Assembly: GCF_034479375.1 (NCBI RefSeq)
Contig: NZ_CP140155.1
Coordinates: forward strand, 1,798,001 to 1,862,000
Direction: 5' to 3'
DNA from: Rhodopseudomonas palustris
GTDB taxonomy: Bacteria > Pseudomonadota > Alphaproteobacteria > Rhizobiales > Xanthobacteraceae
DNA length: 64,000 bases
Program-made: the position numbers and the translations under genes
The notes under the pieces: model-generated
Database searches by the model: none
Told to the model about the DNA's origin: nothing
The model's input: the letters and a program-made list of their open reading frames with translations, nothing else
Shown: one piece after another, positions 1 to 64,000 of the stretch
Position numbering within the stretch: the first letter of the stretch is position 1
Layout: every line of letters starts with the position of its first letter

Positions 1-941
1 CGGCCCTGCTTCGGCTTCGGCACCCCGGCGACCAGCGCCCAGTAGACTTTTCGCGCCGAACGGTGGCGGAACGAACCGGTCAGCGCGGTGGCGGCAAAGC
101 GGGTCTTGGCGACCAGCAGGCAGCCCGCGGTCTCCTTGTCGATGCGATGCACCAGGCGCGGCTTCTGGCCCTTGCTGTCGCGCATCACCTCGAGCATCAG
201 GTCGATGTGCCGGGTGGTGCCGCTGCCGCCCTGCACCGCGAGACCGGCGGGCTTGTTCAGCACCAGCACGTCGGCGTCCTCGTACAGCGTCATCGCCTTC
301 AGCGCCGCCAGCGTCTTCTGCTCGGCTTCGGACAGATGCCCGGGCGCCTTCGGCGTGTCGAGCTTGAGCGGCGGAATCCGCACGCTCTGGCCCTCCTCCA
401 GCCGGTCCTTCGAATCGGCGCGCTTGCCGTTCACCCGCAGCTCGCCTTTGCGGACGATGCGCTGGATATGGGAGAACGACAGACCCGGAAACCGCCCCTC
501 GAGGAAGCGGTCGACCCGCATGCCGTTCTCGTCGGCGGTGACGACCACGGTCTCGACCTTGGTCGGCAGCGGCGCCGCCTCGGGAACGATCTTCTCGGGC
601 TCGACTGCGGCCTCGGGACGCTGCGCACGCGGCGGCCGCGTGGCGGATGACGCGCCGAACCGGGCCGGCGGACGGCCGGGACGCGCGCCTTGCGGGCGAT
701 CGGACGCGGGACGTTCAGCGGCCGGCCGCTCGGCGGCGGGACGCTTGGCGGCGGGACGCTCGGCGCGCTCGCCACGCGGCTCGCGCTGCGGCCGCGCCGA
801 GATCGGACGGCCGTCCTCGCCGCGATTGCCGCGCACCGGCCCGCCGGCAGCCGGCCCCCGCTTCGCGGCCGGCCGGCCGGCTTTGGGGCGATCGCCGCCG
901 GGGCCGCGCTTGGCGAGGGGTTTCTTGGTACGACGGCTCAT
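1..941 (-). CDS. RluA-family 23S rRNA pseudouridine synthase (partial, C-terminus outside window)
   Basis: The frame is open from an ATG at 941 to the left edge, giving about 313 residues without the C-terminus. Residues 1 to about 110 are an Arg/Pro/Ala-rich low-complexity extension with repeated AERPAA-like units. An S4 RNA-binding domain follows from about residue 141 (MRVDRFLEGRFP...LRVNGKRA). The catalytic domain carries the family signature HRIDKETAG, with the catalytic Asp near residue 268, and LNKPAGLAVQGG upstream of it. Family members isomerise uridines in 23S rRNA; S4 plus this layout resembles RluC/RluD, but the exact target uridine cannot be told. The basic N-terminal tail is longer than in E. 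coli homologues. Confidence 0.88.
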   Translation of the reverse strand, partial: MSRRTKKPLAKRGPGGDRPKAGRPAAKRGPAAGGPVRGNRGEDGRPISARPQREPRGERAERPAAKRPAAERPAAERPASDRPQGARPGRPPARFGASSATRPPRAQRPEAAVEPEKIVPEAAPLPTKVETVVVTADENGMRVDRFLEGRFPGLSFSHIQRIVRKGELRVNGKRADSKDRLEEGQSVRIPPLKLDTPKAPGHLSEAEQKTLAALKAMTLYEDADVLVLNKPAGLAVQGGSGTTRHIDLMLEVMRDSKGQKPRLVHRIDKETAGCLLVAKTRFAATALTGSFRHRSARKVYWALVAGVPKPKQG

Positions 942-1600
942 AGGATGAAAGCTCCGGGGTTGAGGCTGTGCCTAGCGCAAAAGCGCCATCGGGTCACGGC
1001 CGGAATGCGGTGCGCTCGGCGCGTGGCCTGCCCGGTAGCCCGGATGAGCGCAGCGACATCCGGGACCGCCGCGCGGCGCGGAGCCGCGGCTCGGAGCGCG
1101 CAGCCCGGCGCGGCTTACGCCGGCTGGACTGCGGACCGGAACAACCGCCTCAACGGCAGCCCCGGCCGAACGTCCGCGTTCTCGCGGCGCAACCGCGCCC
1201 GAGCTTTGCGGACGTTCCGCCCCTTGCACGATGAGGGGCGGCGGAGCGCCGAAAGGCGCACCTTGGTCGTGGTTGCCGCAGCGTGATCACCGGATCGCCG
1301 GCAATCAGAGGCCGCGGAAACGCCTTCCGGCGCTCCACCGTGGCGACTTGTCGCTTCAGGGCCGTGCTTCCGGGCGCAGGTCCGGGTAATGAAACCCTGT
1401 TTATCCGGCGGGATTTCTCCCGCCTTCGCCTGTGCCGCGTCCAGCCAACTAACAAGTGGCAGAGCCTCGTAATGGGCCCGGACGGCGACCCGAAGCGTCC
1501 CGAGTGCGGAGAACACGTCTGCCCCCGCCCGCAGGCGCCACACCCCGCCCCACTCCAAGACGCCTCTAGAAGCGCCCCTCGTGGACGGGACGAGAGTGGG
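942..1600. other. Gene-poor stretch with repeat-like sequence and a strong hairpin
   Basis: No convincing gene. The part near 1037-1067 has an inverted ccggatg/catccgg-type repeat. Around 1406-1425 there is a perfect hairpin, GGCGGGA with a TTTC loop and TCCCGCC, without a following T-run. A minus-strand open frame (1115-1558) starts with plausible protein sequence but degrades into Arg/Ala-rich sequence typical of shadow frames, so it may be a decayed gene, a structured RNA, or a dispersed repeat. I could not match it to RNase P RNA, SRP RNA or tmRNA core motifs. Confidence 0.4.
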
Positions 1601-2104
1601 TATATGATCCTATGGGAATTTTGTCAAGAGCGAGCATTCTGAACAATTGGTTCTCGATCTATTTTCTGGAGGCGGAGGCACGATGTTAGTTTTCTGGAGA
1701 TATGTGGAAACTGGTGAACTCGACAGACATAAAATTGGGTGCTCGTGCGAAGTTCTAAATGTGGAGAACAACCTCAGGAGCTTACTACACCAACAACTAC
1801 ACGAATAGGCCATAACAATGAAAATTCGACAATCTTTCAAATTGTTGCAATCGCTCATGATTTTCCTCGGGCCATTGGATTGAGGCCGGCCGACGCTCTC
1901 ACTCCCGAACCGAGTGAAACTTTAGGAACTGTAGAGGAGTTGAAATAACACTGGGTAGGTGTGATGCTTTTCGCCAGGTTGCAGCATCTCTCGCACGCCC
2001 AGGATTCGTAGACGAAGCCGATGGCGAAGCACTAGACAGCACTTAGGGACGGCTTTGCTATAAGCAAGCCAACAGGGGGCGGGCGTTTCCCGCACGGTTC
2101 TAAG
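1601..2104. other. AT-richer intergenic segment without a confident gene
   Basis: Base composition drops markedly compared with the neighbours. Short open frames exist (1683-1808 plus, 1739-1948 plus, 1610-1858 minus), but none has both a good ribosome-binding site and recognisable sequence. It may be remnants of transferred DNA. Confidence 0.4.
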
Positions 2105-2419
2105 ATGAGCAAACTTAAGAAGACACCGAAGCCGGTGAACGATCTTCTGTTGCCAAAAACGCGCGATTCTGAGTGCTCAAAGGCTACAGGCATCGAGTGC
2201 TTTGAACCGAAGAATGATATTGAAGCTAGAAAGAGCTCCGATCTCGTTGAGGTTGCATCGCGCCTTGCCGAATTTAGAAGCAACTATGGCATCTTAATAG
2301 GAGGGTTCTTGTATCTTCGAACGATTGAAGTTGCTGGAAAGTCGCCCACAATTCTGAGAGCAGGATGGATCGTGGCGCTTGCGAGTTTGGTTGTTACATT
2401 CTGGAGAGCGAAGAATTGA
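2105..2419 (+). CDS. Hypothetical small protein with a C-terminal membrane segment
   Basis: A 104-residue open frame of unknown family. The N-terminal two thirds are hydrophilic and charged; the C-terminal part has hydrophobic runs (GILIGGFLYL and RAGWIVALASLVVTFW), suggesting one or two membrane passes ending in a short basic tail (RAKN). Codon use is clearly AT-richer than in adjacent genes, consistent with recent transfer. No obvious Shine-Dalgarno sequence precedes the ATG, so the gene is only a moderate call. Function unknown. Confidence 0.42.
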   Translation: MSKLKKTPKPVNDLLLPKTRDSECSKATGIECFEPKNDIEARKSSDLVEVASRLAEFRSNYGILIGGFLYLRTIEVAGKSPTILRAGWIVALASLVVTFWRAKN

Positions 2420-2465
2420 TGATTTGCCAGCATAGTGAAGAGCGCATAGGGGCGGACTAGCAAGC

Positions 2466-2556
2466 GTAGGGTGGGCAAGAGGCGCGGAGCGCCGTGCCCA
2501 CGCGCGTTTGCAAACCGCGTTTCGCGTGGGCTTCGCTTCGCTCAGCGCCACCCTAC
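2466..2556. repeat. Dispersed palindromic repeat, family A, copy 1
   Basis: Begins gtagggtgggcaa and ends cagcgccaccctac, with internal gtgcccacgcg / cgcgtgggc complementarity. The outer ends pair with each other (GTAGGGTGG / CCACCCTAC). Related copies lie at 3633-3770, 4691-4814 and 8314-8415. Confidence 0.8.
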
Positions 2557-2567
2557 GGCCCTACCAA

Positions 2568-3083
2568 TTAGGCTCGCCCCTTTGCCCGAGGAGTTTGGCG
2601 GAGGTGTTCTAGAATTTGCAGGACGCGAAAGGCGGGATTAGTCGCGTCAGCAGTCGACGCCCTTGCCATTCTCTTGAGCTCCTCAATCGCTTCAAAATAA
2701 CTCTGATTGATGAACAACTCAAATCCGGTGGCCTCAAGCTCTTTGATCAATCCCCTTCGGACCACCGGAGACCAGAACATGTAACGAATCTTGTAATCGG
2801 GAAGATGGAGGTGACGCTCAGCATATTCTCTCTGCCGCACATGCTTTCGTTTTAGCTTATCGATCGTGCTCTGTTTACCTTTGCCAATCAACAATCCGTC
2901 GAGATGCGTCGTCACCTCACAGAAATATGCCTTCTGCCGTACAAAATCGAAGCCGATAACGTCTAGTTCTCCAAGCCCTGAGAGACCTCCGCCCGGAGGC
3001 CGCGCATTGTAGTCGACAAAACCGCACTTGAGCACCATTTTCAAATAAGCACCTACGAGGTACTCCCCCATCTCCGTCGCCAT
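2568..3083 (-). CDS. Predicted PD-(D/E)XK-like nuclease-fold protein of unknown function
   Basis: 171 residues; ATG preceded by a good GGAAGG-type ribosome site about 10 bases upstream. The N-terminal helix GEYLVGAYLKMVL followed by GELDVIGFD and then AYFCEVTTHLDGL resembles the restriction-endonuclease-like fold: Glu in helix 1, Asp in strand 2, Glu in strand 3. The usual Lys of the E-x-K motif is Thr here (EVTT), so catalysis is uncertain. The remainder is helical and basic, which could bind nucleic acid. Composition is AT-richer than the surroundings and repeats lie on both sides, suggesting acquisition. It could be a defence-related or DNA-repair protein; no partner methylase is visible. 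Confidence 0.6.
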   Translation of the reverse strand: MATEMGEYLVGAYLKMVLKCGFVDYNARPPGGGLSGLGELDVIGFDFVRQKAYFCEVTTHLDGLLIGKGKQSTIDKLKRKHVRQREYAERHLHLPDYKIRYMFWSPVVRRGLIKELEATGFELFINQSYFEAIEELKRMARASTADATNPAFRVLQILEHLRQTPRAKGRA

Positions 3084-3126
3084 ACCACACTTACCTTCCG
3101 TTGATTTTGTCGTAGCGGATTGGCGT

Positions 3127-3231
3127 AGCCCGTAGGGCGGATTCGCGGAGCGTAATCCGCCACCCTGCCCACCGCAATTCGCCGAAACTTCGCAATGCCG
3201 GGTTACCCCTCCGGCTAACCCGCCTACTATC
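3127..3231. repeat. Dispersed repeat, family F, copy 1
   Basis: Contains agcccgtagggcggatt...cgtaatccgcc and ggttacccc...ggctaaccc. A clearly related copy occurs in the same orientation at 3483-3590, so the two bracket the small gene at 3260-3484. Confidence 0.7.
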
Positions 3232-3259
3232 TGCGCAATTGGTCGCTCGGAGTTTCAGA

Positions 3260-3484
3260 ATGGGTCTTTGGTTCTTTCTCAGCGAATGGCTCGCAGATAT
3301 TCCGACGCATGGCGTGTTGTTCAAGCGTATCATGATCAACGTCGCCTGGGCGATCGGGCTGCTCGTCGTTCTGATGATCGTTGAGGCGCCTGCGCAGATC
3401 GCGGCTGTCGTGTTCTTCGGGGTATTAGTTGTGAACGGCGCGATGGCGTTCGTGTATCTCCAGCAGAAAGTCCGCCGTCGTTAG
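3260..3484 (+). CDS. Small two-helix membrane protein, hypothetical
   Basis: 74 residues from the ATG at 3260, chosen over the in-frame TTG at 3239 because GGAG sits 7 bases before the ATG. After an amphipathic start (MGLWFFLSEWLADIPTHGV) come two hydrophobic stretches, INVAWAIGLLVVLMIV and AAVVFFGVLVVNGAMAFVYL, then a basic end QQKVRRR. This predicts a hairpin of two inner-membrane helices. The family is unrecognised. Its stop codon lies within the start of repeat F copy 2, so gene and repeats are tightly associated. Confidence 0.55.
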   Translation: MGLWFFLSEWLADIPTHGVLFKRIMINVAWAIGLLVVLMIVEAPAQIAAVVFFGVLVVNGAMAFVYLQQKVRRR

Positions 3485-3590
3485 CCCGCAGGGAGGACTA
3501 GCGGCGCGTAATCCGCCGACTCGTCCACCGCAATTCGGCCGAAACCTCGCAATGGCGGGTTACGCCTTCGGCTAACCCGCCCTACGATCT
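3483..3590. repeat. Dispersed repeat, family F, copy 2
   Basis: Same orientation and largely the same sequence as 3127-3231 (shared blocks: cgtaatccgcc, ccaccgcaattc, gccgaaac, tcgcaatg.cgggttac, ggctaacccgcc). Confidence 0.7.
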
Positions 3591-3632
3591 CCACGCCGAC
3601 CGAATCGACCTGAACTGCGAATTTCAGCAGGC

Positions 3633-3770
3633 GTAGGGTGGGCAAAGGCGCGTCAGTGCCGTGCCCACGTGTAGGTCGCTCCGCGATGCTGAGCCGCTGC
3701 GCCGCGTGGGCTTCGCTTTCCGCCGTCGCTCTTCGAGCTATGGCGGACAAGCCGCTCAGCGCCACCCTAC
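3633..3770. repeat. Dispersed palindromic repeat, family A, copy 2
   Basis: Begins gtagggtgggcaaaggcgc and ends cagcgccaccctac. It is longer than copy 1 through an internal insertion ending in gctatggcggacaag, which also occurs in copy 3. Confidence 0.75.
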
Positions 3771-3905
3771 GGGCCGCGCTCGCTCGTCGCGTCAGGCGGA
3801 TGACGCCTTCGGCTGATCCGCCTGCGGATTCATTCGGCGTGATCAAACCTGCCCGCTTCCGCCCGGGAGGTCCTGGCGGTTCCTGAGCGCCGGCAACCCT
3901 TGAAA

Positions 3906-3937
3906 GATGCTATCATTTTTCCTAGTTTGATAGCATC
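3906..3937. promoter_or_regulatory. Inverted repeat, probable operator of the FitAB-type pair
   Basis: Perfect 10-bp arms GATGCTATCA (3906-3915) and TGATAGCATC (3928-3937) around a 12-bp AT-rich spacer, ending 26 bases before the antitoxin ATG. Ribbon-helix-helix antitoxins of this class autorepress by binding such dyads; its role here is inference. Confidence 0.65.
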
Positions 3938-3963
3938 GGTTTTATCCCGCGGAGGACGCCAGC

Positions 3964-4218
3964 ATGGTCGCAGTCACCATTCGCAACCTCTCCGACGAGG
4001 CGCATCGCGCCCTGAAGGTCCGCGCGGCGCAGCATAATCGCAGCGCGGAAGCGGAGATGCGCGCCATTCTGGAGGCCGCTGTCCGTCCTGAGGGCCGCGT
4101 GCGGCTCGGCACCGCCTTGCAGGAGATCGGGCGGAAACACGACATCACCAATGCCGATATCGAAGCGCTCGAACAGGTCCGCGACACGCGTCCGGCCGAG
4201 CCGATGAAGTTTGAATGA
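3964..4218 (+). CDS. FitA/StbC-type ribbon-helix-helix antitoxin
   Basis: 84 residues; ATG with GGAGG 8 to 10 bases upstream. The N-terminus (MVAVTIRNLSDEAHRALKVR) is a ribbon-helix-helix DNA-binding fold: one beta strand and two helices, followed by AAQHNRSAEAEMRAILEAAV, typical of FitA-like antitoxins of PIN toxins. The C-terminal 40 residues (from LGTALQEIG) would wrap the toxin. The toxin gene follows after a 27-bp gap to its chosen ATG. A perfect dyad at 3906-3937 fits autoregulation. Confidence 0.85.
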   Translation: MVAVTIRNLSDEAHRALKVRAAQHNRSAEAEMRAILEAAVRPEGRVRLGTALQEIGRKHDITNADIEALEQVRDTRPAEPMKFE

Positions 4219-4245
4219 CCTGACGCTTTCGAATTGGTGCCTCGA

Positions 4246-4668
4246 ATGATCCTGCTGGACACCAACGTCGTCTCCGAAGCGATGACGCGCGATCCGGATC
4301 CGCGGGTGCGCGAATGGCTCAATGCTCAGTCTGCCGAGACGTTGTTCCTGTCCAGCATCACCGTCGCCGAACTTCTGTTCGGCGTTGGCGCCTTGCCGGC
4401 CGGAAAGCGTAAGAACGCCTTGGGCGCTGCGCTCGACGATGTGTTGGACGTGTTTGCCACCCGCATCCTGCCGTTCGATACTCCGGCTGCGCAGCGCTAT
4501 GCCGATCTCGCCGTCAAGGCGCGCGCGGCCGGAAAGGGCTTCCCCACGCCCGACGGCTACATCACCGCGATCGCCGCCGCACACGGGTTCGCCGTGGCGT
4601 CGCGAGACGCGAGCGCGTTCGACGCCGCCGGCCTGACCGTGATCGATCCCTGGACCACAAATGACTGA
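4246..4668 (+). CDS. FitB/VapC-type PIN-domain ribonuclease toxin
   Basis: 140 residues from the ATG at 4246 (an in-frame TTG four codons earlier is possible, but PIN proteins of this class begin MxLLDTN). The four acidic active-site positions are visible: D5 (LLDTNVVSE), E42 (TVAELLFG), D103 (TPDGYITAIA) and D121 (ASRDASAF). These coordinate metal for RNA cleavage, and the GF.TPDG.IAAIA-like block is typical of FitB. The pair is a complete type II toxin-antitoxin module between repeat copies and appears intact. Confidence 0.85.
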   Translation: MILLDTNVVSEAMTRDPDPRVREWLNAQSAETLFLSSITVAELLFGVGALPAGKRKNALGAALDDVLDVFATRILPFDTPAAQRYADLAVKARAAGKGFPTPDGYITAIAAAHGFAVASRDASAFDAAGLTVIDPWTTND

Positions 4669-4690
4669 GACGCATCAAGCGTAAGCAAGC

Positions 4691-4814
4691 GTAGGGTGGG
4701 CAAAGGCGCTCAAGCGCCGTGACCACGCGCTGTTGCACACCGCGTTTCGCGTGGGCTTTGCTTCCGCCGCCGCTCTTCGAGCTATGGCGGACGAGGCGCT
4801 CGGCGCCACACTAC
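4691..4814. repeat. Dispersed palindromic repeat, family A, copy 3
   Basis: Begins gtagggtgggcaaaggcgc, ends ggcgccacactac; the terminal arm is slightly diverged (ccacacta instead of ccacccta). Confidence 0.72.
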
Positions 4815-4828
4815 GGGCCTTGGCGGAT

Positions 4829-5425
4829 TCACGCCCGCGCCATCGCCCCCCGCCCCGCCATCGCCCGCTGCCGCGCGTGCAGCGCGATGGCGGCGTGGAT
4901 GGCGATGGCGATCGCAACCGCCACCGCGTGTTGCAATGCCGTGCCGGGGATTTCGATCACCGCGAACAGGCCGAACGGGATGAACACCAGCGCGGCGCTG
5001 GCGAGGCCGGGGTTGGTGCCGCGCAGATGCGCCGCCATGCCGACATGGGTGAGGCCGTTGACCAGGATCAGCCAGGCCGCGGCGAGGCCCCAGCCGGGGG
5101 CGACGAAATACGCGGCGTAGAGCGCGGCGAGATTGATGCCCCACACCCCGGGCAGATTAATCAGCAGCACGTCGCCGGGCGTCAGCGCCTCGACGCCGCC
5201 GAACACTTTGCTGTTGACGTAAGTGCGAAAGCGGTCGCCGAGATGCTCCTCGACCTGGTGCAGCATGTAGATCGGCGAGGCCAGATAGACCAGCAGCAGC
5301 GCGCGATCGCCGCCGGGCACGCCGAGCGGCAGCAGCAGCAACAGCGCCACGCCCATGCACAGCGCCGCCGCGACCCAATGGGCTTCGAAATAGGATCTGA
5401 TCACGGCCACCCCCGGTATAACCAC
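4829..5425 (-). CDS. HXXEE-domain membrane protein
   Basis: 198 residues from a GTG; two GTG codons close downstream are alternatives. It shows the defining HQVEEH motif near residue 56 and a second His in NGLTHVGMAAHLRGTNPGL, with several hydrophobic segments (for example AALCMGVALLLLLPLG and AALVFIPFGLFAVIEI). HXXEE proteins are integral membrane proteins of unknown, possibly metal-dependent, activity. No operon partner is evident; repeat A copy 3 abuts its 3' end. The family call rests on the motifs; the biochemical role is not known. Confidence 0.72.
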   Translation of the reverse strand: MVIPGVAVIRSYFEAHWVAAALCMGVALLLLLPLGVPGGDRALLLVYLASPIYMLHQVEEHLGDRFRTYVNSKVFGGVEALTPGDVLLINLPGVWGINLAALYAAYFVAPGWGLAAAWLILVNGLTHVGMAAHLRGTNPGLASAALVFIPFGLFAVIEIPGTALQHAVAVAIAIAIHAAIALHARQRAMAGRGAMARA

Positions 5426-5534
5426 GAGAATGGCGCATGCTACCTTTGATTATTTAACAATTGACGTAGCTCGAACGGCGAGGCGGCTGCGCTATGTCGC
5501 TATGCCATTCCTCGGGGATGATTGCCGCAGGCGC

Positions 5535-5618
5535 AATTCCGGACGCGGGGGCGAGCCCCGAATCTCGCGATTCCGGGTTTACATGGCGCGCGCTGACCGG
5601 CACGCGCCCCGGAATGAC
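5535..5618. repeat. Dispersed repeat, family B, partial copy
   Basis: Contains aattccggac...cccgaatctcgcgattccggg...cgccccggaatgac, matching the longer copies at 8198-8293 and 12627-12749. Confidence 0.6.
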
Positions 5619-5664
5619 GGCGCTGGTGGCGGCGCGAAGCTCACGCGACGGCGTGACGACGCTG

Positions 5665-6084
<420 letters not shown>

Positions 6085-6285
6085 GGGTGAACCTCTCGGA
6101 TGAGCGACTGGTCTACCGCGAAACAGCGCGGCGCGACATCCGCTGCAAGCCGTCGCGGCGGGCGGGGCTGGACGTTCTCAGCCGAAGGTCGCGGCTTTGC
6201 GGCGCGCCCGCGACGATGTAGACTATCGCCGTCCGCTTCGCGCCGACCTGCGGCGCGCCGGGCGATGGCGAGGTTGGATCGAGCG

Positions 6286-6426
6286 ATGCGCGGCCTTGTA
6301 GTCTTTGCCCTTCTGTTCGCGCTCGGCGCGGTGATCGATGCGGCGTTCTTCAAAGGCCGCCATCTCGACGACGCGCAGAAGGCGCTGTTCGGCCTCACCT
6401 CGTTGAAACATCAGATCGGCCGCTAG
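6286..6426 (+). CDS. Small membrane-anchored hypothetical protein
   Basis: 46 residues if the ATG at 6286 is used (6265 is an in-frame alternative). An N-terminal hydrophobic helix MRGLVVFALLFALGAVIDAAFF is followed by a charged tail (KGRHLDDAQKALFGLTSLKHQIGR). This is consistent with a one-pass membrane or secreted microprotein. The family is not recognised. The long frame extending upstream to 6100 looks non-coding. Confidence 0.4.
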   Translation: MRGLVVFALLFALGAVIDAAFFKGRHLDDAQKALFGLTSLKHQIGR

Positions 6427-6475
6427 GCTCGCGGCGCATCCGCGCCGCTGCTGCGGCGATGCTCCGTCCGCACGA

Positions 6476-7213
6476 CTACTTGCACTCCGCCGTGGTACGC
6501 AGCAACGCCAGATCGCTGGAGACGGTGCTGGACGGTTTTCGCGTGGCGGCCTCATTGGCGGCTGCGCAGGCGCCGGCGGCGTCGCCGGTCTGCAGCCGGG
6601 CAAAGCCGAGATTGGACCACGCGTCGGCGAGATCCGGCGCCTCGGTGACCGCCTGCTCCAGCACCGCGCGCGCGTCCTGCGGGCGCTTGCCGATCAGCAG
6701 CGCGCGGCCGTGATCGGACGCCAGCGGCTTCAGCGGATGCGGCTGCATCCTGGCGCGCTTGAACAATTCGTCTGCATAGTCGATGTCGTTGAATCGCATC
6801 ATCGCGACGATGGCGAAGCCATGATAGACTGCGCTCTCTTGCGGAGCCAGCAGATAGGCCTGGTTGAAGCGCAATGCCGCTTCCGAGGCGTTGCCCTTGC
6901 TGATCGCGCGCCAGCCGCGCAGGCTGGCCTCGTCGAACGCCTTCTGCCGCGAGCCGGTCGCCGCGACCATATCGTTCACGAATTTCTCGTCGGCGGCGCG
7001 CTGCTCAGGCGTCTTGGCGGCGAAGCCGAAGAACGGCTGCTGATTGGCGGGGCCGCTGTAACTCTTGCGCGTGACCTGCACGCCGGGCGCGACCTCGACG
7101 CTGTCGGCGCGCGCCGGCGACGCGGCCAGCAGCAATGTCAGCGCGACGAGCGCGAGCCGCTTGCGGGCGCGCGCGGTGCGTGGGTGAATCGGTGTCGTCG
7201 AACAACGTCGCAT
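6476..7213 (-). CDS. Exported tetratricopeptide-repeat protein
   Basis: 245 residues. The start was set at the ATG at 7213 because it is followed by a basic region and a signal peptide (KRLALVALTLLLAASPARA, likely cleaved before DSVEV). The mature part has helical repeats with TPR spacing: GWRAISKGNASEAALRFNQAYLLAPQ, then GRALLIGKRPQDARAVLEQAV and AWSNLGFARLQTGDAAGACAAA. TPR proteins scaffold protein complexes, so a periplasmic adaptor role is likely but the partner is unknown. The frame is open far upstream of this start, but that part reads as shadow sequence opposite the nitroreductase. Confidence 0.75.
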   Translation of the reverse strand: MRRCSTTPIHPRTARARKRLALVALTLLLAASPARADSVEVAPGVQVTRKSYSGPANQQPFFGFAAKTPEQRAADEKFVNDMVAATGSRQKAFDEASLRGWRAISKGNASEAALRFNQAYLLAPQESAVYHGFAIVAMMRFNDIDYADELFKRARMQPHPLKPLASDHGRALLIGKRPQDARAVLEQAVTEAPDLADAWSNLGFARLQTGDAAGACAAANEAATRKPSSTVSSDLALLRTTAECK

Positions 7214-7375
7214 CGTCAATGTCCCAGCCGTTTCGCTGCCTGCGAGCATAGCACAACGCGGCTTCCGCCGCGGCGATCCCGCCGCGCGGAATAGCAGCAG
7301 CCACCGGGCCGCCTTGCGCCGTGATCGGGAAACCGCGATGATCCGGGCCAAGCAACAACGGGGGAAACCAGACAG

Positions 7376-8080
7376 ATGCAGTTCGATGACGTGATCCGCG
7401 GCCGCCGAAGTATTCGCGGATACAAGCCCGATCCGGTGCCGCGCGCGCTGATCGAGGAGATTCTGACGCTGGCGATGCGCGCGCCGTCGTCGATGAACAC
7501 CCAGCCGTGGAATTTCACCGTCATCACCGGCGAGCCGCTGAACCGGATCCGCGCCGGCAACACCGAGCGCAATCTGGCCGGCGTGCCGCACAGCCGCGAA
7601 TTCCGCATTGGGCAGCCGTTCGCGGGCACCCATCGCGACCGCCAGGTCGGCGTCGCCAAGCAATTGTTCGCCGCGATGGGTATCGCGCGCGACGACAAGG
7701 AGATGCGCAACGACTGGGTGCTGCGCGGCTTCCGCCAGTTCGACGCGCCGGTCTGCATCATCATCACCTACGACCGCGTGCTCGACGGCAGCGACGACAC
7801 CCCGTTCGATTGCGGCGCGGTTACCACGGCTTTGGTCAATGCCGCGTGGTCGCGCGGGCTCGGCTGCGTCATCAACAGCCAGGGCATCATGCAGTCGCCG
7901 GTGGTGCGCGAACACGCCGGCATCGCCGACGATCAGATCATCATGAAAGCGATCGCGCTCGGCTGGCCGGACGACGATTTCCCGGCGAATGCGGTGGTGT
8001 CGGAACGCAAGTCGGTCGACGAGGCCGCGGTGTTCGTCGGGTTCGACGAAGAGCCGGCCGCGAAACGGCAGGCGGGCTAG
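7376..8080 (+). CDS. Nitroreductase-family FMN oxidoreductase
   Basis: 234 residues. The N-terminus shows the FMN phosphate-binding Arg cluster (RGRRSIRGYKPDPVP) and the APSSMNTQPWNFTVITG signature. The middle holds DCGAVTTALVNAAWSRGLGCVINSQGI and the C-terminal IALGWPD block, as in NAD(P)H-dependent nitroreductases that form FMN-bearing homodimers. The substrate is not predictable. It is divergent from the TPR gene and followed by repeats rather than an operon partner. Confidence 0.86.
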   Translation: MQFDDVIRGRRSIRGYKPDPVPRALIEEILTLAMRAPSSMNTQPWNFTVITGEPLNRIRAGNTERNLAGVPHSREFRIGQPFAGTHRDRQVGVAKQLFAAMGIARDDKEMRNDWVLRGFRQFDAPVCIIITYDRVLDGSDDTPFDCGAVTTALVNAAWSRGLGCVINSQGIMQSPVVREHAGIADDQIIMKAIALGWPDDDFPANAVVSERKSVDEAAVFVGFDEEPAAKRQAG

Positions 8081-8419
8081 TCTGTCCGCTGCGCGCGTAG
8101 CAGCCGCGCATATCGGTCGAGCGTTCAACCGCCGCATCGGCAACGAGTCGTCCCCGCACAGGCGGGGACGACTGCTGATAGGCCCTGCTCCCTCGCGGTC
8201 ATTCCGGGGCGGCGAGCGCGCACCGCAGGTGCGGGGTCGCCGAACCTGGAATCTCGGGATTCCGGGTTCGCGCTTCGCGCGCCCCGGAATGACGGTGTAT
8301 GGAATGGCAGTCCGTGGGGTGGGCAAGAGGCGCATAGCGCCGTGCCCACGCGCGACGAAGACGATGCACCGTGCGGAGGTTCGCGTGGGCTTCGCTTCGC
8401 TCAGCGCCACCCTACGAGA
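8081..8419. repeat. Intergenic repeat cluster (12-bp palindrome, family B copy, family A copy)
   Basis: Three elements lie in tandem between convergent genes. A perfect hairpin has 12-bp arms AGTCGTCCCCGC (8146-8157) and GCGGGGACGACT (8162-8173). A family B repeat lies at 8198-8293 (gtcattccgg...ccggaatgac), and family A copy 4 at 8314-8415. No gene was seen. Confidence 0.75.
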
Positions 8420-9748
8420 TTACGACTTCGCCGCGCGCAGCTTCGCCCAATAGTCCAGCCGCTTCCTGATCTCGCGTTCGAAGCCGCGGTCGGGCGGGTC
8501 GTAAAACGTCTGATGTCCGAGCGCGTCCGGGAAGTACTCCTGGCCGGAGAAGCCCTCCGGCGTGTCGTGGTCGTATTGATAGCCGCCGCCATAGCCTTCG
8601 GATTTCATCAGCCCGGTCGGCGCATTCAGGATGTGCTTGGGCGGAAGCAAGCTGCCGCCCTGCTTCGCCGCGCGCATCGCGGCCTTGTAGGCGGTGTAGG
8701 CGGCGTTGGATTTCGGCGCGGTGGCGAGATAGATCACCGCCTGGGCGATCGCCAGTTCGCCCTCCGGCGAGCCGAGGAAGTCGTAGGCGTCCTTCGCGGC
8801 GTTGCAGATCACCAGCGCCTGCGGATCGGCGAGACCGATGTCCTCGACCGCCATCCGCACCACGCGCCGCGCCAGAAACAACGGATCCTCGCCGGCGTCG
8901 AACATCCGGCATAGATAGTACAGCGCCGCGTCCGGATCGGAGCCGCGCACGGATTTATGCAGCGCCGAGATCAGATTGTAGTGGCCGTCGGCGCCCTTGT
9001 CGTAGATCGGCGCGCGGCGCTGCAGGATCTCCTGGAGCTGCGCGGCGTTGAACACCTCGCCCTCGCGCGCCGAGCGCCAGACTTCTTCGGCCAGTGTCAG
9101 CGAGGCGCGGCCGTCGCCGTCGGCCATCCGCACCAGCACCGCCCGCGCCTCGGCGTCGAGCGGCAGCGTCCGACCTTCGGCCGCTTCCGCATGGACGAAC
9201 AGTTGCTCGATGGCGTCGGCATCGAGCGACTGGAACACCAGCACGCGCGCGCGTGAGAGAAGCGCCGCGTTGAGTTCGAACGACGGATTTTCGGTGGTGG
9301 CGCCGACCAGCACCACGGTGCCGTCTTCCATCACCGGCAGAAACGAGTCCTGCTGCGCCTTGTTGAAGCGGTGCACCTCGTCGACGAACAATAGCGTGCC
9401 GCGGCCCATCTCGCGGCGCGCGCGCGCGGCGTCGAACACTTTCTTCAGATCGGCGACGCCGGAGAACACCGCGGAGATCTGCTCGAAATGCAGCTCGGTG
9501 GCGTCGGCCAAAAGCCGCGCGACGGTGGTCTTGCCGGTGCCGGGCGGGCCCCAGAACACCAGCGAGCCGAGCGTCCGCGTCGCCAGCATCCGCGTCAGCG
9601 CGCCGTCGGGGCCGAGGATGTGGTCCTGGCCGACGACGTCACCGAGCGCGCGCGGCCGCAGCCGGTCCGGCAACGGCCGCGGCGCCTCGCGCTCGAGCCC
9701 CGCGGCGGCGAACAGGTTGGACGATGGCGTCGGGCGCTTGGGACTCAT
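8420..9748 (-). CDS. rarA: Replication-associated recombination AAA+ ATPase RarA (MgsA)
   Basis: 442 residues, typical length. Walker A GPPGTGKTT lies at residues 67-75 and Walker B FVDEVHRF near 121-128. Sensor and arginine-finger blocks follow (VGATTENPSFELNAALLSRARV). The C-terminal tetramerisation region ends with the family block GYGGGYQYDHDTPEGFSGQEYFPD. RarA acts at stalled forks and single-strand gaps, with SSB and RecA pathways in other bacteria. It may be co-transcribed after the Do-family protease upstream, though a 241-bp repeat-bearing gap separates them. Confidence 0.95.
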   Translation of the reverse strand: MSPKRPTPSSNLFAAAGLEREAPRPLPDRLRPRALGDVVGQDHILGPDGALTRMLATRTLGSLVFWGPPGTGKTTVARLLADATELHFEQISAVFSGVADLKKVFDAARARREMGRGTLLFVDEVHRFNKAQQDSFLPVMEDGTVVLVGATTENPSFELNAALLSRARVLVFQSLDADAIEQLFVHAEAAEGRTLPLDAEARAVLVRMADGDGRASLTLAEEVWRSAREGEVFNAAQLQEILQRRAPIYDKGADGHYNLISALHKSVRGSDPDAALYYLCRMFDAGEDPLFLARRVVRMAVEDIGLADPQALVICNAAKDAYDFLGSPEGELAIAQAVIYLATAPKSNAAYTAYKAAMRAAKQGGSLLPPKHILNAPTGLMKSEGYGGGYQYDHDTPEGFSGQEYFPDALGHQTFYDPPDRGFEREIRKRLDYWAKLRAAKS

Positions 9749-9764
9749 GCGCCAGCCTGTTCGT

Positions 9765-9965
9765 TGGAGAAGGGGCGCGTTCTCCCAGCCGCTGCCTGCT
9801 CCCTCGCCCCACTCTTCGCGGGGAGAGGGGTGGGGTGAGGGGCAGCCACTTGTCGCAGCGGCACGACTTCGACCTCACGCAGAGGCTCGGCCGTGTCGAA
9901 ACGCCCCCTCACCCGGTCATCGAACTGCGTTCGCTGACCGACCTCTCCCCGCGCGCCGGGAGAGG
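9765..9965. repeat. Dispersed inverted repeat, family D (rarA-protease gap)
   Basis: The segment holds ctctccccgcgaagagtgggg-like inverted sequence, with cactcttcgcggggagaggggtggggtgagggg on the left and ccccctcacccgg...gacctctccccgcgcgccgggagagg on the right. The two halves are complementary over ggtgaggggg / cccctcacc. It looks like a mobile palindromic repeat; no gene is inside. Confidence 0.55.
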
Positions 9966-9989
9966 TGAAGAGGCGCGCGTGACGCATAC

Positions 9990-11381
9990 TCATCCGCCGA
10001 GCGTGACGTTGATCTGCTGGCCGCCGCGGACGACGGTGATGCGCCACAGGCGGAACGACTCGTTGGTGATGCGCTCGAGGTCGCTGGTCTTGGCGATGCG
10101 CTTGTTGTTGACCGCGACGATGATGTCGCCCTTCTGGAAGCCGACGCTCGCCGCGGTGGCGCCGTCGGCGAGTTCGGTGACGACCACGCCTTCGACGCTG
10201 GGGTCGAGCCGCAATTCGTCGGCGATCGCCGGCGAGATGTTGGCGATCCTGGCGCCCTGGAACGGCGAACGCGCGGTCAGCACGATCTCGTCGCGGCCGG
10301 TGTCGGGCGCGGTCTCAAGCGTGATCGTCAGCTTCACCGGCTTGCCGCCGCGCTGCACGTCGATCTGCGCGGTGCCGCCGAGCGGGCGCGTCGCGAAGCG
10401 ATAGTCGAACGCGTTGGGATCGTCGATCGCAAAGCCGTCGACCGCGACGATCAGGTCGGACAGTTTCAGCCCGGCCTTCTCCGACGGACTACCCTTGCTG
10501 ACGCTCGCGACCAGCGCGCCGCTCGGCCGCTTCAGGCCGAGCGTCTCGGCGATCTCCGGCGTCACCGCCTGCAACCGCGCGCCGAGCCACGGCCGCTTCA
10601 CCGCCTTGCCGCCGCTCTTGGCCGAGGCCACCACCACGCGCACCATATTGGCCGGGATCGCGAAGCCGATGCCCTGCGAGCCGCCCGAGCGCGAGAAAAT
10701 GGCGGTGTTGATGCCGACCAGCTTGCCGGTCATGTCGACCAGCGCGCCGCCGGAATTGCCGGGATTGATCGCCGCGTCGGTCTGGATGAAGAACTGATAG
10801 TCGGTGATGCCGACCTGGGTGCGCGCCAGCGCCGAGACGATGCCGTGGGTCACGGTCTGGCCGACGCCGAACGGATTGCCGATTGCCAGCACCAGGTCGC
10901 CGACCAGCAGTTCGTCGGAATTGGCGAAATCGAGCGTGGCGAACTTCTCCTTGGTGTCCTTGAGGCGCAGCACCGCGAGGTCGGTGCGGCTGTCCTTCAG
11001 CACGATCTCGGCCTCGAATTCACGCTTGTCGGCAAGCGCCACCTTGACCTGATCGGCGCCCTCGATGACGTGGTTGTTGGTGACGACCAGGCCCGAGGCA
11101 TCGACCATCACGCCCGAGCCGAGCGAGCGCTGGATCTGCTCCGGCTGCGGGCCGCCGCCGAAGAAGCGGCGGAAGATCGGATCTTCCAAGAGCGGATTGC
11201 GGTTCTGCACCACCTTGGCGGCGTAGACGTTCACCACCGCCGGCTGCGCGTGCTGCACGATCGGCGCGTAGCTGAGCTTGATCTCGGCCTGCGAGGCCGG
11301 CAGCCGCCGCTCCTGCGCCAGCGCGGGCAGCGCAGTCGCGAGCGAAAGCACGATTGCCGTGAAAATGCGGACAGCAGACAT
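9990..11381 (-). CDS. Do-family (DegP/HtrA-like) periplasmic serine protease
   Basis: 463 residues from the ATG at 11381, chosen because it begins the signal peptide (SAVRIFTAIVLSLATALPALA); the upstream extension looks non-coding. The catalytic triad is H104 (VTNNHVIEG), D134 (DSRTDLAVL) and S210 (NPGNSGGALVD). Two PDZ domains follow, around residues 280-370 and 385-463 (GASVAS-like groove GALVASVSKGSPSEKAGLK, and VVVTELADGATAASVGFQKGDIIVAVN). Homologues degrade or chaperone misfolded envelope proteins. The domain order fits DegQ/DegP; which paralogue cannot be decided. Confidence 0.92.
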   Translation of the reverse strand: MSAVRIFTAIVLSLATALPALAQERRLPASQAEIKLSYAPIVQHAQPAVVNVYAAKVVQNRNPLLEDPIFRRFFGGGPQPEQIQRSLGSGVMVDASGLVVTNNHVIEGADQVKVALADKREFEAEIVLKDSRTDLAVLRLKDTKEKFATLDFANSDELLVGDLVLAIGNPFGVGQTVTHGIVSALARTQVGITDYQFFIQTDAAINPGNSGGALVDMTGKLVGINTAIFSRSGGSQGIGFAIPANMVRVVVASAKSGGKAVKRPWLGARLQAVTPEIAETLGLKRPSGALVASVSKGSPSEKAGLKLSDLIVAVDGFAIDDPNAFDYRFATRPLGGTAQIDVQRGGKPVKLTITLETAPDTGRDEIVLTARSPFQGARIANISPAIADELRLDPSVEGVVVTELADGATAASVGFQKGDIIVAVNNKRIAKTSDLERITNESFRLWRITVVRGGQQINVTLGG

Positions 11382-11593
11382 GAGGCAATGTTCCAGGGTT
11401 GACGGGGCAGCGTGAGTCCACGAGCCGCGCGAATCGAAGCGGTCAAAAACGGCGGATTGTAGCCTTCCGGCGCACCGCCGGCAGGTCAATCATGCGTGTG
11501 CCCAGCATAGCCCGGCGGCCGGGACGCTTGCAATTGACCGCCGGAATGGCACCTAGACGCAAGGAAACACCGAGAGCACAGGAGCACCATTCG

Positions 11594-12607
11594 ATGAAGG
11601 CCGTGGGCTACAGCAAATCCCTTCCGATCGACGATGCCGACGCGCTGATCGATGTCGACGTGGCGAAGCCGGAGCCCGGCCCGCGCGATCTGCGCGTCGC
11701 CGTGAAGGCGATCTCGGTCAACCCGGTCGACTTCAAGGTCCGCAACCGCGCCGCGCCGCCGGCGGGCGAGATCAAGATCCTCGGCTACGACGCCGCCGGC
11801 GTGGTCGAGTCCGTGGGCAGCGACGTGACGCTGTTCCGGCCCGGCGACGAGGTGTTCTACGCCGGCTCGATCGGGCGTTCCGGCACCAACGCCGAATTGC
11901 ATCTGGTCGACGAACGCATCGTCGGCCGCAAGCCGAAAACGCTGTCCTTCGCGCAGGCCGCGGCGCTGCCGCTGACCTCGATCACCGCGTGGGAACTGCT
12001 GTTCGACCGGCTCGGCGTGCGGCCCGGCAAGGCGCACGACCCGCGCACGCTGCTGATCATCGGCGGCGCCGGCGGCGTCGGCTCGGTCCTGATCCAGCTC
12101 GCGCGCCGCCTCACCGCGCTGACCGTGGTCGCGACCGCGTCGCGGCCGCAGACGCAGTCCTGGTGCCGCGATCTCGGCGCCGATGCGGTGATCGATCACA
12201 GCCGGGCGATGAAGCCGCAGATCGAGGCCTTGAAGCTGCCGCCGGTGGCGCTGATCGCCAGCCTCACCGGCACCGAGCAGCACTTCCCGGCGCTGGTCGA
12301 GATCCTCGCGCCGCAAGGCAAGGTGGCGCTGATCGACGACCCGGCGACGCTGAACCCGATGCTGCTGAAGCCGAAATCGGCGTCGCTGCACTGGGAGGCG
12401 ATGTTCGCGCGGTCGAGCTACACCACGCCCGACATGATCGCGCAGCACGATCTTCTGAACGAGGTCGCCGACCTGATCGACGCCGGCGTGCTGCGCACCA
12501 CGCTGGAGAACAGCTTCGGCGCCATCAACGCGGCGAATCTCAAGCGCGCCCATGCGCTGCTGGAGAGCGGCACATCGGTGGGCAAGATCGTGCTGGAGGG
12601 GTGGTAG
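11594..12607 (+). CDS. Zinc-type/quinone MDR-superfamily alcohol dehydrogenase
   Basis: 337 residues. The N-terminal GroES-like domain carries SVNPVDFKVR and GYDAAGVVESVG. A Rossmann motif GGAGGVGSVLIQLA (residues about 156-169) binds NAD(P)H. The C-terminal block ESGTSVGKIVLEGW is typical of YogA-like zinc-binding alcohol dehydrogenases. Catalytic zinc Cys ligands are not obvious, which suggests quinone-reductase-type chemistry. The substrate is unknown. It is divergent from the Do-family protease gene. Confidence 0.85.
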   Translation: MKAVGYSKSLPIDDADALIDVDVAKPEPGPRDLRVAVKAISVNPVDFKVRNRAAPPAGEIKILGYDAAGVVESVGSDVTLFRPGDEVFYAGSIGRSGTNAELHLVDERIVGRKPKTLSFAQAAALPLTSITAWELLFDRLGVRPGKAHDPRTLLIIGGAGGVGSVLIQLARRLTALTVVATASRPQTQSWCRDLGADAVIDHSRAMKPQIEALKLPPVALIASLTGTEQHFPALVEILAPQGKVALIDDPATLNPMLLKPKSASLHWEAMFARSSYTTPDMIAQHDLLNEVADLIDAGVLRTTLENSFGAINAANLKRAHALLESGTSVGKIVLEGW

Positions 12608-12626
12608 CAGCGCGCGCCCTCCGCGA

Positions 12627-12749
12627 GTCATTCCGGGGCGCGCGCAGCGAAGCTGCGGGCGAACCCGGAATCTCGCTCTGAGCACGACTCGGGGGATGCA
12701 GAACAGCTCGGGATTCCGGGTTCGCGCCTGCGGCGCGCCCCGGAATGAC
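12627..12749. repeat. Dispersed palindromic repeat, family B, full copy
   Basis: Starts gtcattccggggcgcg and ends gcgccccggaatgac: perfect terminal complementarity with an internal cgaacccggaatctcg / cgggattccgggttcg pair. Related copies are at 8198-8293 and 5535-5618. Confidence 0.75.
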
Positions 12750-12799
12750 GAAATTGTCGCTGTCGTGCCCGCGCTGCCGCGGGCAGTGAGCTCGACGAC

Positions 12800-13594
12800 C
12801 TACGCGATCGTCTGCAAGAGCCCGCCCTCGGCGCGCAGCGCGGCGCCGTTGGTGGCGGAGGCTTCCTTGGAACTGACATAGACCACCATGTTGGCGATCT
12901 CCTCGACGGTGGCGAAGCGCTGGATCAGCGAGCCGGGGCGATGCTGCTTGATGAAGTTCGCCGCCGCTTCGCTCTCCGACTGGCCGTTCTGCTTGGCCAG
13001 ATCGGCGACGAAGGTCTGCACGCCCTCGCTCATCGTCGGGCCCGGCATCACCGCGTTGACCGTCACCGCGGTGCCGCGGGTCATTTCGGCGAGGCCGCGC
13101 GACACCGAGAGCTGCGCGGTCTTGGTCATGCCGTAATGAATCATCTCCTTCGGGATCATCAGCGCGGATTCCGAGGCGATGAAGACGATGCGGCCCCAAT
13201 TGCGCTCCAGCATCGCCGGCATGTAGGCGCGCGATAGCCGCACCCCGCTCATCACATTGACGTCGAAGAAGCGCTGCCAGTCGGCGTCGGGAATGTCGAA
13301 GAAACCCTTCGGCTCGAAGATGCCGGCATTGTTGATCAGGATGTCGACGCGGGGAATCTCCATCACCAGCGCGGCGCAGCCCTCCGCGGTGGAGACATCG
13401 GCGGCGACGCCGCACAGCTTGGCGCCCGGCACTGCCTTATCCAGCGCGCCGAGCGCGGCATCGACCTTGGCCTGACTGCGGCCGTTGACCACGACCTCGG
13501 CGCCGGCCGCGGCGAGCCCCTTGGCGATGGCATGGCCGATGCCGGCGGTCGAGCCGGTGACGAGCGCGGTCTTGCCACTCAGATCGATCTTCAT
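12800..13594 (-). CDS. Short-chain dehydrogenase/reductase
   Basis: 264 residues. The cofactor motif TGSTAGIG lies at residues 13-20 and NNAG at 88-91. The catalytic residues Ser 141/143, Tyr 154 and Lys 158 are visible in IASESALMIPKEMIHYGMTKTA, where a longer than usual serine-to-tyrosine distance is filled by ALMIPKEMIH. The C-terminus (ATNGAALRAEGGLLQTIA) resembles 3-oxoacyl-ACP-reductase-like SDRs. A classical NAD(P)H oxidoreductase is certain; the substrate is not. Confidence 0.88.
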   Translation of the reverse strand: MKIDLSGKTALVTGSTAGIGHAIAKGLAAAGAEVVVNGRSQAKVDAALGALDKAVPGAKLCGVAADVSTAEGCAALVMEIPRVDILINNAGIFEPKGFFDIPDADWQRFFDVNVMSGVRLSRAYMPAMLERNWGRIVFIASESALMIPKEMIHYGMTKTAQLSVSRGLAEMTRGTAVTVNAVMPGPTMSEGVQTFVADLAKQNGQSESEAAANFIKQHRPGSLIQRFATVEEIANMVVYVSSKEASATNGAALRAEGGLLQTIA

Positions 13595-13681
13595 GAGCTA
13601 TCTCCCGTCTTGCATGTGGGGAGATATCGGGTGCGTCGCCCTGCCCTGCAATCGTGGGACACGCGATGCTGATGCGAAATG

Positions 13682-13707
13682 AAAAAGGCGGCGCTTGCGG
13701 CGCCGCC
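13682..13707 (-). terminator. Intrinsic terminator of the ribosomal protein operon
   Basis: On the minus strand a GGCGGCGC / GCGCCGCC stem with a 5-base loop is followed immediately by five T residues, 32 bases after the rplQ stop codon. This marks the end of the S10-spc-alpha transcript. Confidence 0.88.
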
Positions 13708-13738
13708 TTCTGAAAACTCGGGTGTCGTGGAAGCTGGC

Positions 13739-14152
13739 TTACGCCGCTTCGGCGCTGTCCTGGGTCGGGCCGGAGTCCTTGCCCTTGGCGTCTTCGTCGC
13801 GGTCGACGAATTCGATCACCGCCATCGGGGCGTTGTCGCCGTAGCGGAAGCCGGCCTTGATGATGCGGGTGTAGCCGCCCTGACGGTCGGCGTAGCGCGG
13901 CGCCAGCACGCTGAACAGCTTCTTGACCTGGTCGAGGTCGCGCATCTCGCTGATCGCCTGGCGGCGCTTGTCGAGGCCGCCCTTCTTGCCGAGCGTGATC
14001 AGCTTCTCGACGATCGGCCGCAGTTCCTTCGCCTTCGGCAGCGTGGTGACGATCTGCTCGTGCTTGATCAGCGCGGCGCACATGTTGGCGAACATCGCCT
14101 TGCGATGCTCGGCGGTGCGGTTGAGCTTCCGATGAACCTTGCCGTGACGCAT
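13739..14152 (-). CDS. rplQ: 50S ribosomal protein L17
   Basis: 137 residues, beginning [24 protein letters not shown], the invariant L17 start that lines the exit-tunnel region. The C-terminus ([35 protein letters not shown]) is conserved, with an acidic-to-neutral tail [19 protein letters not shown] typical of rhizobial L17. It is the last gene of the block, followed by an intrinsic terminator; a palindromic repeat lies between it and rpoA. Confidence 0.97.
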
Positions 14153-14228
14153 TGTGGTAGTCCTCTAATTCAATGTCCCGACGGTTCGTCGGAGTTGCAG
14201 GTGGGCTGCCTGCGTTCGCCCGGTGGTG

Positions 14229-14323
14229 CCTCATCCTTCGAGACGCGGCTACGCCGCTCCTCAGGATGAGGAGAGAGGCCTCATGGTGAGGAGCGCTGAA
14301 AGCGCGTCTCGAACCATGAGGCC
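14229..14323. repeat. Dispersed palindromic repeat, family C, in the rpoA-rplQ gap
   Basis: cctcatccttcgagacgc...gctcctcaggatgagg followed by cctcatggtgaggagcgc...gcgtctcgaaccatgagg: two nested hairpins. A second copy, with the two hairpins in swapped order (opposite orientation), is at 52883-52990. Confidence 0.75.
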
Positions 14324-14330
14324 GATTTGC

Positions 14331-15350
14331 TTAGTAATGATCCTCGAAGCGCTTGGCGAGTTCGTCGATGTTCTCGGGCGGCCAGCCCGGCACTTCCATG
14401 CCGAGATGCAGGCCCATCTGCGCCAGCACTTCCTTGATCTCGTTCAGCGACTTGCGGCCGAAGTTCGGGGTGCGCAGCATTTCGGCTTCCGACTTCTGCA
14501 CCAGATCGCCGATATAGACGATGTTGTCGTTCTTCAGGCAGTTCGCCGAACGCACCGACAGCTCCAACTCGTCCACCTTCTTGAGGAAGGCCGGGTTGAA
14601 GGCGAGATCCGGAATGATCTCCTGGGTGACTTCCTTGCGCGGCTCTTCGAAGTTGACGAAGACGTTGAGCTGGTCCTGCAGGATGCGGGCGGCGAAGGCG
14701 ACCGCGTCGTCCGGGGTCAGCGCGCCGTTGGTCTCGACCGTCATGGTCAGCTTGTCGTAGTCGAGGATCTGGCCCTCGCGGGTGTTCTCGACCTTGTACG
14801 ACACCTTGCGCACCGGCGAGTACAGGCTGTCGACCGGGATCAGGCCGATCGGCGCGTCTTCCGGACGGTTGCGCTCGGCGGCGACGTAGCCCTTGCCGGT
14901 GTTGACGGTGAACTCCATGCGGATCTCGGCGCCCTCGTCGAGGGTGCAGATCTGCAGGTCGGGGTTCAGCACGACGATGTCGCCGACGGTCTGGATGTCA
15001 CCGGCGGTGACGACGCCCGGGCCCTGCTTCTTGACGACCATCCGCTTCGGGCCTTCGCCCTGCATCTTGAGCGAGATGTCCTTGATGTTCAGCACGATGT
15101 CGGTGACGTCCTCGCGCACGCCGGCGATCGAGGAGAACTCGTGCAGCACGCCGTCGATATGCACCGCCTGCACGGCCGCGCCCTGCAGCGACGACAGCAG
15201 CACGCGCCGCAGCGCGTTGCCCAGCGTCTGGCCGAAGCCGCGCTCGAGCGGCTCGGCGACCAGCGTGGCGAAACGGCTGGCGTCGCTGCCGGCGGTCACC
15301 TGGAGCTTGTTCGGTCGAATGAGTTCTTGCCAATTCTTCTGGATCGTCAC
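14331..15350 (-). CDS. rpoA: DNA-directed RNA polymerase alpha subunit
   Basis: 339 residues. The N-terminal assembly domain includes [30 protein letters not shown], the strongly conserved dimerisation helix. After a linker the C-terminal domain (from about residue 255, [25 protein letters not shown]) carries the helix-hairpin-helix [27 protein letters not shown] that contacts UP elements and activators. It lies between rpsK and rplQ in the alpha operon, probably served by the promoter at 16507-16535. Confidence 0.98.
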
Positions 15351-15478
15351 TGTGTCACCTTCCTGGCCAGTCCGCCGCCGATAATAAGGGCGCGGTCACT
15401 CGCGATGGAAACTGCGGATCAATCCGCGTCGAAATATCGAGCATCGCGGGCGGCAAGCCGCCACCCGCGATGGAAAAA

Positions 15479-15868
15479 TCAGACCCGGCGGCGCTTGCGC
15501 GGCCGGCAGCCATTGTGCGGAATGGTGGTGACGTCGCGGATCGAGGTCACCGTGAAGCCGGCAGCCTGCAGCGCGCGCAGCGCCGACTCACGACCCGAAC
15601 CCGGACCGGCCACCTCGACCTCGAGGGTGCGCATGCCGTGCTCCTGCGCCTTCTTGGCGACGTCCTCGGCCGCGACCTGCGCGGCGTAAGGGGTCGACTT
15701 GCGCGAGCCCTTGAAGCCCATCGTGCCGGCGGACGACCAGGCGATCGCATTGCCCTGCGCGTCGGTGATGGTAATGGTCGTGTTGTTGAACGACGAGTTC
15801 ACATGCGCAACGCCCGAGGCGATGTTCTTGCGCTCGCGGCGGCGAATGCGGCCGGCTTCCTTAGCCAT
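15479..15868 (-). CDS. rpsK: 30S ribosomal protein S11
   Basis: 129 residues, full length, ending in the invariant [20 protein letters not shown]. The centre ([43 protein letters not shown]) is the S11 signature at the 30S platform next to the mRNA exit site. It lies in the alpha operon between rpsM and rpoA. Confidence 0.98.
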
Positions 15869-15991
15869 GGTCTACCTTTCTGAGTGATCTCAACGCCGCC
15901 GTAACACCAGCGGCTCCACCAAAATGCGAATGGCGAAAAGTGCGCCGCGAGTAGAGCCCTACTCGCCACGCACCGTTCGCTGTTCGCAAAA

Positions 15992-16360
15992 TTACTTCTT
16001 CTTGCCGGCGATCGCCTTGGCCGGACCCTTGCGGGTGCGCGCGTTGGTATGGGTGCGCTGACCACGCACCGGCAGACCGCGGCGATGACGCAGGCCGCGA
16101 TAGCAGCCGAGGTCCATCAGGCGCTTGATGTTCATGCCGGTCTCGCGGCGAAGGTCGCCCTCGACCAGATAGTCGCGGTCGATGACTTCGCGGATCTGAA
16201 GAACCTCGGCGTCGCTGAGCTGATTGACGCGACGCTCGACCGGGATCTTCACCTTCTCGATGATATCCGCGGCGTTCTTCTGGCCGATGCCATGGATGTA
16301 CTGGAGCGCGATCAGCACGCGCTTGTTGGTCGGGATATTCACGCCGGCTATACGGGCCAC
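15992..16360 (-). CDS. rpsM: 30S ribosomal protein S13
   Basis: 122 residues from a GTG at 16360 ([15 protein letters not shown]), selected because GGAGAG sits 8 bases before it and it gives the standard length; the frame continues upstream without likely coding. The helix-turn-helix [17 protein letters not shown] and the basic tail [20 protein letters not shown] are diagnostic. S13 contacts P-site tRNA and 23S rRNA in bridges B1a/B1b. It is the first gene after the adk-rpsM gap; no rpmJ (L36) gene is present between secY and rpsM. Confidence 0.97.
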
Positions 16361-16506
16361 AGACTTCTCTCCTGTCACCGACCGCAACCGGCCGGCTGAT
16401 TCTTGCTATCTCGGTCTGGCGTTCACAAACGCGAACACGACGCCATCCCCTCGGTCGTTCTGGGGCCCGGCATCGTCTGAAACCTATCCGACGGGATATC
16501 GGGCCT

Positions 16507-16535
16507 TATTAAAGGATTCCGTTTCTGTTCGTCAA
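16507..16535 (-). promoter_or_regulatory. Sigma-70-type promoter for the alpha operon (rpsM-rpsK-rpoA-rplQ)
   Basis: On the minus strand TTGACG (16530-16535) is followed after exactly 17 bases by TTAATA (16507-16512). It lies in the adk-rpsM gap, leaving a leader of roughly 140 bases before the rpsM GTG. The match is close to consensus in GC-rich DNA; activity is inferred. Confidence 0.65.
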
Positions 16536-16547
16536 CCGAATCCAGGT

Positions 16548-17585
16548 TCAAGCTCGCTTTTTGTTGACTTTCCTGGCCTTTTGAGCGGAGGACGTCCCTG
16601 CCCTCTTGGCCGCCTTCTTCGTCACCTTGGCGCCGCGCTTCGGCGCCTTGGCGGTCGATTTGGCCTTCGACTTGTCGGCTTTCTTGGTCGCCTTGGCGGG
16701 CGCCTTGCCCGCAACCTTGGCGGCCTTTTTGCCAGCCTTTTTAGTGGCTTTCGCCGGCTTCTTCAGACCCGACGACGCCTTCTTGGCGGATGCCGCCTTG
16801 CTCGAAGACTTGCCGCTAACTGCCTTCTTGGCCGAAGCTTTCTTGGCCGAAACCTTGCCCGGAGCTTTCGACTTGCCGGCGGCCTTGGAGGTATTGGCCT
16901 TGGCGGCCTTGGCCTTCGAGGTCTTGGCCGGCTTCTTCGCGCTCTTCTTGACCGCCCGCTTTGCAGCCGCGGTCTTGGCGGCCTTCTTGGCGTTGGCCTC
17001 GCCGATCGCCTCGAGGATTCGGCCGATCTCGCGGGTGACCTCGTCGATGGTCATCATACCGTCGACGGTCAGCAGCTTGCGCTTTTCCGAATAATACTCG
17101 ACCAGCGGCTCGGTCTGGGCGCGGTAGGCGGCCAGACGCTTCGCCAGCGCTTCGGCGTTGTCGTCGGCGCGCGGCTCCTCGCCCCGGGCGCGCATCTCGG
17201 CGACGCGGGTCTCGACCCGGGCCAGCAGCGCGCTCTCGTTGACGCGCAGTTCGACCACGGCGTCGAGGCCGAGCTTCTTGTCCTTGAGCAGCGCATCGAG
17301 CGCCTCGGCCTGCGGCACGGTGCGCGGGAAGCCGTCGAGGATGAAGCCGTTGGCGGCGTCGGGCTGCTCGATGCGGTCGGAGATGATGCCGATCACCACC
17401 TCGTCCGGCACCAGGCCGCCGCTCGCCATGATGTCCTTGGCCTTCAGCCCGACCGGCGTGCCGGCCGCGACGGCGGCGCGCAGCATGTCTCCGGTGGAGA
17501 GCTGGACGATGCCGTACTGCTGAACCAGGCGAGCCGCTTGCGTTCCCTTGCCCGCCCCCGGCGGCCCGAGAAGGATCAGTCTCAT
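16548..17585 (-). CDS. adk: Adenylate kinase with a long lysine/alanine-rich C-terminal tail
   Basis: 345 residues; a normal bacterial enzyme is about 190-220. Residues 1-194 form the kinase: P-loop GPPGAGKGT (7-15), AMP-binding [10 protein letters not shown] (30-39) and [12 protein letters not shown] (81-92), and a short LID (about 125-150) lacking zinc cysteines. It interconverts ATP + AMP and 2 ADP. Residues about 199-345 are a low-complexity Lys/Ala/Ser/Pro tail of AKKA, KKPAKA and GKAPAK units, with about 50 lysines in 147 residues, resembling histone H1 or AlgP tails; it may bind nucleic acid. The ATG overlaps the secY stop by 4 bases (17582-17585), indicating translational coupling. 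Confidence 0.95.
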
Positions 17586-18913
17586 TTCTTGCGGCCCCTC
17601 AACTTCGACTTCCGGATCAGGCCTTCATACTGGTGCGCCAGCAGATAACCCTGCACCTGGGCGACCGTATCCATCGTGACGCTGACCACGATCAGAAGCG
17701 AAGTTCCGCCGAAATAGAACGGCACCGCCGCATAGGAAATCAGCACTTCGGGAATCAGACAGACGATCGCCAGGTAGATCGCGCCGACCACGGTGATGCG
17801 CGTCAGGACGAAGTCGATGTACTCCGCGGTGCGCTCGCCGGGGCGGATGCCCGGGATGAAGCCGCCGTGCTTCTTCAGATTGTCCGCGGTCTCGGTCGGG
17901 TTGAACACGATCGCGGTGTAGAAGAACGCGAAGAACACGATCATCGCGATGTAGAACACCAGGAACAGCGGCCGGCCGTGGCCGAACTGGGTGACGACCC
18001 ACTGGAACCATTCCGGGCCGGTGCCCGAATTGAAGCTCGCGATGGTGGTCGGCAGCAGCAGCAGCGACGACGCGAAGATCGGCGGGATCACGCCCGAGGT
18101 GTTGAGCTTCAGCGGCAGATGCGAGGACTGGCCCTCGAACATCTTGTTGCCGACCTGGCGCTTCGGATACTGGATCAGCAGCCGGCGCTGGGCCCGCTCC
18201 ATGAACACGATGAAGGCGATGACGACGACGGCCATCACCAGCACGACCAGGATCAAGGCGGTCGACAGCGCGCCCTGACGGCCGAGTTCCAGCATGCTGG
18301 CGAGCGCCGAAGGCAGCTCGGCGACGATGCCGGCGAGAATGATCAGCGAGATGCCGTTGCCGATGCCGCGCGAGGTGATCTGCTCACCAAGCCACATCAG
18401 GAACATGGTGCCGCCGGTCAGCGTGATCGCGGTCGACAGCAGGAAGAATGCGCCCGGCTCCGACACCACATTGCCGGCGCCCTGCAGACCGACGGCGATG
18501 CCGTAGGACTGGAACGCGGCCAGGATCACCGTGAGATAGCGGGTGTACTGGTTCAGCGTCTTGCGGCCGGACTCGCCTTCCTTCTTCAGCGCCTCGAGCT
18601 GCGGCGACACCGTGGTCAAGAGCTGCACGATGATCGATGCCGAGATGTACGGCATGATGTTCAGCGCGAAGATCGCCATGCGGTGGATGCCGCCGCCGGC
18701 GAACATGTTGAACATGCCGAGAATGCCGCCGGCCTGCGACTTGAACACCTGTTCCCACACGGTGGGATCGATGCCGGGCAGCGGGATATAGGTGCCCAGC
18801 CGATACACCAGCAGCGCGCCGAGCGTGAACCAGATCCGCTTCTTCAGCTCCTCGGCCTTGCCGAGCGCCGAGAAATTGAGGTTTGCCGCTAGTTGTTCCG
18901 CTGCAGAGACCAT
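17582..18913 (-). CDS. secY: Protein translocase channel subunit SecY
   Basis: 443 residues with ten hydrophobic segments. Recognisable blocks include [12 protein letters not shown] in the first periplasmic part, the plug-region sequence [20 protein letters not shown], and the C-terminal cytoplasmic loop [24 protein letters not shown]. SecY forms the inner-membrane channel with SecE (60215-60403 in this window) and SecG. It lies in the spc operon, downstream of rplO and coupled to adk by a 4-base overlap. Confidence 0.98.
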
Positions 18914-19004
18914 GTCCGGCTTTCTCCCGCGCTACTCGTCCCGTGGTGCCGCCGGATGCGGGCCGCCGAGTGAGCGCCGGGCATCAATTTGGTGCGCGAC
19001 TGTC

Positions 19005-19062
19005 GTCAATTCCACTGCCGCCGGCAAGGCCGGCGCCCGCTTTCGCGGGCGATGACGGCAAT
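19005..19062. repeat. Palindromic element in the rplO-secY gap
   Basis: Contains a perfect GCCCGC-TTTC-GCGGGC hairpin (19035-19050) flanked by GCCGGC/GGCCGGC and by attccactgcc / gatgacggcaat sequence. It resembles the dispersed repeats elsewhere in the window and is not followed by a T-run. Confidence 0.5.
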
Positions 19063-19063
19063 G

Positions 19064-19549
19064 TTACGCAGCCTCGCCTTCGTCCTTCTTCGGCGCCAGG
19101 ATCTTCACCGTGCCGCCGGCCTTCTCGACCGCCTCGATCGCCGATTTGGTGGCGCCGTGGACTTCGATGGTGAGCTTCGACTTGAGCTCGCCGCGGCCGA
19201 GCAGCCGCACGCCGTCGCGCGAACGCCGCAGCACGCCGGCCGCGACCAGCGATTCGGCGTTGATCACCGCGCCGGCATCGATCGTCTTGGCGTCGATCGC
19301 ATCCTGCAGCCGGTCGAGATTGATCTCGGCGAATTCCAGCCGGAAGATGTTGTTGAAGCCACGCTTCGGCAGGCGCCGATGCAGCGGCATCTGGCCGCCT
19401 TCGAAGCCCTTGATGCGCACGCCGGAGCGCGCGGTCTGGCCCTTGCCGCCACGGCCGCCGGTCTTGCCTTTGCCGGAGCCGATACCGCGGCCGATGCGCA
19501 TGCGCTTCTTGCGTGCGCCGGGATTGTCGGAAATCTCGCTGAGCTTCAT
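19064..19549 (-). CDS. rplO: 50S ribosomal protein L15
   Basis: 161 residues, beginning [38 protein letters not shown], the Gly-rich extended N-terminus that threads into 23S rRNA. The core includes [18 protein letters not shown]. The C-terminal domain ([23 protein letters not shown]) is conserved, and a short tail ends KDEGEAA. It lies in the spc operon between rpmD and secY. Confidence 0.97.
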
Positions 19550-19561
19550 CGCCCTGCCCTC

Positions 19562-19756
19562 TTACTTCTCGTCGACGACGCGAACGAGGTGTTGCACCTT
19601 GGCGATCATGCCGCGAACTTCAGGCGTATCCTGAAGCTCGGTGACCCGGCCGATCTTGTTGAGCTTGAGGCCGACCAGCGTCGCGCGCTGCGAGTGATGG
19701 CGGCGGATTGGGCTGCCGATCTGCTCGACCTTGATCATGTTTGCGGCGTTGGCCAT
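19562..19756 (-). CDS. rpmD: 50S ribosomal protein L30
   Basis: 64 residues from the ATG at 19756 ([19 protein letters not shown]); the GTG three codons earlier lies against the GGAG ribosome site and is less likely. It shows the L30 pattern [46 protein letters not shown]. It lies 12 bp before rplO. Confidence 0.96.
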
Positions 19757-19812
19757 CGTCTTCACTCCGGATCGCGTCTTGTCTCTGTCAGCGTGATCGC
19801 GCGATCACGCCG

Positions 19813-20388
19813 TTATTCGGCAACCACTTCCGCATCGCCGCCGACGCGGCGGGCCTGCAGGGTGGAAACCTTGATGTTGCGGCGCGCTGCGACCGCACGC
19901 GGCGAATCGAGGTGCTTCAGCGCGTCGAAGGTGGCGCGAACCATGTTGTACGGGTTCGACGAGCCGATCGACTTCGCCACCACGTCTTGGATGCCGAGCG
20001 TCTCGAACACCGCGCGCATCGGGCCGCCGGCGATGATGCCGGTACCGGCCGGAGCGGCGCGCAGATAGACGCGGCCGGCGCCGTGACGGCCGGCGATGTC
20101 GTGATGCAGCGTGCGGCCGTCGCGCAGCGCCACCCGGGTCAGGTTGCGCTTCGCCGCTTCGGTCGCCTTGCGGATCGCTTCCGGCACTTCGCGCGCCTTG
20201 CCGTGGCCGAAACCGACCCGGCCCTTCTGGTCGCCGATCACGACCAGCGCTGCGAAACCGAAACGCTTACCGCCCTTCACGACCTTCGCCACACGGTTGA
20301 TGTGGACGAGCTTGTCGACGAACTCGCTGTCGCGCTCCTCGCGATCCCTGCTCCGTTCGCGTCCACCGCGTTCGCGTTCAGCTGCCAT
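19813..20388 (-). CDS. rpsE: 30S ribosomal protein S5
   Basis: 191 residues from the ATG at 20388. The N-terminus has a charged Arg/Glu/Asp-rich extension ([21 protein letters not shown]) typical of rhizobial S5, then the double-stranded-RNA-binding-like domain ([31 protein letters not shown]) and the C-terminal fold ([45 protein letters not shown]). S5 shapes decoding accuracy. It lies in the spc operon. Confidence 0.97.
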
Positions 20389-20448
20389 GGTGTTTTCCAA
20401 TCTCTGCGAGGCTGTCGCCCCGATCCTTGTATCCGTTCAAACCGAAAC

Positions 20449-20811
20449 TTAGAAGCTCAGGCCGCTCTCGCGGGCCGCATCCGCCAGCGCCTTGACGCGG
20501 CCGTGATACAGATAGCCGCCGCGATCGAACACGACTTCCTTGACGCCCTGCTTCACCGCGCGCTCCGCGAGCAGCTTGCCGACCGCCTTCGCCGCGTCGA
20601 TGTTCGCGCCGGTGTTGCCGGCCTCGCGCAGCGACTTTTCCAGCGACGACGCCGAGGCGAGCGTCTCGCCCTTCAGATCGTCGATCACCTGGGCGTAGAT
20701 GTGCTTCGACGAGCGGAACACCGACAGCCGCGGGCGGCCGTTGGCGGTGCGCCGCAGGGCGATCCGGACCCGAGTCTTGCGCCGGGCATTCGTGACATTC
20801 AACTTCGACAT
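20449..20811 (-). CDS. rplR: 50S ribosomal protein L18
   Basis: 120 residues. A basic N-terminus ([36 protein letters not shown]) and conserved C-terminus ([32 protein letters not shown]) identify L18, which binds 5S rRNA with L5 in the central protuberance. Confidence 0.98.
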
Positions 20812-20822
20812 GACCGGCTCCG

Positions 20823-21356
20823 TTACTTCTTCTTGCCTTCCTTGCGGAAGATGAACTCGTCAGAATAGCGCACGCCCTTGCCCTTGTAGGGCTCCGGCGG
20901 ACGATAGTCGCGGATCTCGGCCGCGACCTGCCCGACCTTCTGCGAGTCGATGCCGACGACGTTGATCTCGGTCGGCTTCGGCACCGTGATGGTGATCCCT
21001 TCCGGGATGTCGTAGAGCACGTCGTGGCTGTAGCCGAGCGCGAGCTGCAGCTTCTTGCCCTGCAGTGCGGCACGATAGCCGACGCCGGTGATCTCGAGCT
21101 TCTTCTCGAAGCCCTTGGTGACGCCTTCCACCAGGTTCGCGATCTGGGCGCGCGCAGTGCCGTACAACGCCTGAGCGCGATTCGTCTCGAACCGCGGCGC
21201 CACCTTCACCGAACCGTCCTCGAACTTGACGTCGACGTCGTCGTGCACGACGAACTGAAGCTGACCCTTCGGCCCCTTCATCTTGACGGTCTGACCCTCG
21301 ACGGACGCCGTCACCCCGGACGGGACCGTGACGGGCTTCTTGCCAACGCGTGACAT
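20823..21356 (-). CDS. rplF: 50S ribosomal protein L6
   Basis: 177 residues with two tandem L6 folds: [31 protein letters not shown] at the N-terminus, and [23 protein letters not shown] plus the near-invariant [29 protein letters not shown] at the C-terminus. L6 lies near the sarcin-ricin loop and factor-binding site. The rplR start follows after 11 bases. Confidence 0.98.
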
Positions 21357-21468
21357 GGTCGATCCTTCCTAACCAAACATCCTCCGGCGTAACGACGCCG
21401 CGGAAGATGCGCCAATTTCCGTTGTCTCGGCGCGTCCCGACCGCCTCGTGCGGCGGATCGCGCTTCGC

Positions 21469-21867
21469 TCAGAACACCGTGAACAGAACCTCGCCGCCGA
21501 CATTGGCGTCGCGGGCGTCGTGATCGGCCATGATCCCCTTCGGGGTCGACAGCACCGAGATGCCGAGGCCGTTGTTGACGCGCGGCAAGTTCTTGACCGA
21601 CGCGTAGACCCGGCGACCGGGGCGCGACACGCGCTCGATCTCGCGGATCACGGGCTCGCCGTCGAAATATTTCAGCTCGATCTCGAGCTCGCTGCGCCCC
21701 GAGGAATGCTCGACGCTGGCGTAGCCGCGGATGTAGCCCTCGCTCTTCAGCACTTCGAGCACGCTGGCGCGCATCTTCGAGCCGGGAGTCGAGACCTTGG
21801 ACTTCGAACGCATCTGCGCGTTGCGGATGCGGGTGATGAGATCGCTGATCGGATCGTGCGTAGACAT
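21469..21867 (-). CDS. rpsH: 30S ribosomal protein S8
   Basis: 132 residues, beginning [25 protein letters not shown] and ending with the S8 signature [33 protein letters not shown]. It binds the central domain of 16S rRNA, and in enterobacteria also represses the spc operon through an rplX-rplE mRNA site; whether that holds here is unknown. Confidence 0.97.
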
Positions 21868-21879
21868 CTCCGCCCCTCC

Positions 21880-22185
21880 TTACCAGCTCGACTTGACGAG
21901 GCCGGGAACCAGGCCCTTCGAGCCCAGATCGCGGATCGCGATACGGCTGAGCTTGTTCAGGCGGTAGACCGAGCGCGCGCGGCCGGTGATCTCGCAGCGG
22001 TTGCGGATCCGGGTGGCCGACGAATTGCGCGGCATCTCGGCGAGCTTCAGGGTCGCCGCGAAACGCTCCTCCATCGGGAGGTCCTTGTCGGCGATGATGG
22101 CCTTCAGACGCGCGCGCTTCGGCGCCGCGTTCTTGGTCATCTTCTTCCGACGATTGTTCTTCTCGATCGAACTCTTCTTTGCCAT
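21880..22185 (-). CDS. rpsN: 30S ribosomal protein S14 (zinc-independent long form)
   Basis: 101 residues, the length of the zinc-free S14. The C-terminal half has [43 protein letters not shown]; a single Cys in place of the CxxC pairs marks the zinc-independent type. It lies between rplE and rpsH. Confidence 0.97.
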
Positions 22186-22242
22186 GCCAGGCTCCTGGGT
22201 TTCCGCGTTTGAGAGGCAGATCAGCTCGGGGCTGTCAGCGTC

Positions 22243-22800
22243 TCACTGCCGGAACGGGAAATTGAATGCGGTGAGCAACGCGCGCGCTTCGTCGTCAGTC
22301 TGCGCGGTGGTGCACACCGTGATGTCCATGCCCCACGACTCGCCGGTCTTGTCGAAGTCGATTTCGGGGAAAATGATGTGCTCCTTGATGCCGAGCGAAT
22401 AGTTGCCGCGGCCGTCGAAGCTCTTCGGGTTCAGGCCGCGGAAGTCGCGGACGCGCGGCAGCGCGACCGTGATCAGGCGGTCGATGAACTCGTACATCTT
22501 CGCCTTGCGCAGCGTCACCTTGCAGCCGATCGGCTGGTTCTCGCGCAGCTTGAAGGTCGAGATCGCCACCCGCGAATAGGTCACGACCGCCTTCTGGCCG
22601 GCGATCAGCGCCATGTCGGCGGCCGCCTGCTCCGCCTTCTTGCGGTCGTTGACGGCCTCGCCGACGCCCATGTTCAGCACGACCTTGTCGAGCCTGGGAA
22701 CCTGCATGACGTTGCCGTAGCCGAACTTCTCAGTCAGCTGGGTGCGGATGCTGTTGTCGTATTCCGTGCGAAGGCGCGGAACGTATGCGGTCTCAGCCAT
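22243..22800 (-). CDS. rplE: 50S ribosomal protein L5
   Basis: 185 residues from the ATG at 22800 ([17 protein letters not shown]), which gives family length; upstream codons in this frame belong to the rplX region. Conserved [53 protein letters not shown] and the C-terminal [27 protein letters not shown] are present. L5 binds 5S rRNA and P-site tRNA. The start overlaps rplX by 8 bases. Confidence 0.98.
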
Positions 22801-23107
22801 CGATCTCTGCTCCCGAGCTCTTGGCGATGCGAACCTTCTTGCCGTCCGCCAGGATCTTGAAACCGACCCGGGTCGGTTTGCCGTCCTTGCCGACGATCGC
22901 GATGTTGGACAGGTCGATCGGCGCCTCTTTCGAGATGATGCCGCCTTCCTGGGATTGGGTCTGCTTCTGGTGACGCTTGACGATGTTGATGCCGCGAACC
23001 AGCGCCACACCGGCGGCCGGACGGACCTCGAATACCTCGCCGGTGCGACCCTTGTCGCGCCCGCTCAGCACCATCACCTTGTCGCCCTTACGAATCTTGG
23101 CGGCCAT
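22793..23107 (-). CDS. rplX: 50S ribosomal protein L24
   Basis: 104 residues from the ATG at 23107. The KOW motif [25 protein letters not shown] is at the N-terminus. L24 initiates 50S assembly at the 5' domain of 23S rRNA. Its start overlaps the rplN stop by one base (TGATG) and its end overlaps rplE by 8, indicating tight coupling. Confidence 0.97.
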
Positions 23108-23475
23108 CACAGCACCTCCGGTGCCAGCGAAATGATCTTCATGTGGTTCTTCGCACGCAGCTCGCGCGGCACCGGCCCGAAGATACGGGTCCCGACCGGC
23201 TCGGACTGATTGTTGATCAGCACGGCGGCGTTGCGATCGAAGCGGATGACGGAGCCGTCGGGGCGGCGGATGTCCTTGCGGACCCGGACCACCACGGCCT
23301 TCATGACGTCGCCCTTCTTCACCTTGCCGCGCGGAATCGCTTCCTTGATCGACACCACGATGACGTCGCCCACGGTGGCATAGCGGCGCTTGGAGCCCCC
23401 GAGCACCTTGATGCACATGACACGGCGTGCGCCTGAATTATCGGCCACGTCGAGGTTGGTCTGCATCTGGATCAT
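23107..23475 (-). CDS. rplN: 50S ribosomal protein L14
   Basis: 122 residues: [57 protein letters not shown] is the invariant start of L14. The C-terminus ([28 protein letters not shown]) is complete. L14 lies at the subunit interface and binds the RsfS silencing factor in other bacteria. Confidence 0.98.
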
Positions 23476-23535
23476 TGATGCACCTCGTCCTCTCTCTAAT
23501 GCGCTGACGCGCTCTCAACTGACGCGCGAATGCGC

Positions 23536-23784
23536 TTAGGCGGTCTTCTTGGGTTCGCCCCGGACAACCGTCCAGCGCTTCAACTTGGAGATCGGCTTGC
23601 TCTCCTCGATCCACACCATGTCGCCCGGATGGAACTGATCGTTCTCATCGTGCGCGTGGTAGTTCTTCGAGCGCCGGATAGTCTTCTTGTAGATCGGGTG
23701 GGTGAAGCGACGGTCGACGCGCACCACCACGGTCTTGGCTTGCTTGTCGCTGACGACCACGCCCTGCAGGGTCCTCTTCGGCAT
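23536..23784 (-). CDS. rpsQ: 30S ribosomal protein S17
   Basis: 82 residues of OB-fold type: [74 protein letters not shown], as expected for S17, a primary 16S binder. It lies between rpmC and rplN. Confidence 0.97.
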
Positions 23785-23795
23785 CTCTGTGGTCC

Positions 23796-24005
23796 TTACT
23801 TCGTCTTGCCGGCGCGCTTCTGCGCGGCGATGGTCTTGATCCGGGCGATGTCGCGCCGGGCTTCGCGCAGCCGCGAGGTGTCCTCGAGCTGGCCGGTGGC
23901 GCGCTGGAAGCGCAGGTTGAAGCGCTCCTTCTTCAGATTGAGGATCGCGTCGTCCATCTGGTCTTCGCTCATCGCGCGGATGTCGCCGCTCTTCATCTCA
24001 GCCAT
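23796..24005 (-). CDS. rpmC: 50S ribosomal protein L29
   Basis: 69 residues from the ATG at 24005 ([19 protein letters not shown]). The two-helix hairpin with [36 protein letters not shown] is diagnostic. L29 sits at the tunnel exit next to L23 and contributes to the SRP/trigger-factor docking site. It begins 6 bases after rplP ends. Confidence 0.97.
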
Positions 24006-24010
24006 TACAG

Positions 24011-24424
24011 TCACTCCGCGATGCGCGCGACGAAGCGCGTCTTGATCGGCAGCTTGGCGGCGGCCAGCGTCAGCGCCTCCTTGGCGAGCTGCTGGTTGAC
24101 GCCGTCGATCTCGAACATCACCCGGCCGGGCTTGACGCGGGCGACCCACAATTCCGGCGCGCCCTTGCCGGAGCCCATGCGGACTTCGGCGGGCTTCTTC
24201 GACACCGGAACGTCCGGGAAGATCCGGATCCAGACGCGGCCGGCGCGCTTCATGTGGCGGGTCAGCGCACGCCGGGCGGCTTCGATCTGGCGCGCGGTGA
24301 CGCGCTCCGGCTCCATCGCCTTCAACCCGAACTGGCCGAACGCCAAGGTAGCGCCCGACGACGCAACGCCGTGGATGCGGCCCTTGTGCGCCTTGCGGAA
24401 CTTGGTCTTCTTTGGTTGCATCAT
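24011..24424 (-). CDS. rplP: 50S ribosomal protein L16
   Basis: 137 residues, beginning [21 protein letters not shown]. The Arg-rich segment [49 protein letters not shown] identifies L16, which contacts A-site tRNA near the peptidyl-transferase centre. The double ATG at the start leaves a one-residue uncertainty. Confidence 0.98.
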
Positions 24425-24457
24425 GGCTTACGCCCTCAAACCTTATTCAGCAGAAGA

Positions 24458-25156
24458 TCAGGCAGCGTCGCGGCGCGGGCGGGAATTGTCGCCTTCGGCC
24501 ATACGCTTGTCCTGCGCCATCGGATCGTGTTCGAGGATCTCGCCCTTGAAGATCCACACCTTGACGCCACAGGTGCCGAAGGTGGTGAACGCGGTCGCGA
24601 CGCCGTAATCGATGTCGGCGCGCAGCGTGTGCAGCGGAACGCGACCTTCGCGATACCACTCCATACGCGCGATTTCGGCGCCGCCGAGACGGCCCGAGCA
24701 GTTGATCCGGATGCCCTCGGCGCCGAGACGCATCGCCGACTGCACCGCCCGCTTCATCGCGCGGCGGAACGCGACGCGGCGCTCGAGCTGCTGCGCGATC
24801 GACTCGGCGACCAGCGTGGCGTCGAGCTCCGGCTTGCGGATTTCGACGATGTTGATGACGACGTCCGACGCGGTGATGTCGGCGACCTTCTTGCGCAGCT
24901 TGTCGATGTCGGCGCCCTTCTTGCCGATCACGACGCCCGGGCGCGCGGAGTGGATCGTCACCCGGCACTTCTTGTGCGGGCGCTCGATCACGATGCGCGC
25001 CACCGCAGCCTGCTTCAATTCCTTGTGCAGGATCGCGCGGATCTTGACGTCCTCGTGCAGCAGCTTGCCGTATTCGTTCTTGCCGGCGTACCAACGGGAA
25101 TCCCACGTCCGGTTGATGCCCAGCCGCAGCCCGATCGGATTGATCTTTTGACCCAT
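24458..25156 (-). CDS. rpsC: 30S ribosomal protein S3
   Basis: 232 residues from the ATG at 25156 ([22 protein letters not shown]). The KH domain [19 protein letters not shown] lies near residues 75-95. The C-terminal domain contains [41 protein letters not shown]. The tail [11 protein letters not shown] is typical of rhizobia. S3 forms part of the mRNA entry channel. Confidence 0.98.
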
Positions 25157-25179
25157 CGAAAGTCTCCCGCGCCCTGGCT

Positions 25180-25566
25180 TTAAGCGCTTGCTTCGGCTTC
25201 GACCTGACGAACGACGATCGTCAGCTGCGCGAATGGTTTCAGAATACGGCCCGAGCGACCACGGCCGCGCGGCGAGAAGCGCTTCATCACGATGCCCTTG
25301 CCGACATGGGCCTCGGAGACGACCAGCGCGTCGACGTCGAGGTCGTGGTTGTTCTCGGCATTGGCGATCGCCGATTCCAGGCACTTCTTGACGTCGACCG
25401 CGATCCGCTTGCGCGAGAACTGCAGGTCGGCCAGCGCCGCCGCGGCCTTGCGGCCACGGATCAGCTGAGCGACCAGATTGAGCTTCTGCGGGCTGACGCG
25501 AAGCATCCGGGCGACGGCCTTGGCCTCGTTATCGGGGAGGACCCGTTCGCGCTTGGGTTTGCTCAT
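25180..25566 (-). CDS. rplV: 50S ribosomal protein L22
   Basis: 128 residues with [41 protein letters not shown] and the conserved hairpin [30 protein letters not shown] that lines the peptide exit tunnel. Confidence 0.98.
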
Positions 25567-25576
25567 GGCTTAGTCC

Positions 25577-25855
25577 TCAACCCTTCTTCGACTTCTTGTC
25601 GCCGGAATGGCCGTGGAACGTGCGGGTCGGCGAGAACTCGCCGAACTTGTGACCCACCATTTCCTCGTTGATCGCCACCGGGACGTGCTTCTGGCCGTTG
25701 TAGACGCCGAAAGTCAGCCCGACGAACTGCGGCAGGATGGTGGAGCGGCGGCTCCAGATCTTGATGACGTCGTGACGGCCCGACGCACGCGCGGCATCCG
25801 CCTTCTTCAGCAGCGAGCCCTCGACGAACGGGCCCTTCCAGACTGAGCGAACCAT
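25577..25855 (-). CDS. rpsS: 30S ribosomal protein S19
   Basis: 92 residues from the ATG at 25855 ([54 protein letters not shown]). The C-terminal segment [25 protein letters not shown] is standard. S19 lies in the 30S head near S13. Confidence 0.98.
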
Positions 25856-25866
25856 GTCCGGCTTCC

Positions 25867-26703
25867 TTACTTCTTCTTCCGCTTGTGGCGGCTGATGAGA
25901 ATGAACTTGTCGGTCGACTTGTTCGAGCGGGTCTTCTTGCCCTTGGTCGGCTTGCCCCACGGAGTGACCGGGTGGCGGCCGCCCGAGGTGCGGCCTTCGC
26001 CGCCGCCGTGCGGATGGTCGATCGGGTTCATCACGACGCCGCGGTTATGCGGACGCCAGCCGAGCCAGCGCGTGCGCCCGGCCTTGCCGATCGAGATGTT
26101 CATGTGGTCCGGGTTCGACACCGCACCGATGGTGGCGGTGCAGCGGCCGTGGACCAGGCGCTGCTCGCCCGAATTGAGGCGAACGATGACGTAGTCGTGG
26201 TCGCGCCCGACGAGCTGGGCGTAGGTGCCGGCCGAACGCGCGATCTGCCCGCCCTTGCCGATCTTCAGCTCGACATTGTGGATGATCGTGCCGATCGGCA
26301 TGTTGCCGAGCGGCATGACGTTGCCCGGCTTCACGTCGACATAGGAGCCGGCGATCACGGTGTCGCCGACCGCAAGACGCTGCGGCGCCAGGATGTAGGC
26401 CTGCTCGCCGTCCTCGTACTTGATCAGCGCGATGAAGGCGGTGCGGTTCGGATCGTATTCAAGCCGCTCGACCTTGGCCGGAACGTCGACCTTGGTGCGC
26501 TTGAAGTCGACCACGCGATAGGTCTTCTTGTGGCCGCCGCCGCGGAATCGAACGGTGATCCGGCCGGTGTTGTTGCGGCCGCCCTTCGAGTGCTTGCCCT
26601 CGGTGAGCGTCTTGACCGGCTTGCCCTTGTAGAGCGCCGAACGATCGACCATCACCAGCTGGCGCTGGCCCGGCGTCGTAGGATTGTATTTTTTCAATGC
26701 CAT
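25867..26703 (-). CDS. rplB: 50S ribosomal protein L2
   Basis: 278 residues, normal length. The key C-terminal block [47 protein letters not shown] includes the universally conserved His needed for peptidyl transfer, and [22 protein letters not shown] is the N-terminal RNA-binding part. It lies in the S10 operon. Confidence 0.99.
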
Positions 26704-26716
26704 GGTCGGTCCCGCC

Positions 26717-27016
26717 TTACAGTCCGGTGGTCACGTCGATGCGGTGACCCTCTTCCAGGGTCACGACCGCGCGCTTGACGTCCGACTGCGTGCCGAAGGT
26801 GCCGCGGAAGGACTTCGACTTGCCCTTACGCACCAGCGTGTTCACGCTCTTCACCTTGACGTCGAACAGCTTCTCGACGGCTTCCTTGATCTGCGGCTTG
26901 GTGGCGTCGCCCAGAACCTTGAACACAACCTTGTTGTGCTCGGAGGCCATGGTCGCCTTTTCGGTCACCACCGGAGCGACGATCACGTCGTAGTGGCGCG
27001 GATCGATGGATTTCAT
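26717..27016 (-). CDS. rplW: 50S ribosomal protein L23
   Basis: 99 residues. [55 protein letters not shown] is diagnostic. L23 docks trigger factor and SRP at the tunnel exit. Its start overlaps the rplD stop by 4 bases. Confidence 0.98.
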
Positions 27017-27633
27017 TTGAAGCGCGCCTCCAACGCATCGACCGCCGCCTTCGTCAGAACCAGCTTCCGACGGCGCACAATATCGTAGACGTTGATGCCC
27101 TGGACGGGCAGCACGTCGATGTTCGGGATGTTGCGGGCCGCCGTGGCGAACCCGGTATTGACCTCGGCGCCGTCGATGATCAGCGCGTTGGTCAGGCCGA
27201 GGCCCGAGAACGCACCGACCAGAGCCTTGGTCTTGGCGGCTTCGAGCTCGGCCTTGTCGATCACGATCAGTCCGCCGCCCTTGGCCTTGGCCGACAGCGC
27301 ATGACGCAGCGCCAGAGCCCGGACCTTCTTCGGCAGATCAATGGCGTGCGAACGCACCACCGGACCGAACGCACGGCCACCGCCGCGGAACTGCGGCACG
27401 CGCTGCGAACCGTGACGAGCACCGCCGGTGCCCTTCTGCTTGTACATCTTCTTGCCGGTGCGCCAGATCTCGGCGCGACCCTTGGCCTTGTGGGTTCCGG
27501 CCTGGCGCTTTGCGAGCTGCCAGATCACGCAACGCTGGACGATGTCCTGGCGCGGCTCGAGACCGAAGATGGCGTCGGAGAGCTGGACCGAGCCGGCTTC
27601 CTGACCTTCGAGAGTGGTGACTTTCAATTCCAT
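27013..27633 (-). CDS. rplD: 50S ribosomal protein L4
   Basis: 206 residues from the ATG at 27633 ([24 protein letters not shown]); codons further upstream overlap rplC and read as non-coding. The extended tunnel loop ([40 protein letters not shown]) is conserved. In enterobacteria L4 represses its own S10 operon; that leader is not recognisable here. Confidence 0.98.
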
Positions 27634-27634
27634 C

Positions 27635-28360
27635 TCACACACCCTCCTGCTCGGCAGCCGGAGCCGCTGCTTCATCGCCGCCATCGGCGAGCCGGAACTT
27701 GCCCGGCTTCGGCGCGTCGGCCGGCAGCGCCTTCTTGACGGCGTCGCGCACCGCGATCCATCCGCCCTTGGAGCCGGGAACGGCGCCCTCGACCAGGATC
27801 AGACCGCGCTCGACGTCGAGCTGCACCACACGCAGGTTCAGCGTGGTGATGCGATCGACGCCCATGTGACCGGGCATCTTCTTGTTCTTGAAGGTCTTGC
27901 CCGGGTCCTGACGGCCACCGGTCGAACCGATCGAACGATGCGACACCGACACACCGTGCGTGGCGCGAAGACCGCCGAAATTCCAGCGCTTCATGCCGCC
28001 GGCGAAACCCTTGCCGACCGAAGTGCCGGTGACGTCGACGAACTGGCCGACGACGAAGTGATCGGCCTGGATCTCGGCGCCGACCGGGATCAGCGCGTCC
28101 TCGGACACGCGGAACTCGGCGACCTTGCGCTTCGGCTCGACCTTGGCGACGGCGAACTGGCCGCGCTCCGCCTTCGGCATGTAAACGGTCTTGCGCGCAC
28201 CCGAACCGAGCTGCAGCGCGACGTAGCCGTTCTTCTCGGTGGTGCGATGGGCGAGCACCTGGCAGTTGCCCAGCTTCAGCACGGTCACAGGGATATGTTC
28301 GCCGGTCTCCGTAAAGACCCGCGTCATCCCGACCTTCTGTGCGATCACTCCGGAGCGCAT
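27635..28360 (-). CDS. rplC: 50S ribosomal protein L3
   Basis: 241 residues. Conserved [30 protein letters not shown], then [52 protein letters not shown], including the methylated-Gln region of the W-finger. The C-terminal tail extends as [25 protein letters not shown], longer than the E. coli protein (209 aa) and Ala/Glu rich. The rplD ATG follows after one base. Confidence 0.98.
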
Positions 28361-28410
28361 CGGCGTGCTTCCTGTTCTTTCTGTCCGTTAAGTAACCGGA
28401 CGGTCCAATC

Positions 28411-28719
28411 TCAGAGCTTGATTTCGACGTCGACGCCGGCAGCCAGGTCGAGCTTCATCAGCGCATCGACGGTCTGCGGGGTCGGGTCTACGATGTCGAG
28501 GAGGCGCTTGTGAGTGCGCATCTCGAACTGCTCGCGGCTCTTCTTGTCGACGTGCGGCGAACGGTTGACGGTGAACTTCTCGATCCGGGTCGGCAGCGGG
28601 ATCGGCCCGCGCACCTGCGCACCGGTTCGCTTCGCGGTGTTGACGATCTCACGCGTCGACGTATCGAGAATCCGATGGTCAAACGCCTTGAGGCGAATGC
28701 GAATATTCTGGCCGTTCAT
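28411..28719 (-). CDS. rpsJ: 30S ribosomal protein S10 (NusE)
   Basis: 102 residues; [102 protein letters not shown] matches S10 throughout when read in short blocks. Besides the 30S head it acts with NusB in antitermination. It opens the S10 set, 84 bases downstream of tuf. Confidence 0.98.
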
Positions 28720-28803
28720 TGCCGTATCTTTCTTCAGTGAGCCAATGGTGAGTAGTGAGCGGCGGACAGGTCCCTGCCCGCCACTCTCTATTCCCTATTC
28801 GCC
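28720..28803 (-). repeat. tuf-rpsJ junction with an imperfect hairpin
   Basis: The gap holds GGCGG-CAGG / CCTG-CCGCC inverted sequence (around 28762-28784) flanked by gagtagtgag and ctattccctattcgcc. It is not followed by a T-run, so it is more likely a repeat or processing site than a terminator; no convincing promoter is seen. Confidence 0.4.
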
Positions 28804-29994
<1,191 letters not shown>

Positions 29995-30033
29995 CGTTCT
30001 TCTCCGTTCAGTCGCAGCTTACGCCGGCGACAA

Positions 30034-32106
<2,073 letters not shown>

Positions 32107-32136
32107 GACGTCTTCCTTGATTCCGTTGCTTCGCCG

Positions 32137-32610
<474 letters not shown>

Positions 32611-32622
32611 TCAGTTTCCCGC

Positions 32623-32994
32623 TTACTTCGGACGCTTCGCGCCGTACTTCGAACGACGCTGCTTACGGTTCTTGACGCCCTGGGTATCGAGGACGCCGCG
32701 GAGAATGTGGTAGCGCACGCCGGGCAAATCCTTGACGCGACCGCCGCGGATCATGACCACCGAGTGCTCCTGAAGGTTGTGGCCTTCACCCGGAATGTAA
32801 CCGATCACCTCGAAGCCGTTGGTCAGCCGAACCTTGGCGACCTTACGGAGAGCCGAGTTCGGCTTCTTCGGCGTCGTGGTGTAGACGCGGGTGCACACGC
32901 CGCGCTTCTGCGGCGACTGCTGGAGCGCCGGAACCTTCTTGCGCGACTTCTGCACAACGCGCGGACGTGCGATCAGCTGGTTGATCGTCGGCAT
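32623..32994 (-). CDS. rpsL: 30S ribosomal protein S12
   Basis: 123 residues from the ATG at 32994 ([12 protein letters not shown]), the family start; the frame extends 8 codons upstream without support. The decoding-centre loops [19 protein letters not shown] and [29 protein letters not shown] include the lysines (K43, K88 equivalents) associated with streptomycin resistance when mutated; both look wild type. First gene of the str operon. Confidence 0.98.
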
Positions 32995-33398
32995 CTTCGC
33001 CTTCACCCTTAGCTTCACGCGAAACCTTTATGGGGCCTCGCAAAATTCGTTCGGGGCACCCGCCCCAGCGGCCGCCTCGCAGGATCGGAGCAAGTCCGAT
33101 CGCGCAAAGCGAAATCGCGCCAGCCACTCATTGCTGAGCGGAAAGCGCTTCCATGCAACAGAGGACCGCAGCAAAGTCCGGACAGCGTCTGCTGACCGGC
33201 CTCGTACCGAGGTCATGCTTCCAAAACAGTCCTCAGGAGATCGAAACTCCGGAGAACGATGAACGTCCTGGCATTGCCTGGCTTATAGAGACAGCGTTTG
33301 AGCGTCTTGGGTCGAGGTTGGTGCCCGAAGTCCGTGAAGACGTCCGGGTGGTCCGTTCCGACGTTGGCGAAGCTCACCGCCTGTCTTGAAGTGGCCGG
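32995..33398 (-). promoter_or_regulatory. Long untranslated leader of the str operon
   Basis: About 400 bases separate the predicted start point near 33390 from the rpsL ATG. No gene of quality is inside. The minus strand contains ATTTCGCTTTGCGCGAT (33105-33121) and a CCGGAGTTT...CTCCTGAGG stretch that could pair locally. Such length suggests a regulated leader; no known riboswitch was recognised. Confidence 0.4.
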
Positions 33399-33427
33399 GT
33401 TTTATCGGCGCAGGCCCCGCAAGTCAA
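33399..33427 (-). promoter_or_regulatory. Strong sigma-70-type promoter of the str operon
   Basis: On the minus strand TTGACT (33422-33427) is followed after exactly 17 bases by TAAAAC (33399-33404). It is the best promoter-like site upstream of rpsL and has the same spacing and -10 style (TAAAAN) as the site before secE (60581-60609). Confidence 0.72.
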
Positions 33428-33797
33428 GGCAAAACCGCGCATTCGCCGTCGTTCGGGGGCCGCGCGCCGGTCCACCCTCCGTTTGCGCGAAATGCCCGCC
33501 ATATAAGGCTTTTCGAGGGGTCGCGGAGAGCGGAGAAAGCGTGCTTCGGGGGACGCTGCGATGGCGCCCGGGCGCGCGATCCGGCGCGGGAAGCACCGGT
33601 TTCGGCAGAATCGGTCATGCAACCGTCGTATCCGCGCCCTGCAGGCAGCCCGAGTCGCGTTAACGATTCGTGACCGGCGATTTCCCCCGCTGTCCGGACT
33701 TGCCGCGGTCTCCCGCCATTGCAACCCGGCCGGCCGGCGTGCTTACTGATTCTGCCCGGCGGCGTTCCGATCGTGCCGGCGAGAGGGCGGCCGATCC
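33428..33797. other. Divergent intergenic region, no gene seen
   Basis: This lies between the str promoter and the start of the frameshifted barrel gene on the plus strand. It is GC-rich with overlapping open frames on both strands that all look like shadows. It presumably holds the promoter for the plus-strand gene, which I could not identify. Confidence 0.35.
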
Positions 33798-34738
33798 GTG
33801 ACAGCGTGGCGGAGCGATCAGGCGAGCAGGCGGCCCGCATCCGGCGCCAGCGCGCGGCATGCGGGCATCGCGGTGCGCGTGGCCGTGGCGACGCTGGTCG
33901 CGCTGCAGCTTCCCGCTTTCGCCTTCGCCGCGGATTCGGACGACGACGATGCCCCCGCCAAGCCCAGCGCGCCGCAAGTCTATCTCGATCTGCGCAGCTA
34001 TTATTCGCGGGTTCCGGCCGGCGCGCTGTCGATCGGCTTCAGCCATCCCTCAGGGGTGCTGTCGCAATTGAGGTCGCTGGCCGCCCTGCCCGCGCCGTCG
34101 CTGCCGTCCAGCCAGGGCGTCGGGTTCGATGTGCCGCTGACGGTGGACGTCAACGACCAGGTCTCGCTGTATGGCGGCTTCAGCGCCACCGCCTCGAAGG
34201 CCGGCGATTTCGACTGGACCGCGGTCGCGATCACGAGCTGGAACGTCGGCGTTCAGGCCGACATCCATCAGCAGAACGGCGGCGCGATCCCGACGCTGAC
34301 GCTGCAATCCACCCTGACCCGCGCGGTGCCGTCCGGGCCGCTGGCGACCACGTCGCTGAATACCATCCTGGAGGCGAGCTACGCGCTCGCGCCGACGAGA
34401 CCCGCGGATTTCTCGCCGGCGTGCAATCGACGCTGACCGCGATCGACGCCGACCGCGCCGAGATCCGGCCCAACTGGGTCGGCTGGCTCGGCGGCTATTA
34501 TCAATGGGAGAACAACTGGAAGGCGACGGGCCGCGCCGGCGTGCAGTCGTTCGGGGGCGCGCAGCTCCTCGCCCTGACGCCGATCGCGGCCTTCACCCAG
34601 CCGATCCTGCGGTTCGATCTCGACCGCATGGACGATAACGACAACCGCCTGTTCGGCGTCACCGCCCAGATCGCCTGGACGCCGAAGCCGGCCTATCAGC
34701 TCATCCTGCGGACGCCGCTGTATTTGACGAAGAACTGA
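33798..34738 (+). pseudogene. Outer-membrane beta-barrel-like protein, frameshifted
   Basis: Read across two frames this makes one coherent protein of about 310 residues. The first frame (33798-34436) gives a signal peptide (VRVAVATLVALQLPAFAFA), an Asp-rich start (DSDDDD) and alternating-strand sequence ending LNTILEASYAL. Near 34385-34410 coding continues in another frame (DETRGFLAGVQSTLTAI ... GWLGGYYQWENNWKATGRAGVQSFGG ... TPLYLTKN). A one-base change is enough to join them. It could be a decayed porin-like gene, a sequencing error, or a phase-variable site, though no homopolymer is present. Function unknown. Confidence 0.7.
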
Positions 34739-34801
34739 AGGGCACGGACTCGCTCGGCACGGCCGGGGTGAGGAGATGCTTCGTTTGATTGATGAGGCGC
34801 G

Positions 34802-36073
34802 CTAGAATGAATACTCCACGCCGAACGTCATGCCTTGGAACAGCGTGCCGGAGCGGTGATTGACGCCCTGCGCGGTGACGCTGCTCGGCGTCGTCGAGGT
34901 CTGCTGAATCTGGCCCGGGGCAAGCGCGACGCCGTCTAACCACAGCGCCGCGTAGCCGAGCTTGAGCGCGGCGGCCTCGGTGATGCGATATTTCGCCACC
35001 AGCCCACCCTCGGCGACGAACGCCGCGGCGCTGCTGGCAGCCTCTGCCGGATAGATCTGCTTCTGCATGCTCACCAGCGTGAGCTGCCTGGCACGATTGT
35101 CGTACACGCCGGCCTTGATCGTTGCGTCGAGGGAGAAGCGGCCGGCTTCCCAGAGCGCTGCATTGGCGCCGATCTGAATGCCGTAGAGATCGTTGGTGGT
35201 CTCGGTCGTCCAGAACGGAGGATTGGCGACGATCGGACTGCCGGCGACCGGCACCGCATCCGACAGCCGGCTCGGAATGGTGAACTTCCACATCGGCTGG
35301 CCCAGATCGGCCGGATCGAGCGTGCCTTCGAGCCTGTCGCGCAATTGCAGCCAGCGAACGCCCGCCAGCAATGTGACGCGTGGCGACAGCTCCAGCCGGG
35401 CATTGGCCTCGAGGCTGTGCAGGCGGGTGTCGCTCTGCCACACCATCGACTGGTAGGCGTAGTCCTGGGTCTGCCAGAACGTGCCGGGGGCCTTCATCAC
35501 CAGCCATTGCCCCGGGTTCTCGGGCCCGGTGGCCTTGGCGACCTTCAGCCCGAGCACACCAAAATACGACAGCTCGGCGCCGATGCCGGACGGATCGCGA
35601 TATGCGAGGCCGAGCTTCTGTCCGGCTGCGAGACGCTGGCCGAGCTGGCCGCTGTTCAGGGCTTCGACGCCGGGGACGTTGGTGGTGTTCGGGCCGGTGG
35701 GCGTCCACCAGTACACGTCGCCGGGGACGAGCGACACCAGCGGCTGACGACCCGCGCCGGAGCGACCGAGAAACAGCGCTTCGGCGGAGACCGTCCAGCG
35801 CGGCGCGCTGATCGGCTGACGAGGCAACACCGGACGCGCGCGCAGCGAGCCGTCGTCGGCCTTGGCCGATGCCGCGGCCCGGGCGTTCAGGTCCTCGGCG
35901 GCCGCCGCGGACGGCAGCATCAGCGCAGCCATCGCCGCCAGCAGAGCCGCAGCGAACCAACGGCGTCGATCGCGCGTCGATGACCGGAATTCGGGCCGCG
36001 GTCGCGGTCGGGCCGCTGGAGCGCATCCGCAGACCGTCCCGTCCTGCTCGCTGTCAGTCCGACGCAACGCCAT
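34802..36073 (-). CDS. BBP7-like outer-membrane beta-barrel protein
   Basis: 423 residues. A basic N-terminus precedes a signal segment (RRRWFAAALLAAMAALMLPSAAAAEDL). The mature part has amphipathic strands and aromatic girdles, for example WTVSAEALFLGRSGAGRQPLV, RDPSGIGAELSYFGVLG, LELSPRVTLLAGVRWLQLRDRLEGTL and the final strand GMTFGVEYSF ending in Phe, the usual barrel-assembly signal. The pattern EALFL.R and GVRWL.L.D fits the BBP7 family. It is convergent with the frameshifted barrel gene and lies 324 bases downstream of the ABC transporter on the same strand. Confidence 0.7.
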   Translation of the reverse strand: MALRRTDSEQDGTVCGCAPAARPRPRPEFRSSTRDRRRWFAAALLAAMAALMLPSAAAAEDLNARAAASAKADDGSLRARPVLPRQPISAPRWTVSAEALFLGRSGAGRQPLVSLVPGDVYWWTPTGPNTTNVPGVEALNSGQLGQRLAAGQKLGLAYRDPSGIGAELSYFGVLGLKVAKATGPENPGQWLVMKAPGTFWQTQDYAYQSMVWQSDTRLHSLEANARLELSPRVTLLAGVRWLQLRDRLEGTLDPADLGQPMWKFTIPSRLSDAVPVAGSPIVANPPFWTTETTNDLYGIQIGANAALWEAGRFSLDATIKAGVYDNRARQLTLVSMQKQIYPAEAASSAAAFVAEGGLVAKYRITEAAALKLGYAALWLDGVALAPGQIQQTSTTPSSVTAQGVNHRSGTLFQGMTFGVEYSF

Positions 36074-36397
36074 TGGCCGGATACTCTCGTCTCAGCCCCG
36101 TCGTCGCCGGAGCTGCTGCGACTGGTTACCGGCAGCCTGCGTTCGGTTCGCGTGCGATGCCGAATGCGAAGGTCCGAGCGCTTTGACGCAGACGGCCCCC
36201 CCATGGAGCACATCCTTGCATCGGCGAAGCCCGATTCGGAGCCTCGTGCGTCTACCTACTTCGATCGAGCAGATCGGAACTCGGCGCGCGATGGCCCCTG
36301 CCCGGCCCTTGCAGTCGCGAAGCGATCGACGCCGTGCATACCGATCGCCAGGATCGGCAGCCTGGGACCCGGGAGAGATCCGTCGATCCGTACCAGA
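36074..36397. other. Gap between ABC transporter and BBP7-like gene, nothing recognised
   Basis: There is no gene or clear terminator. It may contain a promoter for the minus-strand barrel gene; no consensus match stood out. Confidence 0.35.
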
Positions 36398-38515
36398 TCA
36401 ATCCTCCTCGTCGTCGTCATCATCATCGTCGTCATTCCGGCTGCCGTGGCGGCCGTGGGTCTGGTCGTCCCACAGCTTGCGATAGACGCCGTCCTTGGCC
36501 AGCAGTTCCTTGTGCGAGCCGCGCTCGATCGCCTGGCCGTTGGAAATGACGATGATCTCGTCCATCCCGACCACCGAGGCGAGCCGGTGGGTCGAGAAGA
36601 TCATGGTGCGGCCGCGCGCCAGCTTCAGCAGCGTCTTGTTGATCGCGGCTTCGGTGGTCTGGTCGAGCGCAGAGGTCGCCTCGTCGAGCAGCAGCACCGC
36701 CGGATCCCGCACGATCGCGCGGGCGATCGCGAGGCGCTGGCGCTGGCCGCCGGACAGCGTGTCGCCGCGCTCGCCGACCTGGGTGTCGTATTTGTCCGGG
36801 AGGCTCATGATGTAGCGGTGGATCTCGGCCTTCTTCGCCGCCGCGACCACCTCGGCGTCGGTGGCGCCCTCCTTGCCGAGCCGGATGTTCTCGCGGATCG
36901 ACATGTTGAACAGCATGTTCTCCTGGAACACCACGGCCATGCTCTGCCGCAACGAATCCAGCGTCACCTTGCGGACGTCGACGCCGTCGATGCTGACGCG
37001 GCCCTCGTCGGGCTGATACAGCCGCAGGATCAGGTTGAGCAGCGTGCTCTTGCCCGAGCCGCTGGGGCCGACGATGGCGATGGTCTTGCCGGCCTGCAGC
37101 TCGAGGCTGAGATTGTCCAGCACCGGCCGCTCCGCGCCCTCATAGCCGAACGTCACCCGCTCGAACGCGATGTTGTCGGTGATGCGCGGCAGCTCGGCGG
37201 CGCCCGGCCGGTCGGCGATCGGGACCGGCTCGTCGAGCATTTCCTCCATGTGGCGAACCGCGGCGGCGGCCTGGATCGCGACCGGGATGAACTGCATCAG
37301 ATGCGCGATGTTGTACGACACTTCCCAGAACGCGCTCTCGAAAGTGACGAAGGTGCCGACCGTGATCTGGCCCTTGGTGGCGAGATAGGCGCCGATCGCC
37401 AGCACCACGAGGTGCAGCAGCAGCACCGCGACGGTGACCGATCGCTCGACCATCGTGCGCAGGAACACCGCCTCGGCGATCTTGTTCCGCGTCGTGTTGT
37501 TGCGCAGCGTGAAGAAGCCGAACATCTTGCGCTGCAGGCTGAACGCCTTGACCACGGCCTGCGCGCCGACGCTCTCCTGCACCATGCCGAGCAGCCCGGC
37601 CTCCTGAACCTTCTGCTCGTAATTGGCCTTGACCGCCTTCGGCGTCAGGATGCGCGGGCCGATCAGCGTGATCGGGAAGATCAGGAGCGCGACCACGGCG
37701 AGCTGCCAGTTCAGGAACAGCATCAGGATGATGCCGGCGATCAGCTCGAGCAGCGGCAGCAGCGCGGTATTGGCGAAGATCTCGACCACGTTCTCGAACG
37801 CCGCCATGTCGATCGAGAACCGCGACAGCGTCTCGCCGCGCTTGGTGCGGGCGAAGTAGCCGGCCGGCAGGCGCTGGACGTGGTCGAACAGCCGGGTGCG
37901 CACGTCGCTGATCACCGCGGCGGCGAGCCGCGCGTCCCAGCGCTCGTACCAGATCGCCACGATCGACGTGATCACGCCGGCGACCGCGAGGATCGACAGG
38001 ATCTTGTAGAGTTCCTGGAAGTCCTCCTCGCCGAGCGCGTCGTCGATCAGGAACTTCAGGCTGAGCGGCATGATGACGTTGAACAGGGTTTCGACGACGA
38101 CGCCGAACACCACGATCGCGACCATCTTCCGGTAGTTCGGCAGGATCGGCCGCACTAACCGCGCCACCGTGGCGAGCGCGCCGGCGGCCTCGCGAGCGGT
38201 GAAGACGACGAGTTCCTCGTCGTCATCATCGTCGTCGTCCGCCGCTTCGTCCTCGTCGTCGTCATCATCATCGTCGTCGTCCGCCGCAGCCTTCGCGGGC
38301 GCCGGCGGCGTCTTGTCCTGGACGAGTTGCTTCAGCGGCGGCTTGGTGCCAGGAACCACGGCGGCGGTCTTGCCGACCGGCATCGCGAATTTCTCGTCGA
38401 GCGGCGACGCGGCGGCGTCGCCCTCGCCCGGTTTCGCGTCGGGAACGGCGGATTGATCAGCCGTCGGCGCGTCGGCCGGATCGGTCGGTGGCTTGGCAGG
38501 CGGCTTTCGGGCCAT
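36398..38515 (-). CDS. ABC exporter half-transporter (permease-ATPase fusion) with poly-Asp tracts
   Basis: 705 residues. Residues 1-78 are Pro/Ala-rich and 79-101 are almost pure Asp/Glu. A six-helix type-1 exporter domain spans about 120-420 (ETLFNVIMPLSLKFLIDDAL; WYERWDARLAAAVISDVRTRLFDHVQRLPAGYF). The ATPase domain has Walker A GPSGSGKST near 485, signature LSGGQRQRLAIARAI, Walker B LLLDEATSALD and H-loop STHR. The C-terminus ends in a second acidic run (residues about 695-705). Exporters of this MsbA/HlyB-like class move lipids, peptides or small molecules; the substrate is unknown. It is probably co-transcribed with the flavoprotein-methyltransferase 127 bases upstream. Confidence 0.92.
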   Translation of the reverse strand: MARKPPAKPPTDPADAPTADQSAVPDAKPGEGDAAASPLDEKFAMPVGKTAAVVPGTKPPLKQLVQDKTPPAPAKAAADDDDDDDDDEDEAADDDDDDDEELVVFTAREAAGALATVARLVRPILPNYRKMVAIVVFGVVVETLFNVIMPLSLKFLIDDALGEEDFQELYKILSILAVAGVITSIVAIWYERWDARLAAAVISDVRTRLFDHVQRLPAGYFARTKRGETLSRFSIDMAAFENVVEIFANTALLPLLELIAGIILMLFLNWQLAVVALLIFPITLIGPRILTPKAVKANYEQKVQEAGLLGMVQESVGAQAVVKAFSLQRKMFGFFTLRNNTTRNKIAEAVFLRTMVERSVTVAVLLLHLVVLAIGAYLATKGQITVGTFVTFESAFWEVSYNIAHLMQFIPVAIQAAAAVRHMEEMLDEPVPIADRPGAAELPRITDNIAFERVTFGYEGAERPVLDNLSLELQAGKTIAIVGPSGSGKSTLLNLILRLYQPDEGRVSIDGVDVRKVTLDSLRQSMAVVFQENMLFNMSIRENIRLGKEGATDAEVVAAAKKAEIHRYIMSLPDKYDTQVGERGDTLSGGQRQRLAIARAIVRDPAVLLLDEATSALDQTTEAAINKTLLKLARGRTMIFSTHRLASVVGMDEIIVISNGQAIERGSHKELLAKDGVYRKLWDDQTHGRHGSRNDDDDDDDDEED

Positions 38516-38591
38516 GTATCGAACCGGGGGTCGAACCGTGGATGGACGGCCAGCACGACCGCAATGACGAGCGCCGTGACTCGTGAGCCAC

Positions 38592-38615
38592 GGCGTATCC
38601 TAAGGCGTATCCTAA
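38592..38615. repeat. Tandem 12-bp direct repeat
   Basis: GGCGTATCCTAA occurs twice back to back, between the fusion-enzyme stop and the ABC transporter start. Possible regulator site or slippage product. Confidence 0.7.
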
Positions 38616-38642
38616 GCTATCATCTCGAGGCCGGCAAAGCGC

Positions 38643-40703
38643 TCAGTCCTCGTCTTCGTCGTCGACCTTGTCGAAGAACGAATAGCGCAGGCTGTCGGCG
38701 TCGCCGTACCACTGGCCCGGGCCCTTGCCGGCCTTCAGGGTCGCTTCCCAGAGCTTGTCGCTCACGTCGTTGCGATGCATCGCCAGATCGAAGCCGTTGC
38801 TGAAGAACAGTTCCGACCACTCCCACCAGGTGCCGAGCTTCTTCACGCCGCGCAGCAGGTCGTAGCGGTCGATCACGCCCGGATCCATGTCGCTGGTCAC
38901 CGAGCCGAACACCAGGCCGGTGCGCGTCACCCGATTCAGTTCGCGGATCGCCTTGACGACGCGACTGTCCGGGACGTGGCACAGGCTGGTCTCGAACACG
39001 ATGTCGAACGAAGCGTCCTCGAACGGCAGATCGACGATCGAGCCGAACTGGTTGAACGGCTTCAGCGCCTCCGGCGTCCTGGCGAGGATGCCGCGGTTGT
39101 TGTCGACGCCCCAGGCGTCGATGCCGCGCTCGCGCAGCGCGCCGACCAGTTCGCCGCTGGCCGCGCCCGCGACCAGCAGTTTGACGCCCTGGGGCACGTC
39201 CCAGACCGTCCTGATCATCGCCAGCAGATAATCGGGGTCGGTGAACCGGCTCCAGACCTCGGCATACGGTCCCTGGTTGCGATAATTGGCGAAATACGAC
39301 GCGTCGATCTTGTCGGACGCCGCATTGCCGGCGAGCGCGCGGGCGCGGCGCAGCTTCATCGTCTCGGTGACGATGATGTCGGTGGCGGCGTCGGAGGAAT
39401 CCAGCAGGCCGTTCAGCGTCGAATCGAACAGATAGTCGCCGACCACGACGAAGCCCGGATGGTTCTTCGGCTCCGGCCGGTGATTGGTCATCACGTCGCG
39501 CGCCGGCAGGCCGCCGGGGATGCAGTTGACCGACGACAGCCAGCGATGGGTCTTTGATTCGAGAAAATGCTCGCGCGCGTCGCCGAACGCCGCCGGCAGC
39601 GACTTCAGCGCCAGGTCGGTCAGTTCGTCGTCGGTGAGGTTCGAGAACGCCAGCGCGTCGGAGCCTGCGACCAGGAAGTTCAGCACGCCGTATTTGCCGA
39701 CGTCGTGGCGCGCGCCCTCGTTGTAGACGCAGCAGCCGCCGAACGCTTCCGACATGAACCACGCGCCGGGGATCTTGTCGCCCCAGAACGGGCCGTCGAA
39801 CAAGAGCGAGATCCGCAGATAATGCGCGGGCCGGTCGAAATAGGCGACGTGCTTGACCATCGCCTTGCGGAGCTGTTCGTCGCCCCAGCCCAGCGTCGCG
39901 AGCCAGTTGTGCGGCAGGCACATCAGCACGAGATCGAAGTCGCGCGTCTCCGGCCCCTTGCCGTTCATCATGTTCAGCTCGTAGCGGCCGCTCTCGGTTT
40001 TGCCGACCTTGAGGATGCGGTGGTTGAGCTGGATCTCGGCGTCGACCTCGGAGCGCAGCCCCTCGATCAGTTGCTCGTTGCCGTTCTGGATCGAATACAG
40101 GCCGATATAGCCGTCGATATCCATCACGAAATTCTTCAGCGCGTTGAGGCCGTTGGTGTTGTGGCTCTCGGTGGCGATGTCGGACCGCGCCATCACCTTG
40201 AAGAAGCGCTTGGCGACCGGGTCGTCGATCTCCTTGTCGAGCAGTTGCTCGCAATTGGTCCAGGCCCAGGGATGTTCGTTGTCGTGCGCGCCGACGCCTT
40301 CGTAATATTCCAGCGGCGTCACCATCTCGCTGCAGGTCTTGCGGAAGGCGAGGATCGCGTCGGCGGTCTTGTCGCCGTATTTCCTGCGCATCCCCGGCAC
40401 GTCGTCGAGCAATTCGCCGTCGAGCTGGACCTGTTCGGCGTCCATCGGAATCGTCTGCAGCCCGAAATGCTGCACCAGTTCGCGCAGCGGGTCCGGCCCG
40501 GTCATCGAGTAGTCGTACAATTCGGCGACGCCGGCCTCGTACAGCGCCGGCGCGGTGTCGAAGGTGCGCGACACGATCTTGCCGCCGAGCCGGTCGGACG
40601 CCTCGAAGATCGTCACCCGGCACATCGGTCCGAGCTTCTTTTTCAGATACCAGGCGCTCATCAGTCCGCCCGGGCCGCCACCAACGATCGCAAGGTCAAA
40701 CAT
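38643..40703 (-). CDS. FAD-dependent amine-oxidase-like enzyme fused to a SAM methyltransferase
   Basis: 686 residues. Residues 1 to about 440 are a flavoprotein: GGGPGG dinucleotide motif (8-13) in FDLAIVGGGPGGLMSAWYL, FEASDRLGGKIVSR after strand 2, and the closing FAD motif GFVVVGDYLFDSTLNGLLDS. From about residue 480 a class I methyltransferase follows: motif I LLVAGAASGELVGAL near 505, acidic GVDNN, then DLPFEDASFDIVFE and a late AIRELNRVTRTGLVFGSV. Both halves look intact. The C-terminus ends VDDEDED. The first half resembles protoporphyrinogen- or carotenoid-type oxidases, but the substrate is unknown. The following ABC exporter suggests the product is exported (inference). Confidence 0.85.
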   Translation of the reverse strand: MFDLAIVGGGPGGLMSAWYLKKKLGPMCRVTIFEASDRLGGKIVSRTFDTAPALYEAGVAELYDYSMTGPDPLRELVQHFGLQTIPMDAEQVQLDGELLDDVPGMRRKYGDKTADAILAFRKTCSEMVTPLEYYEGVGAHDNEHPWAWTNCEQLLDKEIDDPVAKRFFKVMARSDIATESHNTNGLNALKNFVMDIDGYIGLYSIQNGNEQLIEGLRSEVDAEIQLNHRILKVGKTESGRYELNMMNGKGPETRDFDLVLMCLPHNWLATLGWGDEQLRKAMVKHVAYFDRPAHYLRISLLFDGPFWGDKIPGAWFMSEAFGGCCVYNEGARHDVGKYGVLNFLVAGSDALAFSNLTDDELTDLALKSLPAAFGDAREHFLESKTHRWLSSVNCIPGGLPARDVMTNHRPEPKNHPGFVVVGDYLFDSTLNGLLDSSDAATDIIVTETMKLRRARALAGNAASDKIDASYFANYRNQGPYAEVWSRFTDPDYLLAMIRTVWDVPQGVKLLVAGAASGELVGALRERGIDAWGVDNNRGILARTPEALKPFNQFGSIVDLPFEDASFDIVFETSLCHVPDSRVVKAIRELNRVTRTGLVFGSVTSDMDPGVIDRYDLLRGVKKLGTWWEWSELFFSNGFDLAMHRNDVSDKLWEATLKAGKGPGQWYGDADSLRYSFFDKVDDEDED

Positions 40704-40950
40704 CTGGTTCTTTCAACACATCGGCGCAGGCCGTCCGGCCGCGCGCAGCCATACCCGATCCGCCCCGCCGGCGCACGGCAGACCGATTCTGTGCGAAAAT
40801 CAGCTTATATTCAAAGACTTAACGCTGATTTTGGCGCGGAATCCGCGCTCCCGGAGCACGGATCGCATCGTTCATGAACAGCAAGGCGGCTTTCACCTGA
40901 AGGAAACATGAACGGACCGTAATGCGTAGCCCCAAAAGCCGGGCAGATGC
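40704..40950. other. Upstream region of the fusion-enzyme gene
   Basis: No gene. It holds an AT-rich dyad (40796-40832) and, farther up, the palindrome TTCATGAA at 40872-40879. It is bounded on the right by the rpoC terminator. Confidence 0.5.
40796..40832. promoter_or_regulatory. AT-rich inverted repeat, candidate operator/promoter of the fusion-enzyme gene
   Basis: Perfect 9-bp arms AAAATCAGC (40796-40804) and GCTGATTTT (40824-40832). The spacer on the minus strand contains TATAAG, usable as a -10 box for the gene starting at 40703. A regulator binding the dyad would block that -10. Confidence 0.5.
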
Positions 40951-40974
40951 AAAAAAGGCCGGCTTTCGCCGGCC
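40951..40974 (-). terminator. Intrinsic terminator after rpoC
   Basis: On the minus strand a GGCCGGC-GAAA-GCCGGCC hairpin is followed by six T residues, about 30 bases beyond the rpoC stop codon. Confidence 0.92.
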
Positions 40975-41004
40975 TTCTTCAGATTGCATCGCAGCAGCGG
41001 CGCC

Positions 41005-45207
<4,203 letters not shown>

Positions 45208-45297
45208 CGTCTTCTCCTCGCGTACCGATCGTCACCGGCAGCAAATTCGAATTTCTCTGGTCGCTCCCGTCCGCGCGCAATGCGTCGGCGCGGCGGG

Positions 45298-45348
45298 GAT
45301 GCCCGGCCGGTTCGCGCGAAGATGAATTCGCGTGAACCGCCGGGCATG
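45298..45348. repeat. Long imperfect palindrome in the rpoB-rpoC gap
   Basis: GCCCGGCCGGTTCGCGCGAA (45301-45320) can pair with TTCGCGTGAACCGCCGGGC (45327-45345), leaving a 6-base loop. There is no T-run, so read-through is expected. It may mark RNA processing or be an inserted repeat. Confidence 0.65.
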
Positions 45349-45358
45349 ACGCTCGTCG

Positions 45359-49483
<4,125 letters not shown>

Positions 49484-50024
49484 CGTGGCCTCTCATGTCG
49501 TCGCCCGGTGGGGCGAACCTTCCGAAGCGCGATCCGCATCGCCCCCGGGTTGAATTACGTACATCCGAAATTCAGAAGCCGAATATCAGGAACTAAGTCC
49601 TAAATTCGCGCAACACCAAATCCGAACGCAAAACGACGTGCGGGGCGCTAGCGCACCCGCCCGTCAAAACCATCTCGTCACAGACCGAAAAAGCCCGAAA
49701 TTGCTGATTCTCCTAGAGGCTGCGCGGAATGTTACCATGTCCATCGCGCCTGCGCTTTCGTGCTGCCGAACCAATATGGGTCGACAATGTGGAGATTCGA
49801 GGGGGTTCCCCCACTGATCCCCACACATTCCTGTGACGGCCACCCGGGGCCGGCGACTCCTCACCGCCCCCAACCGCCGCGACCGGGGCCGGCGAACCGG
49901 CCCCAACCGCTGAAGTCACCCTGCCCGCCCCGTCATGGCCGGGCTTGACCCGGCCGTCGACGTTCTGGGCAGATCCCCGGTCGCGCTGACGCCCGCCCGG
50001 GGATTTCGCTCGAGTAACCTGCGG
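49484..50024. other. rplL-rpoB intergenic region
   Basis: 541 bases without a gene. Close to rplL an inverted repeat CTCGAGTAACC / GGTTACTTGAG (about 50010-50034) overlaps the rplL stop codon and could be a processing or attenuation structure, as found between rplL and rpoB in enterobacteria. Around 49641-49661 GGGGCGCTAGCGCACCC is another palindrome. A gccgggcttgacccggcc repeat lies at 49938-49955. No strong promoter was recognised. Confidence 0.5.
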
Positions 50025-50396
<372 letters not shown>

Positions 50397-50450
50397 TGAA
50401 TCAGTTCCTTACGGGTATCAGTTCGAACCAGGGTTGAATGAGATGAAGCG

Positions 50451-50969
50451 TCAGGCCGCTTCGCTTTTGGAGGCATAGGCCTGAACCACGCGCGCGACCT
50501 TGGCCGCGGGAGCCGTGGTGAGCTGCGCAATCTTGGTGGCCGGCGCGACCAGAAGGCCGACCAGCTTGCCACGCAGTTCATCGAGCGACGGCAGCGAGGC
50601 CAGAGCCTTGACGCCATCGACATTCAGGACAGTCTTGCCCATCGAACCGCCGAGAATGACGAACTTCTCGTTCGCCTTGGCGAATTCGACGGCAATTTTC
50701 GGCGCCGCCACCGGATCGTCGGAAGTCGCGATCACGGTCGGCCCCTTCAACAGGGAGCCGATGGCAACGACGTCGGTGCCTTCAAGAGCAATTTTGGCGA
50801 GACGGTTTTTCGAGACCTTCACGGAAGCGCCAGCGGCTTTCATCTGCGAACGCAGCTTCTGCATCTGGGCCACGGTGAGGCCGGAATAATGAGCGACGAC
50901 CGCAACGCTGGTGGTCTGGAACAGACCGTTCAGCGATTCGACCGCCTCTTTTTTTGCCGCTCTTTCCAC
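50451..50969 (-). CDS. rplJ: 50S ribosomal protein L10
   Basis: 172 residues from a GTG at 50969 ([47 protein letters not shown]). The C-terminal helix that carries L12 dimers is complete ([13 protein letters not shown]). L10 with L12 autoregulates this operon by binding its own leader in E. coli. Unlike in most bacteria the neighbour upstream is not rplA but an unrelated outer-membrane gene. Confidence 0.97.
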
Positions 50970-51230
50970 AGCAAGCTCTTTCCGGTTGGCGGTCTCTGCG
51001 AACAGGACCGCCGGGTTGCACCCACCGTCCTGCCCTCACCTGACCTCAAGACACACGGTCTTCAGACACCAAGGGCAAGACGATCTTGAACAGCCTGCCC
51101 TCCCGATCGGACGCCGGCCGAAGCCGCTGCCCTCACGGGGTGTCGAGGTTCGAACCCTATCCGTGCCCACCGCACGCGGCAGGACACAAAATCCGGTCTT
51201 CACCCGTCTATGCAGGCCATGCGATTAAGC
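50970..51230 (-). promoter_or_regulatory. Probable L10 leader of rplJL
   Basis: The leader contains a stem GGCGGTC (minus strand 51012-51006) with GACCGCC (50994-50988) enclosing a 11-base loop just before the rplJ ribosome site GGAAAGAG. Further upstream are paired GAGGGCAGG and GGTGTCTGAAGACC-like stretches. L10(L12)4 binding to such a leader is the known control; structure and promoter position here are inferred. Confidence 0.45.
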
Positions 51231-51832
51231 TTCTGAAGAAACGATACGTTTCAACGTCGGCGCCTGCAGTCTTGGACAGGACCGGAGTCGGTCGGACGCC
51301 AGATCCGGCGAACCGGACCAACCTCCTGCGACCCCTGCCCGCACTCCCCGAAACGACAGTACCCCTTCCTTCGAGCGATCCTGGGATGGACGACTTGAAG
51401 GACTGGTCTCCTATCGATACCGGTGATCGGAATGCGCGCACGAGCGCGCCAGCACCAGCCAGCACGCCCGGAAGGAACTGTTTAACGAGTCTGAACCGAC
51501 TTGCCAAGGCCGTTGTCAGGAAAACGGCATCTTTTATGCAAGGACAGTTTCGGCCCGGGCGGCGGCGCCCGCGCGCACGCCCTTGGAACGCGCGCCACGC
51601 TCCCCGAAACGACGGATCGCTGCTGCCACTGGTATTATTACCGGCGATCAGTTGTGTCGCTTGCGGCCCGCAACCCATCATGACCATGCTGGCGCAGCCT
51701 CAAAACTGCTGATTCGCGGCCGCTTCCAGGCCTGCGCCTCCTCGATGAGGCTACCCACCTCGAATTCGGGTGAGTCCCTGAACTCGGTACGCTTGTTTTC
51801 ACGCAGCGCACGACAACCTCCGGGACACTTTC
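51231..51832. other. Divergent intergenic region between rplJ leader and outer-membrane gene
   Basis: No gene is supported; open frames on both strands look like shadows. A loose sigma-70-like match on the minus strand (TTGGCA, 17 bases, TAAACA; about 51481-51509) could be the rplJ promoter but is weak. Confidence 0.35.
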
Positions 51833-52735
51833 ATGAAACGCACGATGGCTGCTTTGACTCTCGTGGCACCGGCGATGGCCGTGCTGCCCGCCGGCGCCGC
51901 CGATTTGCCGGCACTGAAGGCGGTGGCTCCGATCTACATGCCGGCCTCGCTGGTGCCCCGCGCCGCGTGGTTCGCCGGCATCGGCGGCAGCGTCAATTCG
52001 CAGAGCTATGAAAGCCAGAACATCTACGCCCAGGGCGTCTCAGAGATCTTCCTGGGCGGCACCCAGGTCGCGTTCGGGACGGCCGGCGGCCCGACCACGC
52101 CGTCGCTCGATCCCCGCACCAGCTTCGCGCCGACCGCGCAGCTCGGCTTCTTCCAGCATTTCGGCGGCAGCGACTGGCTGTGGGGCGCCAAGGTCACTTA
52201 CAGTTACATCAATGCGCATTCGACCGACAACCGCGTCCGCGACCCGCAGGTCGGCTCGTTCACCAGCGCCAATTCCGACAGCTTCACCGGCAATGTGGTG
52301 ATCGGTTCCTACCAGAGCGGCATCAGCCAGCAGATCAACTTCATTCCGTTCGTCGGCCACTCGTTCGAGCGCAGCATGGTGTATTTCGGCGTCGGCCCGT
52401 CGCTGTCGCAGGTCAAGTCCAGCCTGAACAACGTCATCGGCTTTGCGGCCATCAACAACACCCACGTCAACATCACCGGCGAGCCGAGCAACTTCTCCAG
52501 CACGCAATGGGTGCTGGGCGGCGCCGCGACGGTCGGCGGCACCTACTTCATCGACCGCGGCTGGTTCATCGACGTGAACTACACCTTCGGCATCACCAGG
52601 AACCAGACCATCAATTACGCGGCGCCGTTCGCCAGCGCCACCGACGGCTACACCGACACCGGAATCCTCAGCGGCAACTGGTCCGGCCACATCATCAACC
52701 AGGCGGTGGCGGTGTCGATCAACAAGGCGTTCTGA
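51833..52735 (+). CDS. Outer-membrane beta-barrel protein (Omp25/RopB-like porin-family)
   Basis: 300 residues with a signal peptide (MKRTMAALTLVAPAMAVLPAGA, cut before ADLPALKA, the usual rhizobial A-A-D-L-P start). Amphipathic strands follow (AAWFAGIGGSVNSQSYE, WLWGAKVTYSYINAHS, QWVLGGAATVGGTYFIDRGWFIDVNYTFGITRNQ) and the protein ends in AVSINKAF with a terminal Phe. An immunoreactive-type outer-membrane barrel is likely; a specific transport role is not evident. It lies in the DNA that separates rplJ from rplA. Confidence 0.8.
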   Translation: MKRTMAALTLVAPAMAVLPAGAADLPALKAVAPIYMPASLVPRAAWFAGIGGSVNSQSYESQNIYAQGVSEIFLGGTQVAFGTAGGPTTPSLDPRTSFAPTAQLGFFQHFGGSDWLWGAKVTYSYINAHSTDNRVRDPQVGSFTSANSDSFTGNVVIGSYQSGISQQINFIPFVGHSFERSMVYFGVGPSLSQVKSSLNNVIGFAAINNTHVNITGEPSNFSSTQWVLGGAATVGGTYFIDRGWFIDVNYTFGITRNQTINYAAPFASATDGYTDTGILSGNWSGHIINQAVAVSINKAF

Positions 52736-52882
52736 GTCGGGCGGCCACCACGCCCGGGGCCTAGGGGCGGCGACAAGGGGCGACGCGCGGCGCGGCCCTT
52801 GTCCGCAACGAGCCGCGATCATGGGCGACGAGAGCCGTTCTGCCTCCTGTGGAATCAGCACTGGCGCTCACCACAGGCACAA

Positions 52883-52990
52883 CCTCATGGTGAGGAGGCG
52901 CGCAGCGCCGTCTCGAACCATGCGCCGCGGGCCGTGCGGGTTCGCCATCCTTCGAGACGCCCGGCTTCGCCGGGCTCCTCAGGATGAGGG
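52883..52990. repeat. Dispersed palindromic repeat, family C, second copy
   Basis: cctcatggtgagg...cgtctcgaaccatg and catccttcgagacgc...ggctcctcaggatgagg: the same two hairpins as at 14229-14323, in opposite order. Confidence 0.72.
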
Positions 52991-53020
52991 GTCAGTGCAT
53001 CCGGCAAGGGCCAGATCGCT

Positions 53021-53425
53021 TCAATCAAACGATGAAACGCTCTGGAGCGCGCTCTCGATATCGGTCTTTGAAAAATCATCGCCGATGAAAAGCAACGGGC
53101 AGGCACATTCCTGCGCCAAAGCGTAGGCAAAGCAGTCACCGAAATTCAAGCCGGCGGGATGCCGGCCCTTTCCCCATCGCTTGTAAGCCTCGCCGGCACG
53201 CCGCGCAGAAGCGGCCGTCACACTGACGATTTCGAACCCCGCTCCGTGGATCAAACGGGCCATTGCGCCGTCGGCATTTCGTCGCGCGGCGACGACGAGG
53301 CACTCGGTAACCGTACCCGCCGAGATCAATCGGTCGCCATCCGCTCTGATTGCCCTTGCGCAGGCTTCGGCTTGCGGTTCGTCGAACAGGATCGCTATCA
53401 AGGCCGACGTGTCGACCACGATCAT
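53021..53425 (-). CDS. PIN-domain ribonuclease toxin (VapC type)
   Basis: 134 residues. Acidic metal ligands D5 (IVVDTSALIAILFDEPQAE), E41 (GTVTECLVVAARRN), D97 (GLNFGDCFAYALA) and D116/D117 (FIGDDFSKTDI) are all present, so it should be active. The start overlaps the antitoxin stop by 4 bases (53422-53425), giving translational coupling. Together with the upstream gene it is a complete type II toxin-antitoxin system. Confidence 0.88.
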   Translation of the reverse strand: MIVVDTSALIAILFDEPQAEACARAIRADGDRLISAGTVTECLVVAARRNADGAMARLIHGAGFEIVSVTAASARRAGEAYKRWGKGRHPAGLNFGDCFAYALAQECACPLLFIGDDFSKTDIESALQSVSSFD

Positions 53426-53679
53426 TTCGGGAGACCGTCCTCGTCGTAGAGGAAATCCTGGCTGCGTGCCGCACTAGGCCCGGGCGTTGCTTTCGCAGCC
53501 GCCTCGTGCTGCACCTCCGCGATCAACGCCCAGAATGATTCATCATCGCGCACTGGTTTGACCGGCACCAGACGCACAGCCGGCTGTCCATGCCGGGTGA
53601 GAATGACCTCATCTCCCGCCTCGGCGCGCCGCACCAATTCGGTCAGTTGCCCTTTCGCTTCGGTTACAGAGATCCGCAT
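53422..53679 (-). CDS. Phd/YefM-type antitoxin
   Basis: 85 residues from the ATG at 53679 (MRISVTEAKGQLTELVRRAEAGDEVILTRHGQPAVRLVP), the diagnostic Phd fold; the 14-codon upstream extension overlaps the operator and is unlikely. The C-terminal toxin-binding tail ends DFLYDEDGLPK. Phd antitoxins paired with PIN toxins are common in alphaproteobacteria. A palindromic operator lies 32 bases upstream. Confidence 0.88.
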   Translation of the reverse strand: MRISVTEAKGQLTELVRRAEAGDEVILTRHGQPAVRLVPVKPVRDDESFWALIAEVQHEAAAKATPGPSAARSQDFLYDEDGLPK

Positions 53680-53710
53680 CGATCGGCCCTCGCCACGATC
53701 ACCTCCATGA

Positions 53711-53735
53711 AAGTGGACCAATTAATGGTCCACTT
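53711..53735. promoter_or_regulatory. Palindromic operator of the Phd/PIN toxin-antitoxin operon
   Basis: Perfect arms AAGTGGACCA (53711-53720) and TGGTCCACTT (53726-53735) with an ATTAA centre, immediately upstream of the antitoxin gene. Such sites bind the antitoxin or toxin-antitoxin complex for autorepression. Confidence 0.75.
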
Positions 53736-53770
53736 CAAGGGCAGCGCCGCGCCGTCGCAGCAGGCTCGTC

Positions 53771-54424
53771 TCACCCCTTCGGGCACGCCGCTCCCGCGTC
53801 GGCCCAGGCCTTGATCAGCGCCCCGAACTGCTTCTGGGTGCCGGGAGCCGGAGTGCGGCCGGCGCCGGGATTCCAGCCCCAGCCCACCAGCTCATCCTCC
53901 GCCATATGATGAACCAGCTTGGCCATGTCCATGTCGCCATTGCGGGTTCGGTCCTTGAGCTGGACGCAGATCTGGCCGAGCGTCTTGCCCTGCCAGGCCA
54001 TTTCCAGCGGCGCCAGCGCCCATTTCGGATTGCCGGGGACGCGGGCCGGATCGTAATTGGCGTCGTGGTGGCAGGTGTTGCAGGCGAGGCCGCCGAGCGG
54101 ACCGTGGCCGCCTTCGCCACGCACCACCAGCGGCTGGTGCGGCCGCATCGAGTCGGTCTGGGTCGGCCGGTCGCCCGCCGGGTGGCAATTCATGCAGCGC
54201 GGCGAGGCGATCACCTTGCCGGCCTCCTCGAACAGCGCGACCGCGCGCGCCTGCCTGTCGCGGATCCTGGCGAAATCCGACACCGGCCGCAGCGTCGCCG
54301 CGTTCGCAGCGGACGTATTGGCCGCGTCGGCTTCGCCCTGCAACGCGGGCCCAGCGATCGCCAGCATCCCCGCGGCCAGCGCGCCGGCCAATACCGCCAT
54401 CCCAGCGTGACGCAGCCGGCTCAT
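53771..54424 (-). CDS. Cytochrome-like partner subunit of the isoquinoline 1-oxidoreductase-type dehydrogenase
   Basis: 217 residues with an N-terminal export segment ([24 protein letters not shown]). Two CxxCH haem-attachment motifs are visible, C77-M-N-C-H81 and C115-N-T-C-H119, predicting a periplasmic dihaem electron carrier. Its ATG overlaps the stop of the large subunit gene by 4 bases, so both are made together. It would pass electrons from the molybdenum enzyme to the respiratory chain (inference). Confidence 0.82.
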
Positions 54425-56589
54425 GCGCTGGCTCCCGGCACGATCGGCAATTGCCGCGGGCGGCCCGCGCCGAGCTTCGCCATGGCGTTGGCGACCGCCG
54501 GCCCGAGCGGCGGCACGCCGGGCTCGCCGACCCCGGTGGGTTTTTCGGTCGAGGCGACGATGGTGACGTCGATCTCCGGCATCTCGTCGATCCGCAGCGA
54601 GCGATAAGTGTCGAAATTGCCCGACACCGGCCGGCCCTGCTCCAGCGTCTGCTCGGCATAGAGGATGTGGCCGAGCGCGAAGCCGATGCCGCCTTCCATC
54701 TGCGCCCGGATGATGTCGGGATTGACCGCGACGCCGCAATCGACCGCGACCCAGACCTTGTGCACCTTCGGGCCGCTCTCGCCGATCGACAGTTCGACCA
54801 CCTGCGCGACGAAGGTGTTGAAGCTCTCGACCACCGCAACGCCGCGGGCACGGCCCGGCTCCAGCCTGGCATTCTTCCAGTCGCTGCTCTGCGCCACCGC
54901 GCGCAGCACGCCGGCGTGGCGCGGCTTGTCCTTCATCATCGCGAGGCGTCCCTCGACCGGGTCCTGCCCCGCGGCCTCGAGCAACTGATCGACGAAGGCC
55001 TCGACCGCGTAGCCGGTGTGGGTGTGGCCGACCGAGCGCCACCACAGCACGGGCACGCCGAGATCGACCTGATGCACGTCGCATCTGAAATTCGCGATAT
55101 CGTAGGGCGGCTCGTTCGAGCCCTCGTACACCGTCGGATCGAGGCCGTCCTTCATCATCATCGACTCGAACGCCGATCCCTTCATGATCGACTGCCCGAC
55201 GATGGTGTCGCTCCAGGCGACGATCTTGCCGTCGCGGACCACGCCGCGCATCCGGTGGACGCCGAACGGCCGGTAGTAGCCGCCGCGCATGTCGTCCTCG
55301 CGGGTCCACACCAGCTTGAGCGGCCGCCCGGGGCCGATCGCCTTGGCGACCTCGGCGAGTTCGCGCGCGACCTGGGCGGATTGCTGCGCGCGCCGGCCGA
55401 AGCTGCCGCCGGCCAGGATGGTCTGCAGTTTGACCTTGTCGACGCCGAGGCCGAGTACTTCGGCGATCACGCCGTGATCGGGCGTCGGAAACTGGCAGCC
55501 GTAGCGCGCCGAAGCGGTGTCGCCCTGCCAGTGGATGAAGCCGTTGAGCGGCTCCATCGCGGCATGCGCGAGATACGGGAACACGAATTCGGCTTCGATC
55601 ACCTGCCCGCCCTGCGCGATCGCGGCGTCGACATCGCCCTCCGCCTTGATCACGCGACCCGGCGTGGTCGACAGCTCGCGGAACTGCGCGAGGATCTCGG
55701 CGGTGCCACGCCGCTCGGCCTTGGCGTCGTCCCATTCGATCGCGAGCTTGTCGCGGCCCTGCTTCGCCGGCCAGAAGCCCCTGGCGTAGACCGCGACGCC
55801 GGTCGGCACCTGCTTGACGTCGACCACGCCCGGCACCGCCTTTGCGGCTGCGGCGTCGAACGAGGCGACCTTGCCGCCGAACCGTGGCGGCCGCGCCACC
55901 AGCACCGTCAGCATCTCAGGCTCGTTGATATCGAGCGTGAAGATCGCCGAGCCGTCGGACTTGGCGACGCTGTCGAGCCGCTTCACCGCGCCTTCCTTGC
56001 CGATCAGCTTGAAATCCGCCGGGTCCTTCAGCTTCGGATCGCGCGGCGCCGGCATCCGCATCGCCTTGCCGGCGAATTCGCCGAACGTGCCCTGCTTGCC
56101 GGAGCGATGCTTGATCGCGCCGCTTTCGACGGTGATCTCCGATTCCGGCACGTCCCAGCTCTCGGCCGCCGCCGCGACCAGCATCTGCCGCGCCGCGGCG
56201 CCGACCTTGCGCATCTGCTCGTAGGAATTGGCGATGGCGCTGGAGCCGCCGGTGCCCTGCACGCCGAACGCCAGATTCTTGTACAGCGCCGGATTGGACG
56301 GCGCGTGATCGGCGCGCATCTGCGCCCAGTCGGCATCGAGCTCTTCGGCGACCAGCGTCGCCATTCCGGTCAGCGGCCCCTGCCCCATCTCGATGTGTTT
56401 GCACAGTACGGTGACGGTGCTGTCGGGCGCGATGATCAGGAAGGTGTTGGGCGCGGTGTTGACCTGTTGCGGCGCCGGCTGGTTCTGCGCGAAGGACGGC
56501 GTGCGGCTGGCGACATAGACGCCGATCGCGAGGCCGGCGCCGGCCTTCAGCACGGCGCGGCGGCTGAGGCTGCGGTCGTGGATCGTCAT
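54421..56589 (-). CDS. Molybdopterin-binding large subunit (isoquinoline 1-oxidoreductase beta-type)
   Basis: 722 residues with a twin-arginine signal ([28 protein letters not shown]), so it is exported folded. The xanthine-dehydrogenase-family layout is clear: [24 protein letters not shown] in the first part, [31 protein letters not shown], and the active-site Glu in [18 protein letters not shown] near the C-terminus. These enzymes hydroxylate N-heterocycles or oxidise aldehydes. The substrate here is not known. It forms an operon with the 2Fe-2S subunit (3-base gap) and cytochrome subunit. Confidence 0.9.
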
Positions 56590-56592
56590 GGC

Positions 56593-57057
56593 TCAGCCCT
56601 CCAGCGATTTCGCGGCCTGATGGATCGCGGCGCGGATCCGCACATAGGTGGCGCAGCGGCAGATGTTGCCGTTCATCGCCAGATCGATGTCGCGGTCGGT
56701 CGGCTTGCTGTTGCGCTCGAGCAGCGCGGTCGCGCTCATCACCTGCCCGGACTGGCAGTAGCCGCATTGCGGCACGTCGATCGCGGCCCAGGCCTGCTGC
56801 ACCGCGCGGCCTTCCTTGCTCTGCAGCCCCTCGATCGTGGTGATCTCGCGGCCTTCGACCGCCGACACCGGCAGCGAGCAGGAGCGCAGCGTGGCGCCCC
56901 CGATCTGCACCGTGCAGGCGCCGCATTGCGCGACGCCGCAGCCGTATTTGGTGCCGGTCAATCCGGCGCCGTCACGGATCGCCCAGAGCAGCGGCGTGTC
57001 CGGATCGACATCGACGGAATGCGACCGACCATTGATCCTGAGCGTGAAAGCCGCCAT
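56593..57057 (-). CDS. 2Fe-2S small subunit (isoquinoline 1-oxidoreductase alpha-type)
   Basis: 154 residues, soluble. The plant-type cluster is bound by C40, C45, C48 and C60 (KYGCGVAQCGACTVQI...RSCSLP). The second cluster is bound by C98, C101, C133 and C135 (CGYCQSG...NGNICRCATY). It relays electrons between the molybdenum site and the cytochrome subunit. It lacks its own export signal, so it probably travels with the Tat-bearing large subunit. First gene of the three-gene operon. Confidence 0.93.
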   Translation of the reverse strand: MAAFTLRINGRSHSVDVDPDTPLLWAIRDGAGLTGTKYGCGVAQCGACTVQIGGATLRSCSLPVSAVEGREITTIEGLQSKEGRAVQQAWAAIDVPQCGYCQSGQVMSATALLERNSKPTDRDIDLAMNGNICRCATYVRIRAAIHQAAKSLEG

Positions 57058-57223
57058 CGCCGATGCTCCCTTTGGCCGAGGCGGAAGCTACACACTGCGA
57101 TTGTGTCGCAACAACTCACATCAATTTGGGGCAGATCTACCAAATGCTGCGGGAACTAAATCGTCCTGACTGCATTACGCGGGCTTCCGGGTCCCAATGC
57201 GTCGGCTCCCTTGGCGGGGACGA

Positions 57224-58174
57224 TCACGCGTCGACGCGATAAGGCAGCGGCCGCCCTTCGAACAACGCCTCGAGGTTGGCGATCACGCAATCCTGCATGG
57301 CGACATGCGCATCGAGGGTGTGGCCGCCGATATGCGGCGTCAACACCACGTTCGGGAACTCGCTGAGCGCATCGGGCACGTACGGCTCCTCTTCGAACAC
57401 GTCGAGGCCGGCGCCGGCGATGGTGTGGTCGGCCAATGCCGCGATCAGCGCGGGCTGGTCGATCACCGAGCCGCGTGAAATGTTGACCAGCACGCCGTCC
57501 TTGCCGAGCCGCTTCAACATGTCGGCATCGATGATGCGCTGCGTATCCGGGCCGGCGCGGACCGCGACCAGCAGCACGTCGCACCAGTCGACCAGTTCGC
57601 TTAGGCTCCCGACATAGCGATACGGCACGTCGTGGCGGCTGCGGCTGTGATAGGCGACCTCGGTCTCGAACGACGCGACGCGCGCCGCGATCTTGCGGCC
57701 GATCTCGCCCATGCCGTAGACGCCGACCTTGGCGCCGGTCAGCCCGCGCGGCGGCTTGAGCAGCGGCGACGGCCTTGCTCCCGACCAGCCGCCGCTGCGT
57801 AAGTAAGCGTCCGCCGGAATCACCCGCCGCATCAGTCCGAGCAGCAGCGTCATCGCCAGATCGGCGACCGCCGACGCATTCGCCGCCGGGCTGTTGCCGA
57901 TCAGGATGTTACGCTCCGCCGCGGCTTCGAGGTCGACGCCGTCATAGCCGGTGCCGTAGCAGACGATCGCGCCGAGCGAGGGCAGCAGATCCATCGTCTC
58001 GCGGCCGAGCGGCTGCGCGCCCATGGTGAGCAGCGCGCGAACGTCGGCAAGCTCGGTCGCGCTGAAGACTTCATTGGCCGGCTTGCCGCCGGTCTCGAGC
58101 AGTTCGAACTTGTCGCCGAACCGCGTCAGCATCGACTTCGCGAACCGCGAAAACACCAGAACCTTGTCCGCCAT
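57224..58174 (-). CDS. D-isomer-specific 2-hydroxyacid dehydrogenase
   Basis: 316 residues from the ATG at 58174, preceded by GGAG 7 bases upstream; an in-frame extension runs over the rplA terminator and is rejected. Cofactor motif VGVYGMGEIGRKIAARV sits near residue 150. Catalytic Arg (VNISRGSVID), Glu (GLDVFEEEP) and His (TPHIGGHT) are present. It resembles hydroxypyruvate/glyoxylate reductases using NAD(P)H. The substrate is undetermined. It is located between the molybdenum hydroxylase operon and the rplA terminator. Confidence 0.9.
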   Translation of the reverse strand: MADKVLVFSRFAKSMLTRFGDKFELLETGGKPANEVFSATELADVRALLTMGAQPLGRETMDLLPSLGAIVCYGTGYDGVDLEAAAERNILIGNSPAANASAVADLAMTLLLGLMRRVIPADAYLRSGGWSGARPSPLLKPPRGLTGAKVGVYGMGEIGRKIAARVASFETEVAYHSRSRHDVPYRYVGSLSELVDWCDVLLVAVRAGPDTQRIIDADMLKRLGKDGVLVNISRGSVIDQPALIAALADHTIAGAGLDVFEEEPYVPDALSEFPNVVLTPHIGGHTLDAHVAMQDCVIANLEALFEGRPLPYRVDA

Positions 58175-58212
58175 GCTGTCTCCTTTTCCTGTCGATTCTT
58201 GATTTTGGAAGC

Positions 58213-58250
58213 AAAAACAAAGGGGCGGACGGGTTTGCCCCATCCGCCCC
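58213..58250 (-). terminator. Intrinsic terminator after rplA
   Basis: On the minus strand GGGGCGGATGGGG / CCCGTCCGCCCC forms a long stem closed by a CAAA loop, followed by TTTGTTTTTG. It ends the secE-nusG-rplKA transcript, so rplJL is not reached by it. Confidence 0.85.
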
Positions 58251-58287
58251 TGGTTTGCCTCGAGTTTGCCGCAAGGCTGCGACGGGC

Positions 58288-58977
58288 TTAGTGAACCGAA
58301 CCCGGCTCGACCTTGACGCCCGGGCCCATCGACGACGACACCGCGACGCGCTGGATATATGTGCCCTTGGCGCCGGTCGGCTTGGCCTTGGTCACCGCAT
58401 CCGCGAGCGCCTTGATGTTCTCGACCAGCTTCTCCTCGGTGAACGAGGCCTTGCCGACGCCGGCCTGGATGATGCCGGCCTTCTCGACGCGGAACTCGAC
58501 CGAGCCGCCCTTGGCGCCCTTGACGGCGCCGGCGACGTCCATCGTCACCGTTCCGATCTTCGGGTTCGGCATCATGCCGCGCGGACCGAGCACCTTACCG
58601 AGACGGCCGACCAGCGGCATCATGTCGGGGGTGGCGATACAGCGGTCGAAGTTGATGTTGCCGGCCTGGACCTGCTCGACGAGGTCCTCGGCGCCGACGA
58701 CGTCGGCGCCCGCCGCCTTGGCTTCGTCCGCCTTGGCGCCGCGCGCGAACACGCCGACCCGCACGGTGCGGCCGGTGCCGTTCGGCAGCATCACCACGCC
58801 GCGGACCATCTGGTCGGCGTGACGCGGATCGACGCCGAGATTGAGCGCGACTTCGATGGTCTCGTCGAACTTCGAGGTCGCGCGCTCCTTCACCATCTTC
58901 ACCGCTTCGTCGAGCGCGTACAGCTTGGTGCGGTCGATGCCTTCGCGGGCCTTCTTCAGACGCTTACCGATTGCCAT
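58288..58977 (-). CDS. rplA: 50S ribosomal protein L1
   Basis: 229 residues: [60 protein letters not shown] at the start, [14 protein letters not shown] and the 23S-binding [23 protein letters not shown] region later. L1 forms the mobile stalk at the E site and represses its own operon in E. coli. It starts 5 bases after rplK and is followed by a terminator rather than rplJ. Confidence 0.98.
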
Positions 58978-58982
58978 GTCCG

Positions 58983-59411
58983 TTACCCCTCGACCTGGAG
59001 GCCCATCGAACGGGCGGAGCCCTCGACCATGCGCATGGCCGACTCGATGGTGTCGCAGTTCAGATCCTTCATCTTCTTCTCGGCGATCTCGCGCACCTGC
59101 GCCGAGGTCACCTTGCCGGCCGAGTCACGGCCCGGCAGCTTCGATCCGGACTGGATCTTGGCCGCCTGCTTCAGGAAGAAGGACATCGGAGGGGTCTTCA
59201 TCTCGAAGGTGAACGAACGATCGGCGTAGATCGTGATCACCACCGGAATCGGGGTGTTCTTCTCTTCCTTCTGGGTCTGCGCGTTGAACGCCTTGCAGAA
59301 CTCCATGATGTTGAGGCCGCGCTGACCAAGCGCGGGACCGATCGGGGGCGAAGGGTTCGCCGCACCGGCCGGCACCTGCAACTTCAGGTATCCGGTCACT
59401 TTCTTTGCCAT
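58983..59411 (-). CDS. rplK: 50S ribosomal protein L11
   Basis: 142 residues: [47 protein letters not shown] is the proline-rich thiostrepton-region N-terminus. The C-terminal domain [47 protein letters not shown] is complete. L11 is required for RelA activation in other bacteria. Confidence 0.98.
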
Positions 59412-59536
59412 ACTTTTCTCCTGTTGCCGGCACAGCCGGCGGTTTCAGGTTTCGTGGTGGGGCATCACGACGACTGGCGATCGTCTTGAACCTCCCACGT
59501 CAGTTCAGAGCAAAGCCTTCGCCTCGCTCACTCCCG

Positions 59537-59626
59537 TCATGCCCGGACTTGATCCGGGCATCCATCGCTCTTCGCAAGAAGCATCTTTCGAAGAAGATGG
59601 ATTGCCGGGTCAAGCCCGGCAATGAC
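59537..59626. repeat. Dispersed palindromic repeat, family E, in the nusG-rplK gap
   Basis: gtcatgcccggacttgatccgggcatcc on the left and ggattgccgggtcaagcccggcaatgac on the right form two hairpins with complementary ends (GTCATGCCCGG / CCGGCAATGAC). A shorter relative lies at 49932-49960. Confidence 0.72.
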
Positions 59627-59667
59627 GCCACAACCGGAGCCAGGCCCCGGCAATGACACTTACCCAA

Positions 59668-60198
59668 TCAGACCTTCTCGACCTGACCGAATTCCAGTTC
59701 GACCGGCGTGGCGCGGCCGAAGATCGAGACCGCGACCTTGACGCGCGAACGCGCCTCGTCGATTTCCTCGACCACGCCGGAGAACGACGCGAACGGGCCG
59801 TCGGCGACGCGGACGTTCTCGCCGATCTCGAACGACACCGACGCCTTCGGGCGCTCCACGCCTTCCTGCACCTGGTGCAGGATGCGCATCGCCTCGGCTT
59901 CGGAGATCGGCATCGGCTTGTTCTCGGCGCCGAGGAAGCCGGTGACCTTCGGGGTGTTCTTGATCAGGTGAAACGCTTCGTCGGTGAGGTTCATCTTCAC
60001 CAGCACGTAGCCCGGGAAGAATTTGCGCTCGGCGTCGACCTTGCGGCCGCGGCGCACCTCGGTGACCTTCTCGGTCGGCACCAGCACCTGCTCGAACAGA
60101 TCCTCCAGGCCGCGCTGCTTGGCCTGCTCGCGGATCGATTCGGAGACCTTCTTCTCGAAGTTCGAATAGGCGTGGACGATGTACCAGCGCATGCTCAT
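59668..60198 (-). CDS. nusG: Transcription elongation/antitermination factor NusG
   Basis: 176 residues. The NGN domain starts MSMRWYIVHAYSNFEKKVSESIREQA, and RKFFPGYVLVKMNLTDEAFHLIKNTPKVTGFLG is the RNA-polymerase-binding face. The C-terminal KOW domain EIGENVRVADGPFASFSGVVEEIDEARSRVKVAVSIFGRATPVELEFGQVEKV binds Rho or S10. It lies 16 bases after secE. Confidence 0.98.
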   Translation of the reverse strand: MSMRWYIVHAYSNFEKKVSESIREQAKQRGLEDLFEQVLVPTEKVTEVRRGRKVDAERKFFPGYVLVKMNLTDEAFHLIKNTPKVTGFLGAENKPMPISEAEAMRILHQVQEGVERPKASVSFEIGENVRVADGPFASFSGVVEEIDEARSRVKVAVSIFGRATPVELEFGQVEKV

Positions 60199-60214
60199 GT
60201 CGAGGGGCCTGCCG

Positions 60215-60403
60215 TTAAACGCCGAGCACGAAGGTGATCAGGATCCTGATCACCTGGTCGGCGGCAAAAAAGAAAACCGAAGCGAGCGCCACCATCACGA
60301 ACACCATGATGGTGGTGATCGTGACTTCGCGGCGCGACGGCCATGTCACCTTGGCGGTTTCACTCCGCACTTCCTGCAGGAACTTGAACGGGCTGAAGGC
60401 CAT
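60215..60403 (-). CDS. secE: Preprotein translocase subunit SecE
   Basis: 62 residues, the short one-helix form. A cytoplasmic amphipathic helix (FKFLQEVRSETAKVTWPSRREV, with the conserved W-P) is followed by a single membrane span (TIMVFVMVALASVFFFAADQVIRILITFVLG). It partners SecY (17582-18913). First gene of the transcript, 178 bases downstream of the promoter. No tRNA-Trp gene was found upstream. Confidence 0.96.
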   Translation of the reverse strand: MAFSPFKFLQEVRSETAKVTWPSRREVTITTIMVFVMVALASVFFFAADQVIRILITFVLGV

Positions 60404-60749
60404 CGTGTGATCCAGATCGGTCGGTCGAATGTCGGGTTTTCAGAAATCCGAACAGCCCTGTTGCGCCCAACCTCTGCCAAGGAACCCCTTCGCGAAGGAT
60501 GAGCCGCCAACCGGGCCCTGTTTTCGGGAAATGAAAGCCGCGCCGGAGATCCGTCGAAGCGGGCCGGCAGCGAGTGACGCCTTTTATGGCGAGTTCGGCA
60601 AAACGTCAAGCCGGCGGCGTATCCGAGACGCTCCTGCGGCAGCTCCCAGGCCGTCCGCACCGCTCGAAAAATCGTCTTTCTGCCAGATACTTGGCTTCAC
60701 GGGCGGTAATGGCGGATCTCGGCGCGCGACCGCGGGGCGATGCGACGTT
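60404..60749. other. secE-livF intergenic region
   Basis: It contains the secE promoter (60581-60609) and a leader of about 170 bases with no gene. The canonical tRNA-Trp is absent. No terminator with a T-run was recognised after livF. Confidence 0.5.
60581..60609 (-). promoter_or_regulatory. Sigma-70-type promoter for secE-nusG-rplK-rplA
   Basis: Minus strand TTGACG (60604-60609), 17 bases, TAAAAG (60581-60586). It has the same architecture as the str operon promoter at 33399-33427. Confidence 0.7.
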
Positions 60750-61469
60750 TCACCCGATCCCGACGCCGAGCAGCGCATCGACCAGTTCCCGCTCGACGCG
60801 AAGCTGATCGGCCTGACCGCTCCAGGCGATCCGGCCGCGTTCGATGACGATGACGTCGTCGGCGAAATCCAGCGCCCGCGCGATCTGCTGCTCGACCAGA
60901 ACCACGGTCATCTCGCCGGACTGCGCCAGCTTCACGATGGTTTCCATCAACCGGTCGCAGATCACCGGCGCCAGCCCTTCGAGCGGTTCGTCGAGCAGCA
61001 GCACCGACGGCTTGCCGAGCAGCGTGCGCGCCAGCGACAGCATCTGCTGTTCGCCGCCGGACAACTGAACGCCGTTGTGATGCCGCCGCTCGGCCAGCCG
61101 CGGAAACATCGCGTAGACCTCGTCGAGTTCGGAGCGCGGGCGGCCCTTGAGGCCGGTGAAGAGGTTCTCCTCCACCGACAGGGACCGGAACACGTCGCGG
61201 GTCTGCGGCACATAGCCGAGGCCCGACGCGGCGCGTGCGAACGTCTTCAGTCCGGTCACATCCCGCTCGTCAACGCGAATGGCGCCGCCCTGGTGCGACG
61301 TCAGGCCCATGATCGTGGCGAGCAGCGTGGTCTTGCCGACGCCGTTGCGGCCCAGCACCGTCAACCGGCCCCCGGCCCGAACGGCGAAGCTCATCTCGCT
61401 CAGGATGCCGACCGAGCCGTAGCCGGCGCTCAGACGCTCGACCTCAAGACGTGCTGCGGGCATCGGCAT
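60750..61469 (-). CDS. livF: Branched-chain-type ABC importer ATPase LivF
   Basis: 239 residues. Walker A GRNGVGKTTLL near residue 41, Q-loop YVPQTRDVFRSLSVEENL, signature LSGGEQQMLSLARTL, Walker B VLLLDEPLEGLAP, then the LivF-type VVLVEQQIARAL with His replaced by Gln, typical of LivF. It energises uptake with LivG and the LivH/LivM permeases. It starts inside the 3' end of livG (26-base overlap). The substrate could be amino acids, amides or aromatic acids; no binding protein gene is inside the window. Confidence 0.93.
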   Translation of the reverse strand: MPMPAARLEVERLSAGYGSVGILSEMSFAVRAGGRLTVLGRNGVGKTTLLATIMGLTSHQGGAIRVDERDVTGLKTFARAASGLGYVPQTRDVFRSLSVEENLFTGLKGRPRSELDEVYAMFPRLAERRHHNGVQLSGGEQQMLSLARTLLGKPSVLLLDEPLEGLAPVICDRLMETIVKLAQSGEMTVVLVEQQIARALDFADDVIVIERGRIAWSGQADQLRVERELVDALLGVGIG

Positions 61470-62208
61470 AGCTTCCCAGATAGGCCTGACGAACGGCGTC
61501 GTTCTGCTTCACGTCCGCGGGCGTTCCCTCGAAGATCAGCGCCCCATTCGCCAGCACGAGGACGCGCTTGGCGAATTTGAACACCAGATCCATGTCGTGC
61601 TCGATCATCAGGATCGCGATCTCCGGCGACATCTTGGCGATGGCTTCGAGAATCCGCGGCGACTCGTCGTGCGGCACGCCGGCGGCCGGTTCGTCGAGAA
61701 CCAGGACCCGCGGCTTCATCGCGAGCCCGATCGCCAGATCGAGCAGCCGCTGCTGACCATAAGCGAGCTTCGTCACCGGCATCGCTGCGAGATGGGCGAT
61801 GCCGAGCAGGCTCAGAACACCCTGCCATTCGTCGCGCACCTCGGCCGAATCCATCGCCGATGAAAACATCCGCTTGGTCAGCCCGCGACGCTGCATCACC
61901 GCCAACGCGACGTTCTCGGCCACCGTCAGAGTGGTGAAGAGCCGCGTGACCTGGAACGTCCGCACCAGCCCGCCCTGCACCCGCTCGGGGATCGAGGCGG
62001 CGGTGACGTCCTCGCCGGCGAGCAATATCCGCCCGCCGGACGGTGGCAGATCGCCGGAAATCAGATTGACCAGCGTCGTCTTGCCGGCGCCGTTGGGGCC
62101 GATCAGCGCGACCCGGTCGCCGCTTGACAGCGCGAACGACACATCGGCGGTGACCTGCAAGCCCCCGAACGACCGCGACAGATTCTGAACCTCGAGCAAG
62201 CGGGTCAT
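61444..62208 (-). CDS. livG: Branched-chain-type ABC importer ATPase LivG
   Basis: 254 residues from the ATG at 62208. Walker A GPNGAGKTTLVNL near 36-48, VRTFQVTRLFTTLTVAENV after it, the signature position degenerate as LAYGQQRLLDLAIGLA (LivG-type), Walker B VLVLDEPAAGVPHDES and IEHDMDLVFKFAKRV with the switch His. Its ATG overlaps the livM stop by 4 bases. Confidence 0.93.
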   Translation of the reverse strand: MTRLLEVQNLSRSFGGLQVTADVSFALSSGDRVALIGPNGAGKTTLVNLISGDLPPSGGRILLAGEDVTAASIPERVQGGLVRTFQVTRLFTTLTVAENVALAVMQRRGLTKRMFSSAMDSAEVRDEWQGVLSLLGIAHLAAMPVTKLAYGQQRLLDLAIGLAMKPRVLVLDEPAAGVPHDESPRILEAIAKMSPEIAILMIEHDMDLVFKFAKRVLVLANGALIFEGTPADVKQNDAVRQAYLGSYADARSTS

Positions 62209-63203
62209 CGCACCGCCCTCGCCTGCCGGAAGTCCTCGATCCGCCGGACGACCTCGTTGACCAGACCGCGCGGGAAGAACAGCACCACCACGATCAGCAA
62301 CAGGCCGACCAGGATCATCCAGTGGAAGGGGCTGGCCGCGGAGACGTAGTGGTGGAACAGTTCGAACAGGATGGCGCCGATCAGGGCGCCCCACAGATTG
62401 CCGGCGCCGCCGAGGATCAGCATGATCAGCGCCTCTGCGGATCGCTCGAAGCCGACGCTGTCGAGCCCGACGACGCCGGTGTTGATCGCCGTCAGCGCGC
62501 CGCCGAGGCCGGCGACAGCGCCCGCGACGCAATACATGATCACCAGCCGCGGGTAGACCCGAACGCCGATCATGCGCGCGCGCAGGGTGTCGTCCTTGAT
62601 CGCGCGGCACATCAGGCTGAACGGCGATCGCGCGAAACGCAGCAGCGCCACCATCGCGATCAGCAGCACCGCCACCGAAAACACGTAGCCGGTCCGGCCG
62701 AACATGTCGAAATTGAACACGCCGAACACCGGCCCCGGCGAAATGCCGGCCAGGCCGTCGCTGCCGCCGGTGATCGACGACAGCTTGTTGGCCAGCGCGG
62801 CGACGAGCTGGCCGAAGGCGATCGACAGCACCAATTGCGGAAGGCCGCGGAAGCGCGTGACCAAGAGGCCGGACACCAGGCCGGTGCAGGTGCCGGCGAC
62901 GGCACCGACGAGAAGCATCGCGATCGGATCGGTGATGCCGGCCAGCGCGGCGTTGCCCGCGGCGTAAGCGGCGACGCCGAACAGCGCCGCGTGTCCGAGC
63001 GTCGCGACGCCACAATAGCCGGTGACGAGATCGAGCGAGATGACGAGGAACGCCAGACCGATCACGCGCGTCAGAAAGGCGAGATCATCAGGGAAGACGA
63101 AATAGCCGATCGCCCCGAGACCGGCGATGATCGCAGCGGCCATCAGGTCGTTGCGAAGGCCGGCGGTGGCGACCGGACCGGCGGTGTCGGAAGTGGTCGT
63201 CAT
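62205..63203 (-). CDS. livM: Branched-chain-type ABC importer permease LivM
   Basis: 332 residues from the ATG at 63203 (a TTG one codon earlier is possible). Multiple membrane helices; GYCGVATLGHAALFGVAAYAAGNAA is the LivM signature and the cytoplasmic coupling loop RSPFSLMCRAIKDDTLRARMIGVRVYPRLVIMYCVAGAVAGLGGAL is present. Its start overlaps the livH stop by one base (TGATG). Confidence 0.93.
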   Translation of the reverse strand: MTTTSDTAGPVATAGLRNDLMAAAIIAGLGAIGYFVFPDDLAFLTRVIGLAFLVISLDLVTGYCGVATLGHAALFGVAAYAAGNAALAGITDPIAMLLVGAVAGTCTGLVSGLLVTRFRGLPQLVLSIAFGQLVAALANKLSSITGGSDGLAGISPGPVFGVFNFDMFGRTGYVFSVAVLLIAMVALLRFARSPFSLMCRAIKDDTLRARMIGVRVYPRLVIMYCVAGAVAGLGGALTAINTGVVGLDSVGFERSAEALIMLILGGAGNLWGALIGAILFELFHHYVSAASPFHWMILVGLLLIVVVLFFPRGLVNEVVRRIEDFRQARAVR

Positions 63204-64000
63204 CAATGGGCCCTTCCGAACAGGCCGTGGGGGAAGATGTACACGATCACGATCACCGCGACATAGAAGAAGAATTCGCCGAACTCCGGCGCCAGATACT
63301 TGCCGGTGGTGTCGGCGAGGCCGAGCAGCAGCGACGCGGCGAGCGCGCCCGTGACCGACCCCGCGCCGCCGACGGAGACGACGACGAGGAACGTCACCAT
63401 GTAGCGCAGCGCATAGAACGGCTCGACCGGCAGCAGCTCGGCGCCGACGACGCCGCCGAACGCGGCGAGCCCGACCGCCAGCGCGAACGTCGCCGAATAG
63501 ACGACCTGTGTCCGGATGCCCAACGCCTCCGCCATGTCGCCATTGTCGACCGCCGCACGCAGCCGCACGCCGAACTCGGTCTTCTCGATCAGAAGCCAGA
63601 GCGCGACCGCCGTCACCACGCCGCAGCCGATCACGAACAGCCGGTGCGCCGGGATCATGCGGAAGCCGAGATCGAACGGGCCTTTGAGCAGCTCCGGAAG
63701 CGGGATCGGCTTCGAGGTCGGACCGAAAATGTAATTGGCGATGCCGACGATGAAGAAGGTGATGCCGATCGTCAGCAGGATCTGGGTCAGTTCGTCGGAG
63801 CGGCGATAGATGCGGCGATACAGCAGGAACTCGAACGGCACCGACACGATCACCGTCCCGATCACCGCGATCAGGATCGCGACCGGATAGGAAACGCCGA
63901 GCGACACCAGCGCGAACGAGGCGAGATAACCGCCGATCATCGCGAACGCGCCGTGGGCGAGATTCACCACCCGCATCAGCCCCATCATGATCGACAGGCC
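63203..64000 (-). CDS. livH: Branched-chain-type ABC importer permease LivH (partial, N-terminus outside window)
   Basis: 266 codons are open to the right edge. The visible start reads GLSIMMGLMRVVNLAHGAFAMIGGYLA, the LivH core, so about 20-30 residues are missing rather than the internal Met being the start. The coupling loop EKTEFGVRLRAAVDNGDMAEALGIRTQVVYSATFALAVGLAAFGGVVGAELLPV is intact. Pairs with LivM. Confidence 0.92.
   Translation of the reverse strand, partial: GLSIMMGLMRVVNLAHGAFAMIGGYLASFALVSLGVSYPVAILIAVIGTVIVSVPFEFLLYRRIYRRSDELTQILLTIGITFFIVGIANYIFGPTSKPIPLPELLKGPFDLGFRMIPAHRLFVIGCGVVTAVALWLLIEKTEFGVRLRAAVDNGDMAEALGIRTQVVYSATFALAVGLAAFGGVVGAELLPVEPFYALRYMVTFLVVVSVGGAGSVTGALAASLLLGLADTTGKYLAPEFGEFFFYVAVIVIVYIFPHGLFGRAH

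Follow-up and report, generated by a model that had tools for sequence, protein, structure and literature searches.

Flavin amine oxidases, a superfamily that spans putrescine oxidase, monoamine oxidase (MAO) and the L-amino acid oxidases, are by sequence profile of the same family as the oxidoreductase considered here, which departs from them in being fused to a methyltransferase and in carrying arginine (Arg297) where putrescine oxidase has lysine. Joint action of a flavoprotein and a methyltransferase on one lipid characterizes the Tms/Ufa enzymes, known from methyl-branched or furan fatty acids; these presumably belong to other protein families than the pair described herein. MnmC combines an oxidase domain of the DAO type with a methyltransferase domain of the MnmC type. 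The excerpt of PMC9976899 describes MnmC as a single protein in which an oxidative step is followed by methylation on one base. The enzyme studied here likewise unites oxidizing and methylating domains in one protein, but draws them from other Pfam families (Methyltransf_11/25 are found here) and has an exporter as its partner. Finally, half-exporters of the MsbA/Sav1866 type share with this partner the order of membrane domain, then ATPase, and a full-length profile match, whereas the long acidic tracts at both of its ends, its oxidase-methyltransferase neighbor and its scores below the NCBIfam cut-offs set it apart.

Domains and acidic tracts of the enzyme and exporter

The pair lies in a 64,000-nucleotide stretch (the window) of the Rhodopseudomonas palustris genome, which comprises 5.3 Mb in one contig. 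As the original prediction had placed it, between the rpoC side and the str genes, rpoC is upstream and rpsL-rpsG-fusA-tuf downstream. The ORF list gives the following minus-strand reading frames, shown with the spacer between the first two:

38643..40703, minus strand, 686 aa: fusion of an FAD oxidoreductase (residues ~1-440) and a class I methyltransferase (~480-680), with an acidic C-terminal tail
38516..38642, minus strand: enzyme/exporter spacer of 127 bases, with no terminator-like site listed inside
36398..38515, minus strand, 705 aa: ABC half-exporter with membrane domain and ATPase, and with acidic tracts ahead of the membrane domain and at the C-terminal end
34802..36073, minus strand, 423 aa: BBP7-like ORF

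The arrangement first proposed, a fused enzyme followed on the same strand by an exporter 127 bases on and by a BBP7-like ORF 324 bases further (a spacer given by the ORF coordinates), was confirmed by the ORFs and by Pfam, with the best BBP7 stretch covering only residues 350-423 of the third ORF (32.5 bits versus a cut-off of 26). Its suggested place as third member of the unit did not hold: we reject it, as BBP7 adjoins the pair in just 4 of 26 pair-bearing genomes of the family (the window, L035, L037 and L044), a count in which one genome is barely tested because the L048 stretch stops 1.6 kb past the exporter.

Pfam places the first domain of the enzyme in the amine oxidase superfamily (Amino_oxidase over residues 12-432, 93.5 bits, cut-off 19.8, model positions 2-430 of 443) and matches Methyltransf_11 at residues 512-596 (39.2 bits, cut-off 21.2) as well as Methyltransf_25. 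This family model, together with G513, S516, G517 and D529, which are invariant in 11 sequences, identifies a class I SAM methyltransferase, and residues of both the FAD site and the SAM site are conserved in those sequences. All 18 NCBIfam matches of the enzyme fall under their cut-offs. By profile, the nearest solved relatives of the enzyme are putrescine oxidases (E 1.8e-11, profile residues 3-375), then L-amino acid and monoamine oxidases; the closest solved relative of its methyltransferase is LahSB, a lanthipeptide carboxyl methyltransferase. The lysine of the putrescine oxidase stretch LVIKVHAVYETPFW aligns to Arg297, and among the matches listed, in which some genomes are repeated, arginine occupies this position in 107 of 113 scanned sequences and lysine in none, the other six being without a pattern match. 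By this residue the enzyme does not fit the classical amine oxidases of the MAO or putrescine oxidase type, defined by lysine at ...IKxxxxYxxPFW. That lysine is presumably the conserved catalytic active-site residue of the class, so its replacement by arginine makes plain amine oxidation less likely.

The exporter contains ABC_membrane at residues 133-394 and ABC_tran at 466-615 (Pfam), and it retains conserved Walker A, LSGGQ and Walker B motifs, as in an ABC half-exporter. Full-length profile matches reach 423 bits for Sav1866 and ~360 bits for MsbA; eukaryotic double-length ABCB proteins total higher, as they hold two copies. The exporter also remains below all 25 NCBIfam cut-offs shown, and it is not an MsbA lipid A flippase by TIGR02203 (381 bits versus a cut-off of 602).

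Asp/Glu runs had been noticed at the ends of both proteins, and the translations bear this out (...DKVDDEDED in the enzyme and ...NDDDDDDDDEED in the exporter). Among the matches listed, an exporter tract of at least 8 D/E in 12 residues precedes the membrane domain at 92 of 97 loci, with N-terminal parts taken from stop to stop, so that true starts may lie later; such a tract closes the protein at 90 of 97, the misses including L067 and L074, which stop within the gene. In the last 20 residues of the enzyme, four acidic residues of eight are reached at 78 of the 97 loci listed. The tracts differ in length and letters between loci yet remain acidic; they are shorter in Phreatobacter-type genomes, and L122 is without the C-terminal tract and L133 without either. 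Since two acidic proteins would hardly bind one another through such tails, the simplest guess is that the tracts on the exporter ends and the enzyme tail bind a cationic substrate, a metal or a basic partner.

These features bear on a reading in terms of membrane-lipid remodeling, which we regard as unlikely: the enzyme would oxidize and methylate a lipid (a fatty acid, a quinone or a hopanoid precursor), and an MsbA-like exporter would flip it. MsbA_rel (397 bits) is the top NCBIfam model of the exporter and MsbA (381 bits) the third, both below cut-off, but a peptide transporter ranks second, also below cut-off, so the scores name no substrate. Similarly, the FAD domain has weak N-terminal NCBIfam matches to protoporphyrinogen oxidase and HpnE, but these span mostly the common FAD-binding motif. 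Arg297 does point away from plain amine oxidation; on the other hand, a neutral lipid is not what the acidic tracts suggest.

A role in anti-phage defense was also considered and rejected, as the PADLOC hits (for the exporter, mads_3 at 110.6 bits, mads_8 at 42.5 bits and smaller matches; for the enzyme, a desaturase model at 20.1 bits and mads_2 at 17.1 bits) read as general similarity to ABC-ATPases, FAD proteins and methyltransferases.

Adjacency and distribution of the pair

Co-occurrence was scored in 101 genomes (the window's own and 100 relatives), with exporter orthologues called at E <= 1e-100 and 11 candidates scored per genome. A long enzyme match is present in 28 of them, 26 at an identity of at least 74% (in two pieces in G039) and two, G079 and G055, at 42%. 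Exporter orthologues occur in 27, which is the enzyme-bearing set minus G055, and in all 27 the two genes stand side by side, although these genomes mostly represent one clade and hence are not independent. In G039 (8.0 Mb, one contig; locus L056, positions 9040-11078), the enzyme gene is broken into two frames near residue 348. Named relatives are Rhodopseudomonas, Bradyrhizobium, Tardiphaga, Afipia and Nitrobacter, with Nitrobacteraceae as the family label where the tree gave one.

In each of the 26 family genomes, rpoC is upstream and the pair follows 0.2 to 4.1 kb behind it, and rpsL falls inside the retrieved stretch in 18 of the 26 (window included), the others having ended first or holding 5.6 to 6.4 kb without rpsL. 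A full-length rpoC match of at least 87% was found in 26 genomes, 25 of which carry the pair, as does G001 with its partial rpoC; G034 (rpoC 93%) yielded neither gene, showing other sequence behind rpoC until its contig ends 2.7 kb on. The pair is thus kept in 26 of the 27 sampled genomes nearest by rpoC, a group that includes soil symbionts, phototrophs and nitrifiers, and is probably useful across many habitats. Beyond the rpoC-close genomes of the 101-genome set, long enzyme matches occur nowhere except in G079 and G055, and near rpoC G055 has just two stretches of 31-33% ABC similarity. In outgroups G047, G048, G051 and G052, the ~0.6 to 3.6 kb that separate rpoC from rpsL do not contain the pair. 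Presence in the rpoC-close genomes and absence from this interval in the outgroups indicate that the pair probably entered the rpoC region in the clade ancestor and has rarely been lost.

A wider set joined the best 80 of at least 108 confirmed relatives to 27 further regions, and shares some genomes with the first (L059/G008, L108/G031, L126/G055). Among these best 80 and 27 regions, 91 loci are at least 70% identical, and the exporter adjoins the enzyme at 89 of them, L109 and L115 ending at a contig edge. Within the matches listed, rpoC is present at 89 of the 91 close loci (not at L109, nor at L123, which starts at a contig edge), both genes lie on the same strand at 97 of 97 loci that hold them (counting the window and a few genomes sampled twice), and the gap between them ranges from 1 to 321 bases with the choice of start. 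In even samples by class and by phylum, the enzyme occurs in 4 of 385 and 11 of 398 genomes, respectively (E <= 1e-60, own genome included), and no plasmid relatives were found at 1e-10. Trees of the two proteins agree on the main split only, with finer branching that differs in places (L046) and a long-branch warning; their distances correlate at 0.99 over 23 loci, a value owed mostly to common descent, which we do not take as proof.

Away from rpoC, the matches listed include adjacent pairs at 5 of 5 loci of Phreatobacter-type genomes, in a Hyphomonadaceae MAG (gap of 52 bases from an ATG start, or 1 base if the most upstream start is taken) and in a gammaproteobacterial MAG (gap of 19). The original prediction had read the two genes as one synthesis-and-export unit; the adjacency in all 27 exporter-bearing genomes, the shared strand and this recurrence in three separate lineages lend good support to a conserved enzyme-exporter unit.

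Alternatively, the two genes could serve different processes and stand together merely through joint ancestral insertion downstream of rpoC, where rearrangement is disfavored. The shared position of the pair in 26 of 26 family genomes, mostly reflecting one ancestral insertion, is what such a history would leave, but the same adjacency and order are seen in the three lineages away from rpoC, up to 4 kb has been inserted between rpoC and the pair at some loci and never inside the pair, and G034 is without both genes, though its contig ends shortly behind rpoC. We consider this explanation quite unlikely.

Among the matches listed, the exporter is next door at 7 of 16 low-identity loci (L058, L122, L128, L130, L131, L133 and L134) and missing at 9 (L057, L124, L126, L127, L129, L132, L136, L137 and L138; L057 and L126 are one genome). 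In exporter-less Xanthobacter, a Rhodospirillales MAG, Rhodoblastus, L141 and three Planctomycetes MAGs, the enzyme is followed by a protein of ~280 aa or more:

L126, 8168-9040; L137, 6010-6849; and others: ~280-aa protein with a C-terminal hydrophobic stretch, after the FAD enzyme

Pfam gave no match in the three such proteins scanned, and those of the Planctomycetes are only weakly alike (18-21% to the first aligned sequence), so that a single family is not proven. At the three Planctomycetes loci the enzyme match ends ahead of the methyltransferase, and neighbors include an HGSNAT-type acyltransferase (L136, L138) and an MFS transporter (L136, L137); matches to the FAD part only also occur in G1016, a second Planctomycetes-side genome, and in L154 (order of the Nostoc record; stop-interrupted). 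The FAD domain is thus the core, and its partners are repeatedly membrane or transport proteins. The FAD-only forms, with the exporter's absence from 9 of the 16 loci, count against a two-gene unit.

This variety of neighbors is relevant to a third alternative, modification of a macromolecule in the manner of MnmC, in which an FAD oxidoreductase and then a methyltransferase act on one tRNA base, here tied to the adjoining translation genes. The fused oxidoreductase-methyltransferase logic is the same and the gene does sit near translation genes in this clade, yet the protein families differ (DAO scores 21.6 bits in Pfam, below its cut-off of 27.9, and no MnmC model is among the 18 NCBIfam matches), an exporter partner would be unexpected, and elsewhere other neighbors surround the enzyme gene; we find this highly improbable. 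Least credible of all is tailoring and export of a ribosomal peptide (RiPP), which the LahSB relationship would favor, but which is opposed by an exporter without a peptidase domain (Pfam) and by the short ORFs of 17 loci: the 25 with the widest sharing are all situated in the interval from exporter to rpsL, many of them at the rpsL leader, and since none of these 25 falls between rpoC and exporter, a precursor peptide there was rejected.

A direct repeat upstream of the pair

Two elements precede the enzyme gene in the window:

40897..40913, minus strand: direct-repeat element GTTCATGTTTCCTTCAG (family consensus GTTCATCTTYCCTTCAG), the probable control site of the pair
40796..40832, no strand assigned: AT-rich dyad AAAATCAGC-N19-GCTGATTTT, conserved in part of Rhodopseudomonas only

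The distance from the beginning of the repeat, GTTCATCTTYCCTTCAG, to the enzyme start is 83 to 243 bases. The repeat was counted among the matches listed at 91 close loci, window included and L123 omitted because its stretch is too short: its 24-base form, with 4 or fewer mismatches allowed, occurs at 82 of 91, against 0 of 91 for the best of 20 single-base shuffles, and TTCA-N7-TTCA is kept at 90, the one miss (L046) having undetermined bases there. At L033, L034, L036, L038, L039 and L040, where 2.4 to 4.1 kb separate rpoC from the enzyme, the distance from element to enzyme is still 202 to 210 bases, so that the element goes with the pair rather than with rpoC. Searched genome-wide at up to 2 mismatches in 8 genomes, it has a single hit in six; G039 has two, and G014, from which L046 comes, has none. 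Each of the 7 genomes with a hit has one directly upstream of the enzyme gene. A looser form, GTTCASATTGCGTTCAG, is found at 4 of 5 Phreatobacter-type loci, differing from the 24-mer at 7 to 9 positions, versus 10 to 11 for the best shuffles. At L058, L128, L130 and L134, a looser copy of the repeat lies ~220 bases before the enzyme start, and no rpoC was found at those loci.

The element resembles the CenR repeat in that it holds TCA-N8-TCA, the reverse complement of TGA-N8-TGA; in Rhodobacter sphaeroides, according to the excerpt of PMC9275681, the CenR repeat is an upstream TGA-N8-TGA direct repeat. CenR was accordingly considered as regulator of the pair; the repeat would fit, but in L158, from the window's own genome, no such repeat was found in the first 1600 bases, including 1500 bases upstream of the tolQ match. 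The direct repeat is probably a control site of both genes.

The dyad fared less well. An AT-rich dyad with a -10-like box had been proposed ahead of the enzyme gene, and it does exist at the expected site, once in the window and in none of 100 shuffles, albeit with a pattern written after the site was seen. As a conserved promoter it did not stand: its arms are recognizable in part of Rhodopseudomonas only, where the TATA-like loop is unconserved, and we reject it as a shared promoter elsewhere. A simple sigma-70 scan of the minus strand over 36200-41100 returned no promoter-like site, and no known RNA was found in 36000-41200 at E 0.1. A hairpin and T run following rpoC at ~40950-40980 was read by eye and is absent from the scan listing.

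A putative tailoring and export cassette and its surroundings

Side-by-side retention in close and some distant relatives suggests that the pair together makes and exports one compound. It is reasonable to infer, from domain content and gene order, that one substrate is oxidized, methylated and then exported. First, the enzyme gene would yield a cytoplasmic two-domain tailoring enzyme, the FAD domain of which would take hydride from a small or amphipathic metabolite. Second, the attached SAM methyltransferase would methylate what the oxidation yields, probably working on the same molecule. The ABC half-exporter, presumably homodimeric, would then carry the finished compound from the cytoplasm or through the inner membrane, and the acidic tracts may bind metal ions, a basic partner or a substrate with positive charge. 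Finally, the single upstream direct-repeat site probably governs both genes, perhaps through one transcript; the 127-base spacer, which leaves space for an internal promoter, counts against a single-unit reading, as does the negative outcome of the simple sigma-70 scan on the gene strand. We lean toward this explanation as a whole, a two-gene cassette of tailoring enzyme and dedicated exporter under one control site, and hold it to be somewhat probable.

A more specific version is doubtful and offered tentatively: a system for an envelope component or secreted metabolite, typical of Nitrobacteraceae (Rhodopseudomonas, Bradyrhizobium, Afipia, Nitrobacter and Tardiphaga), in which an amine-oxidase fold with arginine for lysine performs a different oxidation chemistry, methylation is coupled in one polypeptide, the exporter recruits a charged product via flexible acidic tails, and a dedicated regulator has essentially one genomic site.

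Literature searches by text and by locus tag (Rhodopseudomonas and BBta tags being guessed), covering titles and abstract openings, returned no description of the pair, and no expression or essentiality data for it were found. The excerpt of a Bradyrhizobium Tn-seq paper names the RNA polymerase genes bll5409 and bll5410 (PMC8225791); bll5406, bll5407 and bll5408 had no match in a full-text literature search, and the excerpts of PMC8632152, PMC6320959 and PMC9561847 contain nothing on the pair.

Separately from the pair, the str operon has a strongly conserved non-coding leader upstream of rpsL (window 33100-33436, minus strand). Its DNA matches 74 of 108 searched sequences, window included, and Rfam gave no match to it in the window. 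RNAalifold on 18 aligned sequences predicts 67 pairs, of which 16 have both sides changed, and 97.7% of cells paired, in a structure derived from the same alignment, which favors it; none of 500 shuffles reaches any of five measures, and slid controls are 35-44% paired. The leader thus looks like an undescribed ribosomal-protein leader RNA; an rpsL motif is described in Pelagibacter in the excerpt of PMC2704228. Between this leader and the BBP7-like ORF, a gene with a signal-peptide-like start (window 33798-34738, plus strand) is out of frame here and forms a single open frame in the close relative L032.
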